NCBI GenBank assembly: GCA_035274845.1
Contig: DATENU010000022.1
Location: 1 to 64,000, forward strand
Source of the DNA: Chthoniobacterales bacterium
Lineage (GTDB): Bacteria > Verrucomicrobiota > Verrucomicrobiia > Chthoniobacterales > UBA10450
DNA length: 64,000 nt
Reading direction: 5' to 3'
The notes below the pieces were generated by a model. It saw only the letters and a program-made list of their open reading frames with translations, did no database searches and was not told where the DNA came from. Below, one piece after another: positions 1-64,000 of the stretch (within the stretch, counting starts at the first letter, position 1; every line of letters begins with the position of its first letter). The translations under genes were made by a program, and so were the position numbers.

Positions 1-1
1 G

Positions 2-1333
2 GTTTCCTTTGGCATCGAGACGGCCAATGCGGCGGGGACAGGAACGACCCAACCGATCAACGTGCGCCTGTATACGCAAACCACAGGGACCTTCCCTGGC
101 GGAACGCGGACGCAGATCGCGACGACGACGGTGAACGTGGCCGACCAGACCAACACGGTATTGAGCGTGCCGCTGGCGGCAGTGGTGCCAGCAGGGACGA
201 CGCAATTGATCATGGAAGTCAATTCGCCGGATGGACAGGCAGCGGGTCACTCGTTCTTCATCGGATCGAACGCGTCGGCGCAAACTGGCCCGAGCTACAT
301 CAGTGCAGCCAGCTGTGGCCTAACGACGCCGACCGACACGTCGGCGATCGGGTTCCCGAACATGCACATTGTGTTTAACATCAATGGTGGATGCGGAGGA
401 ACTCCGACCCCGACAGCCACTGCTTCGGCCACAGCCACGCCGACAGCAACCGCGACGGCAACCGCAACCGCTACGGCAACAGCCACACCGACAGCGACGG
501 CGACAATTGCACCGACCCCAACAGCAACCCCGACGCCGGGCGGAATAACGCAAGCGTTGAATCTGTCGACGCGCATGCGCGTGCAGGTGGGCGACAAGGT
601 GGGCATTGGCGGGTTCATCATCACGGGCAGCGCACCGAAGCATGTGGTGGTGCGCGGAATCGGACCTTCGCTGATCCACAATGGCATCACCGATGTGTTG
701 GCGGATCCGATTCTCGAGCTCCATGGGCCGAGCGGGTTTACCACGGTGACCAACGACAACTGGAGAGATACGCAAGAGGCGGCGATCGTGGCGACAGGGC
801 TGGCTCCGACCAATGACCTCGAGTCGGCGATCGACGCGATGCTGGCGCCCGGAGCCTACACGGCGGTAGTAAGAGGGAAGAACAACGCTTCGGGCGTGGC
901 CCTGGTGGAAGTCTACGACCTGAGTCCGACGAGCGGGAAACTGGGGAACATCAGCACGCGAGCGTTCGTGGACACGGGGGACAACATCGTCATCGCGGGC
1001 ATGGTGCTGGGGAACGGGACCTCGCTGGACCGGGTGGTGGTGCGAGGGATCGGGCCGAGTCTTGCGCCGACCTTCTTCCCCGCGAGCGCGGTGTTGGCCA
1101 ATCCGACGTTGGAACTGCGGGACGAGAACGGAACGCTGATCCTGGCGAACAACGACTGGCAGGACAACGCCGGGCAAGCGGCGGAGATCATCGCGGCTGG
1201 GTTGGCGCCGAGTAACAACCTGGAATCGGCGATAGCGGCATCGTTACCGCCCGGGTTCTACACGGTATTGCTGGCTGGGTTAAACAACGGGACCGGGATC
1301 GGCCTGGTGGAAATCTACGATCGCGGTCCGTAA
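2..1333 (+). CDS. Secreted protein with C-terminal tandem module, 5' end missing
   Basis: The reading frame is open from base 2, so the gene starts before the window; the GTG at 62 lies inside continuous coding sequence and is unlikely to be the start. Three parts are visible. An N-terminal beta-rich region of about 130 residues is one I do not recognise. A Thr/Ala/Pro low-complexity linker lies at about 403-540. A C-terminal module of two repeats lies at about 557-1333. Each repeat has the STRxRVxxGDxVxIGGF block, an R-G-I-G-P-S-L block, an NDNW or NNDW-Q/RD block and a closing GLVEIYD. Seven other proteins in this window end in the same module. The protein is presumably exported and surface-associated; its signal peptide would lie outside the window. 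Function unknown. Confidence 0.85.
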   Translation, partial: VSFGIETANAAGTGTTQPINVRLYTQTTGTFPGGTRTQIATTTVNVADQTNTVLSVPLAAVVPAGTTQLIMEVNSPDGQAAGHSFFIGSNASAQTGPSYISAASCGLTTPTDTSAIGFPNMHIVFNINGGCGGTPTPTATASATATPTATATATATATATATPTATATIAPTPTATPTPGGITQALNLSTRMRVQVGDKVGIGGFIITGSAPKHVVVRGIGPSLIHNGITDVLADPILELHGPSGFTTVTNDNWRDTQEAAIVATGLAPTNDLESAIDAMLAPGAYTAVVRGKNNASGVALVEVYDLSPTSGKLGNISTRAFVDTGDNIVIAGMVLGNGTSLDRVVVRGIGPSLAPTFFPASAVLANPTLELRDENGTLILANNDWQDNAGQAAEIIAAGLAPSNNLESAIAASLPPGFYTVLLAGLNNGTGIGLVEIYDRGP

Positions 1334-1355
1334 CCGGAGCCGATAAAAAAATAAT

Positions 1356-1393
1356 GCGAGGCTCGTGGGGAACCGCGAGCCTCGCTTTTTTTT
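1356..1393 (+). terminator. Rho-independent terminator
   Basis: A 10-bp stem (GCGAGGCTCG paired with CGAGCCTCGC) with a loop of about 10 nt is followed directly by eight T residues. It lies 22 bases after the stop codon of the preceding gene. Confidence 0.9.
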
Positions 1394-1429
1394 GGATGGC
1401 ACGCTTGAAGACGGCGGGCCACCGCCGTT

Positions 1430-1900
1430 GGGGAAAACGCCACTAGCTTAGGTGGATCGAGCGCTCCGCGCTCGATGGTAGGGACGGCGCGCTGCGCCGT
1501 CCGCAAGGAGGGGCGCTTTCCAAACCGCCCTCTTTTCAAGGAGCGGCGGTGTCTTCACCGCCGTCAATTTACGCCACATTGGCGTCGCATCCGCCTTCAG
1601 CGTAGCCAGCGGCGAAGCGGCCGCAAAAAAAACGGCGGTTTGTAAACCGCCGCTCCTTGGTTTCGGCGCAGCGCGCCGTCCGAAAATAGCCCAGCGCTTT
1701 AGCGCTGGGATTTCTTCGCGCGAATTCGAAATCGTCCGCGGAGCCCTTCGACTTGCTCAGGGCTTTGAGCTTGTCGAAACGGCGGCCGATCCACCTCACG
1801 TCACCCGTCACACGTCACTCGTTTCCCATCCGTGTCATCCGCCCTGCCCGCATCGCTACGCGAAGCGTGCGGGCGCGGCGTAATCCGCGGTTTCCCCCTG
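1430..1900. repeat. Intergenic mosaic of palindromic repeats
   Basis: This gene-free stretch is built from several repeat types that recur elsewhere in the window. One contains GGTGGATCGAGCGCT with its inverted half CGCGCTCGAT (from 1450). One has the form AAGGAGGGGCGCTTTCC / GGAGCGGCGGT (1505-1550 and 1640-1665). A perfect 20-bp palindrome, CCCAGCGCTTTAGCGCTGGG with a TT centre, lies at 1690-1709. A GACTTGCTCAGGGCTTTGAG element and a CCGCGGATTACGC-type element follow in inverse orientation. Related pieces lie near 2500-2850, 7400-7735, 36490-36714 and 49738-49822. I see no protein-coding gene here. Confidence 0.7.
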
Positions 1901-1962
1901 CCCTCGCTCGTTTTGCCTTTGACATTCGTCCGCCCACTGGGTCGAGTAGGGCCCTCGCGTTT

Positions 1963-2451
1963 ATGAAAAGAATCAATCTCGTCCTTTGCCTCTTTCTTGC
2001 CTCCTCCGGATTCGCCTTTCTTCAGGCGGCCGAACCGGAAGCCTCACCCTTTCCGGGCGTGCAAAAGGCCATGTCGCCTGGGGACTACGAAGCGGCTGGT
2101 TTGCAAAAGCTCGACCCGGCGGAGCGGGCAAAGCTCGATGAATTCATTCGCAACTATGTTGCGGTAAGCAACGAACGGGTGGCGACCACGGCAGTCGACA
2201 AAGCGGTAAAGGAACAGAAGGTCTCCGCCCCGGAGGTCATCCAGAGCCGGATTGTCGGCCCCTTCACCGGTTACAATGGACGAACCGTTTTCACGCTCGA
2301 GAATGGACAGCGCTGGGCCCAATCGCAAAGCGACAGCGCTTATTTTCCCAAGGTCGATTCACCGCCGGTCCTGATTGTGAAAGCCGGTTTCGGCTACCGC
2401 ATGATGATTGCCGGCGCCTCCGGAGCGATCCGGGTGGTGAAGGTCAAGTAA
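1963..2451 (+). CDS. Small exported protein of unknown function
   Basis: This 162-residue protein opens with a clear Sec signal peptide: MKR, then a hydrophobic stretch, with cleavage probably near LQAAE. The frame is open further upstream, but that part translates repeat DNA, so the ATG at 1963 is chosen. Residues about 25-95 are charged and probably helical. The last 60 residues contain F-T-G-Y-N-G-R-T-V-F-T-L-E-N-G-Q-R-W, a small beta-rich motif often seen in uncharacterised periplasmic proteins. There is no catalytic signature, and the gene stands alone between repeat-filled spacers. Confidence 0.7.
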   Translation: MKRINLVLCLFLASSGFAFLQAAEPEASPFPGVQKAMSPGDYEAAGLQKLDPAERAKLDEFIRNYVAVSNERVATTAVDKAVKEQKVSAPEVIQSRIVGPFTGYNGRTVFTLENGQRWAQSQSDSAYFPKVDSPPVLIVKAGFGYRMMIAGASGAIRVVKVK

Positions 2452-2479
2452 GGGAGCGGCGGCGCGTTTCGCGCCCTCT

Positions 2480-2950
2480 TGCTCTTGCTCTTACTCTTTG
2501 AACCGCGGATTACGCGGATGCCGCGGATAAGCATGGAGACGGCACGCCATCGTGCCGTTGAGGGAAAACCGCAACGGAAGAATGGACAAGAATGATTGCT
2601 AAAGTCCCAAATCCCAACCACCAAATCCCAAATTCTCTGATCGACCGCGGATTACGCCGCGCCCGCAACGCTTCGCGTAGCGATGCGGGCAGGGCGGATG
2701 GCACTGATGGGAAACAAGTGACGTGTGACATGAGGTGGATCGGCCGCTCCCATCTTGGCGTCGCCCACAGGGCGACGGCTACAGAAGAAGATCGGCGGTT
2801 TGGAAAGCGCCGCTCCTTGCGGACGGCGCAGCGCGCCGTCCCTACCAATTCCATCCGTGATATCCGTGGAATCCGCGGTTAATAAGCATTTCCCAGTTTG
2901 GTGATTGTGATTTCCCTGGAATTTGGTTCTTGGGACTTGGGATTTCTGCT
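2480..2950. repeat. Repeat mosaic enclosed by heptamer arms
   Basis: Two arms of phased 7-bp units enclose about 270 bp of palindromic repeats. The left arm (2603-2637) repeats AATCCCA-like units. The right arm (2908-2949) carries inverse units such as CTTGGGA twice in a row. Between them are a CCGCGGATTACGC element, a GGTGGATCGGCCGCT element, a GGGCGACGGCTACAG element and an AAAGCGCCGCTCCTTG element. A GGAGACGGCACGCC element lies further left at 2533-2560. No coding gene is supported in 2452-3036. Confidence 0.65.
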
Positions 2951-3036
2951 CAGCGCATCCATTGAGCAGCGCGCCCGCGCCGCTGTCCGCCCCCCGGCAA
3001 ATGGAAGGCAGACAGCGCGCGCTTTGGGGCGATGCG

Positions 3037-6000
3037 TCAGGGTTGGAGTCCGAGATCGAAGACTTCTACCAGACCAATGCCGGTTCCACCACTTACCCCG
3101 GAAAGAAGAGCCGTGTAAGCGCCGGGCGCCAGGGTCGTCGAGATTCCGGATTCGAGGTCGTTGCTTGGCGCGAGCCCCGCGGCCGTGAGTTGAGCGGCCT
3201 GGGCGGGGTCATCCTGCCAATTGTTATTGGCAATCAGGACCGTTCCGTTGCTATTGCGCAACTCCAGGGTTGGATTCGCCAACACCGCGGATGCAGGGAA
3301 GCTGCCCGGGGCAAGGCTGGGCCCGATCCCGCGCAGGACAATCCGATCCAGATCCAAAATGCCGGCCCTGATCGAGAAACCAGCGATGACGATGTCGTTG
3401 CCGGTGCTCACGAAGCCGCGGGTGCTGAGGTTACCCAGTCTTGAACTGGCCGCCTCATTGAGGTCGTAGATTTCCACCAATCCAACTCCCGAGGTATTGC
3501 CGTTTCCTGAGACAATCGCCGTATAGGCGCCCGGACTTAGCGTGGCTATGATCGCCGATTCGGAGTTGTTGGCCGGAGCCAGGCCGGAGGCGATGATGGC
3601 CGCTTCCTGGGTGTCGCGCCAGTTGTTGTTGATTACGGTGACGAACCCGCTCGGTCCATGCAGCTCGAGCATCGGGTCGGCGAGCACGTCCGTGATCCCG
3701 AATTGGGTCAGGGTAGGCCCGAGCGCGCGTACGATCACCTGCTTGGGCCCGCTGCCGCTGATGATGAATCCACCAATACCCACTTTGTCGCCCGTCTGAA
3801 CGCGCAGGCGAGTCGAGAGATTAACGGTTTGGGCGTGCGGCGTGGCACTTGGGCCCGGCGTCGGAGTAGGCGTAACCGATCCGCCCGGAGTCGGCGTCGG
3901 CGTTCCGCTTGGACCTGGAGTAGGTGTGGGGCCACCCTGGAGAAGAACCGTCGCACTAACGACATTACTGAACGGACCCTCCACCATCTGGCCGTTTATG
4001 GTGTAAGTCGTCCGCACCCGGTAACAGCGAGTCCCGTTCGTCTGGTTCTGGACCAGGAACGAAGTCGCGGCCGTGCTGCTGACGTCAAACCAGGCGTCGT
4101 TCACGATGGAGATATCATCAACGTACCACCCAAACGGCGTCGACCCGGCCCGGTTATCCGGACCGAGGGCATAATGGAAACGCAGCCGGATGGTCTGACC
4201 TCCGTAATTCGCAAGGCTCACCGAACGTTGAAAAAGCGGTTCGGTGGCAAACGATACCGGGCCAGTGCCTAGCTCCGACCGATTATGAATATAGAGCGCC
4301 TCCCAGGTTGTTCCATTGTCCACGGAAGCTTCGACCAGCACGTTGTCGTCGCCTTCGTTGTTGTCCCAGTCCGAGAAGTTAAGGAATGTCTGTCCTCCGG
4401 TCGGAATGGGTATCGGGTTGTTGTAGGTAAGGTACGAGTCCGCGCTGACCGTGTTTTCCATTCCCTGGGCATAGAAGGTAGTGCCGGCATGTTGCGGTTT
4501 CGTTCCTGTCGTCCAGTTGATGGCTCCTGATCCATTCGTCGTGGTGGTCCAGTTCATCAGGCCATGCTCGGCATCATCAAAGAGCAAAGGAGCGCACGCT
4601 TCCTGCGAGACCTGGAGCAGATCGGGGCCGGTGGCGCCGGTGGGCCGCACCCAGTTTAGCGTGTAGGAGCCGTCCGGATCCGGGTTCTGATAATCGCTTC
4701 CCGTGGAAAGCACGGGCGCTTCGAGAGTCGGGCATTGGATGACCTTAATGTTATCGATGTACCAGCCTTCGACGCCGTTGCAGCCATCCTGGCTCCAGGT
4801 GAAGCGGATATTGATCGTATCGCCCGGTTGTGCGACCGACGCGAGATTGGCCAGAGTAGTTCCCCACGAACCGTGGGCCACCCCTCCGAGATTCGTCCCG
4901 GTCCATGCGTCTTCACCGGGATTGGGCCCGGTGTTGTTGCCGATCGGCGCAGCCTGATTGTAGACGGTGTTCGGCGGGTTGAAGACGTACTCGCTCCGGG
5001 GGAGGAGCTGATACGGAAGACCATTCGTGCTGATCTCCACCTGGCCGCCATCCACTCCCGCTTCGCTCGCGATATAGTGGTCGAAAATCAACATGGGCGT
5101 AGTCGCCCCCGCTGGGATCGTAATCGGGGGACTATCAAGGGTGTGACTGCCGGAATAATCGCCGCCCGGCGCGCAAGTCCCACCGCCGGGCTGACCGATA
5201 GCTGGATTAATGGCAAACGCAGCCGTCCCGGTGCGACCACCTGGCAGGGTGGAATTCAAGTGGAAGAAGCGGGTCGCCATCTTGGTGGCGTCCTCCCAGT
5301 CAATGAGACCGGTGCCGTAGCCCATGCTTGTCTTGGTCCATGCACCTTCACCGCTCTCCCAATCCTCCGAGAAGATGATGGTGGGCGCCTGGCAAACCGG
5401 CGCTGCATCCGGATTCAAAAGGGGGCCAGTCGCACAGACCGGCGGCAGGCTCATCTCGACGGCCAGCATTGCCTTGGTCACCTCCTGGCAGTCAGCGGCC
5501 GTAATATGTTCGGTCGAAGGCGTGCCCGTCCCGCTATCGGTGGAAAGATTATTCAGGTTCGCTCCGATCAGATCGCTGCAGGAGCTTTGGAGCGCAATGG
5601 CGTGCGCCGGGAAATCGGTGGTAGGCGTTTGATACACCGATTCCGCGCGGAAATAGATCGCGGCAGCTTTCGTTAGGCCGATGCCGGTTATGGTCTGGCC
5701 GTTATACGAACCACCGGGCAAAAACTGCGTCCCATCCACGATAAAAGCATAGGCGTGGTTCGGCACGCCCGAGTTGGTATGAACTCCGCCGCCATCATCC
5801 GTGCCACAGGCATAGTTTGGAGAGGAAACCTTGCCGGGATCGCCGAGACGATCGGGGTCGTACATGTCGCGCAAGAGAAGCTCCTGCACTTGCTGGCCCA
5901 GGTCTTCGCCGACCAGCCAGCGTTGCCCGTTCGGGTACGGCTCGGCATTGTTGCTTCCGCCCGACCCATCCGATCCGTTAATCAGGTCGACCGTCTCGCC

Positions 6001-7188
6001 AAATATGTCCGAGTACGATTCATTGAGCGCGCCGGACTGAAAGGCGTAGATGAGTCCGTGGGTGTACTCGGTGTAGGCGTGGCTCCATTCATGGGAAACA
6101 ACGTCGTCGGCGTCGAAGATCGGGCAATAGTTCGTGGAGGTTCCATTCCAGTAGGCATTCGGGCACTGCTCGTTGATCAGGTAAACGCTGATCATGTGAT
6201 GCCCCATAGCGTCGTAGGAATCGCGGCCGAAAGCAGATGAGTAAAGGTTGTAGGTCTGGCCCGCGAAATCGTAGAGGTTGTTAACAAACGGCGCCGGACT
6301 CGGCGGGTCTCCTTCCTTGCGCTGAACAAAGAGGTCCGGATTCATGGGGTCGTAGCGCGGCGAGTAAATGGTCCGGTAAAGCGCGGATGGATGGAGCGGG
6401 AAATGCAACAAAACCGCCGCTGTTCCCGCATCGACCAGGACCTGCTCGGCCGATCTTTCTCCCGTCGCGGTGACGGAATAGGCCAGCCGGCTAACCACCG
6501 GCCGTCCTTCGAGCAAACCGGCGGGATAAATGACGGTCTCAACTTTCGCCACCTTCCATTTCTCACCGGCTCCCGTCTTTTGCAGCGCACTCATGGCCGC
6601 TTCGAGAGCTGAAGCCTCCGTAACATACGGAACCGTCCCGGCCGAAATCCGGCCGACATAATCTCCGTTCACGCCTGTGATTCCCTGGTCGTTCATGTGG
6701 ACGACGACCTGCGCGCCAAAGACTGGAATGCCGTGATAGAACTGATTCAATCTCACGTGCGTCATCCCGATCGAGTCGGTCGTCGGCGCCGCGGCCTGGA
6801 GATCGTTACCGGCGGTGGCGGAGGCGCGCTCCGGATCGCTCATTCCGATTAATGCGCCGTGCGCGGCCAGGAACGCTTTCGCGCGAGTTTGCGGCGTCGT
6901 TGATTTATCGGCGGTCGCCAGGACTCCGCCGGAAGCGCGAACGAACCGATAATTGCCGGTTTGGCGCGAGACCTCACCGGTGATCTCGGACCGGCTGGAT
7001 TTCCGAAGATTGTTGAACGCTGCTACGGCAACCGGATTAATCGTCACTGCTGAAGCGGCTGCCGAATTTCGGGTTGGAGTGGCGGCTCGCGGGTTCGTGG
7101 TGGAGCTGATCGCGCTCCAGGCGAAGGCTGCTCCAAGCAGGAGACAAGTGGAAGCCGCGGTCGCGCGGATGAGTCTGTAATATTTCAT
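3037..7188 (-). CDS. Secreted M4 (thermolysin-type) metallopeptidase with J-like domains and C-terminal module
   Basis: This 1383-residue precursor starts with a signal peptide (about residues 1-30) and an FTP-type inhibitory propeptide (about 50-260). The catalytic domain shows the zinc motif HEWSH (366-370). The third zinc ligand, Glu390, lies in NESYSD exactly 20 residues after the second His, as in thermolysin. The GGGVHTNSG motif carries the catalytic His at about 470. Two jelly-roll-like regions follow (about 605-815 and 850-1030), each with a GWYIDNI or GWYVDDI motif, as in immune-inhibitor-A-like or choice-of-anchor-J domains. A PTPTPGPS-rich linker leads to the two-repeat C-terminal module (about 3037-3825). 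It should be an extracellular protease, surface-held or released. An AAAGGA ribosome site lies just before the ATG. Confidence 0.93.
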   Translation of the reverse strand: MKYYRLIRATAASTCLLLGAAFAWSAISSTTNPRAATPTRNSAAASAVTINPVAVAAFNNLRKSSRSEITGEVSRQTGNYRFVRASGGVLATADKSTTPQTRAKAFLAAHGALIGMSDPERASATAGNDLQAAAPTTDSIGMTHVRLNQFYHGIPVFGAQVVVHMNDQGITGVNGDYVGRISAGTVPYVTEASALEAAMSALQKTGAGEKWKVAKVETVIYPAGLLEGRPVVSRLAYSVTATGERSAEQVLVDAGTAAVLLHFPLHPSALYRTIYSPRYDPMNPDLFVQRKEGDPPSPAPFVNNLYDFAGQTYNLYSSAFGRDSYDAMGHHMISVYLINEQCPNAYWNGTSTNYCPIFDADDVVSHEWSHAYTEYTHGLIYAFQSGALNESYSDIFGETVDLINGSDGSGGSNNAEPYPNGQRWLVGEDLGQQVQELLLRDMYDPDRLGDPGKVSSPNYACGTDDGGGVHTNSGVPNHAYAFIVDGTQFLPGGSYNGQTITGIGLTKAAAIYFRAESVYQTPTTDFPAHAIALQSSCSDLIGANLNNLSTDSGTGTPSTEHITAADCQEVTKAMLAVEMSLPPVCATGPLLNPDAAPVCQAPTIIFSEDWESGEGAWTKTSMGYGTGLIDWEDATKMATRFFHLNSTLPGGRTGTAAFAINPAIGQPGGGTCAPGGDYSGSHTLDSPPITIPAGATTPMLIFDHYIASEAGVDGGQVEISTNGLPYQLLPRSEYVFNPPNTVYNQAAPIGNNTGPNPGEDAWTGTNLGGVAHGSWGTTLANLASVAQPGDTINIRFTWSQDGCNGVEGWYIDNIKVIQCPTLEAPVLSTGSDYQNPDPDGSYTLNWVRPTGATGPDLLQVSQEACAPLLFDDAEHGLMNWTTTTNGSGAINWTTGTKPQHAGTTFYAQGMENTVSADSYLTYNNPIPIPTGGQTFLNFSDWDNNEGDDNVLVEASVDNGTTWEALYIHNRSELGTGPVSFATEPLFQRSVSLANYGGQTIRLRFHYALGPDNRAGSTPFGWYVDDISIVNDAWFDVSSTAATSFLVQNQTNGTRCYRVRTTYTINGQMVEGPFSNVVSATVLLQGGPTPTPGPSGTPTPTPGGSVTPTPTPGPSATPHAQTVNLSTRLRVQTGDKVGIGGFIISGSGPKQVIVRALGPTLTQFGITDVLADPMLELHGPSGFVTVINNNWRDTQEAAIIASGLAPANNSESAIIATLSPGAYTAIVSGNGNTSGVGLVEIYDLNEAASSRLGNLSTRGFVSTGNDIVIAGFSIRAGILDLDRIVLRGIGPSLAPGSFPASAVLANPTLELRNSNGTVLIANNNWQDDPAQAAQLTAAGLAPSNDLESGISTTLAPGAYTALLSGVSGGTGIGLVEVFDLGLQP

Positions 7189-7394
7189 AGAGGTGTCCTT
7201 TCGGATGCAGGTTGAGCAATTTTCCTGACGTGGATTGGAGCTCTGCCCTGAAGGCGTGGGCGAATGTCCTGCCCTTGATTCGGGTGATGGAGGCCAGGTG
7301 TTCGTATTTTTGTGAAGCTAATTTCTTAATCTGCGGGAAAATAGGTAAGCAACTTTCGAATGGAGAGCGCAGTCGAAGAGGTTGTTGGACCGCG

Positions 7395-7735
7395 GATTAC
7401 GCGGATATCGCGGATGATCGAGGTGGATCGAGCGCTCAGCTCGATGGTGGGGAAGGCGTGCTGCGCCGTCCGGACAAGGAGGGGCGCTTTCTAAACCGCC
7501 CATTCTTCTGTAGCCGTCGCCCTGGGGGCGACGCGAAATGGTCAACCGCGGATCACGCGGATTTCACGGATAAAAAATGGTAGGGACGGCGCTTTCCCGT
7601 TTCGACAGGCTCAAGGCCCTGAGTCCAACCGAAGGGCAAACCGCCGATTTCTTCTGTAGCCGTCGCCCTGCGGGCGATGTCAAGGTAACGGCGGCCGATC
7701 CACCTCACGTCACACCTTTCCCCATCCGCGGTCAA
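7395..7735. repeat. Intergenic repeat mosaic upstream of the M4 peptidase
   Basis: The space from 7189 to 7744 has no supported gene. Its first 180 bases should hold the leader and promoter of the peptidase; a weak pair TTGCTT-17-TTAAGA reads on the minus strand at 7352-7324. From 7395 on it consists of recurring elements: CCGCGGATTACGCGGAT, GGTGGATCGAGCGCTC with its inverse half, AAGGAGGGGCGCTTTC, CTTCTGTAGCCGTCGCC twice, and TTTCGACAGGCTCAAGG. All have relatives at 1430-1900 and 2480-2850. Confidence 0.6.
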
Positions 7736-7744
7736 TTTTTCGGG

Positions 7745-9571
7745 TCACTGCAGCTTGTAAACTTCAACCAACCCGACGCCCGTTGTGTTACTTGCACCGC
7801 GCACGATCGCCGTGTAGCTACCGGGCGCAATTGTCTGCAGTAATGCCGATTCACGATCGTTTGGGGGCTGAAGACCCAACGCTTCGATTTCGGCTTCCTG
7901 TGTGTCTCTCCAATCGTTGTTCGATCGAAGTGTCACACCGTAGGAATTAATCAAATCCAGCGTTGTATCCTGCAGCGCCCCTTGGATCCCGAAATCACTT
8001 AACGTAGGGCCCAAGGCGCGCACGACAATTTTCCCATTCGCACCATTAGCAGGCCCAACAATGATTCCGGCGATCATCACATTGTCCCCCGTATCGACCA
8101 GGCCCCGCGTACTGATGTTCGCTAAAGTGGAATCCGCGGCCGGGTCTAAATCGTAGGCATCAACCACCCCCACGCCGGTGGTGTTGCCCTGCCCGCGCAA
8201 AATCGCCGTGTACGCCCCGGGATTAAGGATCGCCACCAGAGCCGATTCCAAATCATTCGTTGGTGCCAGGCCCGTGGCTTCAATCTCAACCTGCTGATTG
8301 CTGCCGTCAGGTCTTAGCTTCCAGTTGTCATTTGTCGCGATAACCGCGTCACCCTGATGCAATTCGATGATCGGATCCGGCAACCTGTCATTGACCGCAC
8401 TCAACGAAGGTCCGATCCCGCGGATGATTACCCGCTTGGGGTTAGTGCCTGTGATAATGACTCCGCCGATCAAGGCATTGTCACCGAGACCAACGCGCAG
8501 CCGGGTTGCAACATTGCGGAGCGCCGCAGTGGGAACTACATCGCTCCGTCCAGTATCGAACACTCGCAACCCAGTTGGACCGACATTCGTGCCGGTGGAA
8601 GCGAAAAGCCAGCGACCAGAGCGATCTATGGCAAGTTGACGTCCGTCAATGCCATGCGGCAGAGAGATCGTTCCCACCAGGTTAAACGTCGCTGTATCAA
8701 AGATCTTGATCGCACTTTGGGTGTAGGCCCCATGATATAGGAGCGTGTCATCATTGCTGAAAACCGCCGGTCCGGGGCGGGCACCCACGTTAAACGTTCC
8801 ATTGACGCTTGTGAGGTCGGCGGTCGGAATCTCAAACGTCGTGTACGGAGGCGAACCATTCCCCCTGCCCATTGGATATACGATCAGCTGGCCGCCATGG
8901 CTGAGTTTCAGATCCGCGGCAATGCTGGCAAAGCTTGCGCAAAACGCGACTTCCTGAAGAAGAGACGCGTTTTCAGTCGCTACCTTAAACTTATTCAAGG
9001 TAGAGCATGTCCCGGCGGCGCCATCACCGTAAAACAATATATTCCGATCAGGACTGATCTCCAAACGACCGTCGACGGATTGGTGGTTTCCTCCCAACGG
9101 CGCCTGAAAGGCACCGGTGTTTGCATCAACCTGCCAAACCCGGGGGGAGCCGGAAAGCGGAGTCACATAAAGGCGACCGCCTAAGCCTTCTTCAACATCT
9201 GACAACTGCAAGGGGACCGGCAGACTTGGTAACCTCTCGAGAGTATTCAAGTCCAGCACTCTGATGCCGGGGTCTCCTCCCGCGTCTGCAATCCACAACT
9301 TTGATCCATCAACAGAAATGGACAGGCCTTCAGGAGCCGCTCCGAACGATACGCTTTTAATAATACTCATCGTAGTCGTATCGATCACGATGACGCGGCC
9401 GGAGCTGCTCGCGTAAACCCGAGGACGAATTGGATCCGCCACGAGGCGCGAGACGGCCTCATCGAATATGATTGGCGTCGGCGTGGGGGTGGGAGAAGGA
9501 CCTGCCAAGGTATTTCCGGTAAAGGCAATCAGTGAGCCGCATCCCACCAATAAGAAACGGGAGATATGCAT
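7745..9571 (-). CDS. Secreted YVTN-type beta-propeller protein with C-terminal module
   Basis: The protein has about 608 residues. The ATG at 9571 is chosen over an upstream TTG at 9598 because it places a normal signal peptide (MHISRFLLVGCG and onward, cleaved near TLAG) at the N-terminus. A short SPTPTPTP stretch follows. About 310 residues of propeller-like repeats come next, with phrases such as RVIVIDTTT, GLSISVDGSKLWIAD, IKIFDTATFNLVGTI and RWLFASTGT, typical of YVTN/lactonase-like beta-propellers. The last 260 residues (about 7745-8523) are the two-repeat module, ending VEVYKLQ. It is presumably an exported surface protein; ligand unknown. LVGC resembles a lipobox but lies too early in the hydrophobic segment. 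Confidence 0.85.
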   Translation of the reverse strand: MHISRFLLVGCGSLIAFTGNTLAGPSPTPTPTPIIFDEAVSRLVADPIRPRVYASSSGRVIVIDTTTMSIIKSVSFGAAPEGLSISVDGSKLWIADAGGDPGIRVLDLNTLERLPSLPVPLQLSDVEEGLGGRLYVTPLSGSPRVWQVDANTGAFQAPLGGNHQSVDGRLEISPDRNILFYGDGAAGTCSTLNKFKVATENASLLQEVAFCASFASIAADLKLSHGGQLIVYPMGRGNGSPPYTTFEIPTADLTSVNGTFNVGARPGPAVFSNDDTLLYHGAYTQSAIKIFDTATFNLVGTISLPHGIDGRQLAIDRSGRWLFASTGTNVGPTGLRVFDTGRSDVVPTAALRNVATRLRVGLGDNALIGGVIITGTNPKRVIIRGIGPSLSAVNDRLPDPIIELHQGDAVIATNDNWKLRPDGSNQQVEIEATGLAPTNDLESALVAILNPGAYTAILRGQGNTTGVGVVDAYDLDPAADSTLANISTRGLVDTGDNVMIAGIIVGPANGANGKIVVRALGPTLSDFGIQGALQDTTLDLINSYGVTLRSNNDWRDTQEAEIEALGLQPPNDRESALLQTIAPGSYTAIVRGASNTTGVGLVEVYKLQ

Positions 9572-9698
9572 CGGACGCGCGGATTTAATACGTATCAAAC
9601 AGAGAAGTCAAAGCGTGAATTTGGATGATCGGTAGCGGGCGGAGGAATACCCGCGAAGCCTGGTCCCCACGAAGCGCTGCCCGCCGTGCTGGGCCCAA

Positions 9699-10095
9699 TT
9701 ACTGAATACTAACTGAGGATGGCTGTAACCCTTTTGTCGCCCCGGTGGCGGTGTCGGCTTCGTGGTGCATATGGCCGCTGCGCAGGAACGGGACGCGATC
9801 GAGAACGTTCTCCTGGAACCACTCCAGCGCGAGGTAGATCACCGGCGTGATGTAAAGAGTGATGAGCTGCGAAACGATCAAGCCGCCAACGATGACGAGA
9901 CCGAGCGGACGGCGCGATGATCCGTCGGCGCCGTAGCCGAGCGCGAGCGACACCGCCCCCATCAACGCGGCCAGGGTTGTGATAATGATGGGGCGAAAAC
10001 GTTCGACGCTCGCTTCATGAATCGCGGTGCGAAGATCGTAACCTTCATCAATCCGGTGGAGAGCGAAGTCGACGATCATGATGCCGTTCTTTTTC
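9699..10095 (-). pseudogene. Duplicated 3' fragment of the RND permease gene
   Basis: About 345 bases (9752-10095) match the 3' end of the intact permease gene (12850-13194) at well over 90% by eye, including the KKNGIMIVDFALHRIDEGYD region and the RSGHMHHE tail. Similarity stops abruptly at 10095, where the intact gene continues upstream; the last residues before the stop also differ. The remaining frame would encode only about 126 residues, with the last membrane helices and no transporter body. It is a truncated copy. Together with the intact tail it forms direct repeats around the beta-helix gene at 10168-12696. Confidence 0.88.
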
Positions 10096-10167
10096 CGCCC
10101 AAATGGAAAGACGCCGTCGCTCCCACTTTAACCAGAGCCATTCGCAGGCCGCGAGGCTCCAGCTCAA

Positions 10168-12696
10168 TTACGGCAACTTATAAACTTCAACCAACCCCAC
10201 GCCGGTGGTGTTATTCGCGCCGCGCACGATCGCGGTGTAATTGCCGGGCGAAATTGCTTGGAGTAACGCCGACTCGCGATCATCGCCGGGCGCAAGACCC
10301 AGCGCCTCGATTTCGGCCCGCTGCATATCCTTCCAGTTGTTATTCGAGCCGATCACTCCACCATCGGAGTTAACCAAATCGAGGGTCGGGTCCTGCAAGG
10401 CACCCGCGATTTGAAAATTGCTCAGGGTAGGGCCGAGAGCGCGCACGACCACAGTCGCATTTCCTCCGCCGGCGGGACGAAGGATCAAGCCGCCGATCAT
10501 GACGTTGTCACCGGTTTCGACAAATCCTCGCGTGCTGATGTTCGCGATTTCCGAGATCGCCACCTGGTTCACGTCATAAACTTCAACGAGCCCGATGCCC
10601 GTTATATTGTTAACGCCCTGCACGACCGCTGTATAAGCACCCGGCGCCAGCGTCCGCACGATGGCCGATTCCAGGTTATGGCTCGGGGCAAGTCCGGTCG
10701 CTTCAATCTCAGCCGCCTGCGTGTCTCTCCAGTTATCATTACTCGCGAGCTGGATACCGCCCTGGTAAAGCTCCAGCCTTGGATCCGCCAAGGGGTTGGT
10801 GGAAGCGGAAAGAGAAGGCCCGATCGCGCGAACGAGTACCTTCTTGAAGTCTGTCCCGGTAACGATAAAGCCGCCGATCAACACATTGTCACCCGTCTGC
10901 ACCCGCACCCTGGTTGAGATATTCAAGACCTGCGGAGCGGGGGTTCCGGCGACAGAGAGGTTCCGGCAAAACTCAGATGTGTTTCCGCCGGAATCGGTGG
11001 CGGTGGCGGTGACCGTTCTAAGTCCGGCGGGACAAGGCCAGGCAAAATCCAGCGTGGCTGTTCCATCCGGACCCGTCAGAACGTTGGCAGCGCCGAGGAA
11101 AACTTTCGCCTCGCCGAATCCAGAAGGATCTGCCACCGAATCGCCGAAGAATTCAACCCGATAACTCTGAGTGGCCATGCTGTTCAGGGCTCCGCGGATC
11201 CTCACGGTGTTGGCTTCGAAATCAGCCGACGTCAGCTCGGGATAATTTTGAAGATTATTCGCGCCAGTGTCCGTGTCGCCCGGATCGTTCGAAGTTGGAT
11301 GATCAGTCCCAAGATCAATTCCGAGCTCCTCATTGCCGTAAACGAGGTTGCCGAGAATCGCGTTGCCAGTGGCGCTCGGCACCGAATTGAATCCCTGATA
11401 AACCGCGATTCCCGTCCCTGCGGGAAAGTCAATGGGGCCAGCCGAAGTAAACGCGATGCGATTGCCGGCGCCAGGTTCGGTGCCTCCAAGCAAATTGTCG
11501 TGGGCCAGGAAATTGAACTCCACTCCGTAACGTCCATTGCCGAGGGGCAGGACGCCGGATTCGTCCGTGCCAATGAAATTACCCTGGATCACATTCTCCG
11601 TCGCTTCTTCACCATCCAGGGCGCCGCCAATGATGATTCCGCCCACCCGGTTACCCGAGATGACGTTGCGCGCGCCAGGCTCCGTTCCGCCAATCACGTT
11701 ATGGTGACCGGTCACGATGATGCCAATGCCGGTCGGGGTTCCCTCCGTGTCGACGATCCCCTTCCCGGTCACATCCAAGCCGAAGAAATTGCCCTTCACG
11801 AGATTTCCGAAGGTCGCAAGATTGCCGTCCTTGGCGCCCGCAAAATTAACACCGATGTAATTTCCACCCGTGGACTCACTGGACGAAAGCACGTTTCGCG
11901 CGGCGAGCGCGGTGCCGCCGATGAGGTTTGCGGAAGCGGCATTTTCCAAATAAACCCCATAGCCGCCCGCACCTTGAAGGACCGCCATCCCAGAGGCCTT
12001 CGTGCCCAGGAGGTTTCCTTCCACGATGTTGTCCGTCGCCCCCGGCCCGGTAATATAGGTATCGTAATATTCATTCCCCGCGATCAGGTTCCGCTCGGCT
12101 GGCTGCTGCCCTCCTATCCGGGATGCCCGGCAATTATCGAGCACAACGCCGTTAATCTGGCGCGGTTCCCTGGCGAGAGTGCCGACAATCGGTGCGAACG
12201 TCCCTGTTGGATCGGTTCCAATAAAGTTACCTTGTATCGTATTCCCGCTCCCTCCCTGACAAGTAATGCCGCTATCAAAACGGTTGATAATCAAACCACG
12301 AACAGTCGTATTTCCGCCGGTGATCATTAACGCACTTCCCAGGAAGCTGATGAAATTGCCATCGAGCTCGACCTTCAAACTTGCATTCAAACCCTGCCCG
12401 ACGGGATTACTGTTTGGAAGCGCGCCGGCCTGGGTAAATCCATCGATCACGACCGGATCGGTGATCGCGGGAAACGGCTCGAGTGCCAGGATGGTCTGAA
12501 CGCCGGAGCCGGGAATGGCGAAATGGATGCGGTCACGATCGCTGGCCGAAGCGTTCGGGTGCGAATTGGCATCCAGGATCGCCTGGGCAAGCGAGCCCGG
12601 TCCAGTGTCGGAGAGGGTGGTCACGATATAAGTGGTGGCTCGAACCTGGAGGGGGATAAGCAGCATCGCTGCAAGGAGGAGCCGAACGGAGAACAC
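10168..12696 (-). CDS. Secreted right-handed beta-helix protein with C-terminal module
   Basis: The GTG at 12696 gives a good signal peptide (MFSVRLLLAAMLLIPLQVRA); the open frame upstream runs antiparallel-free into the permease 3' end and looks non-coding. The mature part begins TTYIVTTLSDTGPGSLAQAI, a common start of Verrucomicrobia and Planctomycetes beta-helix proteins. It then shows many parallel-helix turns such as NTIQGNFIGTD, NVISGNRVGGIIIG and NAILGNLVYGN. A short Ig-like stretch (about residues 480-580) precedes the two-repeat C-terminal module (about 10168-10928), which ends VEVYKLP. It is probably an extracellular polysaccharide-binding or adhesion protein; no catalytic residues are evident. 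The gene sits between two copies of the permease tail. Confidence 0.85.
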   Translation of the reverse strand: MFSVRLLLAAMLLIPLQVRATTYIVTTLSDTGPGSLAQAILDANSHPNASASDRDRIHFAIPGSGVQTILALEPFPAITDPVVIDGFTQAGALPNSNPVGQGLNASLKVELDGNFISFLGSALMITGGNTTVRGLIINRFDSGITCQGGSGNTIQGNFIGTDPTGTFAPIVGTLAREPRQINGVVLDNCRASRIGGQQPAERNLIAGNEYYDTYITGPGATDNIVEGNLLGTKASGMAVLQGAGGYGVYLENAASANLIGGTALAARNVLSSSESTGGNYIGVNFAGAKDGNLATFGNLVKGNFFGLDVTGKGIVDTEGTPTGIGIIVTGHHNVIGGTEPGARNVISGNRVGGIIIGGALDGEEATENVIQGNFIGTDESGVLPLGNGRYGVEFNFLAHDNLLGGTEPGAGNRIAFTSAGPIDFPAGTGIAVYQGFNSVPSATGNAILGNLVYGNEELGIDLGTDHPTSNDPGDTDTGANNLQNYPELTSADFEANTVRIRGALNSMATQSYRVEFFGDSVADPSGFGEAKVFLGAANVLTGPDGTATLDFAWPCPAGLRTVTATATDSGGNTSEFCRNLSVAGTPAPQVLNISTRVRVQTGDNVLIGGFIVTGTDFKKVLVRAIGPSLSASTNPLADPRLELYQGGIQLASNDNWRDTQAAEIEATGLAPSHNLESAIVRTLAPGAYTAVVQGVNNITGIGLVEVYDVNQVAISEIANISTRGFVETGDNVMIGGLILRPAGGGNATVVVRALGPTLSNFQIAGALQDPTLDLVNSDGGVIGSNNNWKDMQRAEIEALGLAPGDDRESALLQAISPGNYTAIVRGANNTTGVGLVEVYKLP

Positions 12697-12785
12697 GCCG
12701 TGGAGTCTATCAGTCCCGAGCCTTGTCCTCCAACTAAAAGGCAAGTGCTCCGGGGAAAGACGCGAAACGACGACTGGCGCAGAAC

Positions 12786-15700
12786 TTAGCTCGCACTCGC
12801 CGGTGCGGACTCCTTCGCACCGACTCCGGCGGGCGACGAACCCCCACCCATGTCGGACTCGTGGTGCATGTGGCCGCTGCGCAGGAACGGGACGCGATCG
12901 AGAACGTTCTCCTGGAACCACTCCAGCGCGAGGTAGATCACGGGCGTGATGTAAAGAGTGATGAGCTGCGAAACGATCAGGCCTCCAACAATCACGAGAC
13001 CGAGCGGACGGCGCGATGATCCGTCGGCGCCGTAGCCGAGCGCTAGCGGGACCGCGCCCATTAACGCGGCCAGCGTTGTCATGATGATGGGGCGGAAACG
13101 TTCGACGCTCGCTTCGTGAATGGCGGTCCGAAAATCGTAGCCTTCATCGATCCGATGCAGTGCGAAATCGACGATCATGATGCCGTTCTTTTTCACGATG
13201 CCCATGAGCAGGAACAAACCGATCACGGAATAAAGCGAGAGCGTTGAATTGAAGAGCCAGAGAGTAAGCAGACCGCCCACGACCGCCGGGAAGAGGGTCG
13301 AGAGCACGGTGACCGGATGAACGTAACTCTCGTAAAGAATTCCGAGGATGACGTACATGACAAAGACCGCCGCGAGGACGAGAAAGGGCAACGCTTTGAA
13401 GAGCTGTTGCAGGACAAGGCCTTCGCCCTGCATCTCGCCCTTTACCGTCGGCGGGAGGACTTCGGCCGCGGTTTTCTCGATGAAATTGGTCACGTCGCCG
13501 AGCGGCGCGTCGGGCTTGGTATCGAATCCGAAAGTGACGCTGGTAAATTGATTGAGGTGATTGACCGCCTGCAGGCCAAGATTCGTCGTCGACTTCGTCA
13601 GCGTCCGGATCGGGATGAGGGTGTCCTTGCCCTCGGGGCGGATGTAGAGCTGGCGTAAATCTTCCGGCTTCGACCGATCGGCGTCGTCCACTTCGAGGAT
13701 GACCTGGTATTGGTCGTCCGGCTGCTTGACCAGATAGACGTAGTTTTGGGAATAAGCGGCGCGCAGCAATCCCTGGAGTTTGGTGATGGAAACGCCATAC
13801 ATGCTGGCCCGGTCGCGATCGACGTTGATATCGAGGTTCGGCTGGTTGCGAAACAGGTTCGACCGCGGCGGCGCGGCAAAACCCTCGTAGCTCTTCAACT
13901 TCTCGCCGAGCTTATCGGCCGCGGCGTAAACCTCGTCCGGGTCGATCCCGCTGATCGTGTAACTGTAGCGTCCGAATTGGCTGCCGCTCGCGCCGATGTT
14001 GATCTGGAGAACCGGCCCCGGATTCAGGGTCGGAAAAATGCCCGGGATCTGGTTGAGGGTTTGGCGCAGTTCCATCGCCACTTCTTCGATCGGTTTCCGC
14101 TCCTTGGCGTCCTTCAAAAACAGAACGCAAAAAATCCCGGAGGACCCGGCGCGTCCGCTGCCGGCGATGGTGAAGTATTTATCCACGGCGGGATTCGCCT
14201 GAAGAATCGGATCGAGTTTTTCCTGCATGGCGCGCTGTTGCTGGGGCGAGGCGCCTTCCTGCATGAGCAAAGCGCCGCGAATTACGCCGCTGTCTCCGGT
14301 CGGCAAAAGCGTGAACGGCAGGGAAGAAAAGAAGAACCAGACGCCGACGCCGCAGGCGATGAGGATTGGCACCGCCAGCCAGCCGTGATCAAGAAACCAG
14401 TCAAGCGACCGGCTATAAAAGGCGCGGATCGGCTGGAAGAAACTGTCGGTGAAACGCTCCATCCAGGTCTTGCGCTCACCGGCGTGATGCTCGCGCAGAA
14501 GCCGCGCGCACATGAGAGGCGTCAGCGTGAGCGAAACCAGACCCGACGCGAAAATCGCCACGATGATCGTGATCGCAAACTCGCGAAAGATTCGCCCGAG
14601 CAATCCCGGCATGAAGGCAAGCGGAATGAAGACCGCCGCCAGGGAAAGCGTCATGGATAGAATCGTGAAAGAGATTTCGCCGGCGCTATTGAGCGTCGCG
14701 CGGTAGATCGATTCCCCGTGTTCCGCCCGGCGGACGACGTTTTCCAGGAACACGATCGCGTCATCCACGAGGAAGCCGATGGCAAGGGTGAGCGCCATCA
14801 GGGTGAGGTTGTTAATCGAATAGTTGAGCGCCCACATGACGAGGAACGTCAGCAGGATGGACAAGGGCAGAGCTACGACCGGGATGAGCGTGTCCCGCAC
14901 GCGGCCCAGAAAGACGAAGATCACCAGGACCACGAGAATGAACGCGATGAAAAGCGTCGCCTGCACATCGGAGACCGAATGGACGATACTGAGCGAGCGG
15001 TCGAAAGTCGGGATCAGGTTGATCGATCCCGGCAGCTCGAGGCGCATTTGCGGCACGAGGCCATTGATGGAACGCGCGACCTCCACCGCATTCGCCCCGG
15101 CCTGGCGTGAAACCGCGAGGACAATCGTGGACGCCGGTGGGTTAAAGCCGCGCGCAAAAAATTTACGAGAAAGGCGCTCGTCCTGAACGCTGTCGACTAC
15201 GTTCGCGACATCGCGCAAATAGACCGGCGCTCCGTCTTTGCCGCGAGCGATGATGAGATTTCGGTAGCCCTCCGCATCGGAGATCTGGCCGTTGGGGCGC
15301 AGAACCAGCGAGGTGTTTTTTCCGTCGAATTGTCCGGCGCCGGAATACGAGGTGCCGGAGCGGACCGCGGTGGAGAGTTCGTCGAGCGTGATGTTGCGGG
15401 AGGCGAGCGCCGAAGGATCGACCTTGATGCGGATCGCGCTCTTGACGCCGAAAATCTGGACCTGTGAGACGCCGGGCAGGATGTTGATCCGCTGCTGGAC
15501 CTGAGAGGTCGCGTATTTGTAAAGGTCGCCGTCACTCAGCGTATCGCTGGTCAGCGCGATATACATGACCGGCGAATCGTTCGGGTTCGATTTTTCAAAC
15601 CGAGGCGGGCTGGGCAGGTCGTTAGGTAACTGCCCGCTGGCGCGCTGGATGGCGGCCTGCACATCGGTCGAGGCGTCGATGATGCTCTTATCGAGATCGA

Positions 15701-16088
15701 ACTGGAGGGTGATGTTGGTCGACCCCTGCGTGCTGGAGCTGGTGGTCAGCGTCAGGCCGGGAATCTGGGTGAATTGTTTCTCGAGCGGCGTCGCGATCGT
15801 GTTCGCCATCGTCTCGGGGTTTGCTCCCGGATAACTCGCGGAAACGGAGATGACGGGATAATCGACGGCCGGCAGGTCATTGACCGCCAGCTGCCGGAAA
15901 GTCAGGATGCCGAAGACGATCAGCGACGCCGTCAGCAGCATCGTCATGACCGGGCGTTGGATGAAGGGCTTGGAAAGGCCCGAGGAAAATTGGACGAGCT
16001 TGCCGCCTGGCGTTTTCTCGCCCGGCACGCCGTCGCGGTGCTCGCCGGGTTCGCCCGGCGGCGCGGTGCCCTCGTCGTAATCGCTCAT
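12786..16088 (-). CDS. RND efflux permease, HAE1 family (AcrB/MdtC-like)
   Basis: At 1100 residues this is slightly longer than the usual 1020-1050, because it has a hydrophilic N-terminal extension of about 35 residues and a Ser/Ala/Gly-rich tail. It begins its core with FIQRPVMTMLLTASLIVFG, the first helix. It has paired porter domains (ASYPGANPETM, and VDRDRASMYGVS in the second half), a helix with GFLVDDAIVFLENVVRR, and a C-terminal helix with GIVKKNGIMIVDFALHR. It is the inner-membrane, proton-driven pump of a tripartite system exporting drugs or other amphiphiles. It starts 3 bases after the adaptor gene stop, in one operon with marR. No outer-membrane channel gene lies nearby. Confidence 0.95.
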   Translation of the reverse strand: MSDYDEGTAPPGEPGEHRDGVPGEKTPGGKLVQFSSGLSKPFIQRPVMTMLLTASLIVFGILTFRQLAVNDLPAVDYPVISVSASYPGANPETMANTIATPLEKQFTQIPGLTLTTSSSTQGSTNITLQFDLDKSIIDASTDVQAAIQRASGQLPNDLPSPPRFEKSNPNDSPVMYIALTSDTLSDGDLYKYATSQVQQRINILPGVSQVQIFGVKSAIRIKVDPSALASRNITLDELSTAVRSGTSYSGAGQFDGKNTSLVLRPNGQISDAEGYRNLIIARGKDGAPVYLRDVANVVDSVQDERLSRKFFARGFNPPASTIVLAVSRQAGANAVEVARSINGLVPQMRLELPGSINLIPTFDRSLSIVHSVSDVQATLFIAFILVVLVIFVFLGRVRDTLIPVVALPLSILLTFLVMWALNYSINNLTLMALTLAIGFLVDDAIVFLENVVRRAEHGESIYRATLNSAGEISFTILSMTLSLAAVFIPLAFMPGLLGRIFREFAITIIVAIFASGLVSLTLTPLMCARLLREHHAGERKTWMERFTDSFFQPIRAFYSRSLDWFLDHGWLAVPILIACGVGVWFFFSSLPFTLLPTGDSGVIRGALLMQEGASPQQQRAMQEKLDPILQANPAVDKYFTIAGSGRAGSSGIFCVLFLKDAKERKPIEEVAMELRQTLNQIPGIFPTLNPGPVLQINIGASGSQFGRYSYTISGIDPDEVYAAADKLGEKLKSYEGFAAPPRSNLFRNQPNLDINVDRDRASMYGVSITKLQGLLRAAYSQNYVYLVKQPDDQYQVILEVDDADRSKPEDLRQLYIRPEGKDTLIPIRTLTKSTTNLGLQAVNHLNQFTSVTFGFDTKPDAPLGDVTNFIEKTAAEVLPPTVKGEMQGEGLVLQQLFKALPFLVLAAVFVMYVILGILYESYVHPVTVLSTLFPAVVGGLLTLWLFNSTLSLYSVIGLFLLMGIVKKNGIMIVDFALHRIDEGYDFRTAIHEASVERFRPIIMTTLAALMGAVPLALGYGADGSSRRPLGLVIVGGLIVSQLITLYITPVIYLALEWFQENVLDRVPFLRSGHMHHESDMGGGSSPAGVGAKESAPASAS

Positions 16089-16091
16089 GGC

Positions 16092-17279
16092 CTAGTGACC
16101 CGCGCTCCCGGCCGATGAACCCGCCGGTTTTTCGCCGCTATTCGATTCATCGGGACGCGGATTTACCTTCATCCCGGGCGACAACTGAAGCTGCCCGGAG
16201 GTGACGACCATCTCCCCCATCTGCACGCCGTCGGTGATGACAGTGAGGTCGCTCTGCCGCTGACCCGGTTTCACCTGCCGCAGCTCCAGGGTCGAATCCG
16301 GTTTCACGACGAAAACATAGGGGCCGTTCTGCCCGATCTGGACGGCCGTGCTCGGGATGAGCTTGGCGTCTTTCAAGACGTCGAGAATCAAACGCACTTT
16401 CACGAACTGCGAAGGCCAGAGGGCGCGGTCGGGGTTCGGAGTCACGCCGCGAAGTTTCACGGTCCCAGCGCCGGCTTGAACCGCGTTATCTATAAAGTAG
16501 AGAGTGCCGGCACGCGGTTCGATGTTGTCCTCCTCGGCGTCCGTCACGACTTTGAGATTCGGATTATTGAGATATCGCCTAACGAGTGGCAGGTCCGGCT
16601 CCGCGACCGTGAAGTCGGTGTAGATCGGGTCCATACCCATGATCGTGAGCAGCGGCGTTGTCCCACCCGGCCCGACGACATTCCCGATGTCGACGTTGCG
16701 CAGACCGGCGCGGCCATCGATCGGCGATTTGATGTAGCAACGGTCGAGATTCACCTGCGCCGCTGCGACCGCGGCTTCGGATCGGCGCGCATTGGCCTGG
16801 GCCGTGTCCCATTCCTGGCTGGCGGTAACGTTCTTTGCTTTCAGCTCCTCCTGGCGTTTGAACGTCGCCTGACTCAACGCCAGGTCAGCCTGCGCGGAGG
16901 CGAGCGCGGCTTCGTAAGGTTTCGGATCGATCAGGAAAAGGAGGTCGCCCTTCTTCACGTCGGCGCCGTCCTTGAATTCGCGGGAAACAATTTGTCCGCT
17001 GACCTGGGCCTGGATCTGCACCGTTTCGTAAGCGGCCGTGCTGCCGATTTCGTCCAGGTAGAGCGGCACGTCCTGAGTGATGACTTTCGCCGTCGTCACC
17101 ACGCGGGGCCCGGGTGGCTGCTTTTGTTTTGGCCGGTTGGCAACCGTTCGCACCGTCAGGAGCAACGCCACCAGGAGGATGAAGCCCCCACCCCAGTAGA
17201 GTTTCCGGCGGCCAAAACGATGCTCGAGTTTGCCCACGGCGTCGCGCGCGAGAAGATTGCCTTTGGCCAAGGTCGTCAT
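16092..17279 (-). CDS. RND efflux periplasmic adaptor (MFP, AcrA/MdtA-like)
   Basis: This 395-residue protein has an N-terminal membrane anchor (about residues 30-50, WGGGFILLVALLLTV). The biotinyl-lipoyl half-motifs follow (QAQVSGQIVSREFKDGADVKKGDLLFLIDP, about residues 92-121), then a coiled-coil hairpin rich in Ala/Gln (about 120-180). The second lipoyl half (YIKSPIDGRAGLRNVDIGNVV) and beta-barrel and membrane-proximal domains close the core. The tail is Ser/Gly-rich and disordered. It would link the permease to an outer-membrane channel. Its ATG overlaps the marR stop by 4 bases, so the genes are translationally coupled. Confidence 0.94.
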   Translation of the reverse strand: MTTLAKGNLLARDAVGKLEHRFGRRKLYWGGGFILLVALLLTVRTVANRPKQKQPPGPRVVTTAKVITQDVPLYLDEIGSTAAYETVQIQAQVSGQIVSREFKDGADVKKGDLLFLIDPKPYEAALASAQADLALSQATFKRQEELKAKNVTASQEWDTAQANARRSEAAVAAAQVNLDRCYIKSPIDGRAGLRNVDIGNVVGPGGTTPLLTIMGMDPIYTDFTVAEPDLPLVRRYLNNPNLKVVTDAEEDNIEPRAGTLYFIDNAVQAGAGTVKLRGVTPNPDRALWPSQFVKVRLILDVLKDAKLIPSTAVQIGQNGPYVFVVKPDSTLELRQVKPGQRQSDLTVITDGVQMGEMVVTSGQLQLSPGMKVNPRPDESNSGEKPAGSSAGSAGH

Positions 17280-17764
17280 GACAAGCTGTTTCGTTTCGTC
17301 AGGCCGGAGTGACCATTGCGCGCGCCATTCGCGGGCCGTTCCGCCTTGTCCCTGATTTTCGAGAGCACTCTAATACAGGTCTCGAGATCAGGCTTCGGAA
17401 TATTTTCGATCAGTTCGGCCCGCAAATCGTGGGCGGTATTGAAAATCTTGTCCAGGACCGCCTTGGAACGGCGTTGCAGGTGGACGGTTTTGCAGCGGCG
17501 ATCTTCCTCCGAGCCGCGGCGTTCGACCCAGCCGTCATTTTCCAGGCGGTCGAGCAAACCGGCGAGAGTCGCGCCTTCAATTCCCATTCGTTCCGCGATT
17601 TCCTTTTGGGTGAGCTTATTCCCGCCCTGGGAGAGATGAATGAGGGTTCGCCATTTGCCCTGGCTCAAGCCGAGCGGGCGCAGGCGCCGATCGAGCCTGG
17701 TGCGCCAGGCCCGGGCGGTGCCGAAGAGCACGAGACCGAGTTCACTGATATTGGGCGGCGGCAT
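17276..17764 (-). CDS. MarR-family transcriptional regulator
   Basis: This 162-residue protein has the winged helix-turn-helix of MarR regulators. The recognition region reads LTQKEIAERMGIEGATLAGLLDRLENDGWVERR and the wing contains R-G-S-E-E-D-R-R-C-K-T-V-H-L. The N- and C-terminal helices should form the dimer. It opens the efflux operon, and a perfect palindromic operator lies 8 bases upstream of its start, so autorepression with release by an inducing ligand is the natural model. The length is normal for the family. Confidence 0.95.
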   Translation of the reverse strand: MPPPNISELGLVLFGTARAWRTRLDRRLRPLGLSQGKWRTLIHLSQGGNKLTQKEIAERMGIEGATLAGLLDRLENDGWVERRGSEEDRRCKTVHLQRRSKAVLDKIFNTAHDLRAELIENIPKPDLETCIRVLSKIRDKAERPANGARNGHSGLTKRNSLS

Positions 17765-17772
17765 AACGAATA

Positions 17773-17812
17773 GTTAGCATGCTAACGAAAACGGATTTCC
17801 CGCGGTTGTCAA
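17773..17812 (-). promoter_or_regulatory. Promoter and MarR-type operator of the efflux operon
   Basis: A perfect 14-bp palindrome, GTTAGCATGCTAAC, lies at 17773-17786. On the minus strand a perfect -35 box, TTGACA, lies at 17812-17807, about 20 bases upstream of the palindrome. The palindrome therefore covers the expected -10/start region, and bound MarR would block RNA polymerase. The inverted-repeat form is typical of MarR-family operators. Confidence 0.8.
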
Positions 17813-17814
17813 AC

Positions 17815-17997
17815 GGACGTTGGAGACGGCTCGCCATCGACAATGGAGACGGCACGCCTTCGTGCCGTTGGATGAGGCGACGCTGCCCCTCCCCGGCTCG
17901 AAGGCGAGCCGGCTCCAATGAGCGGGCGCGCCGGCTCCATTGGCTGTTTGAAAACGCCAGGCTTCCCTATCACGGCACGAAGGCGTGCCGTCTCCAT
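17815..17997. repeat. Intergenic repeat, GGAGACGGCACGCC family
   Basis: Several copies of a short palindromic element with core GGAGACGGCACGCCTTCGTG occur here in both orientations (17819, 17843 and, inverted, 17965-17997), with a related GAAGGCGAGCCGGCTCC unit between them. The same family appears at 2533-2560, 28128-28275 and 47200-47235. It separates the efflux operon from the glycosyltransferase gene. No coding gene is visible. Confidence 0.65.
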
Positions 17998-19416
17998 TTA
18001 CTCGCCTACCTTCGCCAAAACGATCGTGTGGTTCCGGTAATCGGTGATGCGTTCGATCGCCTGGACGCGCAACGGCAACCAGCGCTGGCTCTCCAACACC
18101 TCGCGTTCCCGCTCCGGTTGGAGCAACAAATAGCGGGCGTTCGCCGGCACTTCCTCCAGCCGGTTCACGTAAACCACGCGAGTGCGCAGATAAAACAGGA
18201 ACGGCTGGTAATCCGGATCGAGCGCATAGAGCAACTCTCCTTCCGGCACGCGACGATCGATCTTGGCCGCGATCGGTTTCACTTTTGCCCGCCGTTGCAG
18301 CTGCGGCACGACCGCCACGGCATAGAGGCACAACAGGATTCCGGCGGCGATGGCCATCGAAACTACCCACCGGCGGCGCCGCTGTTCCGTCAGAATTTTT
18401 CCGCGCCATTGCACCTCCGGCGCGGCCAGGATCATGGCCATGAGCCAGCAGGCGGGAACCAGCGCAGGCATCGAATAGCGTGGCAACGCTCCCGGCAACA
18501 AGTTGACGAGAAGGAACGGCACCGCCGCACCCCAGGCGAGTCCGTGCGCCAGGCTTCGATCCTCGTCCCTCCCCCATTTGGTTTTACCGACCAGTGGCAG
18601 GAGCAAGGTCCACGGAAGAAAATAGGCGAGACCACGGGGAATGTTCAGGAGCCAGCTTCCAAGCTTGAAATCATCGCCAGTGAAACGCCCGGTCAATTGC
18701 GCCGACCAGTTTCCGGCGACGTCAGAGCCGCGCATCATCTGCCAATACGGGACCGCCCATGCGGCTAAGATTCCCGTCATGATGAGGAGCCCGAGAAAAT
18801 GCGCCGGCGTCAGTAGTTTCCGCAGCTCCCCAGCGCGGTAGAGAACGGCGATGACGACCGCGTAGAAAAACAGCAGGTGGAGCGGCCCTTTCGCGAGCAA
18901 GCCGAGCCCGAGAAAAATCCAGGGCACCGTCCAGGTGAGCCATAACGATCGACGTTGCTGCCACCAACTGAGCCAGCAGACAAGCGCCAGTCCGAAAAGC
19001 GAAACGTAAAGCGCTTCAATCTCGATGAGCCGGCCCTTTTCGATTATCCCGAAGTTCACCAGCCAAATAAGCGCGCCGAAGAGCGAGCCGTTCGGACCGA
19101 GGCTGCGACGCGCGACCGTGAGGAACGCCAGCGCGACAACCAGGACACAGAGGACGGATGGCAGCCGGGCCGTCCATTCATTGCGAACGCCGGTAAGTTT
19201 GAAGGAGGCCGCGACCAGCCAGTTCACGAGAGGCGGTTTGCGGAAGTAGGGCTCGCTGCCGACCTGCGGAACGAGGTAGTTCCCCGATTCGATCATAGTT
19301 ACCGCGGGAAGGATGCGCCGGCCCTCTTCGCCCTTGATCTCCAACGACCCGAGCCCGGGCAGGTAAATCGCTGCCCAGCAAAGAAGTACCAAAACGAACG
19401 CGGCCGTGCGGGACAT
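17998..19416 (-). CDS. Membrane glycosyltransferase of the PMT/ArnT type (GT-C fold)
   Basis: This protein of about 472 residues has ten or more predicted membrane segments. A first periplasmic loop carries the GT-C acidic motif (LEIKGEEGRR) and a PQVGSEPYFRKPPLVNWL stretch, which is typical of ArnT and dolichyl-phosphate-mannose-protein mannosyltransferase relatives. These enzymes move a sugar from a polyprenyl-phosphate donor to lipid A, protein or glycan outside the membrane. The ATG at 19416 is chosen because codons upstream of it translate a 7-bp tandem repeat. The acceptor cannot be read from sequence; proteins with Ser/Thr-rich linkers in this window are one possibility. Confidence 0.88.
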   Translation of the reverse strand: MSRTAAFVLVLLCWAAIYLPGLGSLEIKGEEGRRILPAVTMIESGNYLVPQVGSEPYFRKPPLVNWLVAASFKLTGVRNEWTARLPSVLCVLVVALAFLTVARRSLGPNGSLFGALIWLVNFGIIEKGRLIEIEALYVSLFGLALVCWLSWWQQRRSLWLTWTVPWIFLGLGLLAKGPLHLLFFYAVVIAVLYRAGELRKLLTPAHFLGLLIMTGILAAWAVPYWQMMRGSDVAGNWSAQLTGRFTGDDFKLGSWLLNIPRGLAYFLPWTLLLPLVGKTKWGRDEDRSLAHGLAWGAAVPFLLVNLLPGALPRYSMPALVPACWLMAMILAAPEVQWRGKILTEQRRRRWVVSMAIAAGILLCLYAVAVVPQLQRRAKVKPIAAKIDRRVPEGELLYALDPDYQPFLFYLRTRVVYVNRLEEVPANARYLLLQPEREREVLESQRWLPLRVQAIERITDYRNHTIVLAKVGE

Positions 19417-19421
19417 CGTAA

Positions 19422-19456
19422 CGTCCAACGTCCAACGTCCAACGCCCAACGTCCAA
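19422..19456. repeat. Tandem heptamer repeat, unit CGTCCAA
   Basis: Five consecutive copies of CGTCCAA, one with a single change, lie 5 bases upstream of the glycosyltransferase start codon. Unlike other heptamer loci in this window, I see no inverted second arm nearby. Confidence 0.85.
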
Positions 19457-19479
19457 TGGCAGAGCGCCGGATTCCTCCC

Positions 19480-19508
19480 TTGACGAAAGGCCCCTCAAAA
19501 ATTAGGTT
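19480..19508 (+). promoter_or_regulatory. Candidate sigma-70-type promoter for nusA
   Basis: TTGACG (19480-19485) and TAGGTT (19503-19508) are separated by 17 bases, about 70 bases upstream of the nusA start codon. The -10 box is poor. The placement would put the terminator-like hairpin at 19531 inside the leader RNA. Confidence 0.4.
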
Positions 19509-19530
19509 GAGCGCCTAGTCCGCGCTGAGG

Positions 19531-19558
19531 GAGTGGGAGCTGGTGTCCCACTCTTTTT
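19531..19558 (+). terminator. Terminator-like hairpin in the nusA leader
   Basis: GAGTGGGA (19531-19538) pairs with TCCCACTC (19546-19553) around a 7-base loop and is followed by five T residues, 21 bases before the nusA ATG. The gene upstream is on the other strand, so this cannot end its transcript. It may be an attenuator through which NusA, which promotes pausing and termination, limits its own operon. Confidence 0.6.
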
Positions 19559-19579
19559 AGTCTGCGGGCTAATGCATTT

Positions 19580-20833
19580 ATGAACGCCGAGTTTATTGCC
19601 ATGCTGGATTACCTGGAGCGCGAGCGCGGGATCAAGCGCGAGATCCTGCTCGAGGCCGTTTCCAATGCCCTTCTCTCGGCCTCCAAAAAGAGCGTGAGCG
19701 CCTCGCGCGACCTGCGCATCGACATCAATCCCAAGACCGGTGAGATCCGCGCCCTGGCGAAGCTGCTCGTGGTCGACAACGTAACAAACCCCGCGGACGA
19801 AATTTCCCTGGCCAAGGCGCAGCGGCTCGACCCAAACGCCGCCGTGGGCGGAGAGGTGGAAGTGGAAGTGACCCCGAAGAATTTCGGACGGATCGCGGCC
19901 CAGACCGCCAAGCAGGCGATGATGCAGCGCATTCGGCAGGTCGAGAAGGAAATGATTTACGAGGAGTTCAAGGATCGCGCCGGCGAAATCGTGAGCGGAA
20001 CGGTCCGCCGTTTCGATCGCTCCGACGTGATTCTCGATCTCGGGAAGTTCGAAGCGATCATGCCGCAGCGGGAACGCGTGGTGGTGGAAGATTACAACGT
20101 CGGCGATCGCCTCCGCGCCTATGTGGTGGCGGTCGAGAACGGCATCCGCGGCCCGGAGATCATCGTTTCGCGAAGCCACCCAAATTTTGTGCGGCGCCTG
20201 TTCGAGCTGGAAGTGAGCGAAATCAACGACGGCACGGTCGAGATCCGCGGCATCGCCCGTGAAGCGGGTTACCGCACCAAGATCGCGGTGATGAGCGCGA
20301 ACGAAAAGGTCGATCCGGTCGGCGCCTGCGTGGGAATGCGCGGGTCCCGGGTCAAGAACATCGTCCGGGAATTGAACAACGAGAAGGTCGACATCATCCG
20401 GTGGAGCTCCGATCCGAAGGAATTCGTCCTCGAAGCGCTCAAGCCGGCCAAGGTGAAGAACCTCGTCTTCGATCCGGAGAAGAAGAGCGTCCAGATTTCC
20501 GTCGATGAAGATCAGCTTTCGCTCGCGATCGGAAAGAAAGGCCAGAACGCGCGGTTAACCTCGCGCCTGACCGGCTGGGAAATCAATATCGACCGCGACA
20601 CGACGGCGACGCATCAGGTCGAGCAAAAGGTCGCGCAGGCGGCCCAAACGCTCGCGGCCGGGCTGCCGATTACCCAGGAGCAGGCGCTCACTCTCGTTAA
20701 ATCAGGTTTCACTAACCTCGAGGGATTGCGGGACGCGGCGGTCGAGGACCTGGTCGATATTCTTTCCGTGGATGCGGAGAAGGCGCGTGAAATTCATGAG
20801 GCCGTTCACCAGGAGACCCCGGCCGCGCAATAA
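19580..20833 (+). CDS. nusA: Transcription termination/antitermination factor NusA
   Basis: The protein has 417 residues, near the short end for NusA. It shows the N-terminal polymerase-binding domain (ERERGIKREILLEAVSNAL), an S1 domain (about 130-200, AGEIVSGTVRRFDRSDVILDLGKFEAIMP) and two KH domains. The NusA signature in the KH region is DPVGACVGMRGSRVKNIVREL, and LAIGKKGQNARLTSRLTGW follows. One C-terminal helix-hairpin-helix region (about 355-410) ends it. It modulates pausing, termination and antitermination. It heads the cluster with infB, rbfA, nrnA, truB and ribF. The usual first gene, rimP, is not upstream; the opposite-strand glycosyltransferase is there instead. Confidence 0.97.
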   Translation: MNAEFIAMLDYLERERGIKREILLEAVSNALLSASKKSVSASRDLRIDINPKTGEIRALAKLLVVDNVTNPADEISLAKAQRLDPNAAVGGEVEVEVTPKNFGRIAAQTAKQAMMQRIRQVEKEMIYEEFKDRAGEIVSGTVRRFDRSDVILDLGKFEAIMPQRERVVVEDYNVGDRLRAYVVAVENGIRGPEIIVSRSHPNFVRRLFELEVSEINDGTVEIRGIAREAGYRTKIAVMSANEKVDPVGACVGMRGSRVKNIVRELNNEKVDIIRWSSDPKEFVLEALKPAKVKNLVFDPEKKSVQISVDEDQLSLAIGKKGQNARLTSRLTGWEINIDRDTTATHQVEQKVAQAAQTLAAGLPITQEQALTLVKSGFTNLEGLRDAAVEDLVDILSVDAEKAREIHEAVHQETPAAQ

Positions 20834-20885
20834 ATTGGTCCGCCTAACCAGCCGGCCATGAATAATTTTTTTTCCAGGAGCCTAA

Positions 20886-23177
20886 ATGCCAACGAAAGCG
20901 ACGACCAAGACCACAGCGCGGAAGGCCACGACCGCACGCAAACCCGCCCCGGCGGGTCCGTCCCGTGGCGGACCGGTCAAGGCCGCCGTCTCGTCGCCCC
21001 CGGCGCCTGAGCCCAAGCGCAAGGAAACCAAGAGCGCCAAGGAAGAGGCAGCGGCGCCGGCCAAGCCAAAGGCCTCCACTCAAGCGCCGGCCAAGCCATC
21101 CGAACCAGCGCGAAAGCCCGCTGCGGCACCAGCCAAGGTAACGACCGAGCCGAAAACGCCTGAGGCCCCGAAAGCGCCGAAACAGGTGATGGAGACGGTG
21201 TCGTTGATCGACGAAAAGAAGCCGCGGCCCAAGCGGGCCGAGGGCGGGGCCACCAAATCGTTCCTCCCTCCCATTTCCCGGATTCGGACGCCCGAGCCGG
21301 TTGCTCCACCAAAGCCGGCAGCACCGCCACCTCCGCCGCCCGAGCCGGCAGCCGAGGCCGCTCCAACCGAGACGAGCGCAGCCGAGCCCGAGGTCGAGCA
21401 AAAGATCATTCACATCAAGCCGCCGATCATCGTCAAGGAATTGGCGACGCAACTCGGTGTGAAGCCGTTTCAGCTGATCAAGGAGCTGATGACCGACTTC
21501 AACATTTTCGTCAATATCAACCAGACGATCGAGCCGGACATCGCCACCCAGATTTGCCAAAAGCACGGGTTCGTTTTCGAAATGGAACGCCGGGAAAAAG
21601 GGGGCGGCGTTCACAAGGTAGAACAGGTGGTGGTCGCACCCCCGCCGCCGGTGATCGAGAAGGAAGAAGAACTCAAGACCCGCGGCCCGATCATTACCTT
21701 CATGGGCCACGTCGATCACGGCAAAACCTCATTGATGGACGCCATCCGCAAGACGCGCGTCGCCGCCGGGGAAGCGGGCGGAATTACGCAGCACATCGGC
21801 GCCTACACCGTCGATTACAAGGGGACGCGGATTACTTTTCTCGACACTCCGGGCCACGCCGCGTTCACCGCGATGCGGGCCCGGGGAGCGCATGTCACCG
21901 ACATCGTCGTGATTGTCGTGGCGGCCGATGACGGCCTGATGCCGCAAACTCTGGAGGCGATCAGCCACGCCAAGGCGGCGCCCCACGTGAAGATCATGGT
22001 GGCGATCAACAAGATCGACTTACCGGGAGCGAACATCGACCGGGTAAAAAAACAGCTCCAGGACCGCGAGCTGACTCCGGAAGATTGGGGCGGCGATACG
22101 ATCGTGGTGCCGGTTTCAGCGACGAAGGGCATCGGCATTGACCAGCTCCTGGAGAACATGTCAGCGCTCGCGGAGGTAGAGGATTTGAAAGCGTCGCCCA
22201 CCGCGACTCCGCGCGGCACCGTGATTGAAGCGCAGGTTGAACCGGGACGCGGTCCGACCGCGACGGTGATTGTGCAAATGGGGACCCTGAAAATTGGCGA
22301 CCCATTTATCTGCGGCGATTACGGCGGCAAAGTGAAATCGCTCATGGACGACCGCGGCAAGCCGATCAAGGAAGCAGGTCCTTCCACTCCGGTGAAAGTG
22401 CTCGGCTTCAGCGGTCTTCCCCAGGCGGGTGATGAGTTTTTGGTGATGGAATCGGAACGGTCGGCGAAAACGTTGAGCGAAGAGCGTCTCCTCGACCGGC
22501 GCGCCGACAAACTTAGTGCGCCGCAACGCGCCACTCTCGAAAGTTTGCTCGAAGCGGCCGATGGCAAGAAGCATCTCCGGATTGTCCTGAAGTGCGACGC
22601 GCAGGGCTCGCTCGAAGCGTTGACGGGAGCGTTGGAGCAAATCGAGAGCAAGAAGATCGACCTCGAAATCATTCATTCCGGCGTGGGGCCGATCTCGGAA
22701 TCCGACATTCTCCTGGCCAGTGCATCAAACGCGGTCGTGGTCGGCTTCAACATCAAGGTTGAAAGCATGGCCGTGAACGCGGCCAAACGCGAAGGCGTGC
22801 AGGTCAAACTTTACAGCATCATTTACGAACTCATCGACCAGATGAAGGAAGCGATGGCGGGTCTGCTCGATCCGGAACATCGCGAGACGGTGATCGGTCA
22901 TGCCGAAGTGAAGCAGGTCTTCAAGTTGAGCAAGGGAATCGTGGCGGGCTGCCTCGTCACCGACGGCCGCATCGCCCGCACGGCGCGGGCGCGCGTGCTG
23001 CGGAAACGTCAGCCGGTTTACGACGGCGGGCTTTCCACTCTTCGCCGTTTCCAGGACGACGTGAAAGAAGTTCGCGTCGGCCTCGAGTGCGGCATCAAGC
23101 TGGGCGACTTTAGCGAATATCAAGTGGGCGACATCATCGAGTGCTATCAACTCGAGGCCATCGCGCAGAAACTCTGA
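20886..23177 (+). CDS. infB: Translation initiation factor IF-2
   Basis: The protein has 763 residues. The first 170 are Lys/Ala/Pro-rich and probably disordered. The N-terminal IF-2 domain (about 175-235) contains [20 protein letters not shown]. The GTPase domain shows G1 GHVDHGKT (about 271-278), G3 DTPGHAAF and G4 NKID. Domain II, domain III and the initiator-tRNA-binding C-terminal domain follow, the last ending in [24 protein letters not shown]. It delivers fMet-tRNA to the 30S subunit. An AGGAG ribosome site precedes the start, 52 bases after nusA. Confidence 0.98.
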
Positions 23178-23179
23178 TG

Positions 23180-23257
23180 GTTGAGAGTTTTTAGTTGAGT
23201 GTTGAGAGCCGCTGGGAGGCCGTTCGAACTCTCAACTACAAACTCTCAACTCTCAAC
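23180..23257. repeat. Inverted heptamer repeat between infB and rbfA (GTTGAGA/TCTCAAC)
   Basis: The left arm (23180-23207) is four in-phase 7-bp units of GTTGAGA type. The right arm (23230-23257) is four in-phase units of TCTCAAC type. The 22-base middle makes a loop, so the arms can form a stem of up to 28 bp with a few mismatches. It begins 3 bases after the infB stop and ends 8 bases before the rbfA start. A closely related locus lies at 57161-57251. Confidence 0.9.
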
Positions 23258-23264
23258 TTTCCTC

Positions 23265-23612
23265 ATGAAACATCGATTACTCCGCGTGAATGAGCTCCTG
23301 AAACGCGAGCTCAGCAGCATCATCACGCGCGAAATGACTTTTGACGACGTCCTCGTGACGCTCAACCAGGTGGACGTCACTCCGGACCTGAAACACGCCC
23401 ACGCGTATGTCAGCGTTCTGGGCAAGAAAGGCGAGGCCGCCGCGGCCATGGCCAAGCTCGAGGAAAACCGCGTCGTTCTCCAGGCCGCCCTCGCCAAAAG
23501 CGTGACCTTGAAATACACGCCTCATCTTGTTTTTCACCTCGACGATTCCATCGAACGCGGCGCCCGCGTTTTCGAAATTTTGCAGCAAATCGAGACGCCG
23601 GAAAAGGAATGA
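23265..23612 (+). CDS. rbfA: 30S ribosome-binding factor RbfA
   Basis: This 115-residue KH-like protein matures 16S rRNA and the 30S subunit, notably under cold stress. It shows the family pattern RVNELLKRELSSIITREM near the N-terminus, then DVTPDLKHAHAYVSVLG, and a C-terminal LVFHLDDSIERGARVFEIL. The ATG at 23265 is chosen because codons upstream are translated heptamer repeat. The stop overlaps the next gene's start (ATGA), indicating coupling. Confidence 0.96.
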   Translation: MKHRLLRVNELLKRELSSIITREMTFDDVLVTLNQVDVTPDLKHAHAYVSVLGKKGEAAAAMAKLEENRVVLQAALAKSVTLKYTPHLVFHLDDSIERGARVFEILQQIETPEKE

Positions 23613-24589
23613 AGCAAGCGAGTTTCGACGAAATCGGGGCGGTCCTGCGTTCGCAGCAAACGTTCGCTGTCCTCAGCCATGTCCGCCCGGATGGTGACGC
23701 GCTCGGCAGCCAGCTTGGCCTGGGCCTTTCTCTGTCGAAGCTCGGAAAGAAGGTGATGGTCCGAAACGAAGATGGACTCCTGGAGAAATACAGCTTCCTG
23801 CCCGGCGGCGAGTTTCTCCAGACGCCTCTGAGTGAAGCGCAGGATTTCGACGTGGCGATCGCCCTCGACACCGCCACGCAGAGCCGCCTGGGAACGTCGA
23901 CGGAGCTCGTGCGCAGCGCCAAAACCTGGATCAATATCGATCATCATCCGAGCAACCCCGGTTACGGAGACCTGGTCTATATCGACGCCACCGCGCCGGC
24001 CACCGGACAAATTCTTTTCGAACTGATCACCAGCCAGGGATTGCCGCTCGACACCGCCATCGCCGAAAACCTCTTCGTCGCCATTTCCACCGACACCGGC
24101 TCGTTCCAATATCCGAACACGACGGCGCGCACCTTTGAGATCGGAGCGGCGCTCCTGGGTTGCGGGGTGGACGTTGGCCGGGTCAGCCAACTTCTCTACG
24201 AGAGTTATCCGCGCCGACGCACCGAACTGCTCCGGGAGCTCCTCGGCACGATGCGTTTCGAAGCCGGCGGCAAAATCGCGACGTTCAGCCTCAGCTTGAA
24301 AGTCGCGGCCGATCTCGGAGCGAAGCCCGAGGACAACGAGGGATTGATCGATCACATCCGCGCGATCCAGGGAGTAATCGTGGCGATTTTTTTCGAGGAA
24401 CTCGCTGACGGGAAAGTCCGGGTGAGCATGCGCTCCAAGAGCGAAGAAGTGGATGTTGGCGCCATCTGCCAAAAATTCGGCGGTGGCGGGCACAAGCTGG
24501 CGGCGGGCACCCGCGTTCGCGGCACGCTTCCCGAGGCGGAAGAAAAAGTTATCAAGGAAATCTGCGATGTCATTAACTGCGACTCCTGA
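23609..24589 (+). CDS. nrnA: DHH-family phosphoesterase, NrnA-like oligoribonuclease/pAp phosphatase
   Basis: The 326-residue protein has the DHH domain motifs HVRPDGDALGSQLG (about 25-38), FDVAIALDT (about 82-90), the family-defining NIDHHPSN (about 109-116) and STDTGSFQYPNT. A C-terminal DHHA1 domain with FGGGGHKLAAG follows, as in NrnA. Such enzymes degrade very short RNAs and 3'-phosphoadenosine 5'-phosphate, using manganese. It overlaps rbfA by 4 bases and truB by 23 bases, so the three are translated as one unit. A DHH gene between rbfA and truB is a common arrangement. Confidence 0.93.
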   Translation: MKQASFDEIGAVLRSQQTFAVLSHVRPDGDALGSQLGLGLSLSKLGKKVMVRNEDGLLEKYSFLPGGEFLQTPLSEAQDFDVAIALDTATQSRLGTSTELVRSAKTWINIDHHPSNPGYGDLVYIDATAPATGQILFELITSQGLPLDTAIAENLFVAISTDTGSFQYPNTTARTFEIGAALLGCGVDVGRVSQLLYESYPRRRTELLRELLGTMRFEAGGKIATFSLSLKVAADLGAKPEDNEGLIDHIRAIQGVIVAIFFEELADGKVRVSMRSKSEEVDVGAICQKFGGGGHKLAAGTRVRGTLPEAEEKVIKEICDVINCDS

Positions 24590-25289
24590 CGGCGTCCTCC
24601 TCGTGGACAAAGCGGCGGGGATGACGTCGCACGACGTCGTCGCGATCGTCCGGCGGCGTTTGCAGATGAAGAAGGTGGGGCATTGCGGCACGCTCGACCC
24701 GATCGCGACCGGTTTGCTTCTCCTCACCCTCGGCCGGGGAACGAAAATTCAGGACCTCCTGATGAGCGAGGACAAGGAGTATTCCGGCACGATGATTCTC
24801 GGAGTGACGACCGACACGCAGGATCGCGCCGGAGTTCCCCTGGAGGAACGTCCGGTGCCGCCGCTCGATGACGCGACGGTCCGCGCCGCGTTTGAGAAAT
24901 ACTCCGGCGATTTTTACCAGATGCCGCCGATGGTTTCCGCGATCAAACAGGGCGGGGTCCCGCTCTACAAACTGGCGCGCCAGGGAAAGACGGTCGAGCG
25001 AGAGCCACGCTTGGTTCATGTGTATCGCTACACGATCGATCGCATCGCTTCGCCCGAGATCGGTTTCAGCGTGGTTTGCAGCAAGGGCTTTTACGTGCGC
25101 ACCTACGCCCACGACATCGGCGAAACCCTCGGTTGCGGGGCTCACCTGAAGGATTTGCGGAGGACGAAGTCGGGGCGCTTCAGCGTCGAAGGGGCGATCA
25201 CCGTGGAAGAGCTGAAGAGCGGTGAGCCGGTTGATATTCTTTCCCGCATTTTGACGTTGCCCGAAGTCTCGCGGATGCGCGGGGCGTGA
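24567..25289 (+). CDS. truB: tRNA pseudouridine-55 synthase TruB
   Basis: The 240-residue enzyme converts U55 of tRNAs to pseudouridine. The TruB signature GVLLVDKAAGMTSHDVV is at the N-terminus. The motif HCGTLDPIATGLLLL carries the catalytic Asp (about residue 43). KEYSGTMILGVTTDTQDRAG and a C-terminal VVCSKGFYVRTYAHDIGE follow. It is shorter than E. coli TruB because the PUA domain is lacking. The ATG at 24567 lies inside the nrnA 3' end and aligns with the family start. Confidence 0.96.
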   Translation: MSLTATPDGVLLVDKAAGMTSHDVVAIVRRRLQMKKVGHCGTLDPIATGLLLLTLGRGTKIQDLLMSEDKEYSGTMILGVTTDTQDRAGVPLEERPVPPLDDATVRAAFEKYSGDFYQMPPMVSAIKQGGVPLYKLARQGKTVEREPRLVHVYRYTIDRIASPEIGFSVVCSKGFYVRTYAHDIGETLGCGAHLKDLRRTKSGRFSVEGAITVEELKSGEPVDILSRILTLPEVSRMRGA

Positions 25290-25290
25290 G

Positions 25291-25389
25291 GAAAGTAAGA
25301 AGGAAGAAGTAGGAAATAGGATTAGAAATATCCCGCCCGGCGAAATCCGGTTCTTGATTCATCCTTCTTAATTCTTACTTCTTACTTTT
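25291..25389. repeat. Inverted heptamer repeat between truB and ribF (AGAAGTA/TACTTCT)
   Basis: The left arm (25291-25325) has five in-phase 7-bp units of AGAAGTA type. The right arm (25362-25389) has four in-phase units of TACTTCT type. The left arm begins one base after the truB stop and the right arm ends two bases before the ribF ATG, so the structure fills the whole intergenic space. Confidence 0.88.
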
Positions 25390-25391
25390 CG

Positions 25392-26327
25392 ATGCTGGTC
25401 CTTCGTTCCATCTCCGATCTGGCTACCCTCCCCGGTCCCGTTTTCCTCGCGATCGGCGTTTTCGACGGCGTCCACCTTGGCCACCAGGCCGTGATTTCCA
25501 CTTCGGCGAAACACGCGAAGGAGGCCGACGGCACTCCGGTCGTCGTCACCTTCGATCCGCATCCGGTGAAAGTTCTCCGGCCGAACAATGCGCCGCATCT
25601 GATCACCGCGACGCAGCATAAGATTGCGCTGATCCGCGATCTCGGGGTCAGGCATCTGCTCGTCCTCCATTTCGATCGCTCGTTCGCAGCCACCAGTCCC
25701 GAGGATTTCGTGCAACAGCTCGTCGAGAATTCGAAACCGCTGCGCGAAATCTGCGTCGGCCACGAATGGTCGTTCGGGAAAGGAAGAGCGGGCAACCTGG
25801 AGCTGTTGAAAGAACTGGGGAAACAGGCGGGATTCAACGTCATCGGCGTTCAGGCTGTCAGCGTGAACGGCGAAGTCGTGAGCAGCACGGCCATCCGGAA
25901 AGCGGTGGAAGAGGGCAACCTCGTCAAGGCCACGCAAATGCTCGGGCGGGAATACACGATCCTGGGCACGGTGGTCCGGGGCGAACAACTGGGCCGCAAA
26001 CTTGGATTTCCGACCGCGAATCTGAGCGCGCACAGCGAGCAGTTTCCGCCGAATGGCGTGTACGTGACGGAGGCCCGCATGGGCGGCGCGGTCCATCGCG
26101 GCGTGGCGAACCTTGGGTTCCGCCCGACCGTGGCTGGCGAAAAATCAGAGCGCCTTCTCGAATTGCATCTCTTCGATCTCGACCGCGAGATTTACGGCGA
26201 AGAAATGGAAGTTCGTTTTCTGAGATATCTCAGGCCGGAACAGAAGTTCGCGGATGTCGAGTCGTTGAAAGCGCAGATTGCGCGTGACGTCGAGCAGGCC
26301 CGGGAATCGTTCGCGATCTTACCGTGA
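25392..26327 (+). CDS. ribF: Bifunctional riboflavin kinase/FAD synthetase
   Basis: The 311-residue enzyme makes FMN and then FAD. The N-terminal adenylyltransferase domain shows AIGVFDGVHLGHQAVI (about 17-32), TFDPHPVKVL and the switch GEVVSSTAIRKAVEEG. The C-terminal kinase domain (about 180-305) begins GTVVRGEQLGRKLGFPTAN, the usual GKxLGxPTAN-like motif, and has GVANLGFRPTV. It closes the nusA-truB cluster, a common arrangement. Its 3' end overlaps the convergent anti-sigma gene by 9 bases. Confidence 0.97.
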   Translation: MLVLRSISDLATLPGPVFLAIGVFDGVHLGHQAVISTSAKHAKEADGTPVVVTFDPHPVKVLRPNNAPHLITATQHKIALIRDLGVRHLLVLHFDRSFAATSPEDFVQQLVENSKPLREICVGHEWSFGKGRAGNLELLKELGKQAGFNVIGVQAVSVNGEVVSSTAIRKAVEEGNLVKATQMLGREYTILGTVVRGEQLGRKLGFPTANLSAHSEQFPPNGVYVTEARMGGAVHRGVANLGFRPTVAGEKSERLLELHLFDLDREIYGEEMEVRFLRYLRPEQKFADVESLKAQIARDVEQARESFAILP

Positions 26328-26657
26328 GCGTCCGCGCAAACGCGAGACGGCCGCGGCCAAACAGCCGGCGGTAACCAGAACGCCAATCGCGGCGGCGAAG
26401 ACCAGCATCCGCATCACCGGCATCATCGCAACGTTGGCATAGGCTTCGAACGCCAAAGAAGTTCCGCCGGCAAACCAGAAGGCCGCGATACAGGCAGCCA
26501 GGGTGAGCCCCAGGAGAATCAAGGCGCGAGAGGAGCGGCGGACATGGCGGGCCGGCAGCTTTTGCACGACCTGTGAAGTGAAGCCGGCATCGTCGAGGTA
26601 CGGCGCTTCATCGCGCAGCCGCGCATCCAGCCAATCTTCCTGAACTTTCTCGTCCAT
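26319..26657 (-). CDS. Probable anti-sigma factor, small membrane protein
   Basis: This 112-residue protein has an acidic N-terminal segment (MDEKVQEDWLDARLRDEAPYL), a short basic stretch and two membrane helices (about 45-68 and 80-103). It starts one base after the stop of an ECF sigma gene, the normal place for a membrane anti-sigma factor that holds its sigma at the membrane. There is no zinc-finger HxxxCxxC motif, so it would belong to another anti-sigma type. The assignment rests on position and topology. Confidence 0.6.
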   Translation of the reverse strand: MDEKVQEDWLDARLRDEAPYLDDAGFTSQVVQKLPARHVRRSSRALILLGLTLAACIAAFWFAGGTSLAFEAYANVAMMPVMRMLVFAAAIGVLVTAGCLAAAVSRLRGRSR

Positions 26658-26658
26658 G

Positions 26659-27195
26659 TTAATTAGAACCCCACGCCGACAACATCTTCTTCAATTTTTC
26701 GCGTCCCCTCAACACATTTGTTTTCACGGTGCCGAGCGGAATGTCGAGAACGCGCGAAGCCTCGTCGTGGGAAAGCCCGTTCTGGCAGCACAATACGATG
26801 GCTGAACGCTCATGAACGGGAAGCAATTCGAGAGCGTGGGCAAGATCGTGGCGGAGAGCTGGATCGACAGTTTGCGGATCATGTTCGGCCTCCAACTGAG
26901 CTTCGTCGATGCCAACCAGCTCCTTTCTTTTGCGGGCTTCCTCCCGGAAACAATTGTAGGCGATCCGGTAAAGCCAGGTCGAAAAACGGGCTTCCCCGCG
27001 AAAGCTGCGAAGGTTTTTGTAAGCCCGCAGAAAGGTTTCCTGCGAAAGATCGTCCGCGAGCGAAACATCGGCGCGGACGAGCTGGCGGAGCAGACCCCGG
27101 ACGCTCGACTGGTGGTTGCGCACCAGCTCGGCGAAAGCGTGGTGGTCATCCTCAAGAAGAACGCGGGCGACGAGGTCTGCATCGGTTAGCGCCAC
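26659..27195 (-). CDS. ECF-type RNA polymerase sigma factor
   Basis: This 178-residue sigma-70-family protein has region 2 (RAYKNLRSFRGEARFSTWLYRIAYNCF, about 50-76) and region 4 with a helix-turn-helix (LPVHERSAIVLCCQNGLSHDEASRVLDIPLGTVKTNVLRGREKL, about 124-168), and lacks regions 1 and 3. The start codon is GTG; the nearby ATG is out of frame. It is flanked by a DUF6249-like membrane protein upstream (9-base gap) and the probable anti-sigma downstream (1-base gap). The signal is unknown. Confidence 0.93.
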   Translation of the reverse strand: MALTDADLVARVLLEDDHHAFAELVRNHQSSVRGLLRQLVRADVSLADDLSQETFLRAYKNLRSFRGEARFSTWLYRIAYNCFREEARKRKELVGIDEAQLEAEHDPQTVDPALRHDLAHALELLPVHERSAIVLCCQNGLSHDEASRVLDIPLGTVKTNVLRGREKLKKMLSAWGSN

Positions 27196-27204
27196 GCGCC
27201 CATG

Positions 27205-27894
27205 TTAGGGCAACGGCGGAACTTTGTCTTTAGGACGTTCGAGCTTCCAGACCAGCAAATAGCCCACCCCGATCAGGAACGGAATGATGCCCAGCGCCCA
27301 GGCGCCGCCTTCCCAATCGTTCACTGCTCCGAAGAAGATCATGAGTCCAAACCCGATCATGAGGAGCACCACCCCGCGGCGCATGTCCGAACGAGCGCGC
27401 ACCACCGGCGGGGGCGCGAAGAGAGCTGCCGGCACTTCCTGGCCTCTTTCCACCATCGTCCGAACGGTGCGATGGAGGGACCGGCTCTTCAGGTAGCTGA
27501 AGAACATGATCGCCGCCACCACCAGGACAGGCGCGCCAAAAAGGGTTGTAAAGATGATCCCGATGATTGGGATGGCCATCAGGGCGCCGTCCCCGAAGTC
27601 GTCGTCACTGTCGTGATGGCGTTTAACTGTGACGCTGGAAGGGTTGTTGATGGTCACACCGAAATGGCGCTTCAATTTTCTGGCGACATCGCGGCTGATA
27701 TCGTCGGATTCGTCCGGGGCGACGCTCGCGGCGACGGAGGGCGAAATGTTGGCGCCGGCCACCACCGCCGGGCTTGGGCTGGCGGGGCTCGCGAACGGCG
27801 TGGCCGAGGCCGAGGGAGACGGGGCTTGGCCGAGCAGGGTCGAGATAAGCGCGATCGAGCAGAGGCAGGTTAAGAGCAATGTTTTCATAGGCAT
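27205..27894 (-). CDS. DUF6249-like membrane protein
   Basis: The protein has about 229 residues. It starts with a signal peptide or first helix (MKTLLLTCLCSIALISTLLGQ), then a Ser/Pro/Ala-rich stretch and a short acidic, His-containing segment (RHHDSDDDFGD). Membrane helices lie at about 95-120 and 165-215. Between them is LHRTVRTMVERGQEVPAALF, which resembles the DUF6249 family. It is the first gene of a three-gene operon with the ECF sigma and its probable anti-sigma, so it may take part in membrane signal sensing. Two in-frame ATGs (27894 and 27888) are possible starts. Confidence 0.75.
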   Translation of the reverse strand: MPMKTLLLTCLCSIALISTLLGQAPSPSASATPFASPASPSPAVVAGANISPSVAASVAPDESDDISRDVARKLKRHFGVTINNPSSVTVKRHHDSDDDFGDGALMAIPIIGIIFTTLFGAPVLVVAAIMFFSYLKSRSLHRTVRTMVERGQEVPAALFAPPPVVRARSDMRRGVVLLMIGFGLMIFFGAVNDWEGGAWALGIIPFLIGVGYLLVWKLERPKDKVPPLP

Positions 27895-28036
27895 TCTGTG
27901 TAGTGAGATGCAGCCCGGGCGGCTTTTGGATTCAAAAAAGACTCGAAACTCCGGTCTTCGTGGGCCGAGTCGAGGGAGCACAGACAAAAGCCTTGCATCG
28001 CAGGGTGTGGCGGCCATTATTCCATCCGCTAAAATG

Positions 28037-28108
<72 letters not shown>

Positions 28109-28127
28109 TCCTCCCCATTCCTCTCTG

Positions 28128-28275
28128 GAGCCGGCACGCCATCAATGGAGCCGGCACGCCATCGTGCCGGGGAGGTGTGGCTCCGCTTTCCCCCACGGCC
28201 TGTGGGCAGGCCGTCTCCAAACTCGTGGGCAAGCCGTCTCCAAATCTCCGCTGCGGCGAGCCGTCTCCAAAATCC
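28128..28275. repeat. Intergenic palindromic repeats after tRNA-Gly
   Basis: The stretch contains two direct copies of GGAGCCGGCACGCCATC, a half-palindrome CGTGCCGGGGAGG, and then three copies of a GGC(A/G)AGCCGTCTCCAAA-like unit. These belong to the same families as 17815-17997 and 47144-47300. No gene is visible between the tRNA and 28368. Confidence 0.6.
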
Positions 28276-28287
28276 AGGAAACCGAAA

Positions 28288-28322
28288 GTAACAACCGGGT
28301 TACTTATCACCGCTCGACCGTA
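28288..28322 (+). promoter_or_regulatory. Conserved upstream element, GTAAC-N6-GTTAC then CGACCGTA
   Basis: An inverted repeat GTAAC (28288-28292) and GTTAC (28299-28303) with a 6-base spacer is followed 20 bases on by CGTA within CGACCGTA (28315-28322), about 45 bases before the start codon. The same arrangement with identical spacing precedes the paralogous gene at 30083. It could be an operator, or an ECF-type promoter with CGTA as the -10 box. It may also simply have been copied with the gene. Confidence 0.5.
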
Positions 28323-28367
28323 TTTACATCCCGTCATATATCGCCCCACAACCAACCAAGAAAATAC

Positions 28368-29900
28368 ATGATGAACATCTCAAAACTTGATCAGACATCT
28401 CTCACGAGCCGCTCACCACTCTGGATCTATTGGGCGATTGTGACCATCGGCGCCATTTTCATCAGCGTCGGCGCAAGCGTGACTCTGGCGCAGGGCACAA
28501 GCCCCAGCCCGTCGCCGAGCCCAAGCGCTTCGCCGAGCCCAAGCGCTTCGCCAAGCCCAAGCGCTTCGCCAAGCCCCAGCGCTTCGCCGAGCCCCAGCGC
28601 TTCGCCGAGCCCGAGCCCTCTCCCGAGTTGCAGCCCCATCGCCAACGCCAGCATGACATACAACGGCGCTACCTTTAGCCCGCCTTCGCTGACGATTAAT
28701 CCCGCGACTCAGGTGACCTGGACGAACGCTGGCAACTCCAAGATTCGCCTGCGAGATGTCGGTCATTTCTTCTTTGATAGCGGCGATCTGGATCCCGGAC
28801 AGTCGTTCTCGTTCACTTTCTGCGCCGGCGGCACCTACTTCGTCGAGAATTCACGCGGCGGCGGATTGGCCACTATCACGGTGACTGGCTCAGGCCCTTC
28901 GCCCAGCCCGAGCCCAAGCGCTTCGCCGAGCCCAAGCGCTTCGCCGAGCCCAAGCGCTTCGCCGAGCCCCAGCGCTTCGCCGAGCCCGAGCGCTTCGCCG
29001 AGCCCGAGCGCTTCGCCGAGCCCGAGCGCTTCGCCGAGTCCGAGTGCCTCACCGAGTCCGAGTGCCTCCCCGAGCCCAAGCGTTTCGCCAAGCCCGACAC
29101 CGATGCCCAGCCCTGCGGCCCAGCCAGTTAACATCTCGACCCGTGTCCGAGTGGAAACCGGCGAGGGCGTCATGATTGGCGGCTTCATCATCACCGGCAA
29201 TGATCCCAAGCGCGTTATCATCCGCGGCATCGGTCCTTCGATGACGAGTGTCGGAGTCAACGGTGCCGTGAGCGATCCGATCCTGCGCCTCTTCAGCGCG
29301 AGTGGGTCGCCTTTGGCCGTAAACGACAACTGGCAGGACACCCAGCGGGCTGATATCGAGCAGACCGGTCTCCAGCCTTCCGATCCTCGCGAATCGGCCA
29401 TCATCGCTACGCTGGCGCCGGCGGCTTATACCGCGACAGTTTCCGCCGCGAATGGCAGCAACGGCGTCGGCCTCGTCGAAATTTACGACCTCACCTCGAC
29501 GAATAATTCAAAACTGGGCAACATGAGCACCCGCGGATCCGTCCAGACGGCGGAAAACGTGATGATCGGCGGTTTCATCCTCAGCGGCACCAACCTCAAT
29601 CCCGGCAAGGTGGTCGTCCGTGCGATTGGCCCAACGCTCGGGCAATCTGGAATCACCAATCCGCTCAGCAACCCGAGCCTCAGCCTGTTCGATAGCAACG
29701 GGCAATTAGTGGGCTTGAACGACAACTGGCAGGATGATGCGAACCAGGCCAACCAGTTGCTGTCGCTCAACCTCGCGCCGCAAAACGCGGCAGAGTCCGC
29801 CATCGTGGCAATTCTGCCCCCGGGGCAGTACACGGCGGTGGTCGGCGGCCAGAATGGCGGCACCGGAATCGGATTGATCGAGGTTTACTCCATCAGATAA
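28368..29900 (+). CDS. Secreted cupredoxin-like protein with SPSASP linkers and C-terminal module (copy 1)
   Basis: The protein has 510 residues. An N-terminal region with one hydrophobic segment (WAIVTIGAIFISVGASVTLAQ) serves as signal peptide. A first linker of about six SPSASP units follows. A cupredoxin-like domain (about residues 85-175) keeps the fold pattern VTWTNAGNS, HFFFDSGDLDPGQSFSFTFC and GGTY. A second linker of about ten SPSASP units precedes the C-terminal two-repeat module (29127-29900), which ends IEVYSIR. The domain keeps one His and one Cys but lacks the usual second His/Met ligand pattern, so copper binding is doubtful. A near-identical gene follows at 30083. Confidence 0.85.
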   Translation: MMNISKLDQTSLTSRSPLWIYWAIVTIGAIFISVGASVTLAQGTSPSPSPSPSASPSPSASPSPSASPSPSASPSPSASPSPSPLPSCSPIANASMTYNGATFSPPSLTINPATQVTWTNAGNSKIRLRDVGHFFFDSGDLDPGQSFSFTFCAGGTYFVENSRGGGLATITVTGSGPSPSPSPSASPSPSASPSPSASPSPSASPSPSASPSPSASPSPSASPSPSASPSPSASPSPSVSPSPTPMPSPAAQPVNISTRVRVETGEGVMIGGFIITGNDPKRVIIRGIGPSMTSVGVNGAVSDPILRLFSASGSPLAVNDNWQDTQRADIEQTGLQPSDPRESAIIATLAPAAYTATVSAANGSNGVGLVEIYDLTSTNNSKLGNMSTRGSVQTAENVMIGGFILSGTNLNPGKVVVRAIGPTLGQSGITNPLSNPSLSLFDSNGQLVGLNDNWQDDANQANQLLSLNLAPQNAAESAIVAILPPGQYTAVVGGQNGGTGIGLIEVYSIR

Positions 29901-29999
29901 CGACCAATCACTTGCTTCACTCATCGACCCGCTCCGCGGAAGGCTCCGCGGGGCGGCCGGTGGGGGAGGCGAGGCCCAATTCTCCAGGGAAAACCGAAG

Positions 30000-30034
30000 G
30001 TAACAGTTGAGTTACTTTTAACCATTCGACCGTA
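30000..30034 (+). promoter_or_regulatory. Conserved upstream element of copy 2, GTAAC-N6-GTTAC then CGACCGTA
   Basis: GTAAC (30000-30004), six bases and GTTAC (30011-30015) are followed 20 bases on by CGTA at 30031-30034, as upstream of the paralogue at 28368. The bases between and around are only partly conserved (AACCGG versus AGTTGA in the spacer), which points to selection on the arms. Confidence 0.5.
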
Positions 30035-30082
30035 ATTAACTTCTCTCTAATATCCAACCCACATTCCAAAAAACCAAAACAT

Positions 30083-31807
30083 ATGACCATTCCAAACCCT
30101 GATTACGTTGAACAAACTGATGGTTCGCGGTCGACAAACCGGCCGGGGCAATCGCGCTGGATTCAATCCGCGATTGTCGCCATCGGGTTGCTCTTCTCTG
30201 TGAGCGTCGGCGCAAACTCAGCCCTGGCGCAGCTCCCAAGCCCTTCACCGAGCCCGAGCGCTTCGCCGAGCCCGAGCGCTTCGCCAAGCCCGAGTGCTTC
30301 GCCAAGCCCAAGCGCTTCGCCAAGCCCAAGTGCTTCGCCCAGCCCAAGCGTTTCGCCAAGCCCGAGTGCTTCGCCAAGCCCGAGCGCTTCGCCAAGCCCG
30401 AGCGCTTCGCCAAGCCCGAGCGCTTCGCCAAGCCCGAGCCCGCTCCCAAGCTGCAGCCCCATCGCTAACGCCAGCATGTCTGTCGGCAATGGTTCCTTTA
30501 ACCCGAGCTCGCTGACCATTGCAGCGGCAACGCAGGTGACCTGGACCAATACGGGTAGTTCCAGAGCCCGAGTGCGGGATGTAGGTCATTTCTTCTTTGA
30601 TAGCGGCGACATTAATCCGGGACAGTCGTTCTCGTTCACTTTCTGTGTGGGCGGGACCTACCAGGTCGAGGATCAACGTGGCGGTGGCACGGCCACGATC
30701 GTTGTGACCGGCACTGGCCCATCGCCAAGCCCGAGTGCTTCACCAAGCCCGAGTGCTTCGCCGAGCCCGAGCGCTTCGCCGAGCCCGAGTGCTTCACCGA
30801 GCCCGAGTGCTTCGCCCAGCCCGAGCGCTTCGCCGAGCCCGAGCGCTTCGCCGAGCCCAAGTGCTTCGCCGAGCCCGAGCGCTTCGCCGAGCCCGAGCGC
30901 TTCACCGAGCCCGAGTGCTTCACCGAGCCCGAGTGCTTCACCGAGCCCGAGCGCTTCGCCAAGCCCAAGCGCTTCTCCGAGCCCGAGCGCTTCGCCGAGC
31001 CCGACCCCAACACCGAGCCCTGCTGCTCAGCCAGTCAACATTTCCACCCGCGTTCGAGTGGAAACCGGCGAAGGCGTCATGATCGGCGGCTTCATCATCA
31101 CAGGCAACGATGCCAAGCATGTCATTATCCGCGGCATCGGCCCCTCGATGGCTGGCGTTGGCGTCACCGGAGCCGTGACCGATCCCGTTCTGCGCCTTTT
31201 CAGCGCCAACGGTTCGCCGCTGGCGGTCAATGACAACTGGCAGGACACCCAGCAAACCGAAATCGAGCAGACCGGTCTCCAGCCTTCAGATCCTCGCGAA
31301 GCAGCCGTCATTGCCACACTCGCGCCGGGCGCTTACACCGCGGCCGTCTCGTCCGCGAACGGCAACAACGGCGTCGGCCTGGTCGAAATCTACGACCTCA
31401 CCTCGACGAACAATTCGAAACTGGCCAACATCAGCACCCGTGGATCCGTCCAGACCGCGGAAAACGTGATGATCGGCGGTTTCATCCTGGGTGGCACCAG
31501 CATCAATCCCGCTAAAGTGGTGGTCCGCGCGATTGGGCCAACGCTGGGGCAAGCTGGCATCGGCAATCCCCTTGGCAATCCAAGCCTGAGCCTGTTCGAC
31601 AGCAACGGGCAATTGGTGGGCTTGAATAACAACTGGCAGGATGATCCAAGCCAGGCCGCCCAGTTACAGGCGCTCAATCTCGCGCCGCAAAACTCGGCTG
31701 AAGCCGCGATCGTGATGATGTTGCCACCAGGGCAATACACGGCGGTCGTCGGCGGCCAGGACGGCGGCACTGGAATCGGATTGATCGAGGTTTACTCCAT
31801 CCAATAA
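30083..31807 (+). CDS. Secreted cupredoxin-like protein with SPSASP linkers and C-terminal module (copy 2)
   Basis: The 574-residue paralogue has the same domain order as the gene at 28368: signal peptide (IVAIGLLFSVSVGANSALAQ), SPSASP linker, degenerate cupredoxin-like domain (VTWTNTGSS, HFFFDSGDINPGQSFSFTFC), a second linker and the two-repeat module (31033-31807, ending IEVYSIQ). The linkers are longer, about 11 and 15 units of 18 bp against about 6 and 10, so the arrays have expanded or shrunk since duplication. The domains outside the linkers are highly similar. It is probably a surface stalk protein; ligand unknown. Confidence 0.85.
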   Translation: MTIPNPDYVEQTDGSRSTNRPGQSRWIQSAIVAIGLLFSVSVGANSALAQLPSPSPSPSASPSPSASPSPSASPSPSASPSPSASPSPSVSPSPSASPSPSASPSPSASPSPSASPSPSPLPSCSPIANASMSVGNGSFNPSSLTIAAATQVTWTNTGSSRARVRDVGHFFFDSGDINPGQSFSFTFCVGGTYQVEDQRGGGTATIVVTGTGPSPSPSASPSPSASPSPSASPSPSASPSPSASPSPSASPSPSASPSPSASPSPSASPSPSASPSPSASPSPSASPSPSASPSPSASPSPSASPSPTPTPSPAAQPVNISTRVRVETGEGVMIGGFIITGNDAKHVIIRGIGPSMAGVGVTGAVTDPVLRLFSANGSPLAVNDNWQDTQQTEIEQTGLQPSDPREAAVIATLAPGAYTAAVSSANGNNGVGLVEIYDLTSTNNSKLANISTRGSVQTAENVMIGGFILGGTSINPAKVVVRAIGPTLGQAGIGNPLGNPSLSLFDSNGQLVGLNNNWQDDPSQAAQLQALNLAPQNSAEAAIVMMLPPGQYTAVVGGQDGGTGIGLIEVYSIQ

Positions 31808-31883
31808 CCGAAACCAATGGCATTGCTCCACTCACCGACCCGCACCGCGGCCCTGCTCCGCGGGGCGGGCGGTGAAGTGGACG

Positions 31884-31907
31884 AGCCCCGCAAACTTCCG
31901 CGGGGCT
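31884..31907 (+). terminator. GC hairpin after the duplicated genes
   Basis: AGCCCCGC pairs with GCGGGGCT around an 8-base loop, 76 bases after the stop codon. There is no T tract, so termination is only possible, not shown. The rest of 31808-32011 resembles the downstream flank of the first copy (29901-29970), suggesting it was part of the duplicated unit. Confidence 0.35.
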
Positions 31908-32011
31908 GATCGGAATGATGGCGCGCCGCGCGCGCAACTTGTCTAGCTCCTGCGATTCAGTCAGGGTGTAACACCCGGAAGATCGCGGGTTTTGTTCGGT
32001 TAGGAAATCCC

Positions 32012-33268
32012 GTGCAATTCCCTGGAAAGGCCGGCTTGGAACCTTTGAACACACCAACATTCTCTACTGTCCGCGAAACCGAACAGACCTTGGACCTGGA
32101 GGCGGTCGCGCCCGAGCCGACCGTCCCGGATTCCACGGAAACGACCGTCGCCAAAGAAAGAATTCCAGAGCCTCCAGGCCCTCGCCTGGGCTGGTCTGCG
32201 GCCGACGCCGGGACGGTGTTTCTGGTTCTCGCGCTCAAAGGCCTCGTTCTGCTCCTGGCCGTTTTGAGCGTCGGCGTCCTCTTCGATCAATATGAGACCT
32301 GGGCAACTCTCTGGAATCGCTGGGATGCCGTCCATTATTTGAGACTGGCCGAGATCGGCTACACCGCTACGGGTGAGGGCCGGTTCTCGATTGTCTTTTA
32401 TCCCCTCTATCCCGGACTGGTGCGGGTGGTAGCGCTTGTTTGCCAGAGCTACTTCGGCGCGGCCCTCGTGGTCTCAGGCGCGGCGGCCGTGGCTGCCGCC
32501 CTTCTCTTGCGCCGATTAGCCGAATTCGATAACCCGGAGAAAGTCGCGCGCCTGGCCCCGTGGTTTCTCCTTATTTTTCCGACCGCCTACTTTTTGCACA
32601 TCGCCTACTCGGAAAGCCTGTTTCTCGCTCTTGTGCTCGGGTGCCTGCTCGCGGCCCGGACCCGGTCCTGGGCGATCGCCGGAATCCTGGGAGCGCTGGC
32701 CTGCGCCACGCGCGTGAACGGGCTCCTGCTCGTCCCGACTTTGTTCGTCGAAGCGTTCCTGCAATATCGGGCCACTCGCCGGATCGACTGGCGCTGGCTT
32801 TGGATCGGCGCCGCCGGACTCGGCACGGCGACGTACCTCTTCATCAACTATAGCGTCACCGGCGATCCCTTCGCGTTCTCGAAAATCATGGAGGTGAACT
32901 GGTATAAGAAATTCAACTCACCGTGGGTGGGGATTCATGATGTCTGGCTTCGCATTCCCTACTTCAATCTCACGGAAGGGCTCCTCGAGTTTGTCTTCAT
33001 CGTCTTCTCGTTTCTCTGCACCGTCTGGTGCTGGATCAAACTGCGCCCCACCTATGCGGTTTGGATGACGTTGAACTGGCTTTTGATTAACAGCACCAGC
33101 TATGTTGTGAGCGTGCCGCGGTATTGCCTGACCCTTTTCCCCATCTTCATTCTTTTCGCCCGCTTCGCCGCGCGCCGGCCGCTCGCCGGAGGTCTCTTGA
33201 GCGCTACCTGCCTCCTTCTTCTTGCTCTTTTCGCAATGAAATTCGCCCACGGCACCTGGGCGTTCTAG
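32012..33268 (+). CDS. PIG-V-like mannosyltransferase, multi-spanning membrane protein
   Basis: The protein has up to 418 residues and about nine membrane helices. PIG-V/GPI-mannosyltransferase-2 family features are present: WNRWDAVHYLRLAEIGY (about residues 100-116), FYPLYPGLVR, FPTAYFLHIAYSESLFLAL and ATRVNGLLL. These enzymes use polyprenyl-phosphate-mannose and act on the outer face of the membrane. The first 65 residues are acidic and disordered, and the start is uncertain (GTG at 32012, or TTG at 32037). A polyprenyl-phosphate sugar synthase gene follows 18 bases later, a natural donor supplier, and two Ser-rich secreted proteins lie directly upstream. Confidence 0.82.
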   Translation: MQFPGKAGLEPLNTPTFSTVRETEQTLDLEAVAPEPTVPDSTETTVAKERIPEPPGPRLGWSAADAGTVFLVLALKGLVLLLAVLSVGVLFDQYETWATLWNRWDAVHYLRLAEIGYTATGEGRFSIVFYPLYPGLVRVVALVCQSYFGAALVVSGAAAVAAALLLRRLAEFDNPEKVARLAPWFLLIFPTAYFLHIAYSESLFLALVLGCLLAARTRSWAIAGILGALACATRVNGLLLVPTLFVEAFLQYRATRRIDWRWLWIGAAGLGTATYLFINYSVTGDPFAFSKIMEVNWYKKFNSPWVGIHDVWLRIPYFNLTEGLLEFVFIVFSFLCTVWCWIKLRPTYAVWMTLNWLLINSTSYVVSVPRYCLTLFPIFILFARFAARRPLAGGLLSATCLLLLALFAMKFAHGTWAF

Positions 33269-33286
33269 GCCCGGCAGTTTTTTCCC

Positions 33287-34342
33287 ATGCTACTTTCGAT
33301 CGTTATCCCGTGTCATAACGAAGCGGCCGTTCTGCCCGAGACGCATCGCCGGCTCGCCGAGGTAGCCGAGCGCCTCAAGAGCAGGGTCGATTGCGAATTC
33401 ATCTTTGTGGACGACGGCAGCCGGGACGAAACCGCCCGCGTCCTCCATGAGCTGGCCATGGCCGACTCCCGTCTGCGTGGTTTGCGTCTCTCGCGCAATT
33501 TCGGCCAGCAAATTGCCACCACCGCCGGGCTCGAAAACGCCGCCGGCGACGCCGTGGTGGTGATGGATGCCGACTTGCAGGACCCGCCGGAATTGATCGA
33601 GACAATGCTCGACCGCTGGCAGGAAGGTTATCACGTCGCTTATGCGAAACGGACCGAGCGAACCGGTGAGACGGCGTTCAAGATTTTGAGCGCCAAAATC
33701 TTTTACCGGCTGGTCCAGCGCATCTCGCGCGTTTCCATTCCGAGCGACACCGGCGACTTCCGTCTCATGGACCGCCGGGTGGTGGACGCCTTTCTGCGAA
33801 TGCCGGAACAGGACCGTTTTCTCCGGGGAATGGTGAGCTGGGTCGGCTATCGGCAGGTCGCCGTTCCTTACAAACGAGAAGTCCGTTTTGCCGGCAAGAC
33901 CAGCTATCCCCTTTTGAAAATGATTCGCTTTGCGATCGACGGAATCGTTTCCTTTTCCTTTGCGCCGCTCCGCCTCGCGGTCTGGATGGGATTTATTGCG
34001 ATCGGCGTCGCGCTCCTTGGAATTCTCTACGCCGTTCTTTTGCGATTTTTCGCCGATCCCTCGCAGTGGGTTCGCGGCTGGGCCTCCATTTTTGTCGCCA
34101 TTCTTTTCATGGGCGGCGTGCAATTGATTTCGCTCGGCATTATCGGCGAATACGTGGGCCGGGTTTATGGCGAAGTGAAACAGCGGCCGCTTTATCTCGT
34201 CTGGGAGCGATTTGGTTTTCCAGAGAACGCTCCCGCAAACCTGGACCCCACCCGGCAGGCTGCCTCTGAAGATGAGAATCCCATCCGAACGAGTAGCGTG
34301 TCGGATCAACCCTCGAATTCCCGAACGCTTTCTCCGGTTTGA
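33287..34342 (+). CDS. GT2 polyprenyl-phosphate glycosyltransferase (DPM1/GtrB-like)
   Basis: This 351-residue protein begins with a GT-A domain: LSIVIPCHNEAAVLPET, FVDDGSRDETARVL, LRLSRNFGQQIATTAGLENAAGD, and the DxD-like MDADLQDPPELI. Two C-terminal membrane helices (about 225-300) have the GtrB/DPM-type pattern AVWMGFIAIGVALLGI and GGVQLISLGIIGEYVGRVYGE. Such enzymes load mannose or glucose onto undecaprenyl phosphate at the cytoplasmic face. Its place after the PIG-V-like gene suggests donor supply for that enzyme. Confidence 0.92.
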   Translation: MLLSIVIPCHNEAAVLPETHRRLAEVAERLKSRVDCEFIFVDDGSRDETARVLHELAMADSRLRGLRLSRNFGQQIATTAGLENAAGDAVVVMDADLQDPPELIETMLDRWQEGYHVAYAKRTERTGETAFKILSAKIFYRLVQRISRVSIPSDTGDFRLMDRRVVDAFLRMPEQDRFLRGMVSWVGYRQVAVPYKREVRFAGKTSYPLLKMIRFAIDGIVSFSFAPLRLAVWMGFIAIGVALLGILYAVLLRFFADPSQWVRGWASIFVAILFMGGVQLISLGIIGEYVGRVYGEVKQRPLYLVWERFGFPENAPANLDPTRQAASEDENPIRTSSVSDQPSNSRTLSPV

Positions 34343-34401
34343 CCGCGGCGACTTCCCTGCTGGCGCCACCCTAATTTTGCCCGGCGCCAGGGGACCCTCT
34401 C

Positions 34402-35850
34402 ATGGATGACCTCACCATTGTCCCCTCTCGCGAACGCTTCGCCGAGATGGCGAAACGCGGGAACGTCATCCCGGTTTTTGTCGATTTTGTGGCCGACGGC
34501 GAGACGCCTGCCTCCGCCTATCAAAAACTGGACGACGGCGGGCACTCATTCCTGTTCGAATCGGCGGAACAAACGGAGCAGTCCGGACGCTATTCGTTCC
34601 TCGGCTTCGATCCGCGGTTGATTGTGCGGGGCGAAAATGGCCGGGACCCGCTCGCGGCCCTGGAAAAGGTCATGTCGGATTTTCGTTTCGTGCCATCGCC
34701 TGATCTGCCGCGGTTCGCCGGCGGCGCGGTCGGTTACCTCGGTTACGACGCCGCGCGTTATTTTGAAAAATCGCTGCCGGAGCCACCGGAAGATGACCTG
34801 CAATTGCCGGAGATGATTTTCATGATCATGGGGCTGCTCGTCGTCTTCGATCATCGCTATCGCCGGGTGAAAATCGTAGCGAACGCGTTCCTCGACGATC
34901 ATCCGGACTCATTCACCGCCTGGCGAAGCGCCGAGAACAAGATCCGAAACGCGCTGGCGAAATTGTCGGGAGCGGCGCGCCTCCCCTTAATCGATGCCCA
35001 AAAAACCGTTTCGCCGAAAGTGGTGCGCAGCAACCTGACGCAGGTGGAGTTCGAGGCCGCGGTCCTCGAAGCGAAGGAACACATCCGCGCCGGAGACGCG
35101 TTTCAGATCGTTCTTTCCCAGCGTTTCGAGACCGATTTCACCGGCGACCCCCTCAAGCTCTATCGCTGCCTGCGGCTGGTGAATCCGTCGCCCTACATGT
35201 TTTGTCTCCGCTTCGGCGATTCTTTCTCGCTGGTCGGCAGCTCGCCCGAACTCCATGTCCGGGTCACGGATGACCTCGCCGAAGTCCGGCCCATTGCCGG
35301 CACGCGCCCGCGCGGTGAAACGCCGGAAGAAGACGAAGAGAATGCCTCCGAGTTGCTGGCCGATCCCAAGGAACGCGCGGAGCACGTGATGCTAATCGAC
35401 CTGGCGCGGAATGACCTGGGTCGTGTCGCCGAGATCGGCAGTGTCCGCGTGACCGAGCAGATGGTCATCGAGCGCTACAGCCACGTGATGCATATTGGGT
35501 CGCACGTGGTGGCGCGGTTGCGAAAAGGCCAGACGGCGTTCGATGTCATGCGCGCCACTTTTCCCGCCGGCACTGTCTCCGGAGCCCCGAAGATTCGCGC
35601 GATGCAAATCATCAGCGAGCTCGAAAACCGGAAGCGCGGTTGTTACGCCGGAGCGGTCGGTTATTTCGGATTCGACGGGGCGCTCGATTGTTGCATAGCG
35701 CTCCGCTCCATCGTGCTGAAGGAGGGACGCGCTTACCTCCAGGCCGGCGCCGGGATTGTGGCCGATTCCGATCCGGCGAGCGAATACCAGGAGACCGTCA
35801 ACAAAGCGAGGGCCATGGTCGATGCGATCAGCCGGGCGAGCGATGAATAA
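34402..35850 (+). CDS. trpE: Anthranilate synthase component I
   Basis: The protein has 482 residues. An N-terminal region carries the Trp-feedback and Anth_synt_I_N domain ([19 protein letters not shown]-like stretch). The chorismate-binding domain follows (about 215-475), with [20 protein letters not shown]-like [52 protein letters not shown] and [20 protein letters not shown]. It converts chorismate to anthranilate with ammonia from TrpG. It overlaps trpG by 8 bases. PabB is the alternative reading, but length and motifs fit TrpE. Confidence 0.94.
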
Positions 35851-36412
35851 GATCCTGCTCATCGACAATTACGATTCGTTTACCTACAACCTCGTCCAGT
35901 ATTTCGGCGTCCTGGGTTGCGAGGTCGTGGTGAAGCGGAACGACGAGATCGCCGCCGCCGAGGCCAAAGCGCTTGCGCCCGATCGCATCTGTATTTCACC
36001 CGGACCCGGAAGGCCCGGAGATGCAGGCATCAGCAACGAGATCATCCGGGAGCTCGGCCCAACGATTCCGGTCCTGGGCGTTTGTCTCGGCCATCAATGC
36101 ATCGCCGCGGTTTTCGGAGGCGAAGTCGTTTCGGCGCCGCGGCTGATGCATGGCAAGACGTCGCCGGTTCAGCATAACAGCGCCGGCCTTTTCGCAGAGC
36201 TTCCGAATCCTTTCGACGCGACGCGTTACCATTCGCTGATCGTGCGTCGGGAAACGTTACCCGCGGCCCTCGAAGTCACGGCCGAAACCGCGGAAGGCGA
36301 AGTGATGGGGTTGCGCCATCGCGATTACCCGATCCACGGCGTCCAATTTCATCCCGAGTCCGTGATGACCGGTGAGGGAATGAAGCTGCTGCGAAATTTT
36401 CTCTCGTTGTAA
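35843..36412 (+). CDS. trpG: Anthranilate synthase component II, glutamine amidotransferase
   Basis: The 189-residue class I amidotransferase begins [18 protein letters not shown]. It has [11 protein letters not shown], the nucleophile Cys in [15 protein letters not shown] (about residue 79), and the His-Glu pair in [12 protein letters not shown] (about 170-181). It supplies ammonia to TrpE and may double as PabA in folate synthesis. The ATG at 35843 overlaps the trpE stop, which fits co-translation of a 1:1 complex. Confidence 0.95.
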
Positions 36413-36486
36413 AGCGCTAATGCGATCACTTCGCGACTCGCGCGCAGCCACGCGCCATCCCCCTAATTGTCTTCGAAACTCTGTTT

Positions 36487-36714
36487 CGCTGGTGGATCGT
36501 GCGCTACGCGCGCGATGGGAGGGCGCGTGGCAGCTCTATCGCAAGTTGTCAGTCGCTCCCATCGAGCGACGTAGCGCTCGATCCACCATGCACCTCTATC
36601 GCAAGTTGTCAGTCCCTCCCATCGAGCGGTGTAGCGCTCGATCCACCATGCATCTCTATCGCAAGTTGTCAGTCGCTCCCATCGAGCGGCGTAGCGCTCG
36701 ATCCACCATGCAGC
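36487..36714. repeat. Three tandem 60-bp repeats plus an inverted relative
   Basis: Three units with an exact 60-base period run from 36531 to 36714. Each contains CTCTATCGCAAGTTGTCAGT, then CTCCCATCGAGCG, then GTAGCGCTCGATCCACCATG; they differ at only a few positions. The GGTGGATCGTGCGCTACGCG unit at 36490 is an inverse relative of the second half. Because 60 is divisible by 3, all frames give 20-residue peptide repeats; these are not genes. The block lies between the convergent trpG and DAHP synthase genes. Confidence 0.9.
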
Positions 36715-36755
36715 TCCGAAGTTCTAGACTCATCGCGGAGCGCAGCTGCGGACGT

Positions 36756-37763
36756 TTAATGCGCGATCACTTCCCGAATGGCCCGAAGATCGCGCAGCAT
36801 TTCGTCGTATTCGCCAAGGCTCAGCGCCTGGGCCGCATCGCACAACGCGCTCTGCGGATCGTTGTGCACCTCCACCAGAACGCCATCCGCTCCCGCCGCT
36901 ACTCCGGCGCGCGCCAGGGGCGCAACCATATAATTTTTTCCGGCGGCATGCGACGCATCGATGATGACCGGCAAATGGGAAATGCGCCGGACCGCGGGAA
37001 CGGCAGCCAGATCGAGCGTGTTGCGCGTGTGCTGGGCGAAAGTCCGCACCCCGCGCTCACAAAGGATCACCTGATAATTTCCCTCCGACATGATGTACTC
37101 GGCGGCGAGCAGCCATTCATCGAGCATCGCGGCCATTCCCCGCTTCAGGAGCACCGGCAGCTTGGAACGGCCGGCGCGGCGTAACAGGGAAAAATTCTGC
37201 ATGTTGCGGGCTCCGATCTGGATGATGTCGCCATATTTTTCGACGAGGTCGACTCCGGTGACGTCGAGCGCTTCCGTCACGATCTTGAGCCCGAATTCTT
37301 TCCGGACGTCCGCCATGATCTTGAGCCCCTCTTCTCCGAGACCGGGAAATTCGTAGGGCGAACTCCGGGGCTTGAAGGCTCCGCCGCGGAAAAAACGCGC
37401 GCCGCTTTGCGCCACGGTTTTGGCCACCGCAAACGCCTGGGCCCGGCTCTCGATCGCGCACGGACCGGCAATGACGGCGAGCTCGTCCCCGCCGATGGTG
37501 GCATCGCCAACCCGCACCACCGTTTTATCGGGGCGAAGATCGAGCGTGATCAATTTATACGGCTTGCTGACGCGGATTGCTTCCGCCACGCCGGCCATGT
37601 TCTCGAAGCGGGCTGGATCCACGGCCCCCTGGTTGCCGGTGATGCCGATCGCGGTCCGGGTCGCGCCGGGCATGACATGCGAGCGATAGCCGAGCTGTTC
37701 GATCACGGCCACGACGTCCGCAATTTCGCGGTCCGCCGCGCCGGCTTTCATTACGATGAGCAT
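36756..37763 (-). CDS. aroF: 3-deoxy-7-phosphoheptulonate (DAHP) synthase, AroF-type
   Basis: The 335-residue protein has an N-terminal ferredoxin-like regulatory domain (about 1-70, [25 protein letters not shown]) and a TIM-barrel synthase domain of the KDO8P-synthase-related class. Visible motifs are [77 protein letters not shown] and [12 protein letters not shown]. It joins phosphoenolpyruvate and erythrose-4-phosphate, the first step of aromatic synthesis. It lies convergent to trpEG, so aromatic genes are grouped here though not in one operon. Confidence 0.95.
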
Positions 37764-37795
37764 GGAACAGTTATTCTATACCGAAATGAGTGGCT

Positions 37796-38407
37796 CTACG
37801 ATTCCTGAAGCCACGATTTTGCGGCGGCCAGATCGCCGCGGGTTAATTCGTGCCCGGCTTCCTCGACGCGAACAACAATATTCGCTCGGGCTGCGCGGAG
37901 CATATTCGCAAGGCGTTCGGCGTTTTCCATTGGAATAATCGGATCGTATTTCCCCGAGCAGATTAACCCCCGGACGCTCGCCAGGTTTGGCTGGTTCTTC
38001 GGCGTCAGCGGCACCATGGCGCGGAATAAAATGGCGCGGGAGAAGACTTCGGGTCGGAGGAGAAGGACAGCCACGGCGATGTTTGCGCCGTTGGAGTAGC
38101 CCACCGCGGTCACATTTCGCGCGTCGAATTCATACTGCGCTGCCGCGGCCAAAATGAAATCGGCCAGCTCCTCCGCGCGGCGGATAACGTCTTCTTCGTC
38201 GAAGACGCCCTCGGCCAGGCGCCGAAAAAAGCGCGGCATCCCGTTTTCCAGGACCTTTCCCCGTGGGCTGAGCAAGGCCGCCGAAGGATCGAGATCGCGA
38301 CCGAGCGCCACCAGATCGTGCTCGTTGCCTCCTGTTCCGTGAAGGAGGAGAAGAACGCGTTCGGCCCGACCATCCGGGGCCGGAATAAATTGGTGGATGA
38401 AGTCCAT
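37796..38407 (-). CDS. Carboxylesterase/phospholipase-type alpha/beta hydrolase
   Basis: This 203-residue protein has the alpha/beta hydrolase fold. It shows the oxyanion segment LLLLHGTGGNEHDLV, the nucleophile elbow GYSNG (Ser at about residue 112), an Asp in CSGKYDPIIP and a His in EAGHEL near the end, completing the triad. It matches the YpfH/YtpA-like carboxylesterases acting on short esters or lysophospholipids. The ATG at 38407 is preferred; codons upstream translate repeat DNA. It stands alone, 32 bases from the aroF start. Confidence 0.88.
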   Translation of the reverse strand: MDFIHQFIPAPDGRAERVLLLLHGTGGNEHDLVALGRDLDPSAALLSPRGKVLENGMPRFFRRLAEGVFDEEDVIRRAEELADFILAAAAQYEFDARNVTAVGYSNGANIAVAVLLLRPEVFSRAILFRAMVPLTPKNQPNLASVRGLICSGKYDPIIPMENAERLANMLRAARANIVVRVEEAGHELTRGDLAAAKSWLQES

Positions 38408-38424
38408 ATTGCACGACGAGCTAA

Positions 38425-38580
38425 GACCAAGGAGCGGCGGTTTACAAACCGCCGATGCTTGGTTGTAGTGACGCCGCTCTGTCGGCGTATGGAGCATAAA
38501 CAACAAAAGACGCGTTCACACGGCGACTGAGCGCCGTCGCTACAGCAAGCAGGGCGGTTTGGAAAGCGCCCCTCCTTGGC
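38425..38580. repeat. Intergenic palindromic repeats between hydrolase and prmA
   Basis: AAGGAGCGGCGGTTTACAAA with CCGCCGATGCTTGG, a TAGTGACGCCGCTCTGTCGG unit with its inverse half CGACTGAGCGCCGTCGCTAC, and a GGGCGGTTTGGAAAGCGCCC palindrome occur in sequence. The middle pair is the same family as the element inserted at lpxA (48719-48833). Confidence 0.7.
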
Positions 38581-38607
38581 TTGCGACTACGCTACACTAA
38601 CCAAGTA

Positions 38608-39402
38608 ATGTATCTCTGGAGAAAACAGGCACATCCAAACTGGCTTCGAAGCCACGAGCAGAGTTTGCAACTCCGATTTGGATCAGCGCTGGCGATCGTC
38701 GAGCGCCCGGGAAAGGCGCGGACGCTCGTGGAGATTTCCTGCCGGATGCGGAAGGAGGCGATCGAACTTCAAAAAAAGCTCGGCGGTTCCATCGAGAAAC
38801 TGCGGACCGACTGGCTGCAACGGTTCGCGAAACGATCGACGGTAAAACCGGTGCGAATCGGTTCGCGATCGATCACGATCCCCGCCGAAGCCGCTTTCGG
38901 CACGGGCGAACATGCGACGACCGCGATGTGTGTGCGACTGCTGGAACGCGTCGCCCAAAGACGCGACAGCGACACTTGGACGATGCTCGACGCCGGGACC
39001 GGCACCGGCATCCTCGCCATCGTGGGAAGTTGCCTTGGGGCGAAGCGGGTCCTGGCGATCGACAACGATCCCCTCGCCTGCTCAATCGCACGCCGAAACG
39101 CCCGAAAGAATCGGGCGAACAGGATCGAATTCCGCACCGCGGACGTTCTGAAAGTAAAGCTTGCCGGAAAACTCGACATCATCACGGCCAACCTCTTCAG
39201 CGAGCTCCTGATCGCGGCCATGCCTGGCTGGTCGCCACATCTGGCCCCCGAGGGCTGCCTGATTCTTTCCGGCATCCTAACGACGCAGGAAACCAGCGTC
39301 GTTCGAGCCCTCCGCCGGCAAGGGTTTACCTGCTCCGAGACCCGCCGCCGCGGCAAATGGGTTGCCCTGCTGGCAGAGCGAGACCGGCAAAAAGGAAGTT
39401 GA
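38608..39402 (+). CDS. prmA: Ribosomal protein L11 methyltransferase, PrmA-like
   Basis: The 264-residue SAM-dependent methyltransferase has AFGTGEHATTAMCVRLLE (about 97-114), the SAM-binding motif MLDAGTGTGILAIVGSCLGAKRVLAIDND and the PrmA-type ITANLFSELLIAAMP, followed by ILSGILTTQ. It trimethylates ribosomal protein L11. The N-terminal substrate domain is shorter than in E. coli PrmA. The ATG at 38608 is used; a TTG 27 bases upstream is in frame. Confidence 0.88.
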   Translation: MYLWRKQAHPNWLRSHEQSLQLRFGSALAIVERPGKARTLVEISCRMRKEAIELQKKLGGSIEKLRTDWLQRFAKRSTVKPVRIGSRSITIPAEAAFGTGEHATTAMCVRLLERVAQRRDSDTWTMLDAGTGTGILAIVGSCLGAKRVLAIDNDPLACSIARRNARKNRANRIEFRTADVLKVKLAGKLDIITANLFSELLIAAMPGWSPHLAPEGCLILSGILTTQETSVVRALRRQGFTCSETRRRGKWVALLAERDRQKGS

Positions 39403-39500
39403 CGCCGGGAGGGGGCGAAAGCATTTTCTCCGACCCGTTCGCGGCCTCGATTTCCTGCATCCACGCGGTTGATCTGTGAAGCCGCGCCCGGAAAAATCGC

Positions 39501-40577
39501 ATGCCGAAAGAAGAGCTCTCCTACGTCATTGTCACGCCTTACTCGATGCGCAAGTCGCGCACCGGCGGCATCATAGCACGCCTGATTTCACGGACGGGGC
39601 TCGACCTGGTTACGTCGCGAATGTTCGCCCCGGGCGAAGAACTCACGAAGCGTTATGCCGACACCATTGTCACCGAAACTGATCCGCGCCACCGGGCCAC
39701 CCAGGAGCTGATTCGGGACTACGTCCTGAAGAATTTCACCGGTAAAGTCAACGGCCAGAAGTCGCGCGTGATGTTCCTGGTTTTTCGCGGGGAAGACGCG
39801 ATCGAAAAAATCCATCACACCATCGGCCACATCGTCCACGAGCGGACCAGCGGCGAAACGATCCGCGACACTTTTGGCGACTACATCGCGGACGATTCCG
39901 GCAAAGTCATTTACTTCGAGCCGGCGGCCATCACCGCGTTCGAGCCGAAACAGGTTGAGCGCGATTTGAAGCTCTGGGCCGAGTATTCCGACAGCGATGG
40001 CGGGATCCTGGAGAGCGTGATCGAATTCCCGAGCGGCGCAAAGGTCGAGAAAACCCTCGTCCTGATCAAGCCGGACAACTTCAAATTTCCCAATCAGCGC
40101 CCCGGCGGCGTGATCGAGGTTTTTTCCCGCACCGGGCTCTACATCATCGGGTTCAAGGTGCATCGCATGAGCGTGGCCCAGGCTGAAGAGTTTTATGGGC
40201 CGGTGCTGCCCGTCCTGGAAGAGAAACTGGGCGCCGGCAAAGGGCGCAACGCCTGGGAAGACATCGTCGAATTCATGGCGGGCGGGCGGCCGAGCGCCGT
40301 CTCGGGCGGAGAACGCAGCGCCCCTGGCTCGGAAAAATGTGTGGCGATCGTTTATCAGGGCGAGGACGCGGTCCGCAAGATTCGGGACGTTCTCGGGCCG
40401 ACCGATCCGGCCAAGGCGCCGCCCGGGTCGATCCGGAAAGAATTCGGCCAGTCCATCATGATCAATGCCGCCCACGCCTCCGATTCGGCCGAGAACGCGA
40501 AACGCGAGATGGCGATCGTCCAGGTGGACGAGAATAACTTCAAACCTTTAATTGAAAGTTTCTACGCACGCCCATAG
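39501..40577 (+). CDS. ndk: Double-length nucleoside diphosphate kinase (one inactive, one active domain)
   Basis: The 358-residue protein contains two NDK-like domains. The C-terminal one (about 183-345) is complete: TLVLIKPDNFKF, VRKIRDVLGPTDPAKAPPGSIR, and the active-site INAAHASDS with catalytic His325. The N-terminal one (about 5-145) keeps the fold outline (SYVIVTPYSMRKSRTGGII, FRGEDAIEKIHHTIGH, SGETIRDTFGDYI) but has no His-xx-SDS motif and should not be phosphorylated. NDK balances nucleoside triphosphates and normally has about 140 residues. The extra domain may replace a subunit in the oligomer or regulate it. Confidence 0.92.
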   Translation: MPKEELSYVIVTPYSMRKSRTGGIIARLISRTGLDLVTSRMFAPGEELTKRYADTIVTETDPRHRATQELIRDYVLKNFTGKVNGQKSRVMFLVFRGEDAIEKIHHTIGHIVHERTSGETIRDTFGDYIADDSGKVIYFEPAAITAFEPKQVERDLKLWAEYSDSDGGILESVIEFPSGAKVEKTLVLIKPDNFKFPNQRPGGVIEVFSRTGLYIIGFKVHRMSVAQAEEFYGPVLPVLEEKLGAGKGRNAWEDIVEFMAGGRPSAVSGGERSAPGSEKCVAIVYQGEDAVRKIRDVLGPTDPAKAPPGSIRKEFGQSIMINAAHASDSAENAKREMAIVQVDENNFKPLIESFYARP

Positions 40578-40621
40578 CTTGCGCTCCCATTTTGGAAACC
40601 CTGAACCCAACCTCGACAGCC

Positions 40622-41785
40622 ATGGAAATTTCAGCGCGCGCCGCCCAATTGACCCCCTCTCTCACCTTATCCATCGACAGCAAGGCGAAAGCGATGAAGG
40701 CGGAGGGAATCGATGTCTGCGGGTTCGGCGCGGGCGAGCCGGATTTTGATACGCCCGACCATATCAAGGCAGCGGCCATCGCAGCCCTTGAGGCGGGCTT
40801 CACCAAATACACGCCAAGCGCCGGGTTGCCGGAATTGCGCCAGGCGATCGCGGAGAAACTCGAGGCCGATAACCAGATCAGCTACCGCGCCAGCCAGATC
40901 GTGGTCAGCAGCGGCGCCAAGCATTCCTGTTACAACGCGATCCTGGCCACCTGCCAGGCGGGCGACGAAGTCCTCATCCCCTCGCCCTATTGGGTCAGCT
41001 ACCCCGACATGGTGCGCCTGGCCGGCGCCGAGCCCGTGATCGTGCCGACGACCGAACGCAATGGCTGGAAAATGCGCGCGAGCGATTTCGAAAACGCCAT
41101 GACGCCGCGCACGAAGATGGTGATTCTCAACAGCCCCGGCAACCCCTCCGGTTCGGTTTACACCCGCGAAGAACTGGAAGCGATCGTGGAAGTCGCCGCG
41201 GAAGAAGATATCTACATTCTCTCGGACGAGATTTACGAAAAGCTCGTCTACGACGATGCGAAGCACGTCAGCGTGGCCTCGCTTTCGCCGGAGGCTTACG
41301 AGCTCACCATCACGGTCAACGGTTTCAGCAAAGCCTACGCGATGACCGGCTGGCGGCTCGGTTACCTGGCCGCTCCGGAAGCAGTCGCGAAGGCGGTGGA
41401 CAATATCCAGAGCCACAGCACTTCCAATCCCTGCTCGTTTGCGCAAAAGGGCGCCGTCGCCGCCCTCAAAGGCGACCAGCAGCCGCTCGCCGACATGCGC
41501 GATGAGTTCGGGATGCGGCGCGATTACATGTTCGACCGGATCACCAAGATCCCGAACATCACCGCGGTGAAGCCGGAAGGCGCGTTTTACATTTTGGTCA
41601 ACATCAGCCAGCTCGGCCTCAGCTCGCAAAACTTCGCGGATCGTCTGTTAAGCAAAGCCAATGTGGCCATCGTCCCCGGAGCGGCTTTCGGAGACGATCG
41701 GACCGTCCGGCTCAGCTACGCGACCAGCATTGACGTGATCAAAAAAGGCCTGGACCGGTTCCAGGACTTTTGCCGGACGCTGTAA
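40622..41785 (+). CDS. aspC: Aspartate aminotransferase (class I/II, PLP-dependent)
   Basis: The 387-residue enzyme has the fold-type I pattern: VCGFGAGEPDFDTPDHI, KYTPSAGLPELRQAI, NSPGNPSGSVYTREEL, ILSDEIYEKLVYDDAKH, and the PLP lysine in TVNGFSKAYAMTGWRLGY (about residue 235). It belongs to the Ib aspartate/prephenate aminotransferase branch. It interconverts aspartate and oxaloacetate and may also aminate prephenate. The ATG at 40622 matches the family start (MEISARAAQLTPS); the in-frame TTG at 40592 is less likely. Confidence 0.94.
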   Translation: MEISARAAQLTPSLTLSIDSKAKAMKAEGIDVCGFGAGEPDFDTPDHIKAAAIAALEAGFTKYTPSAGLPELRQAIAEKLEADNQISYRASQIVVSSGAKHSCYNAILATCQAGDEVLIPSPYWVSYPDMVRLAGAEPVIVPTTERNGWKMRASDFENAMTPRTKMVILNSPGNPSGSVYTREELEAIVEVAAEEDIYILSDEIYEKLVYDDAKHVSVASLSPEAYELTITVNGFSKAYAMTGWRLGYLAAPEAVAKAVDNIQSHSTSNPCSFAQKGAVAALKGDQQPLADMRDEFGMRRDYMFDRITKIPNITAVKPEGAFYILVNISQLGLSSQNFADRLLSKANVAIVPGAAFGDDRTVRLSYATSIDVIKKGLDRFQDFCRTL

Positions 41786-41790
41786 CGATT

Positions 41791-41865
41791 TTAGATTTCA
41801 GATTTCAGATTTAAGATTGGGCGGCGGCGCCTTACACAATCTGCAATCGTCACTCTGAAATCTGC
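41791..41865. repeat. Inverted heptamer repeat before the GH57 gene (TCAGATT/AATCTGA)
   Basis: The left arm (41791-41818) has four in-phase units of TCAGATT type. The right arm (41838-41865) has four in-phase units of AATCTGC type. The right arm ends one base before the ATG at 41867, and the left begins 5 bases after the preceding stop. Confidence 0.88.
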
Positions 41866-41866
41866 A

Positions 41867-43480
41867 ATGCCAACCGGCCACCTCGCGCTCATTCTTCACG
41901 CGCATCTCCCGTTCGTCCGGCACCCGGAGCACGACGAGTTTCTCGAGGAAGACTGGCTGTTCGAGGCGATCACCGAGAGCTACCTCCCGCTCCTCGCCAT
42001 GATGGAGCGACTTCTGCGCGACCAGGTCCCGTTCAAGCTGACGATGACGGTGACGCCGACGCTTTGCGCGATGTTGCAGGACCAGCTCCTGCGCGAGCGT
42101 TACGCGCGGCACCTCGACCAATTGATTGATCTGGCCGGGCGCGAGATCGAACGCAACCGCGGTGACGAGCGGCTGCGCGCCTTGGCGGAATTCTATCACG
42201 CCCATTTCTCCGAATGCCGGCATCGCTTCACGGAATGGAACGGCGACCTGCTCGCTGTCTTCCGCCAGATGCGCGACGCGGGCTGCCTCGAAATCATGGC
42301 GTCCGCCGCGACCCATGGATTGCTGCCGCTGCTCCAGGCTTCTCCCGAAGCGGTCCGCGCCCAAATCCTGATCGGCTGCGATTCGTATCGTGCCGCCTTC
42401 GGCGCCGACCCCGCCGGGTTCTGGCTGCCGGAATGCGCCTATGCGCCCGGGCTGGAGAGGATCATGCAGGCGGCGGATTTGCGGTGGTTCATCATCGACG
42501 CCCACGGGATGATGTTCGGTCAGCCGCGCCCGCGCCGCGCGATTTACGCGCCCTGTTACACGGCGGCCGGCCCCGCCGCCTTTGCGCGCGACCGGGATTC
42601 GAGCCGCCAGGTCTGGAGCGCGGCGGAGGGATATCCCGGCGACCCCGCATATCGGGAATTCTATCGCGACATCGGGTTCGAACTTCCGCCCGAATACATT
42701 CGCCCGCGCTCGGCATTGCCGATACGCAAGTTCTCCGGAATCAAATATCACCGGATAACCGGCCGCGCCGGGGAGAAGGAACTTTACGATCCGGAAGCTG
42801 CCGCCCGGGCCGCGGAAGCACATGCGTCCCATTTCCTCGCCATGCGCCGCCAAAAAATGGACGAGCTCCGCGCCTTGGACTTCGATCCGATCGTAGTGGC
42901 GCCGTTCGACGCGGAACTGTTCGGCCACTGGTGGTTTGAAGGGCCGCAGTTTCTCGAGTCGTTTATTCGCCAGGCAGCCCACGGTCATCAGGATCTGCGG
43001 CTCACGAGCCGAGACGCATATGGCCAGCGGGATTTCCAGCTCACGACGCCCTCCGAATTTCTGACCAGTCATCCGACGCAACAAACCATCGCGCCCGCCG
43101 CTTCGAGCTGGGGAGAGAATGGTTACCTCGGAGTCTGGCTGGATGAAACGAACTCCTGGATTTATCCACACCTTCATTCCGCCGCCCGGCGCCTCACGAA
43201 AATCGCTCGCGCGGCGACGTCGGATGGCCGCGAGTTGACGGACCGCGTGCTCAAACAACTTGCTCGCGAACTCCTCCTCGCCCAGGCGAGCGATTGGGCC
43301 TTTCTCATTAAGACCGGAACGGCCAAGCACTACGCAACGAAACGCGTGACCGATCACCTGCTGCGTTTCAATCGCCTTTACGACGACTTTGTCGGCGGCC
43401 ACGTGGATGAGGGGTTTCTCGCGAATTGCGAATGGCGCGATAATATTTTCCCCGAGGTAAATTGGCGGCGATACACTTGA
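41867..43480 (+). CDS. GH57 1,4-alpha-glucan branching enzyme
   Basis: The protein has 537 residues, the usual length for GH57/DUF1957 branching enzymes. The N-terminal barrel begins HLALILHAHLPFVRHPE. The nucleophile Glu lies in GFWLPECAYAPGLE (about residue 189) and the acid/base Asp in APFDAELFGHWWFEGPQFLE (about 348). The C-terminal helical domain includes SSWGENGYLGVWLDETNSWIYP and a DWAFLIKTGTAKHYA stretch typical of the family. It makes alpha-1,6 branches in glycogen-like glucan in the cytoplasm. No other glycogen gene is nearby. Confidence 0.93.
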   Translation: MPTGHLALILHAHLPFVRHPEHDEFLEEDWLFEAITESYLPLLAMMERLLRDQVPFKLTMTVTPTLCAMLQDQLLRERYARHLDQLIDLAGREIERNRGDERLRALAEFYHAHFSECRHRFTEWNGDLLAVFRQMRDAGCLEIMASAATHGLLPLLQASPEAVRAQILIGCDSYRAAFGADPAGFWLPECAYAPGLERIMQAADLRWFIIDAHGMMFGQPRPRRAIYAPCYTAAGPAAFARDRDSSRQVWSAAEGYPGDPAYREFYRDIGFELPPEYIRPRSALPIRKFSGIKYHRITGRAGEKELYDPEAAARAAEAHASHFLAMRRQKMDELRALDFDPIVVAPFDAELFGHWWFEGPQFLESFIRQAAHGHQDLRLTSRDAYGQRDFQLTTPSEFLTSHPTQQTIAPAASSWGENGYLGVWLDETNSWIYPHLHSAARRLTKIARAATSDGRELTDRVLKQLARELLLAQASDWAFLIKTGTAKHYATKRVTDHLLRFNRLYDDFVGGHVDEGFLANCEWRDNIFPEVNWRRYT

Positions 43481-43487
43481 CCCTGCC

Positions 43488-43577
43488 GCCTTGTCGAGCG
43501 AAGTCGAGACACCCCGTGACGGCAGCGCTACTCAGCAACCCAGGAATCATCTACGGGGTTCCTCCACTACGCTCGGA
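43488..43577. repeat. Inverted repeat element (TCGAGCGAAGTCGAGACACC type)
   Basis: TCGAGCGAAGTCGAGACACCCCGT-like sequence at 43494-43517 faces ACGGGGTTCCTCCACTACGC at 43553-43572, an imperfect inverted repeat with a variable centre. It ends exactly where the next coding region starts, so upstream in-frame codons are repeat-derived. Confidence 0.6.
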
Positions 43578-44807
43578 ATGACCCGAAAGATTGCTTTCAC
43601 CTTATTGGTCGCCTGGCTGGCTGGAACTGCCGCCGGCCAGGACTCGACCCCCGCGGCGACACCCTCTCCGGCGGTCCGGAGCGTTCGGATCAGTTTCGTG
43701 CCCCCTCCGCTGGATGGAACGATCAGCCTCGGCATTTACGACGCGAAAGGAAAGCTCGTCCGCGTTCTCTTCCGCGAAGCGGACATTAACGAGTTTACCA
43801 TCGGGCACGATGCGCTCTCGACGACGTGGGACGGAAAAGATGACGCGGGTGAAAATGTTCCGGCGGGAAAATACAGCGCGCACGGCTTCGTCGTCGGCGA
43901 CCTGAAGATCGAGGGCGTCGGGTTTTCCTTTAACGATTGGATCAGCTCGCCGGACGCGCCGCGCTTTTCCCATATCCGCTCGCTCGAATTGCGGGATGAC
44001 GATTTGCTTCTGGGGGTGGATTTAGTTCCACCGGGAGTGGGACACGTTCTCTACAATCTCTCTGGCAAATCGATAAAACTGAAAGACACCGATCCCGATT
44101 CCACCGCGTCGTCCACTACCAGCGAGCCTGGCGCCGGTGACATCGATCCGGTTATGTCCATCGCGGGGCGCGACGGCACCCGCTGGGTGATCGATCGCAC
44201 CGAGAAAGGTTCGAGCACGACCGAGCTAAAACAGTTTTCGGCCGGCGGCGAATTCCTCCGGCGTCTCCCGATTTCCCCGAATGATCCCCAACCCAAAGCC
44301 GTGGCGGCCTCGAAGACCGAGGACAAGATCTATCTCCTCGAAGAAAACAGCGCCTCGCAGCGCTTGCGCGAGCTAAGCCTGGTGGCGACCAAGGCGGAGG
44401 GCGCCGAGCAGCCGGTTTCGGAATGGAAAGTAGATTTCGAGAAATGGATTTGGTCGCACAAGGATTTCTCCGTGGTGGATGGAAAGCCGGTCGCCTCTTC
44501 CGCGCAGCCGGCCGCTCCGGAAAAGCCGAAAGCAAAATTACTGGCGAACCCGCTTCTCAACGATGACCGGGTTACCGTGGAGCTAGCGGTCGGTCTCGAT
44601 GCCGACGGCAGTTTCTTGAAGGCAGCCGACGGCCTGCCGCTCTGCACCATCAGCGAAACGCAAGAGCTGGTCCGCGCTCTTCTCTACCCGCATGGAGCTA
44701 CCAGCCTTGATGTCTTTCAGGATGACGGCGCGGTCGTCGAACAATTCCGGGTCAGCAACGTGGACCAGATGATGAGCTTTGATTGCGGCGGATTTGAATT
44801 GAAATGA
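43578..44807 (+). CDS. Exported protein with FlgD-like Ig domain
   Basis: The 409-residue protein opens with a signal peptide (MTRKIAFTLLVAWLAGTAAGQ) and an AATPSPA spacer. Residues about 35-115 resemble a FlgD/Ig-like domain: SLGIYDAKGKLVRVLF, then STTWDGKDDAGENVPAGKYSAHG. The remainder is probably beta-rich and includes FDEDKIYLLEEN-like propeller strands (EDKIYLLEENSASQRLRELSL). I do not recognise a catalytic motif. It does not carry the C-terminal two-repeat module. The following exonuclease gene starts 26 bases after its stop. Confidence 0.78.
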   Translation: MTRKIAFTLLVAWLAGTAAGQDSTPAATPSPAVRSVRISFVPPPLDGTISLGIYDAKGKLVRVLFREADINEFTIGHDALSTTWDGKDDAGENVPAGKYSAHGFVVGDLKIEGVGFSFNDWISSPDAPRFSHIRSLELRDDDLLLGVDLVPPGVGHVLYNLSGKSIKLKDTDPDSTASSTTSEPGAGDIDPVMSIAGRDGTRWVIDRTEKGSSTTELKQFSAGGEFLRRLPISPNDPQPKAVAASKTEDKIYLLEENSASQRLRELSLVATKAEGAEQPVSEWKVDFEKWIWSHKDFSVVDGKPVASSAQPAAPEKPKAKLLANPLLNDDRVTVELAVGLDADGSFLKAADGLPLCTISETQELVRALLYPHGATSLDVFQDDGAVVEQFRVSNVDQMMSFDCGGFELK

Positions 44808-44833
44808 GCCCCTCGCCCCGCTGAGATTCGCCG

Positions 44834-45415
44834 ATGCCGCGCGACATTGTTTACTTCGACCTGGAAACACAGCGGACCGCGAACGACGCCGGCGGCTGGG
44901 CGCGCAAATGCGACATGCGCATGTCGGTGGGAGTAATCTACAGCACAGCCACCGGCCGATACGAAGTTTTCGGCGAAGCCCAGGTCGACCAGCTGATCGA
45001 ACGGCTGCGACGCGCCGATCTGGTGGTCGGCTTCAACATCCTGAACTTCGATTATCACGTCCTGATGGGCTACACGATCCTCGATTTGATCGAGGAATTA
45101 AGGACCGCCGATCTGATGGCCGACATGGAAAAGCGGATCGGGCATCGGCTTGGCCTCGACGCGATCGCGCACGCGACCCTGGGGATTCAGAAAACAGCCG
45201 CAGGCCTGGACGCTATTCGCTGGTGGCGGGAAGGGCGGATTATGGAGATCGCCGAATACTGCTGCTTCGATGTGAAGGTGACGCGGCTCGTGCATGAGCA
45301 CGGTTGCCGGCATAAGGAATTATTCTTTCACGATCGCTTCGCCCAGAAGCAACGAGTGGAGCTCGATTGGGCGCACCTGGATGAGCTGGAGCCGGCCTGC
45401 CCTCAGGCGGCGTGA
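44834..45415 (+). CDS. DEDD-type (YprB/RNase H-like) exonuclease
   Basis: The 193-residue protein has the three exonuclease motifs. Motif I is VYFDLETQ, motif II is LVVGFNILNFDYHVL, and motif III is AEYCCFDVKVTRLV with Tyr and Asp in place. The fold is RNase H-like, as in DnaQ and the YprB exonuclease domain. It should remove 3' nucleotides from DNA or RNA with two metal ions. It is a stand-alone nuclease domain with no helicase or polymerase partner nearby. Confidence 0.83.
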   Translation: MPRDIVYFDLETQRTANDAGGWARKCDMRMSVGVIYSTATGRYEVFGEAQVDQLIERLRRADLVVGFNILNFDYHVLMGYTILDLIEELRTADLMADMEKRIGHRLGLDAIAHATLGIQKTAAGLDAIRWWREGRIMEIAEYCCFDVKVTRLVHEHGCRHKELFFHDRFAQKQRVELDWAHLDELEPACPQAA

Positions 45416-45469
45416 GCGTCGTTCGCCTTGTAGGCTGTCCCGTCCTGCCCCGTTTTTCATAAAGTGGGG

Positions 45470-45560
45470 CAAGTTTTCAACTTGCCCGCCAAGCAAAGCG
45501 CAAGTTGAAAACTTACGCCACTATCAATCCGCCGAGGGGCCGATCCACCTATCTGGCCGC
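45470..45560. repeat. Inverted repeat, AAGTTTTCAACTTG family
   Basis: AAGTTTTCAACTTG (45471-45484) and its reverse complement CAAGTTGAAAACTT (45501-45514) form a 14-bp stem; each arm is itself partly palindromic. A GGCCGATCCACCT fragment of another repeat family follows. It lies between convergent genes and may act as a bidirectional transcription stop, although T tracts are lacking. Confidence 0.65.
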
Positions 45561-45595
45561 AAGAGCGGCTATCTGATTGCTGCGGACGGATCCGG

Positions 45596-47062
45596 TTACG
45601 GGATGTTGTAGGCTTCGACCAACCCCACACCGGTGGTGCCGCTGTTCCCGCGCACGACTGCGGTGTACGACCCCGGCGCTAAAGTTTCCACGAGCGCTGC
45701 CTCCTCGGCATGACCGGGAGCAAGCCCGGCTGCCTGAATCTGGGTGCTTTGGGCCGGGTCGTCCTGCCAGTTATCGTCCGAGCGAATAACCGTCCCGCTC
45801 GAATTAACCAGGTCGAGCGTCGGATTGGCCAGGAACCCCGAAACCCCAAAGTCACCCAAGGTCGGCCCGAGCGCCCTCACCAGAATCTTGAGAGTTCCTC
45901 CGTTACTCGGCCCCACAATGAGTCCGGCAATCATGACGTTGTCCTCCACATCCACAAATCCCCGCGTGCTGATGTTCCCCAGTTTTGACGCCGCGGCCGA
46001 GTCCAGATCGTAGACTTCCACCAGGCCAGTCCCGGTCGTGTTGTTGAGTCCGCGGACGACGGCGGTGTAGCCCTGGTTCGGCGTCAGCGTCCAGATAATA
46101 GCGGACTCCGCGGGGTCGCTTGGCGCCAGCCCGGTGGCTGAAATCTCCGCTTGCTGCGTGGAGTTTTGCCAGTCGTCGTTACTCATCAGGAGAGTACTGC
46201 CCTGGAAAAGGTCGAGCGTCGGATTGGCCAGGGCGCCGGGAACGCCAAAGCCGGTGAGCGATGGCCCGATCGCGCGAACGATCACGCGTTTGCCAGCCGT
46301 GCCGGTGGCAATCATTCCGCCAATCAAAGCGTTGTCCCCGGTCAGAATGCGGAGCCGGGTAGAGATATTCCGCAAAGTGGAAGCGGGCGGCGTTGGCACG
46401 GTCAAGACGGTGGAGGCGCCTGAATTATTAGTGAAAGTCGCGGCGCCTGAGGTTACGGAATAATCGGCCGCATTGTTCGTGCTCATGGTGCTGCCGCCCG
46501 TAAAGAGCAGCGCGGAAGTAGAGGTGGAGGGCAACGCTCCGCCAAAGGGCGGGGCAAAATCTCCGTCCATATCATTGTCTATCGTTCCGGTGTTGGGGCC
46601 GGTGTAAGAGGCGCCGCCCCAGCTCACGGACCAATAAACAAGTCCTCCCTTCTCATAGCGCAATCTGCCCGCGGCGAGATAACTGGCGGGAATCGGGTTC
46701 GTCATCGTGAAGTCCGTCGTGATCGGCGTGCTCTCGTAGTTTGCAAAACTGGAGGTGGCAATGAGGATGCGTTTAAGCGCGCCACTGGTGACATTCGACG
46801 GAAACGTAATCAGGGTGACCGGGTTGTTTCCCGCGGCGTCGACCACCACGAGTTGAGCGCCGGTGATCAGATTTTGGCCCGCGAAGCGCATCCGCAACTG
46901 GACCGCCTGGGCGGTGGTGTCTCCGTTCACCCCGCCGATCACCTGTTCGATTTGCATGAAGTGAAAGGTGGCGTGAGCTGGGACCGCCAACGCCAGAGCG
47001 GCGAGCGCGGCGAAAATTCGCAGGCTGCGCGTGGACGCAGCAAGAAGACGATAAGTTTTCAT
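45596..47062 (-). CDS. Secreted protein with lamin-tail-like N-terminus and C-terminal module
   Basis: The 488-residue protein has a signal peptide (MKTYRLLAASTRSLRIFAALAALALAVPAHA). A beta-rich domain of about 190 residues follows (FHFMQIEQVIGGVNGDTTAQAVQLRM), tentatively lamin-tail-like. A short linker leads to the two-repeat module (about 45596-46377), which ends VEAYNIP. Here the low-complexity linker is nearly absent, only a VPTPPA stretch, which separates it from its relatives. A strong GGAGG ribosome site precedes the ATG at 47062. It is transcribed divergently from lpxC-fabZ. Confidence 0.85.
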   Translation of the reverse strand: MKTYRLLAASTRSLRIFAALAALALAVPAHATFHFMQIEQVIGGVNGDTTAQAVQLRMRFAGQNLITGAQLVVVDAAGNNPVTLITFPSNVTSGALKRILIATSSFANYESTPITTDFTMTNPIPASYLAAGRLRYEKGGLVYWSVSWGGASYTGPNTGTIDNDMDGDFAPPFGGALPSTSTSALLFTGGSTMSTNNAADYSVTSGAATFTNNSGASTVLTVPTPPASTLRNISTRLRILTGDNALIGGMIATGTAGKRVIVRAIGPSLTGFGVPGALANPTLDLFQGSTLLMSNDDWQNSTQQAEISATGLAPSDPAESAIIWTLTPNQGYTAVVRGLNNTTGTGLVEVYDLDSAAASKLGNISTRGFVDVEDNVMIAGLIVGPSNGGTLKILVRALGPTLGDFGVSGFLANPTLDLVNSSGTVIRSDDNWQDDPAQSTQIQAAGLAPGHAEEAALVETLAPGSYTAVVRGNSGTTGVGLVEAYNIP

Positions 47063-47143
47063 GGCATAACCTCCGTGAAGCTGATGGCGCAGGGCACGTC
47101 GCTCAAAAGTACGAAACGGGCAGCCGCTTCTCAAGCCTGGAAT

Positions 47144-47300
47144 AGATTGGAGGCGGCCTGCCCCCAGGCCGTGGGCTCTTGGGCTGCCGGAACGCCGCGC
47201 AACTCTCCGGCACGAAGGCGTGCCGGCTCCATTTACCCGGGAGTTGCATTGCGTTCCGGCGTGCAAAGTCCACGGCCTGAGGACAGGCCGCCTCCAATCC
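47144..47300. repeat. Nested long inverted repeat in the divergent intergenic region
   Basis: About 30 bases at 47144-47174 (AGATTGGAGGCGGCCTG and onward) pair almost perfectly with 47271-47300. Inside, GGAACGCCGCGCAACT pairs with AGTTGCATTGCGTTCC, and a core CCGGCACGAAGGCGTGCCGG closes the structure. The whole 157-base element can fold into one long hairpin. It lies between the divergent starts of a secreted protein gene and lpxC-fabZ. Confidence 0.8.
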
Positions 47301-47366
47301 GGTTTCGCCTTTGCTCCTCTGAATGCCCCTAGTCACCGCCCGCAATCTTTGTTAGTTAAGCCCCTA

Positions 47367-48686
47367 ATGTCTTCCGAGCTTCAGCAAACTCTCGCCCGGA
47401 GCGCAAGCGTCAGCGGCACGTCCTTGCACACCGGGGAAAAGGTCATGCTCAAATTGCAGCCGGCTCCGGTCGATTCCGGCATCAAGTTCAAACGCAAGGA
47501 CCTGGAGGAGGAACCAACCATCGACGCGACGATCGCCAACCTGAAAACGGTCGAGCGCGCCACGACGATTGGGGAAGGGTCGATGCGGGTTCACACTGTT
47601 GAGCACATCCTCTCCGCCCTCGCGGCCATGGGAGTCGATAACGCCGTGGTGGAAATGGACGCCAACGAACCCCCCATCGGGGACGGCAGCGCCCGGCCCT
47701 ACGTGGAGCTGATCAAGAAAGCGGGCACGGTCGAGCAGGAGACTCCACGGCGGGTTTTCGAGGTGCGCGAACCGATCCACATCGAGATGAAGAACGGATC
47801 GCTCCTCGTCGTGCTTCCCGATCCGAAATTTCGCATTTCCTGCACCCAGGCCGGACCGGGCGGGCAATTCACCCAGTTCCTTTCCACCGAGATCACCCCT
47901 GCCATCTATGAGCGGGAGATCGCGCCGGCGAGGACATTCGTGTTTTACGAAGACGTCCAGGGACTCATGGACAAAAACCTGATTAAGGGCGGGAGCCTCG
48001 AGAACGCGATCGTCGTCCGTGGCGACGCCGTCCTCAGCAAGGAACCGTTGCGATTTCCTGATGAATTCGTGCGCCACAAGATTCTCGATATCGTGGGCGA
48101 CCTCGCGCTTCTTGGGCAACGCATTCGCGGCCATGTCATCGCGGTCAAACCCGGGCATGGCGCTAACGCGGAGCTGGTCCGCGCTCTGGCCCGCGAAGTC
48201 GCGCGTTCGGCGCCGGTGTTGCAACCGCACACTTTTCCGGCGGGCGAAGGCGGGCTCGATATCAACGAGATCATGGAGCTCTTGCCGCATCGTTATCCTT
48301 TCCTGATGGTCGACCGGATCGCGCGGTTCGAGGGCGAAACGAAATGCATCGGCGTGAAGTCGGTCACGATTAACGAGCCGTTCTTCGCCGGTCATTTTCC
48401 GGGGCACCCGGTCATGCCCGGCGTCCTCCAGGTCGAAGCGATGGCGCAGGTCGCCAGCGTCCTGATGTTGAAGCTCACCAAGAGCGCCTCCGGACGGCTC
48501 GGCTATTTCGTGAGCGCGGACGAAGTAAAATTCCGCAAACCGGTTTTCCCCGGCGACACGCTCTTCATTTCCGCGGAGTTAACGAAAACGCGCGGCAAAC
48601 AACTGGCGCGATTGAAGTGCAGCTGCTCGGTCAACGACACGGTTGTCTCCGAATGCGAGCTGATGCTGAGGCTGCTGGATCAATGA
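47367..48686 (+). CDS. lpxC/fabZ: LpxC-FabZ fusion: UDP-3-O-acyl-GlcNAc deacetylase and 3-hydroxyacyl-ACP dehydratase
   Basis: The 439-residue protein joins two enzymes. Residues 1-295 are LpxC, the zinc deacetylase committing lipid A synthesis: zinc His in HTVEH (76-80), and His237 and Asp241 in RHKILDIVGD. Residues 297-439 are FabZ: LLPHRYPFLMVDR, catalytic His343 in AGHFPGHPVMPG and Glu357 in VEAMAQ, spaced 14 residues apart as in E. coli FabZ. Such fusions are known in Bacteroidetes and relatives and couple acyl-chain supply to lipid A demand. The ATG at 47367 is chosen by the family start. The stop overlaps an ATG that begins a decayed copy of the lpxA 5' end. Confidence 0.97.
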   Translation: MSSELQQTLARSASVSGTSLHTGEKVMLKLQPAPVDSGIKFKRKDLEEEPTIDATIANLKTVERATTIGEGSMRVHTVEHILSALAAMGVDNAVVEMDANEPPIGDGSARPYVELIKKAGTVEQETPRRVFEVREPIHIEMKNGSLLVVLPDPKFRISCTQAGPGGQFTQFLSTEITPAIYEREIAPARTFVFYEDVQGLMDKNLIKGGSLENAIVVRGDAVLSKEPLRFPDEFVRHKILDIVGDLALLGQRIRGHVIAVKPGHGANAELVRALAREVARSAPVLQPHTFPAGEGGLDINEIMELLPHRYPFLMVDRIARFEGETKCIGVKSVTINEPFFAGHFPGHPVMPGVLQVEAMAQVASVLMLKLTKSASGRLGYFVSADEVKFRKPVFPGDTLFISAELTKTRGKQLARLKCSCSVNDTVVSECELMLRLLDQ

Positions 48687-48718
48687 GCGACGTGCAAATT
48701 CACCCGACCGTGATCGGG
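48683..48718 (+). pseudogene. Duplicate of the lpxA 5' end, overlapping the lpxC-fabZ stop
   Basis: The ATG at 48683 overlaps the lpxC-fabZ stop (ATGA). The first 12 codons read MSDVQIHPTVIG, against MSDAQIHPTAIV at the real lpxA start (48840). Identity then ends where a palindromic repeat begins. It looks like the original, coupled lpxA start, now cut off from the gene body. If translated it would yield a short repeat-derived peptide ending at 48847. Confidence 0.75.
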
Positions 48719-48833
48719 TTTTGTTGTAGCGACGGCGCTCTGTCGCCGTTCACAGCTGAGGTTGCAATTGACGCGCCGAAACGCCGACTGAGCGGCGTCG
48801 CTACAGCTCGCCCTGCAACAGTTCATCGCCGAG
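48719..48833. repeat. Palindromic element inserted at the lpxA start
   Basis: TTGTAGCGACGGCGCTCTGT faces the inverse ACTGAGCGGCGTCGCTACAG (48787-48806), with a centre of about 45 bases. The same family occurs at 38460-38545. The element lies between the two copies of the lpxA 5' end. Confidence 0.75.
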
Positions 48834-48839
48834 GTGACT

Positions 48840-49619
48840 ATGAGTGATGCGCAAATTCACCCCACGGCCATCGTGGATCCGAAGGCGGAGATCGGGGCCG
48901 GCGGAATTATTGGCCCGTATTGCATTGTCGAAGCCGGCGTGGTCCTCGGGCCGGACTGCTGGCTCCAACACCACGTCACGCTTTGCGGCCCGATGACCGC
49001 CGGCGCGCGAAACAAATTCTACGCCTATTGCTCGATCGGCCAGCAAACCCAGGACCTGAAGTATCAGGGAGAGCCGACCTATCTCGAGATCGGTGACGAA
49101 AACTCCTTTCGCGAGTTCGTCACCGTAAATCGCAGCACGACAGGCGCGGGCAAGACCCGCGTTGGCAGTCGCGGAAATTTCCTCGCTTACAGCCACATCG
49201 GCCACGATTGCACCGTCGGCGACGCCGTGGTCTTTTCGAACAACGGAACGCTGGCCGGGCATGTCCAGGTTGGCGACCACGCCATCATGGGCGGGCTGAC
49301 GGCCGTGCATCAATTTTGCCGGATCGGACGTTACGCGATTACGGGCGGCTGCTCGAAAATCGTGCAGGACATTCCGCCGTTCATGATCGCCGACGGCAAC
49401 CCCGCGAAGGTGCGCGGAATAAATCTGGTCGGCCTCGAACGAAGCGGCTTTCCGGCGGAGAGCGTCAAGTGGATCAAGGAGGCCTTCCGCCTGATTTACC
49501 GGTCGAAGTACAACACCCGCCAGGCCATTGAAGCGATCCGCCAGCAACTTCCCTCGAGCGTCGAGATCGATCAGATCGTCGAGTTTATCGAGAAGAGCGA
49601 ACGCGGCATTATCCGTTAG
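48840..49619 (+). CDS. lpxA: UDP-N-acetylglucosamine acyltransferase LpxA
   Basis: The 259-residue left-handed beta-helix enzyme starts MSDAQIHPTAIVDPKAEIGAG and shows hexapeptide turns throughout. The catalytic-His region reads GSRGNFLAYSHIGHDCTVGD (about 107-126). The C-terminal helical part includes NLVGLERSGFPAESVKWIKEAFRLIY. It makes UDP-3-O-acyl-GlcNAc, the substrate of LpxC, so the two genes act in consecutive steps. The start used here lies after an inserted repeat; a GTG at 48834 is also in frame. lpxD and lpxB are not in the window. Confidence 0.96.
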   Translation: MSDAQIHPTAIVDPKAEIGAGGIIGPYCIVEAGVVLGPDCWLQHHVTLCGPMTAGARNKFYAYCSIGQQTQDLKYQGEPTYLEIGDENSFREFVTVNRSTTGAGKTRVGSRGNFLAYSHIGHDCTVGDAVVFSNNGTLAGHVQVGDHAIMGGLTAVHQFCRIGRYAITGGCSKIVQDIPPFMIADGNPAKVRGINLVGLERSGFPAESVKWIKEAFRLIYRSKYNTRQAIEAIRQQLPSSVEIDQIVEFIEKSERGIIR

Positions 49620-49637
49620 CCGGCCGGCGCGGAGAAA

Positions 49638-49701
49638 GTGAATGGTGATGAGTGACTGGTGAATGGGAGTCTCCATTCACCGATCACCAGTCACTATTCA
49701 C
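49638..49701. repeat. Inverted heptamer repeat after lpxA (GTGAATG/CATTCAC)
   Basis: Four in-phase 7-bp units (49638-49665: GTGAATG, GTGATGA, GTGACTG, GTGAATG) are followed by an 8-base loop and four inverse units (49674-49701). Together they form a near-perfect 28-bp stem. This is the most compact heptamer hairpin in the window and could act as an RNA 3'-end structure for the lpxA transcript. Confidence 0.92.
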
Positions 49702-49737
49702 AGTACCGTTCGGGGAGCACGGCCGCCTATGGCCGGC

Positions 49738-49822
49738 GAGAGGAGGTGGATCGGCCGCTCCGCGGGCGATAAGAACGGCGATGCGGACAAAACGATCGAG
49801 CGACGGAGCGCTCGATCCACCT
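49738..49822. repeat. GGTGGATCG palindromic repeat pair
   Basis: AGGTGGATCGGCCGCTCCGC (49743) and the inverse GAGCGCTCGATCCACCT (49807-49823) frame about 45 bases. They are the same family as 1450, 7421 and 36490-36714. The right end overlaps the stop codon region of the convergent beta-helix gene. Confidence 0.7.
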
Positions 49823-52043
49823 AAGGCACGTTGTAAATCTCAACTAGGCCGATTCCGGAGCCGCCGCTCTTGCCGGCCAGGATGGCGGTAAAAGCGCCTG
49901 GCGGGAGCACCGCGTAAATTCCGGATTCCTTCGCATGCTGGGGAGCGAGGTTATGGGAGCTTAACTGAGAAGCTGAGGAGGGATCGTCCTGCCAATCGTC
50001 GTTCGAGATCATGAGGGCGCCGTCCGCATTGCGCAGCTCGAGAGTCGGATCGGTCAAGACCGGACTAAGGCCAAACTGGGCCAGCGACGGCCCAATCCCG
50101 CGCACCACTATTTGGCTGGTGCCGCTGCCGCCGCCGAGAATGAACCCGCCGATCATGACGTTGTTCCCGGTCTGCACCAGGCCGCGGGTGCTGATGTTGG
50201 CGAGTTGCGACCCGGTCCCCTGGCTTGTGTCGTAGAGTTCGACCAGACCGACGCCAACGCCGTTGTTTTTTCCGGCCAGAACCGCGGTGTAAGCGGCCGG
50301 CGCGAGCGTGGCGACGATGCCTGATTCCTTTGGATCGTGAGGGGCGAGGCCAAGAGCGCTAAGTTGAGCGGCCTGTTGGGGGTTGTCCTGCCAATCGTCG
50401 TTTTGGAAGATCAAAGCGCCACTGGCCGCCCGCAGTTCCAGGGTTGGGTCAGCCAGCACATCGCTCAAGCCGAAACCGGTCAGCGACGGCCCAATCCCGC
50501 GCAGGACCACCTCCTTTGACATATTGCCCGTGATAATGAAACCGCCGATGAGAACGTTGTCGCCGGTCTCGACCCGCAAACGCGTGGAGATGTTTCCCAG
50601 AGAGATCGGGGTGATAGTTGCGGTTGGAGTGGGTGTCGGCGTTAGAGTTGGTGCTGGGGTCGAAGTTCCGGTCGGAGTTGGTGACGGCGTCGGAGTTGGC
50701 GTCGGAACAGGAGTTGGCTGCACTTCAACTGAGCCGATGTCGATCCGCCCATTGAAGATACGCGCGTAACCGGTGCCCCGCTGATCGGACGAGGGCGGTG
50801 GTGTAAAGTTGGGGTCGCCCGCGTTGATGGCTGGGCTGCCGCTCAGCGGCAAATGGGTCAAGGTCGGACCGCCGTTGTTCTGAAGCGGACCAAGCACGGG
50901 ATTGGTGTTGACCTGGTCACCGCTGCCGGTCAAGAAGCCACCGCCGTCGTCACTACTCAGATTGTAACCCTCCGAGGTGACGGTGGCTCCGCTGCTGAAA
51001 ATGTTGGCGCCCGAGGCGCCCGCGTCCAGGATCGTATTCCCAATCTTAAGAATGCCGCCAGTGTGATGGATTCCGCCGCCGTTTCGGTTGGCCCTGTTGC
51101 CGCTGATTGTGCTGTTCGTAATCGTGAGCATCCCATTACTTCCACCCTGGCTGATTCCGCCGCCGTCTTGGTTGGAGAAATTGCCGCTGATCGTGCTGTT
51201 GACGATCGTCAGCGTTCCGCTGCTAGCGATGCCGCCCCCGGTGCCGGATTCGTCGCCACGGGCCTGGTTGCCGCTAATGGTGCTGTTGGTAATTGTCGCA
51301 TCGCTGCAAACGATGCCGCCGCCCGTGCCGGAGCCTACGAAATTTGAGAAAGCACTGTTACCGCTGATCGTGCTGTTAATAATCACCAGCGGTCCGCCGA
51401 GGATGCCGCCCCCGTCAAAGACAGCTTTGTTATTGGTGATTTTGCTGTTGATGATCGTCATTTGCCCTCCCGCGATGCCGCCACCACGCCCTGTCGGAAA
51501 GCCAAAGCTGAAGGTCGCCCAATTGTCAGTGACAATGCTATTGACGATGGTCAGCGTTCCGAAGCTGGCGATGCCGCCGCCGCTGTCGCCAGCGTCCATG
51601 ACGTTATCCGAAACAACGCAATTATCCATGGTCAACGTCGCCTCGTTGAGCAGACCGCCGCCCGGTTCCCCACTGGCGCTCCCGTTGCTGATCCTGAGGC
51701 CCTCTATTGTGACAGTGTGGCTGGGCAGGATATGAAAGATACGAAAGTAAGTGAGCGAATCTGCTCTCACCACCGCGAGGAGATCTGGACCTGGGCCATC
51801 GATGGTAATGTCATTATCAATCACCAATTCATCGCTAGTCAGGATGATGGTCTGGCCGTTAAGCGCGGGATCGAACTGAATCGTATCGCCGTCGTTCGCT
51901 GCGGCGATGGTACCGCGGAGAGAGCCCGTTCCGCTATCCGCCGTGCTCGTGACGATGAGCGTCGCTCCTTCAGCGCTTCTAACGAACGCCAGCGCTAGAC
52001 ACAGAGTAGCGAAGGCGATGAGACGGAGGAGGAACAGGCGCAT
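49821..52043 (-). CDS. Secreted beta-helix protein with PTPT linker and C-terminal module
   Basis: The 740-residue protein has a signal peptide (MRLFLLRLIAFATLCLALAFVRSAEG) from the ATG at 52043. The mature start ATLIVTSTADSGTGSLRGTI resembles the other beta-helix protein here. Many turns of NSTISGN type follow (TIVNSTISGNFSN, GGGI...). A VQPTPVPTPTPTPSPTPTGT linker leads to the two-repeat module (about 49821-50602), ending VEIYNVP. It is probably a surface adhesion or polysaccharide-interacting protein; no catalytic residues are recognised. The gene diverges from the BNR protein gene at 52380. Confidence 0.87.
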   Translation of the reverse strand: MRLFLLRLIAFATLCLALAFVRSAEGATLIVTSTADSGTGSLRGTIAAANDGDTIQFDPALNGQTIILTSDELVIDNDITIDGPGPDLLAVVRADSLTYFRIFHILPSHTVTIEGLRISNGSASGEPGGGLLNEATLTMDNCVVSDNVMDAGDSGGGIASFGTLTIVNSIVTDNWATFSFGFPTGRGGGIAGGQMTIINSKITNNKAVFDGGGILGGPLVIINSTISGNSAFSNFVGSGTGGGIVCSDATITNSTISGNQARGDESGTGGGIASSGTLTIVNSTISGNFSNQDGGGISQGGSNGMLTITNSTISGNRANRNGGGIHHTGGILKIGNTILDAGASGANIFSSGATVTSEGYNLSSDDGGGFLTGSGDQVNTNPVLGPLQNNGGPTLTHLPLSGSPAINAGDPNFTPPPSSDQRGTGYARIFNGRIDIGSVEVQPTPVPTPTPTPSPTPTGTSTPAPTLTPTPTPTATITPISLGNISTRLRVETGDNVLIGGFIITGNMSKEVVLRGIGPSLTGFGLSDVLADPTLELRAASGALIFQNDDWQDNPQQAAQLSALGLAPHDPKESGIVATLAPAAYTAVLAGKNNGVGVGLVELYDTSQGTGSQLANISTRGLVQTGNNVMIGGFILGGGSGTSQIVVRGIGPSLAQFGLSPVLTDPTLELRNADGALMISNDDWQDDPSSASQLSSHNLAPQHAKESGIYAVLPPGAFTAILAGKSGGSGIGLVEIYNVP

Positions 52044-52379
52044 CCTCGCTAAATTTACCGCATAGGCATCCCCGCAGCGAAACCTTTTTTCGGCGATAGG
52101 AATATTTATCCGCCCAAGCATCATGCTAGCGACCCGGTATGGGACGCCGGGCCACTCCAAAGTGATCGGTTTACAAAGTTGGCCAGCATTTGCTGAAACC
52201 CTTCAAGGCTCGGCTGAGCGCGATGTCCCTTGTTAAAACAATACGAAGTGTCTTGACTCTTACCTGCTCTTCGGGAGACAACCATGATCTCCCCGCAAAC
52301 TCCCCCAATCCCCCAACGCAAGCTCCCCAACTCAAGCTCCCTCAACTGCCCTAAGCCAATGAATATTGACGTCCCCCGT
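52044..52379. other. Divergent intergenic region
   Basis: These 336 bases separate two divergently transcribed secreted-protein genes and should hold both promoters. TTGACTCTTACC near 52253-52264 could be a -35 region for the rightward gene, but no convincing -10 is seen. A CAAGCTCCCCAACT / CAAGCTCCCTCAACT near-repeat occurs at 52319-52350. No RNA gene or strong palindrome is visible. Confidence 0.4.
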
Positions 52380-54731
52380 ATGAAAACTTCGCTAAAATAT
52401 CTGCCTATCGCCGCTCTCGCTATCTCAGCACTGGTGTGGCCCTCGGCCAAGGTCCGTTCCACCGAGGAATTGGGAGTGAAAGAGCAAGAGTTTGAGGAGA
52501 ATCATGCTGCTCGGGACGCGTATCGCCGCCAGTTCCTGGAGGACGAGAATGGCCAGATCCCGCCGAACGCGTGGCGGGACGCTTACGCGCAAAAACAGGC
52601 GATGCCGTTTCTTCCCGAAGCGTGGGATGAATTTCAGGATCCTAACGGGCAAGCCTCAGCGGTCCCCAACGTACTCCCTTGGGTCTCGATCGGTCCGGGT
52701 AGTACCGGCGGCCGAATCCGCTCGATTATTATTCACCCCACCAATCCGGACACCATTTGGGTTGGCGCGGTATCTGGCGGCATCTGGAAAACAACCAACG
52801 GTGGCACATCCTGGAGCACGAACACCGATTTCCTCCCGAACATAGCGGTCAATTGCCTGGCAATGGATCCAACGAATCCCAATATACTCTATGCGGGAAC
52901 TGGCGAGGGCTTTTATGCCAATAATGGAGTTCAGGGTAACGGCATTTTAAAGACTACGGACGGCGGCGCGAACTGGATACCATTGCCAAACACAACCAAC
53001 AATGCGGATTTTCTGTGGGTCAATCGTCTGGCGATTTCTCCGACCAACCCGCAAATAGTGCTCGCCGCTACCAGATCGGGAAAAATTTTAAGGAGCATCA
53101 ATGGCGGAATAGACTGGGTAATAACCCTCAATTCAGTTAACATGGAGGATGTTCGTTTTCGTCCGCTCGATGGCACGAACGTGCCTACCGTTCCCGAGAT
53201 TGTTACCTGCGTAGCCGGAAATTTCCGAGGTCAGGTCTACTATTCAACCGACGAAGGGCTGAACTGGACGCTGGCAACCGGCTTGCCCGCGCCCGTTGAT
53301 TTTCTCCGGGTAGAGGTGGCCTACGCACCAAGTGATCCTTCGATTGTATATGCTTCGACAGCAGCAGACGGCAAGCTTTATCAGCTTTACCGGACGACGG
53401 GCGGCGATTACAACTTTGTTGCGAAGGGGGGCCCTCCCGGGGGCACTGGAGTCAGCTTTTTCAACAATTCCTTGTGGGTGGATCCAACCAACCCCGACAT
53501 CGTGATAGTCGGTGAGGGCGGATATTTCTGGCGCACCACCCAAGGAGGAGTCCCTGGGAGCTGGACGCATAATGAAAGTGGGCATGCGGACCATCATGTG
53601 TTTGTTGAACATCCCGGCTACAACGGAACAACCAACAAAATTGTATATGAGGGGAACGACGGAGGGATTTTTAAGACAACCGACATCCTTCAGCCTACGC
53701 CCATCTGGACAAGCCTCAATCACAACCTGGCTATCACGCAGTTTTACTCAGGCGCTGGCAACGTGGCCAGTGGCACCATTATTGGCGGAAACCAGGACAA
53801 CGGGACAGTGCGATTTCGCCCTCAGGATGGGTTTGAGAATTGGGGAGGCGTATTTGGGGGCGATGGTGGCTTTTGCGCTGCTGATCAAACAGATCCCAAT
53901 TATTTCTACGGAGAGTACGTCAATCTACAAATTTTCCGAAGCACGAATGGTGGTGGCGGAAAGCCCTCTTATATCTGGCAGGGCCCAGATGGCCATCCTG
54001 AGGAGGGAATTCCTGCTGAGTGTAGCGGCCATCCTTGTGCCGATTTCATCGCCCCTTTTGTGCTCGATTCCAATAATCCCGAAACTCTTCTCGCAGGCGG
54101 GAAAAGTCTCTGGCGTTCGAAGAATGCCAGAGAAGCTCAGCCAGAATGGTCGGAGATAAAATCTCCGTTTCCGGAAAACTGTATCAACAATTGTAGATAT
54201 ATCAGCGCAATCGCGGTGGCTCCGGGAGATTCCAATATCATCTGGGTGGGATATGGCAACGGTGGCGGCGTTTTTTATACGACTGAGGGCACTGCAGCCC
54301 ATCCAACGTGGATCCCGGCGAACAATGGGCTTCCTGGCAGGCATTGTACGCGCATCGCGATTGGACAGCTGCCCCTCATAAGTGCAGCCCAATCAGACGA
54401 TCCCACCGTGGGCGGCAGGAAGGTGTATGTTACCTTTAGCGCTTTCAAAACCGGGAATGTTTGGAAAACGGCGACTAATGGTGCCAGCTGGATTCCGATT
54501 CATAATAATCTGCCTCTTCTTCCGGTGTATTCTTTGGTGATTTCGCCGTCGGACCCTGAGAAACTCTACCTCGGAACAGAATTGGGGGTATTTGCTACTG
54601 CGCATGGCGGAGAAAGCTGGTCGCCGACCGGTGGCGGTCACCCCAATGCCCTTGTGAAGGAACTATTTTGGATGGGAACAAAATTGGTCAGCGTTACGCA
54701 CGGTCGAGGAATGTTCACGCTCGGAAATTAA
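52380..54731 (+). CDS. Exported BNR/sortilin-type beta-propeller protein
   Basis: The 783-residue protein has a signal peptide from the ATG at 52380 (MKTSLKYLPIAALAISALVWPSAKV). Repeated Asp-box-like units of the VPS10/xyloglucanase type follow: GGIWKTTNGGTSW, GILKTTDGGANW, KILRSINGGIDW, YYSTDEGLNW and VWKTATNGASW. They make one or two propellers. It lacks the C-terminal two-repeat module and ends in a propeller strand (THGRGMFTLGN). An ATG 21 bases upstream is a possible alternative start. Related proteins bind or cut glycans, but no catalytic pair is clear. Codon usage is less GC-rich than in its neighbours, which may mean acquisition. Confidence 0.85.
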   Translation: MKTSLKYLPIAALAISALVWPSAKVRSTEELGVKEQEFEENHAARDAYRRQFLEDENGQIPPNAWRDAYAQKQAMPFLPEAWDEFQDPNGQASAVPNVLPWVSIGPGSTGGRIRSIIIHPTNPDTIWVGAVSGGIWKTTNGGTSWSTNTDFLPNIAVNCLAMDPTNPNILYAGTGEGFYANNGVQGNGILKTTDGGANWIPLPNTTNNADFLWVNRLAISPTNPQIVLAATRSGKILRSINGGIDWVITLNSVNMEDVRFRPLDGTNVPTVPEIVTCVAGNFRGQVYYSTDEGLNWTLATGLPAPVDFLRVEVAYAPSDPSIVYASTAADGKLYQLYRTTGGDYNFVAKGGPPGGTGVSFFNNSLWVDPTNPDIVIVGEGGYFWRTTQGGVPGSWTHNESGHADHHVFVEHPGYNGTTNKIVYEGNDGGIFKTTDILQPTPIWTSLNHNLAITQFYSGAGNVASGTIIGGNQDNGTVRFRPQDGFENWGGVFGGDGGFCAADQTDPNYFYGEYVNLQIFRSTNGGGGKPSYIWQGPDGHPEEGIPAECSGHPCADFIAPFVLDSNNPETLLAGGKSLWRSKNAREAQPEWSEIKSPFPENCINNCRYISAIAVAPGDSNIIWVGYGNGGGVFYTTEGTAAHPTWIPANNGLPGRHCTRIAIGQLPLISAAQSDDPTVGGRKVYVTFSAFKTGNVWKTATNGASWIPIHNNLPLLPVYSLVISPSDPEKLYLGTELGVFATAHGGESWSPTGGGHPNALVKELFWMGTKLVSVTHGRGMFTLGN

Positions 54732-54803
54732 CCGCCATACTGCCCCGATCGGCGTCAAGAGCGAACAAAGCAAGGGCCATCTAAGGCGAAGGGCGCTCCC
54801 CGG

Positions 54804-56393
54804 CTACGGCCGGCGCTGATTCGCGGGCGGGGTTGGCGGCTTCGCGGAACGAAGCTCCGCCTCCAGTTTCTTGAGGAGTGAAGAAGCCGGCGCATTGGAG
54901 ATGATGCGCAAAGTGTCGCGGAGCAGGTCGACGGCGCGCTTCGTTTTGTTCTGCTTCCCCAGGACTTCGGCTTCCTCCATGACCGTTCGGAGAATGTCGT
55001 CCCGTTTTGTGTAAAGGGTTCGCGCCTGATCGAAACAGGCGGTGGCTTCGGTCAGCCTTTCTCCGGCCGCCTCCATCAGTCCGAGGTCCTCCAACATCGG
55101 GGCGTTGCGGGTCCGGGAGGCAAACTTCATGGCCGCGGCCCGATATTCCGGAGCCGGTTGCGAACTATTTTTCGCGGCGAACTCGTGATACGCCTTCCAA
55201 TCCGACGAACCCTTTTCGTCCCCGCGTTTTTCATCGATCTCCAGCCAGGCCGCATACGGGCGGTAAAGCGGATCGCCGACCATGACCGACATCCAGGAAA
55301 CGGTTTGCATCGACATGTAAGCGCTCTCCGCAAAGGTGAAGCCGTGGAGCAGCCGGTCGCTGAATACATTCAGGTGCGACGTTAGCTGCAGATACGGCTC
55401 GTAAACGTTCCCGAGCGTCGCCGTCGCGCCCTTGGACACAAGAGGCCCGGCCCAATTCGCATGCTCGTCGTGGAGCGTGCTCGCGCTAAAGGAATGGATG
55501 TGGACGGCGATGGCGCCGGGAGCAAACTGGAAATCGAATTGATTGAACGGCCCGGAAATATTCTCGGCGTACCAGCCGAAATAAAGCGCGCAATCGCTCA
55601 TTGGGTAGCTCTCCGGAAAAATCGCGGGCGAATCGTCGTAAATCACCGGCACGCCGGCCTTGTGCAGTTGCTGGGGAATTTCCGCGAGCCAGGTGTCCCC
55701 CACGCCCAATCCCGGCGCGGTGTTGTGCGCTCCATCGACATAAGCGCGACCCCATAGCCCCGTCTTTTCGGTTTCGATCGCATCCGTAATCATGCGGCGC
55801 ACGGTTGCGGCCTTCGGAGCATCGAGACGGCAGACCAGCAGGAGTGCGGCGTTTTCGAATTCGGTTATCGGCCGATAACTTTGGAAATAGGGATTGGTCG
55901 GCGCGCCGGAAATCTGGTCGGTGAACAGGCCGAGCGCAGCCAGCTCGGAGTCTACCGAGGCGTCGTTGCGATTCCCGAGCGGCGCTTCTCCCGATTTGTC
56001 GCCGGGATAATTCGCCGCCGGGCGAATTTTCAGAGGGATGCCTTTGATCAGGGCCACGAACCGGATCGAATTGTTCGTGACGCTGGGCTGGCCTTCGCGC
56101 GGCTCGTGCAGCGTCCACCATTTCCGTTCCTTGAAAGCCGCCCGGAGCGGATTGCGAATCATCGTGTCGTACTCCAGCCGACTGATCTCCTCCGTCCTGG
56201 AACAGCTCAAGCCGACGAGATGGTCGCGCGCGATGCCCCGCTTTTGCGCGTAAAACTTCGCCAGCTCGACAGACTCCGGGACGTCCTGGTTGAAAACGAC
56301 GATGGTCGCCGGCGCGAGCGGCTTTTCCGCCACAGCCGGCGCGGTCAGCCAGACAAGAGAGAGTAAAAAAAGCGCTTTGCCGGCGAGCTTCAT
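54804..56393 (-). CDS. TIGR03790-family exported protein
   Basis: This 529-residue protein has a signal peptide (MKLAGKALFLLSLVWLTAPAVAE). The long TIGR03790 domain follows, with TIVVFNQDVPESVELAKFYAQKRGI near the start, LVGLSCSRTEEISRLEYD, and FAPGAIAVHIHSFSAS and FTFAESAYMSMQTVSWMSVMVGDPLYRP further on. The C-terminal 120 residues look like alpha-helical repeats (TPR-like). The family is uncharacterised. It starts one base after the stop of the MBL hydrolase gene, so the two are coupled. Confidence 0.85.
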   Translation of the reverse strand: MKLAGKALFLLSLVWLTAPAVAEKPLAPATIVVFNQDVPESVELAKFYAQKRGIARDHLVGLSCSRTEEISRLEYDTMIRNPLRAAFKERKWWTLHEPREGQPSVTNNSIRFVALIKGIPLKIRPAANYPGDKSGEAPLGNRNDASVDSELAALGLFTDQISGAPTNPYFQSYRPITEFENAALLLVCRLDAPKAATVRRMITDAIETEKTGLWGRAYVDGAHNTAPGLGVGDTWLAEIPQQLHKAGVPVIYDDSPAIFPESYPMSDCALYFGWYAENISGPFNQFDFQFAPGAIAVHIHSFSASTLHDEHANWAGPLVSKGATATLGNVYEPYLQLTSHLNVFSDRLLHGFTFAESAYMSMQTVSWMSVMVGDPLYRPYAAWLEIDEKRGDEKGSSDWKAYHEFAAKNSSQPAPEYRAAAMKFASRTRNAPMLEDLGLMEAAGERLTEATACFDQARTLYTKRDDILRTVMEEAEVLGKQNKTKRAVDLLRDTLRIISNAPASSLLKKLEAELRSAKPPTPPANQRRP

Positions 56394-56394
56394 C

Positions 56395-57228
56395 CTAGAG
56401 ATGCAGTTTCAAACCGTCGTAAGCGATTCCCACACCCGGCGGCAGTTCGGCTTCAGTCGACTGCGGCAGTTCATGACAGATATGCGTGAACAAGGTCTGG
56501 GCCGGCTGCACTTTCGCCGCCACTTCCAACGCCTGCTCGACGCTCAAATGCGTCGGGTGCGGCCGATGCCGCAGCGCGTCGATAACCAGGACTTTCGTGC
56601 CCGCGATCTCGCCTACGATGTCGTCCGGCACCCCGCTGCAATCGCTCAGATAAGCCACCAGCTTTTCGCCATCGCGCGAAAACAGGTAACCATTGACCAT
56701 TGATTTTCCGTGCGGCACCGGCAGGGGCGTCAGCGTAGTTTTCCCCAGCTGAAACGGACCGTCCACGATGTGGGGCTCGGGCACGAGGTAGCCGGGAAAC
56801 CGATTCAGACCATTGAACGCAAACTCATAAACCCGGGCGAGGTCCCGCATCGTTGCGGCCGAGGCGTAAACCGGAATCGAACCCAGATCATGCGAATAAC
56901 GCCGGAGATCGTCGAACCCCATGATGTGGTCCGTGTGGGAATGGGTGAAGACGACCGCGTCCAGATGCCGGATGTTTTCCCGCAACGCCTGGGTCCGAAA
57001 ATCCGTTCCCGTATCGACTACCCAGGCGGATTCGGGTGTCTGGACATAGATGGACGAACGCAGCCGCTTATCGCGCGGATCGGAGGACTGGCAGACCTCG
57101 CAGTCGCACCCGATCGCCGGAACGCCCTGCGACGTCCCCGTGCCAAGGAAGGTCAGGGTAAGTTGAGAGTTGAGAGTTGAGAGCTGAGAGTTCAAAACTG
57201 AGCGGTCGCGCGATTTCTTGTCTCTCAA
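56395..57228 (-). CDS. MBL-fold metallohydrolase (PhnP-like)
   Basis: The protein has up to 277 residues. It shows FLGTGTSQGVPAIGCDCEVCQS near the start, as in PhnP-type phosphodiesterases. The zinc motif THSHTDHIMG carries HxHxDH, and later His/Asp ligands lie in LSDCSG and FTHICHEL. The first 23 residues of the longest frame (TTG at 57228) translate a 7-bp repeat and are unlikely to be conserved. A shorter form beginning near 57160 with an unusual start, or TTG at 57195, is possible. It acts on a phosphodiester or similar substrate and is coupled to the TIGR03790 gene. Confidence 0.86.
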   Translation of the reverse strand: MRDKKSRDRSVLNSQLSTLNSQLTLTFLGTGTSQGVPAIGCDCEVCQSSDPRDKRLRSSIYVQTPESAWVVDTGTDFRTQALRENIRHLDAVVFTHSHTDHIMGFDDLRRYSHDLGSIPVYASAATMRDLARVYEFAFNGLNRFPGYLVPEPHIVDGPFQLGKTTLTPLPVPHGKSMVNGYLFSRDGEKLVAYLSDCSGVPDDIVGEIAGTKVLVIDALRHRPHPTHLSVEQALEVAAKVQPAQTLFTHICHELPQSTEAELPPGVGIAYDGLKLHL

Positions 57229-57251
57229 CTAATAACTCTCAACTCTCAACT
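57161..57251. repeat. Inverted heptamer repeat between the MBL gene and recN (AGTTGAG/CTCAACT)
   Basis: The left arm (57161-57202) has six in-phase 7-bp units of AGTTGAG type, and the right arm (57224-57251) has four of CTCAACT type. The left arm overlaps the predicted N-terminal codons of the MBL hydrolase on the minus strand. The right arm ends 11 bases before the recN ATG. The sequence family is the same as at 23180-23257. Confidence 0.9.
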
Positions 57252-57262
57252 TCTTCCCCGAA

Positions 57263-58927
57263 ATGCCCGCCACGCTCACGTTGCTCCGGATTAAGAACCT
57301 GGCGCTGGTCGAGGACCTGGAGTGGAAGTTGTCGCCCGGGTTCACGGTCATCACCGGCGAAACCGGGGCCGGCAAATCGATCATCATCGGCGCACTGCAA
57401 CTGTTGCTGGGAGAACGAACGGACAAATCGTTGCTTCGGACGGGCGCGGAGATTTGCACCGTCGAAGCGGTTTTCGAAGGCAGCGAATTGAAGAAGCTCG
57501 ATGCGCTCCTGAGCGACTCCGGAGTCGAAGCAGGCGATGGCGAACTGATTCTCAAACGCAGTTTCTCGACGACGGGCGCCAACAAGCAGTTCATCAATGG
57601 CTCGCCGACCACGCTCAACGTCTTAAAAAATCTCGGCGACGATCTGGTCGATCTGCACGGTCCGCACGATCACCAATCACTCCTTTCTCCAGAGCGTCAG
57701 CTGGCATTGCTGGACAGTTACGCGCACGCCGGGGAGGCCCTGGCGAAGTTCGAGGAGCGCTTTCACACTCTCCAATCTCTTCGGTCCGAACACGCCGCGC
57801 TCAGCACTGCTGAATCGGCCCGCGAACAGGAAATCGATTTGCTCCGCCATCAGGTGAACGAAATCACGAACGCCAATTTGTCAGCTTCGGAAGAGGAAGA
57901 AATCGCCACCCATTACAAGCTGGCGGCCAACCGCAAGCGCCTCCTCGAGCTCGCGGGATCGATCACCACAAAACTTTCGGAAGCGGACGACGCCATCCTC
58001 GCCCAGCTCGCCGAGACGCAACGGCTTCTCCGAGAACTGGAGAAGATCGACCCGTCAAAGGCACCCCTGGCCGACGCCCACTCCGCCAGTGTGATCGAGC
58101 TGACGGAAATTTCGCGTTCGCTCGGGCAATACGTTGACCAACTGGATCTCGATCCGGCGCAGCTCGCCGCCCTGGAAGAACGGGTGTCGCTCTTCGAAAC
58201 TTTGAAACGCAAATACGGCGGCTCGATCCCGGAAGTGATTTCATTCGGGGAACGTGCCGCCGAACGGATGCGAAAAATCGAGGGGCGGGATGCCGAATTG
58301 GAGCGTTTGAACAAGGAGATCGAAAGCGTGCGCGGCGAAGTTGAAAGAATTGGTCACGCCTTGCACAAATTGCGGAGCAAAGCGGCGCCGAAACTCTCCG
58401 AAAGTATTCGTGCCAACCTGCGCGACCTCGGGTTCCGGCAATCGGAGTTCGAAGCAAAGCTGGCGGCGCTCGACGAAGCGCGCTCCACCGGGTTCGACAC
58501 CGTGGAGTTGCTCTTCTCTCCGAATCCGGGCGAGCCGCTCAAGCCGTTGCGCCAGATCGCTTCGAGTGGGGAAATTTCGCGTTTGATGCTGGCGATCAAA
58601 TCGTCGCTGGCCGCGCAGGACGCGATTCCGCTTCTGGTGTTCGACGAGATCGACGCGAACGTCGGCGGCGAAATCGCCAATGCCGTCGGCGCGAAAATGA
58701 AAGCGCTCGCGGCCGATCACCAGGTGCTCTGCATCACCCACTTGCCCCAGGTGGCCGCGACTGCCACCACGCATTTTGTGGTGACGAAGGAAGTGACTGG
58801 CGGACGGACTCATTCGCGCCTGAGCGAAGTGGCCGGTAAAGCGCGGCAGGAAGAGATCGCGCGCATGCTTGGTGGGAAGACGGACTCCGCACTCAAGCAC
58901 GCGGCGACGTTATTGAAACAAAGCTAG
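57263..58927 (+). CDS. recN: DNA repair protein RecN
   Basis: The 554-residue SMC-like ATPase has the Walker A motif GETGAGKS (32-39) and TGANKQFINGSPTTL. A long central coiled coil follows (about 150-380), then the ABC signature region SSGEISRLMLAIKSSLA and the Walker B motif LLVFDEIDANVGG. Its C-terminal part, HQVLCITHLPQVAATATTHFVVTKE, is typical of RecN. It helps double-strand-break repair by holding DNA ends. The length is normal (about 550). Confidence 0.96.
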   Translation: MPATLTLLRIKNLALVEDLEWKLSPGFTVITGETGAGKSIIIGALQLLLGERTDKSLLRTGAEICTVEAVFEGSELKKLDALLSDSGVEAGDGELILKRSFSTTGANKQFINGSPTTLNVLKNLGDDLVDLHGPHDHQSLLSPERQLALLDSYAHAGEALAKFEERFHTLQSLRSEHAALSTAESAREQEIDLLRHQVNEITNANLSASEEEEIATHYKLAANRKRLLELAGSITTKLSEADDAILAQLAETQRLLRELEKIDPSKAPLADAHSASVIELTEISRSLGQYVDQLDLDPAQLAALEERVSLFETLKRKYGGSIPEVISFGERAAERMRKIEGRDAELERLNKEIESVRGEVERIGHALHKLRSKAAPKLSESIRANLRDLGFRQSEFEAKLAALDEARSTGFDTVELLFSPNPGEPLKPLRQIASSGEISRLMLAIKSSLAAQDAIPLLVFDEIDANVGGEIANAVGAKMKALAADHQVLCITHLPQVAATATTHFVVTKEVTGGRTHSRLSEVAGKARQEEIARMLGGKTDSALKHAATLLKQS

Positions 58928-58946
58928 CCGCGTTCTATAAACCGCT

Positions 58947-60293
58947 GTGTTGAACTACATCTGGCTGGCGCTGGTTGTTCTGGCGGTCGCGATTGGCGGC
59001 TGGAACAATCGGCTGGGCGAGGTAACCGCAGGCGCTTTCGACGGCGCGAAAACGGCGGTGACGATTGCGCTGGGGTTGATCGGCATCATGGCGCTATGGC
59101 TCGGCGTTATGCGCCTGGCGGAACGGGCCGGTCTCATCCAAAAGATCGCGCGCGGTTTGCGCCCGGTTATGCGGCGGCTTTTTCCGGATGTGCCGCCGGA
59201 GCATCCAGCAATGGGTTCGATGCTCATGAACATGGCCGCCAACATGCTCGGGCTCGGAAACGCGGCCACGCCCCTGGGATTGCGCGCCATGCGCGATCTC
59301 GAACGGCTCAACCCACGGCCCGGCGTCGCCTCCAACGCGATGTGCACCTTTCTCGCCATCAATACCGCTTCGGTGCAATTGATCCCCGCGACCGCGATCG
59401 CGCTTCTGGCCTCCGCGGGATCGGCGCGGCCGACGGCCATCGTCGGCACTGCGCTTCTGGCCACGCTCTGCGCGGCTACGGTGGCGATCACTTCAGCGAA
59501 AATCCTGGAGAAGCTGCCGTTCTTTCGGTTGCCGCCCGTTGGAGCCGGAGTCGATGATCCCGGCCCCGAGGCAGCTGCGACGGAACCAGCCGGGATTGCC
59601 GATCCCGACTACAGCGACAACGTCATCGCGGTCGAGCCGCGCGGCTGGAAGCGAATCCTTCCGTTCCTCCTGACGCTTTTCTTTCTTGGCCTGTTTGTTC
59701 GCCTCGTCTTTCCAAATTGGTTTGGATTCCCGGCCGATTCGAACGCCGCAATCCAAAACGCGTTTGTCCGCAGCGTGAACACGCTTTCGATTCTCGCGAT
59801 CCCTTTCCTTCTCAGCTTTTTCCCGGTCTATGCGGCGACGCGGGGGATCAAGGTTTACGAAGAATTCGTCGAGGGCGCGAAAGAAGGGTTCGGCGTGATT
59901 TTGAAAATCATTCCGTTTCTGGTCACCATGCTGGTGGCGATCAGCATGTTCAAAGGCGCCGGCGGAATCGATTTACTTACCCGGCTCCTCACGCCGGTCC
60001 TGACGCCGCTCCAATTTCTGCCCGATCTCCTTCCCCTCGCCCTGATGCGGCCGCTCAGTGGCAGCGCCACGCTCGCCATTCTCACCGACATCATTCATCG
60101 GCTGGGGCCGGACAATATCGTGAGCCTGATGGCGGCGACGATTTACGGAAGCACCGAAACGACCTTCTACGTCGCGGCGGTTTACTTCGGTTCGGTGGCG
60201 GTGAAGCAGACCCGGCACGCGATTCCGGCCGGCTTGCTGGGTGACCTGGCCGGCGTTATCGCCTCGGTCATTATTTGCCGCGCGGTCTTCTAG
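58947..60293 (+). CDS. SpmA-SpmB fusion, nucleoside-recognition (Gate) membrane protein
   Basis: The 448-residue protein has about nine membrane helices. The first half (about 1-195) matches SpmA: MLNYIWLALVVLAVAIGGWNNRLGEVT, NMLGLGNAATPLGLRAM and NAMCTFLAINTASVQLIPAT. The second half (about 240-445) matches SpmB: ILKIIPFLVTMLVAISMFKGAGGID, LPLALMRPLSGSATLAILTDII and GSTETTFYVAAVYFGSVAVK. In Bacillus, SpmA and SpmB are separate spore-maturation proteins; here they are fused in a Gram-negative host, so the role is probably transport-like. GTG is the start, 19 bases after recN. Confidence 0.9.
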   Translation: MLNYIWLALVVLAVAIGGWNNRLGEVTAGAFDGAKTAVTIALGLIGIMALWLGVMRLAERAGLIQKIARGLRPVMRRLFPDVPPEHPAMGSMLMNMAANMLGLGNAATPLGLRAMRDLERLNPRPGVASNAMCTFLAINTASVQLIPATAIALLASAGSARPTAIVGTALLATLCAATVAITSAKILEKLPFFRLPPVGAGVDDPGPEAAATEPAGIADPDYSDNVIAVEPRGWKRILPFLLTLFFLGLFVRLVFPNWFGFPADSNAAIQNAFVRSVNTLSILAIPFLLSFFPVYAATRGIKVYEEFVEGAKEGFGVILKIIPFLVTMLVAISMFKGAGGIDLLTRLLTPVLTPLQFLPDLLPLALMRPLSGSATLAILTDIIHRLGPDNIVSLMAATIYGSTETTFYVAAVYFGSVAVKQTRHAIPAGLLGDLAGVIASVIICRAVF

Positions 60294-60388
60294 TTTCCTT
60301 CGATTCTATCCGGGGGACGAGGGAGCTGAACGCGCCCCAATTTTTACCTCGCCAGCGGCGTAAGAGATTTCCTATCGTCCGCCTTCAC

Positions 60389-61570
60389 ATGATACAGCGC
60401 GATTATCTCATCGTTGGCAGCGGGATCGGGGGCGGGAGTGCCTGCGAAAGCATCCGCAAATACGACAAGCGTGGCTCAGTCACCCTAGTCGGCGCTGAAA
60501 CCTTTCCTCCTTACAAACGCTGGATGCTCTCCAAGAGTTTTCTTCGGGATAAGGTGCCGCCGTTGAAGAAGTTACCGCACCTGGAAGCCCACTGGTACGA
60601 GTCCCACAAAATCGAGACCCGCCTCGCGGCGATCGTCACCCAAATCAATATCGATCGCCGCCTGGCCGTGCTGGGCAACGGCGAAACCATCGAGTTCAAC
60701 AAGGCCTGCCTGGCCATGGGCAGCCGGCCCGTCCGCCCCCCGGTCGCCGGCGTGGGCCTCGGAAACGTGATTTATCTGCGAACCATTCGCGACGCGCTCG
60801 CCCTCCGGGAAATGGCGTCCCTGGAAAAGATGATCGTCGTCGTGGGGGGCGGATTGCTCGCCTGCGAGGCCGCGGCCAGCCTTCGCCAGTTGAAATTCAA
60901 GGTGAGCATGATGCATCGCAACGCCTACCTCCTGAACCGCTACCTCGACCCCGAAACAGGTGCCTGGGTCACGCAATATTTCGAAAAGCATGGAGTGAGC
61001 GTGCTGCTTGGGGAAAGCCTGAACGGGTTCGAAGGAAAAACCGTCTTGCGCAACATCCAAACCAAGAGCGGGAACCGGATCGCGGCCGGCGTGGCAGTCG
61101 TCGCCTGCGGCGCCGAGCCGAACCTGGAGCTGGTCCGCAACACCCCACTCTCCGGACCGCATGGATCGCCCGTCAGCGAATACCTCGAGACAGAGGAGAA
61201 GGGCATTTACGCCATCGGCGACCTGGCTTTTTACCCGGACCGGATCATGGGAGGAGTGCGCCGCCAGACGCATTGGGAGAACGCGCGGGAACAGGGACTC
61301 GTGGCCGGCGCCAACATGACCGGCAAAAAGCGAATTCGCTACGAGCAGGTCCCTTATTTCTGGACGGAGATGTTCGATCTCAAGATGGACTTCGTGGGCG
61401 ATTTCAGTTTGCAGCCGACCCGGGTGAACCTGAAGGGCGCTTACGCAAAAAAGAAGTTCGTGGCCAAATATTATCAGGGCGACAAGCTGCGCGCGTTGCT
61501 GCTCTGCGGAGCTACGCCAAAAGACGTGGATGCGGCCAAGACCGAACTGCGGACGGCGCTGGGGAAATAA
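60389..61570 (+). CDS. FAD-dependent pyridine nucleotide-disulfide-type oxidoreductase
   Basis: The 393-residue flavoprotein begins RDYLIVGSGIGGGSACESIRK, the FAD-binding GxGxxG region. A second dinucleotide fold reads MIVVVGGGLLACEAAASLRQL (about 148-168), and the third motif, EEKGIYAIGDLAFYPD, contacts FAD. It resembles ferredoxin/rubredoxin reductases and apoptosis-inducing-factor-like proteins. There is no CxxC redox pair. The electron acceptor is unknown, and no partner ferredoxin gene lies nearby. Confidence 0.9.
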   Translation: MIQRDYLIVGSGIGGGSACESIRKYDKRGSVTLVGAETFPPYKRWMLSKSFLRDKVPPLKKLPHLEAHWYESHKIETRLAAIVTQINIDRRLAVLGNGETIEFNKACLAMGSRPVRPPVAGVGLGNVIYLRTIRDALALREMASLEKMIVVVGGGLLACEAAASLRQLKFKVSMMHRNAYLLNRYLDPETGAWVTQYFEKHGVSVLLGESLNGFEGKTVLRNIQTKSGNRIAAGVAVVACGAEPNLELVRNTPLSGPHGSPVSEYLETEEKGIYAIGDLAFYPDRIMGGVRRQTHWENAREQGLVAGANMTGKKRIRYEQVPYFWTEMFDLKMDFVGDFSLQPTRVNLKGAYAKKKFVAKYYQGDKLRALLLCGATPKDVDAAKTELRTALGK

Positions 61571-61603
61571 GACCGTCGAACCGTTAAAGCGTTGGAGCGT
61601 CGG

Positions 61604-62083
61604 CTACGGCCTGTCGCCGGAAATTTCGAGCGCGGGATTGCGGACGGAAACCAATTTCCAATCCCACGGCCAGGTAGCGCCGCGCTTCCATTCCAGCTCG
61701 AAAGGCGGTTCCAGGGAATTGACCCGCGCCTCGATCACGCTGGCGAATTCGCCGGTGCCGGTGATCGTGATTTTCGCGCTCCAATTGCCCTGGCCGCTGC
61801 CCACCCGCACCAGAGGGCTCCGAGCTTCGATGCGGGCATTCGGAAGGGCGCGGAAAACTTCCCGCAAGCGCTCCAGCAACAAAGCGCGGTCATTGCCCCA
61901 GCGATCCTGGTACTCCAGGCCGATGAAATCGCCGACCGCGTTCCAGTTCTTCTTCTCGATCTGAGAGAGCAGATGGACGCTGTGGAGTTCCACCTGGCGT
62001 TCGGGCTGCCAGAGCCGGACGAGATAAAGACCTGCAATCAGCGCGACGAGGAGGCCGGCGTAGAACCCATTTCGGAAATTCAC
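61604..62083 (-). CDS. Small membrane-anchored protein of unknown function
   Basis: From a GTG at 62083 the protein has 159 residues: an N-terminal membrane helix (GFYAGLLVALIAGLYLVRL) and a soluble domain with an NTF2/SnoaL-like look (VHLLSQIEKKNWNAVGDFIGLEYQDRWGN, ending WDWKLVSVRNPALEI). The frame is open further upstream, but those codons look non-coding. It is transcribed divergently from the Nudix gene. No function can be assigned. Confidence 0.65.
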   Translation of the reverse strand: MNFRNGFYAGLLVALIAGLYLVRLWQPERQVELHSVHLLSQIEKKNWNAVGDFIGLEYQDRWGNDRALLLERLREVFRALPNARIEARSPLVRVGSGQGNWSAKITITGTGEFASVIEARVNSLEPPFELEWKRGATWPWDWKLVSVRNPALEISGDRP

Positions 62084-62162
62084 CGAGCGTAGGATAGCGC
62101 ACGCGTTCCGCGCGCGAAATGAGAGGGCGAAAATTGGATGTCTGCCCTTACTCTTGAGAACA

Positions 62163-62630
62163 ATGAAATATCGCCCTGCCGTGGCCGCTATTGTCCAGGA
62201 TCGCGCTGGCCGCATTCTGATCTGCGAACGCGCTGACCGGCCCGGCGCGTGGCAGTTTCCCCAGGGCGGAATTGAGGCCGGCGAGGCGCCTGCCGACGCC
62301 CTGGCGCGCGAGGTCCTCGAAGAGATTTCGCTGCCTCGAACGGCCTATGGGATTGCCGCGGTTCGCGGGCCGTACCGCTATCGCTTTCCCGCCGGGACCA
62401 CAAAGAAAGGATATCGCGGCCAGGCGCATTACTATTTTCTTCTGCGTTTGCGCGGATCGAAAACACTGGTCAACACGGGTCCAGCGACCGCGGAGTTTCG
62501 CGGCGCACGCTGGATTCGGCCGGACGAATTCGATCTGGGCTGGCTGCCGCCGATGAAGCGCCGGGCCTACCGCCGCGTCCTTCGCGATTTCTTCGAAGTG
62601 GCTCGATTTGCCGGCACGAATTCCGGTTGA
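62163..62630 (+). CDS. Nudix hydrolase, RppH-like
   Basis: The 155-residue protein has the Nudix box GGIEAGEAPADALAREVLEE (about 37-56), with the RE and EE residues in place. A Ser replaces the box's usual late Gly. The flanking GAWQFPQGG and ARWIRPDEFDLGWL resemble RppH and diadenosine-polyphosphate hydrolases, and the short length fits. It should cleave a nucleoside diphosphate-linked bond, perhaps removing pyrophosphate from mRNA 5' ends. The ATG at 62163 is used; a TTG at 62154 is in frame. Confidence 0.88.
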   Translation: MKYRPAVAAIVQDRAGRILICERADRPGAWQFPQGGIEAGEAPADALAREVLEEISLPRTAYGIAAVRGPYRYRFPAGTTKKGYRGQAHYYFLLRLRGSKTLVNTGPATAEFRGARWIRPDEFDLGWLPPMKRRAYRRVLRDFFEVARFAGTNSG

Positions 62631-62681
62631 CGCGGAGCAGCTACGGGGGCATGAACCGTGCTGACGTAATCGCCTCTTTTC

Positions 62682-62771
62682 ATGCTCACCATTGGTTCAT
62701 TTGCGGTCGCGATTTTTGCTGTAATTGGTTGCGTTTTATGGGCATGTGTAACCGACCACGATCAGACCTGA
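62682..62771 (+). CDS. Possible 29-residue single-helix membrane peptide
   Basis: A short frame reads MLTIGSFAVAIFAVIGCVLW followed by ACVTDHDQT, a classic small membrane protein with one helix. There is no clear ribosome site. It ends 15 bases before the response regulator start. Coding is not proven. Confidence 0.3.
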   Translation: MLTIGSFAVAIFAVIGCVLWACVTDHDQT

Positions 62772-62786
62772 CCGGTCCCCCTGTTT

Positions 62787-63602
62787 ATGCTCGATCATGA
62801 GGATTTGAAGTGGATCGCCACCACTTCCACGGAACTGAATTCAATGTTGCAGCAAATCTCGCGGTACGCGGATTTGGCGCGACAGCACAAGGGTGAATAC
62901 AACTACATCGAAATGCTCGGGGAACGCGTCGAGCTCGCCTCCAAAACCGCCCAATCTCTCTTTGACCGGATAACGTCGCGGATCCTGGAAGGGACCGCTA
63001 CCAAATCAAAGAAGACGCCCGATCCGGGCCGTCCCCCGGAATTCACGGTGGTTCGGCCTCCCACGGAAGAGGAAATCGCCAGCGCAAAAACCAAAACCGC
63101 GGCGGAGAAATCGTCCGGCCGAAGCAAGACCGCTCCCCCCGAAAGCAAGAAGAGTTCGACCAAGTCTGGAGAGATTCCCGAGGAGATCAACGTCCTGAAC
63201 CGAAAAGGAAATCGCGAGCTTATTCTGCTGGTTGAAGACGAACTGGAGATCGCCGAGCTGGCGGCCGAGATGCTGACCGACGAAGGCTACAAGGTGATCC
63301 TGGCCAAGGATGGATTCGAAGCGCTCAAGATCTACCAGCTGATTGGAAAACAAATCGGCCTGGTCATTCTTGATTTTTTCCTTCCGGTGATGGACGGCGA
63401 CGCCGTCTTCGACGAACTGCGCGCGCTGAACCCAGAGGTGGCAGTGGTTTTGAGCAGCGGTTTTGCGGAGCAGAGCAAGCTTGGCAATATGCTGGCGCAG
63501 GGTCTGAAAGGATTCATTCCGAAGCCCTACACGCGCGAGAAATTGCTCGAGCAAGTTCGCTCCACGCTGGAATCGGCGGCGGAACCCAGTTCCCTCGGGT
63601 AA
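62787..63602 (+). CDS. Response regulator with a helical N-terminal region
   Basis: The protein has 271 residues. Residues about 1-68 are helical and resemble a histidine-kinase dimerisation region (ELNSMLQQISRYADLARQHKG) without a clear phospho-His. A Lys/Ser/Pro-rich linker (about 69-138) follows. A CheY-like receiver domain (about 143-262) has acidic residues in LLVEDELEIAE, the phospho-acceptor Asp196 in LVILDFFLPVMDG, the Ser in VVLSSG and the Lys in FIPKPYT. It has no DNA-binding domain, so output is by protein contact. A PilT-like gene follows 78 bases later, suggesting motility or surface regulation. Confidence 0.87.
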   Translation: MLDHEDLKWIATTSTELNSMLQQISRYADLARQHKGEYNYIEMLGERVELASKTAQSLFDRITSRILEGTATKSKKTPDPGRPPEFTVVRPPTEEEIASAKTKTAAEKSSGRSKTAPPESKKSSTKSGEIPEEINVLNRKGNRELILLVEDELEIAELAAEMLTDEGYKVILAKDGFEALKIYQLIGKQIGLVILDFFLPVMDGDAVFDELRALNPEVAVVLSSGFAEQSKLGNMLAQGLKGFIPKPYTREKLLEQVRSTLESAAEPSSLG

Positions 63603-63680
63603 ACTGCCGGAATCGGGCCGCGCTTCCCTCGGTGAATCCACCCTGGATGGCACCGATTTAGCTTTAAAGGGGCCGCGCCC

Positions 63681-64000
63681 ATGGCCCGTATTGACTCATT
63701 CTTCAAGCTAATGGGAGAGCAGAAGGCATCCGACCTTCATCTCTCTACCGGCAACCCGCCGATGCTCCGCATCAATGGCGAACTCGTCCGCGTCGATTAT
63801 CCAGCGCTGCAAAACGACGAGTTAAAAGCGATGGTTTATGAAATCGCTCCCGAAGGAAAAATCAAGATCTTCGAGGAAACCTCCGACATCGACTTCGGCT
63901 ACGAGGTTCCTGGCATGGCGCGTTATCGCGCGAACTTCTTTCAGCAAAAGTACGGTATCTCGGCGGTTTTCCGTTTGATTCCTTCCAACGTGTTGACCGT
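63681..64000 (+). CDS. pilT: PilT-like twitching motility ATPase, 3' end missing
   Basis: The first 106 codons read MARIDSFFKLMGEQKASDLH, then LSTGNPPMLRINGELVRVDY and GYEVPGMARYRANFFQQKYG, then SAVFRLIPSNV. This is the N-terminal PAS-like domain of PilT/PilU-type secretion ATPases, which power type IV pilus retraction. The Walker motifs lie beyond the window. The DLHLS and FRLIP motifs make a PilT-class protein clear; PilT versus PilU cannot be settled here. Confidence 0.9.
   Translation, partial: MARIDSFFKLMGEQKASDLHLSTGNPPMLRINGELVRVDYPALQNDELKAMVYEIAPEGKIKIFEETSDIDFGYEVPGMARYRANFFQQKYGISAVFRLIPSNVLT

Follow-up and report, generated by a model that had tools for sequence, protein, structure and literature searches.

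A doubled lpxA start around a GTAG-tagged REP dimer at the fabZ/lpxA junction of a soil Chthoniobacterales genome

Two copies of the lpxA start at one junction

The window, a stretch of 64,000 nucleotides, belongs to a soil Chthoniobacterales MAG (Verrucomicrobiota; 4.5 Mb, 95.9% complete); its near relatives, among them palsa_1395 and AV80, are MAGs of Antarctic and soil origin. On its forward strand lies a fused lpxC-fabZ gene (47367–48686), read in one frame with Pfam matches to LpxC (E 2e-93) and FabA-like (8.7e-32), followed by lpxA (48840–49619), which has Hexapep and Acetyltransf_11 matches and a protein product 88–92% identical to the best congener copies. The 5′ end of lpxA is present twice on this strand, as a stump at the end of lpxC-fabZ (copy 1, 48683–48716) and as the current start joined to the gene body (copy 2, 48840–48873), with a GTAG-tagged, REPIN-like REP dimer (48722–48807) between the two. 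The TGA stop of lpxC-fabZ (48684–48686) overlaps the ATG of copy 1 (48683), and the same ATGA overlap is present in all congeners. A second palindrome, GTGACTGGTGAATGGG...CCATTCACCGATCACCAGTCAC, was spotted by eye downstream of lpxA (positions 49643–49704 of the window), and the genes flanking the lpxC-fabZ-lpxA group, both on the reverse strand (45596–47266 and 49821–52160), encode large proteins that each carry GNISTR...GDN..IGG repeats.

The two copies form a direct repeat with a spacing of 157 bases and 27 of 34 positions identical (per-position binomial tail 1.3e-10); when the 1 kb upstream was shuffled 2,000 times (first-order), no shuffle scored above 23/34. The initial annotation, which described the first 36 bases of lpxA as occurring twice around a palindromic element, is thereby confirmed in its observation, with an aligned length of 34 bases instead of 36. 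Of the seven differences between the copies, five fall at third codon positions and the other two, in codons 4 and 10, at second positions (V/A in each case), in agreement with the proposal that the copies diverged mainly at silent sites. This description is nevertheless incomplete, since four of the five changes that can be polarised lie in the functional copy 2 and just one in the stump. Codon 5 is CAA in both copies, and CAG in 7/7 congener loci.

It is highly improbable that the resemblance is due to chance or to faulty assembly. The source is a MAG, and assemblers err at repeats, but the score of 27/34 is far above that of the shuffles, fabZ is next to lpxA in nearly all relatives, and the junction lies inside a 397 kb contig; moreover, a misjoin at the REP would require that some other genome has a REP within codon 12 of lpxA.

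In all seven lpxA loci from six congeners (L066–L071, L073), fabZ and lpxA meet in the ATGA overlap without any insert. The congener junction is continuous, reading ...GGATCA-ATGAGC... (GGACCA in one), and equals the left junction of the source locus; copy 1 is thus the ancestral start, copy 2 is the current one, and the insertion occurred in this lineage. The comparison with relatives for an empty site therefore bears out the insertion that had been proposed and shows it to be lineage-specific: no congener locus shares the arrangement, and the short frame upstream of lpxA is not conserved. Two peculiarities were encountered among the relatives. Two full-length lpxA genes occur in congener AV80 (G006:C51:338-1114 and G006:C47:197345-198121, i.e. 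L071 and L073), both behind fabZ with an ATGA overlap, representing either a second locus or contamination, and at G011:C103:9182-9851 (L253) the lpxA match is split (residues 1–119 and 153–259) with 33 residues missing, either because the gene is broken or through a fault of assembly.

The REP dimer, the filler and the linker frame

The palindromic part of the insert amounts to 86 bases (48722–48807), not the 115 bases originally given for the palindromic element. Its arms (48725–48750 and 48780–48805) are 88% complementary and enclose a variable spacer of 29 bases; some 37 further bases separate the element from the two copies (about 5 on the left, 32 on the right) and are not palindromic. 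The element occurs elsewhere as well: it is a dispersed repeat with 54 matches in the genome (43 in congener G001), and the core GTAGCGACGGCGCTCTGTCGCCGT together with its inverse forms 27 dimers including that at the junction, with GTAG at the outer ends. Most dimers measure 77–81 bases between outer GTAG and CTAC, two are shorter (59 and 61 bases), and their spacers are unconserved. Most genomic copies are closely flanked by long open reading frames, as called mechanically, and do not lie clearly inside one.

GTAG-tagged REPs have been reported from Verrucomicrobia, namely Opitutus terrae (PMC3733652). The element described here resembles the known GTAG-tagged REP and REPIN dimers (PMC3733652, PMC3116915) in its GTAG outer ends, head-to-head pairing, variable spacer and dispersal between genes, and in the presence of RAYT genes in the same genome, where nine PF01797 matches (Y1 transposase, RAYT-type) lie above the cut-off. 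Unlike in those systems, none of the RAYT loci of this genome has this exact REP core within 1.5 kb, at up to 6 mismatches. Close by one of them, G000:C8:22729-23037 (L045), doubled GTAGCGGCGGTCT REPs occur on both sides, and GTAGCGGCGGTCT is a sister type of the junction element. A cognate RAYT flanked by its REP is frequent in published families but not needed for every REP family; that of the junction element may reside in unassembled parts of the genome or may have been lost.

Long flanking direct repeats were found at 0/41 other dimers, 26 of them from this genome and 15 from congeners, and the highest flanking-repeat scores besides the junction dimer, those of L154 and L166, are both due to adjacent palindromes. 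The element is hence an ordinary dispersed repeat of the genome; what stands out is the 34-base duplication. The initial annotation had suggested an insertion with an unusually long target duplication, or copying during repair; the insertion stands, but 34 bases is not the normal duplication of this element. Long and variable target duplications of 8–514 bp are known for IS1549/IS1634 (PMC2266710), with which the junction insert shares its long flanking direct repeats, yet it belongs to another family of elements and its sibling dimers lack such repeats.

The region 48683–48880 is predicted to form a strong hairpin (−77.6 kcal/mol, z −2.1). A search of the region for RNA families gave no match. 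A terminator was also considered, and the sole terminator-like site (48702–48719) scores at shuffle level. The REP dimer probably has no specific role at lpxA.

Between the dimer and copy 2 lies a filler of 32 bases (48808–48839, forward strand; GCAACAGTTCATCGCCGAGGTGACT), which is unique in the genome. Its last 25 bases, abutting copy 2, have zero other genomic matches at up to 3 mismatches. Two candidate sources of the filler were discarded: no genomic site from which it might have been copied was found, and the end of fabZ matches it at approx. 6/21 positions when compared by eye, which is chance level. The filler carries GAGGTGA (48831–48837, forward strand), the Shine-Dalgarno sequence of the current lpxA start, with 2 bases between it and the ATG, as read from the sequence (the scan gave GAGGTG). 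The ancestral start has just GAGG, 11 bases away, congeners having the same or nothing, so that among congeners and the source genome GAGGTGA is confined to the derived arrangement.

An open frame of 54 codons (48683–48847, forward strand) runs from the ancestral lpxA ATG through the element, and its TGA (48845–48847) overlaps the present lpxA start. It has no Pfam match, and the probability of such a frame arising by chance in this insert is about 0.34. Of the 28 inserted loci across the family that retain a start codon, 18 have an uninterrupted frame between the old start and that of lpxA, versus 6.4 expected from shuffles. A conserved function of the linker frame was nonetheless rejected: a second frame of these inserts is uninterrupted just as frequently, the loci share ancestry, frameshifts separate sister loci, and the frame at the junction itself has the chance probability given above. 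The initial annotation had regarded the translational coupling of the operon as broken. This is not supported: the open frame spans the distance from the fabZ stop to the start of lpxA, and lpxA is preceded by a good Shine-Dalgarno sequence of its own. Neither feature proves fabZ-lpxA coupling; judged from sequence, the new Shine-Dalgarno appears the likelier route to LpxA, and reinitiation is possible.

Inserts at the same junction across the family

Insertion of palindromes at the fabZ/lpxA junction is ordinary in this family. Inserts are present at 31/64 family loci, with two more in an added genome set, and they are mostly palindromic and of several unrelated types: GTAG REPs, TTCGTCATTCGTCAT repeats, CCCTCACC...GGTGAGGG repeats, and composites. 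Folding z scores below −2 were obtained for 20/31 inserts as against 5/31 coding controls. A quick lpxA tree, in which many branches are weak and to which types were assigned by eye, requires at least 12 changes between the empty and inserted states and 20 changes of type.

As at the source locus, these inserts occupy the same site with both genes intact, and most leave an ATGA-, GTGA- or ATG-type remnant on the fabZ side and an lpxA gene with its own start. Such a configuration is needed for both essential genes to survive. Unlike at the source locus, the element families of the other insert types are unrelated to that described here and the lpxA stump is short: no stump longer than about 7–10 bases was found in the other junction inserts. 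The long stump is thus unique to the source locus among the dozens of loci compared.

Palindromes turn over rapidly between genes in this lineage. L113 and L119, placed by the lpxA tree as sisters on short branches (98% SH-aLRT), have unrelated junction inserts, of CCCTACCC and TTCGTCAT type respectively. In L247 and L248 (the junctions of G094 and G080, 206–210 bases), a GATCCTTCGACTGCG... repeat is nested within a TTCGTCAT-type insert. Similarly, when six REP sites of the source genome (L151, L157, L158, L162, L171, L180) were compared with the corresponding gaps in congeners (L210–L239), the same gaps usually held different inserts, often palindromic, among them REPs of other types, ACCACAGAG...CTCTGTGGT, GGAGGGACGTG..., GGATCGCGCG... 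and others. Palindromes thus seem to replace one another at fixed intergenic sites. The six copies had also been considered as an empty-site test, but most relatives have a different insert at these places, which obscures any short target duplication.

Origin of the doubled start

We propose, with a probability of roughly 0.5, that in this lineage the GTAG-type REP dimer reached the ATGA junction of fabZ and lpxA through an event in which the first ~34 bases of lpxA were doubled. Of the two copies, the left would have remained with fabZ and preserved its stop codon, and the right with the lpxA body, leaving lpxA whole. The duplication would have been part of the inserting event itself, although nothing dates the two to a single event. 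A repair route appears likelier than the usual transposition of the element: synthesis may have switched template to a REP copy and returned upstream of the exit point, or a long staggered break may have been filled in. Initiation of lpxA would now depend on the new GAGGTGA, perhaps aided by ribosomes terminating the 54-codon linker frame on top of the start. A one-off repair duplication is preferred over a property of the transposase because sibling copies lack flanking repeats. Between two essential genes only an insertion that duplicates the overlap could survive, so the site selects such events.

The CAA of codon 5, common to both copies, fits a duplication within the lineage. Three observations argue against a duplicative insertion, namely the 4:1 excess of polarisable changes in copy 2, since changes would be expected to accumulate chiefly in a drifting stump (p about 0.016, taking 3:1 as a rough expectation); the start of the similarity exactly at the ATG, where repair need not stop; and the 32-base filler without a source in the genome. 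The first two would find an explanation if REP, filler and the first part of lpxA had been brought in by recombination from a diverged relative that already had the insert. Copy 1 would then be the host start and copy 2 the donor ortholog, with no duplication at all, the similarity would naturally begin at the ATG, the filler would have arrived with a ready-made Shine-Dalgarno, and the changes in copy 2 would be those of the donor. Such an import is possible, if on balance unlikely. Copy 2 matches congener lpxA starts at 24–27/34 and copy 1 at 25–30/34, and copy 2 agrees at 29/34 with L072, a locus of a different genus whose junction also holds a GTAG REP; L072 likewise scores best over the initial 100 lpxA bases (0.81 versus 0.78 for congeners). 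However, this margin corresponds to just 2–3 bases, beyond base 34 lpxA is about equally close to congeners and to L072, such that the imported tract would have to be very short, and the shared CAA is absent from congeners.

The order of events might also have been reversed, a short tandem copy of the lpxA 5′ end having first created a dispensable spacer into which the REP dimer came later, in its usual way and without target duplication. The other copies of the element, which lack flanking repeats, are consistent with this, as is the absence of large target duplications in IS200/IS605, the relatives of RAYTs (PMC2817692). Even so, this course of events appears rather unlikely: a tandem copy from the exact ATG would have had no ribosome site unless the filler was also added, and the intermediate was seen in no relative examined.

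On the preferred reading, that of a duplicative and repair-like insertion, the locus is a well-preserved scar of REP insertion, useful as a test case though not a system of a new kind. As a long shot, one might generalise that REP dimers can insert by break repair duplicating tens of target bases, that essential stop/start overlaps trap such events, and that the inserts become translated linkers which keep coupling. The consequence for the essential lipid A gene lpxA is probably modest, amounting to altered surroundings of its start. As regards the route by which REP dimers insert, an essential overlap that has been invaded repeatedly across the family is a place where insertion scars can be read, the junction described here showing the longest scar among the loci compared.
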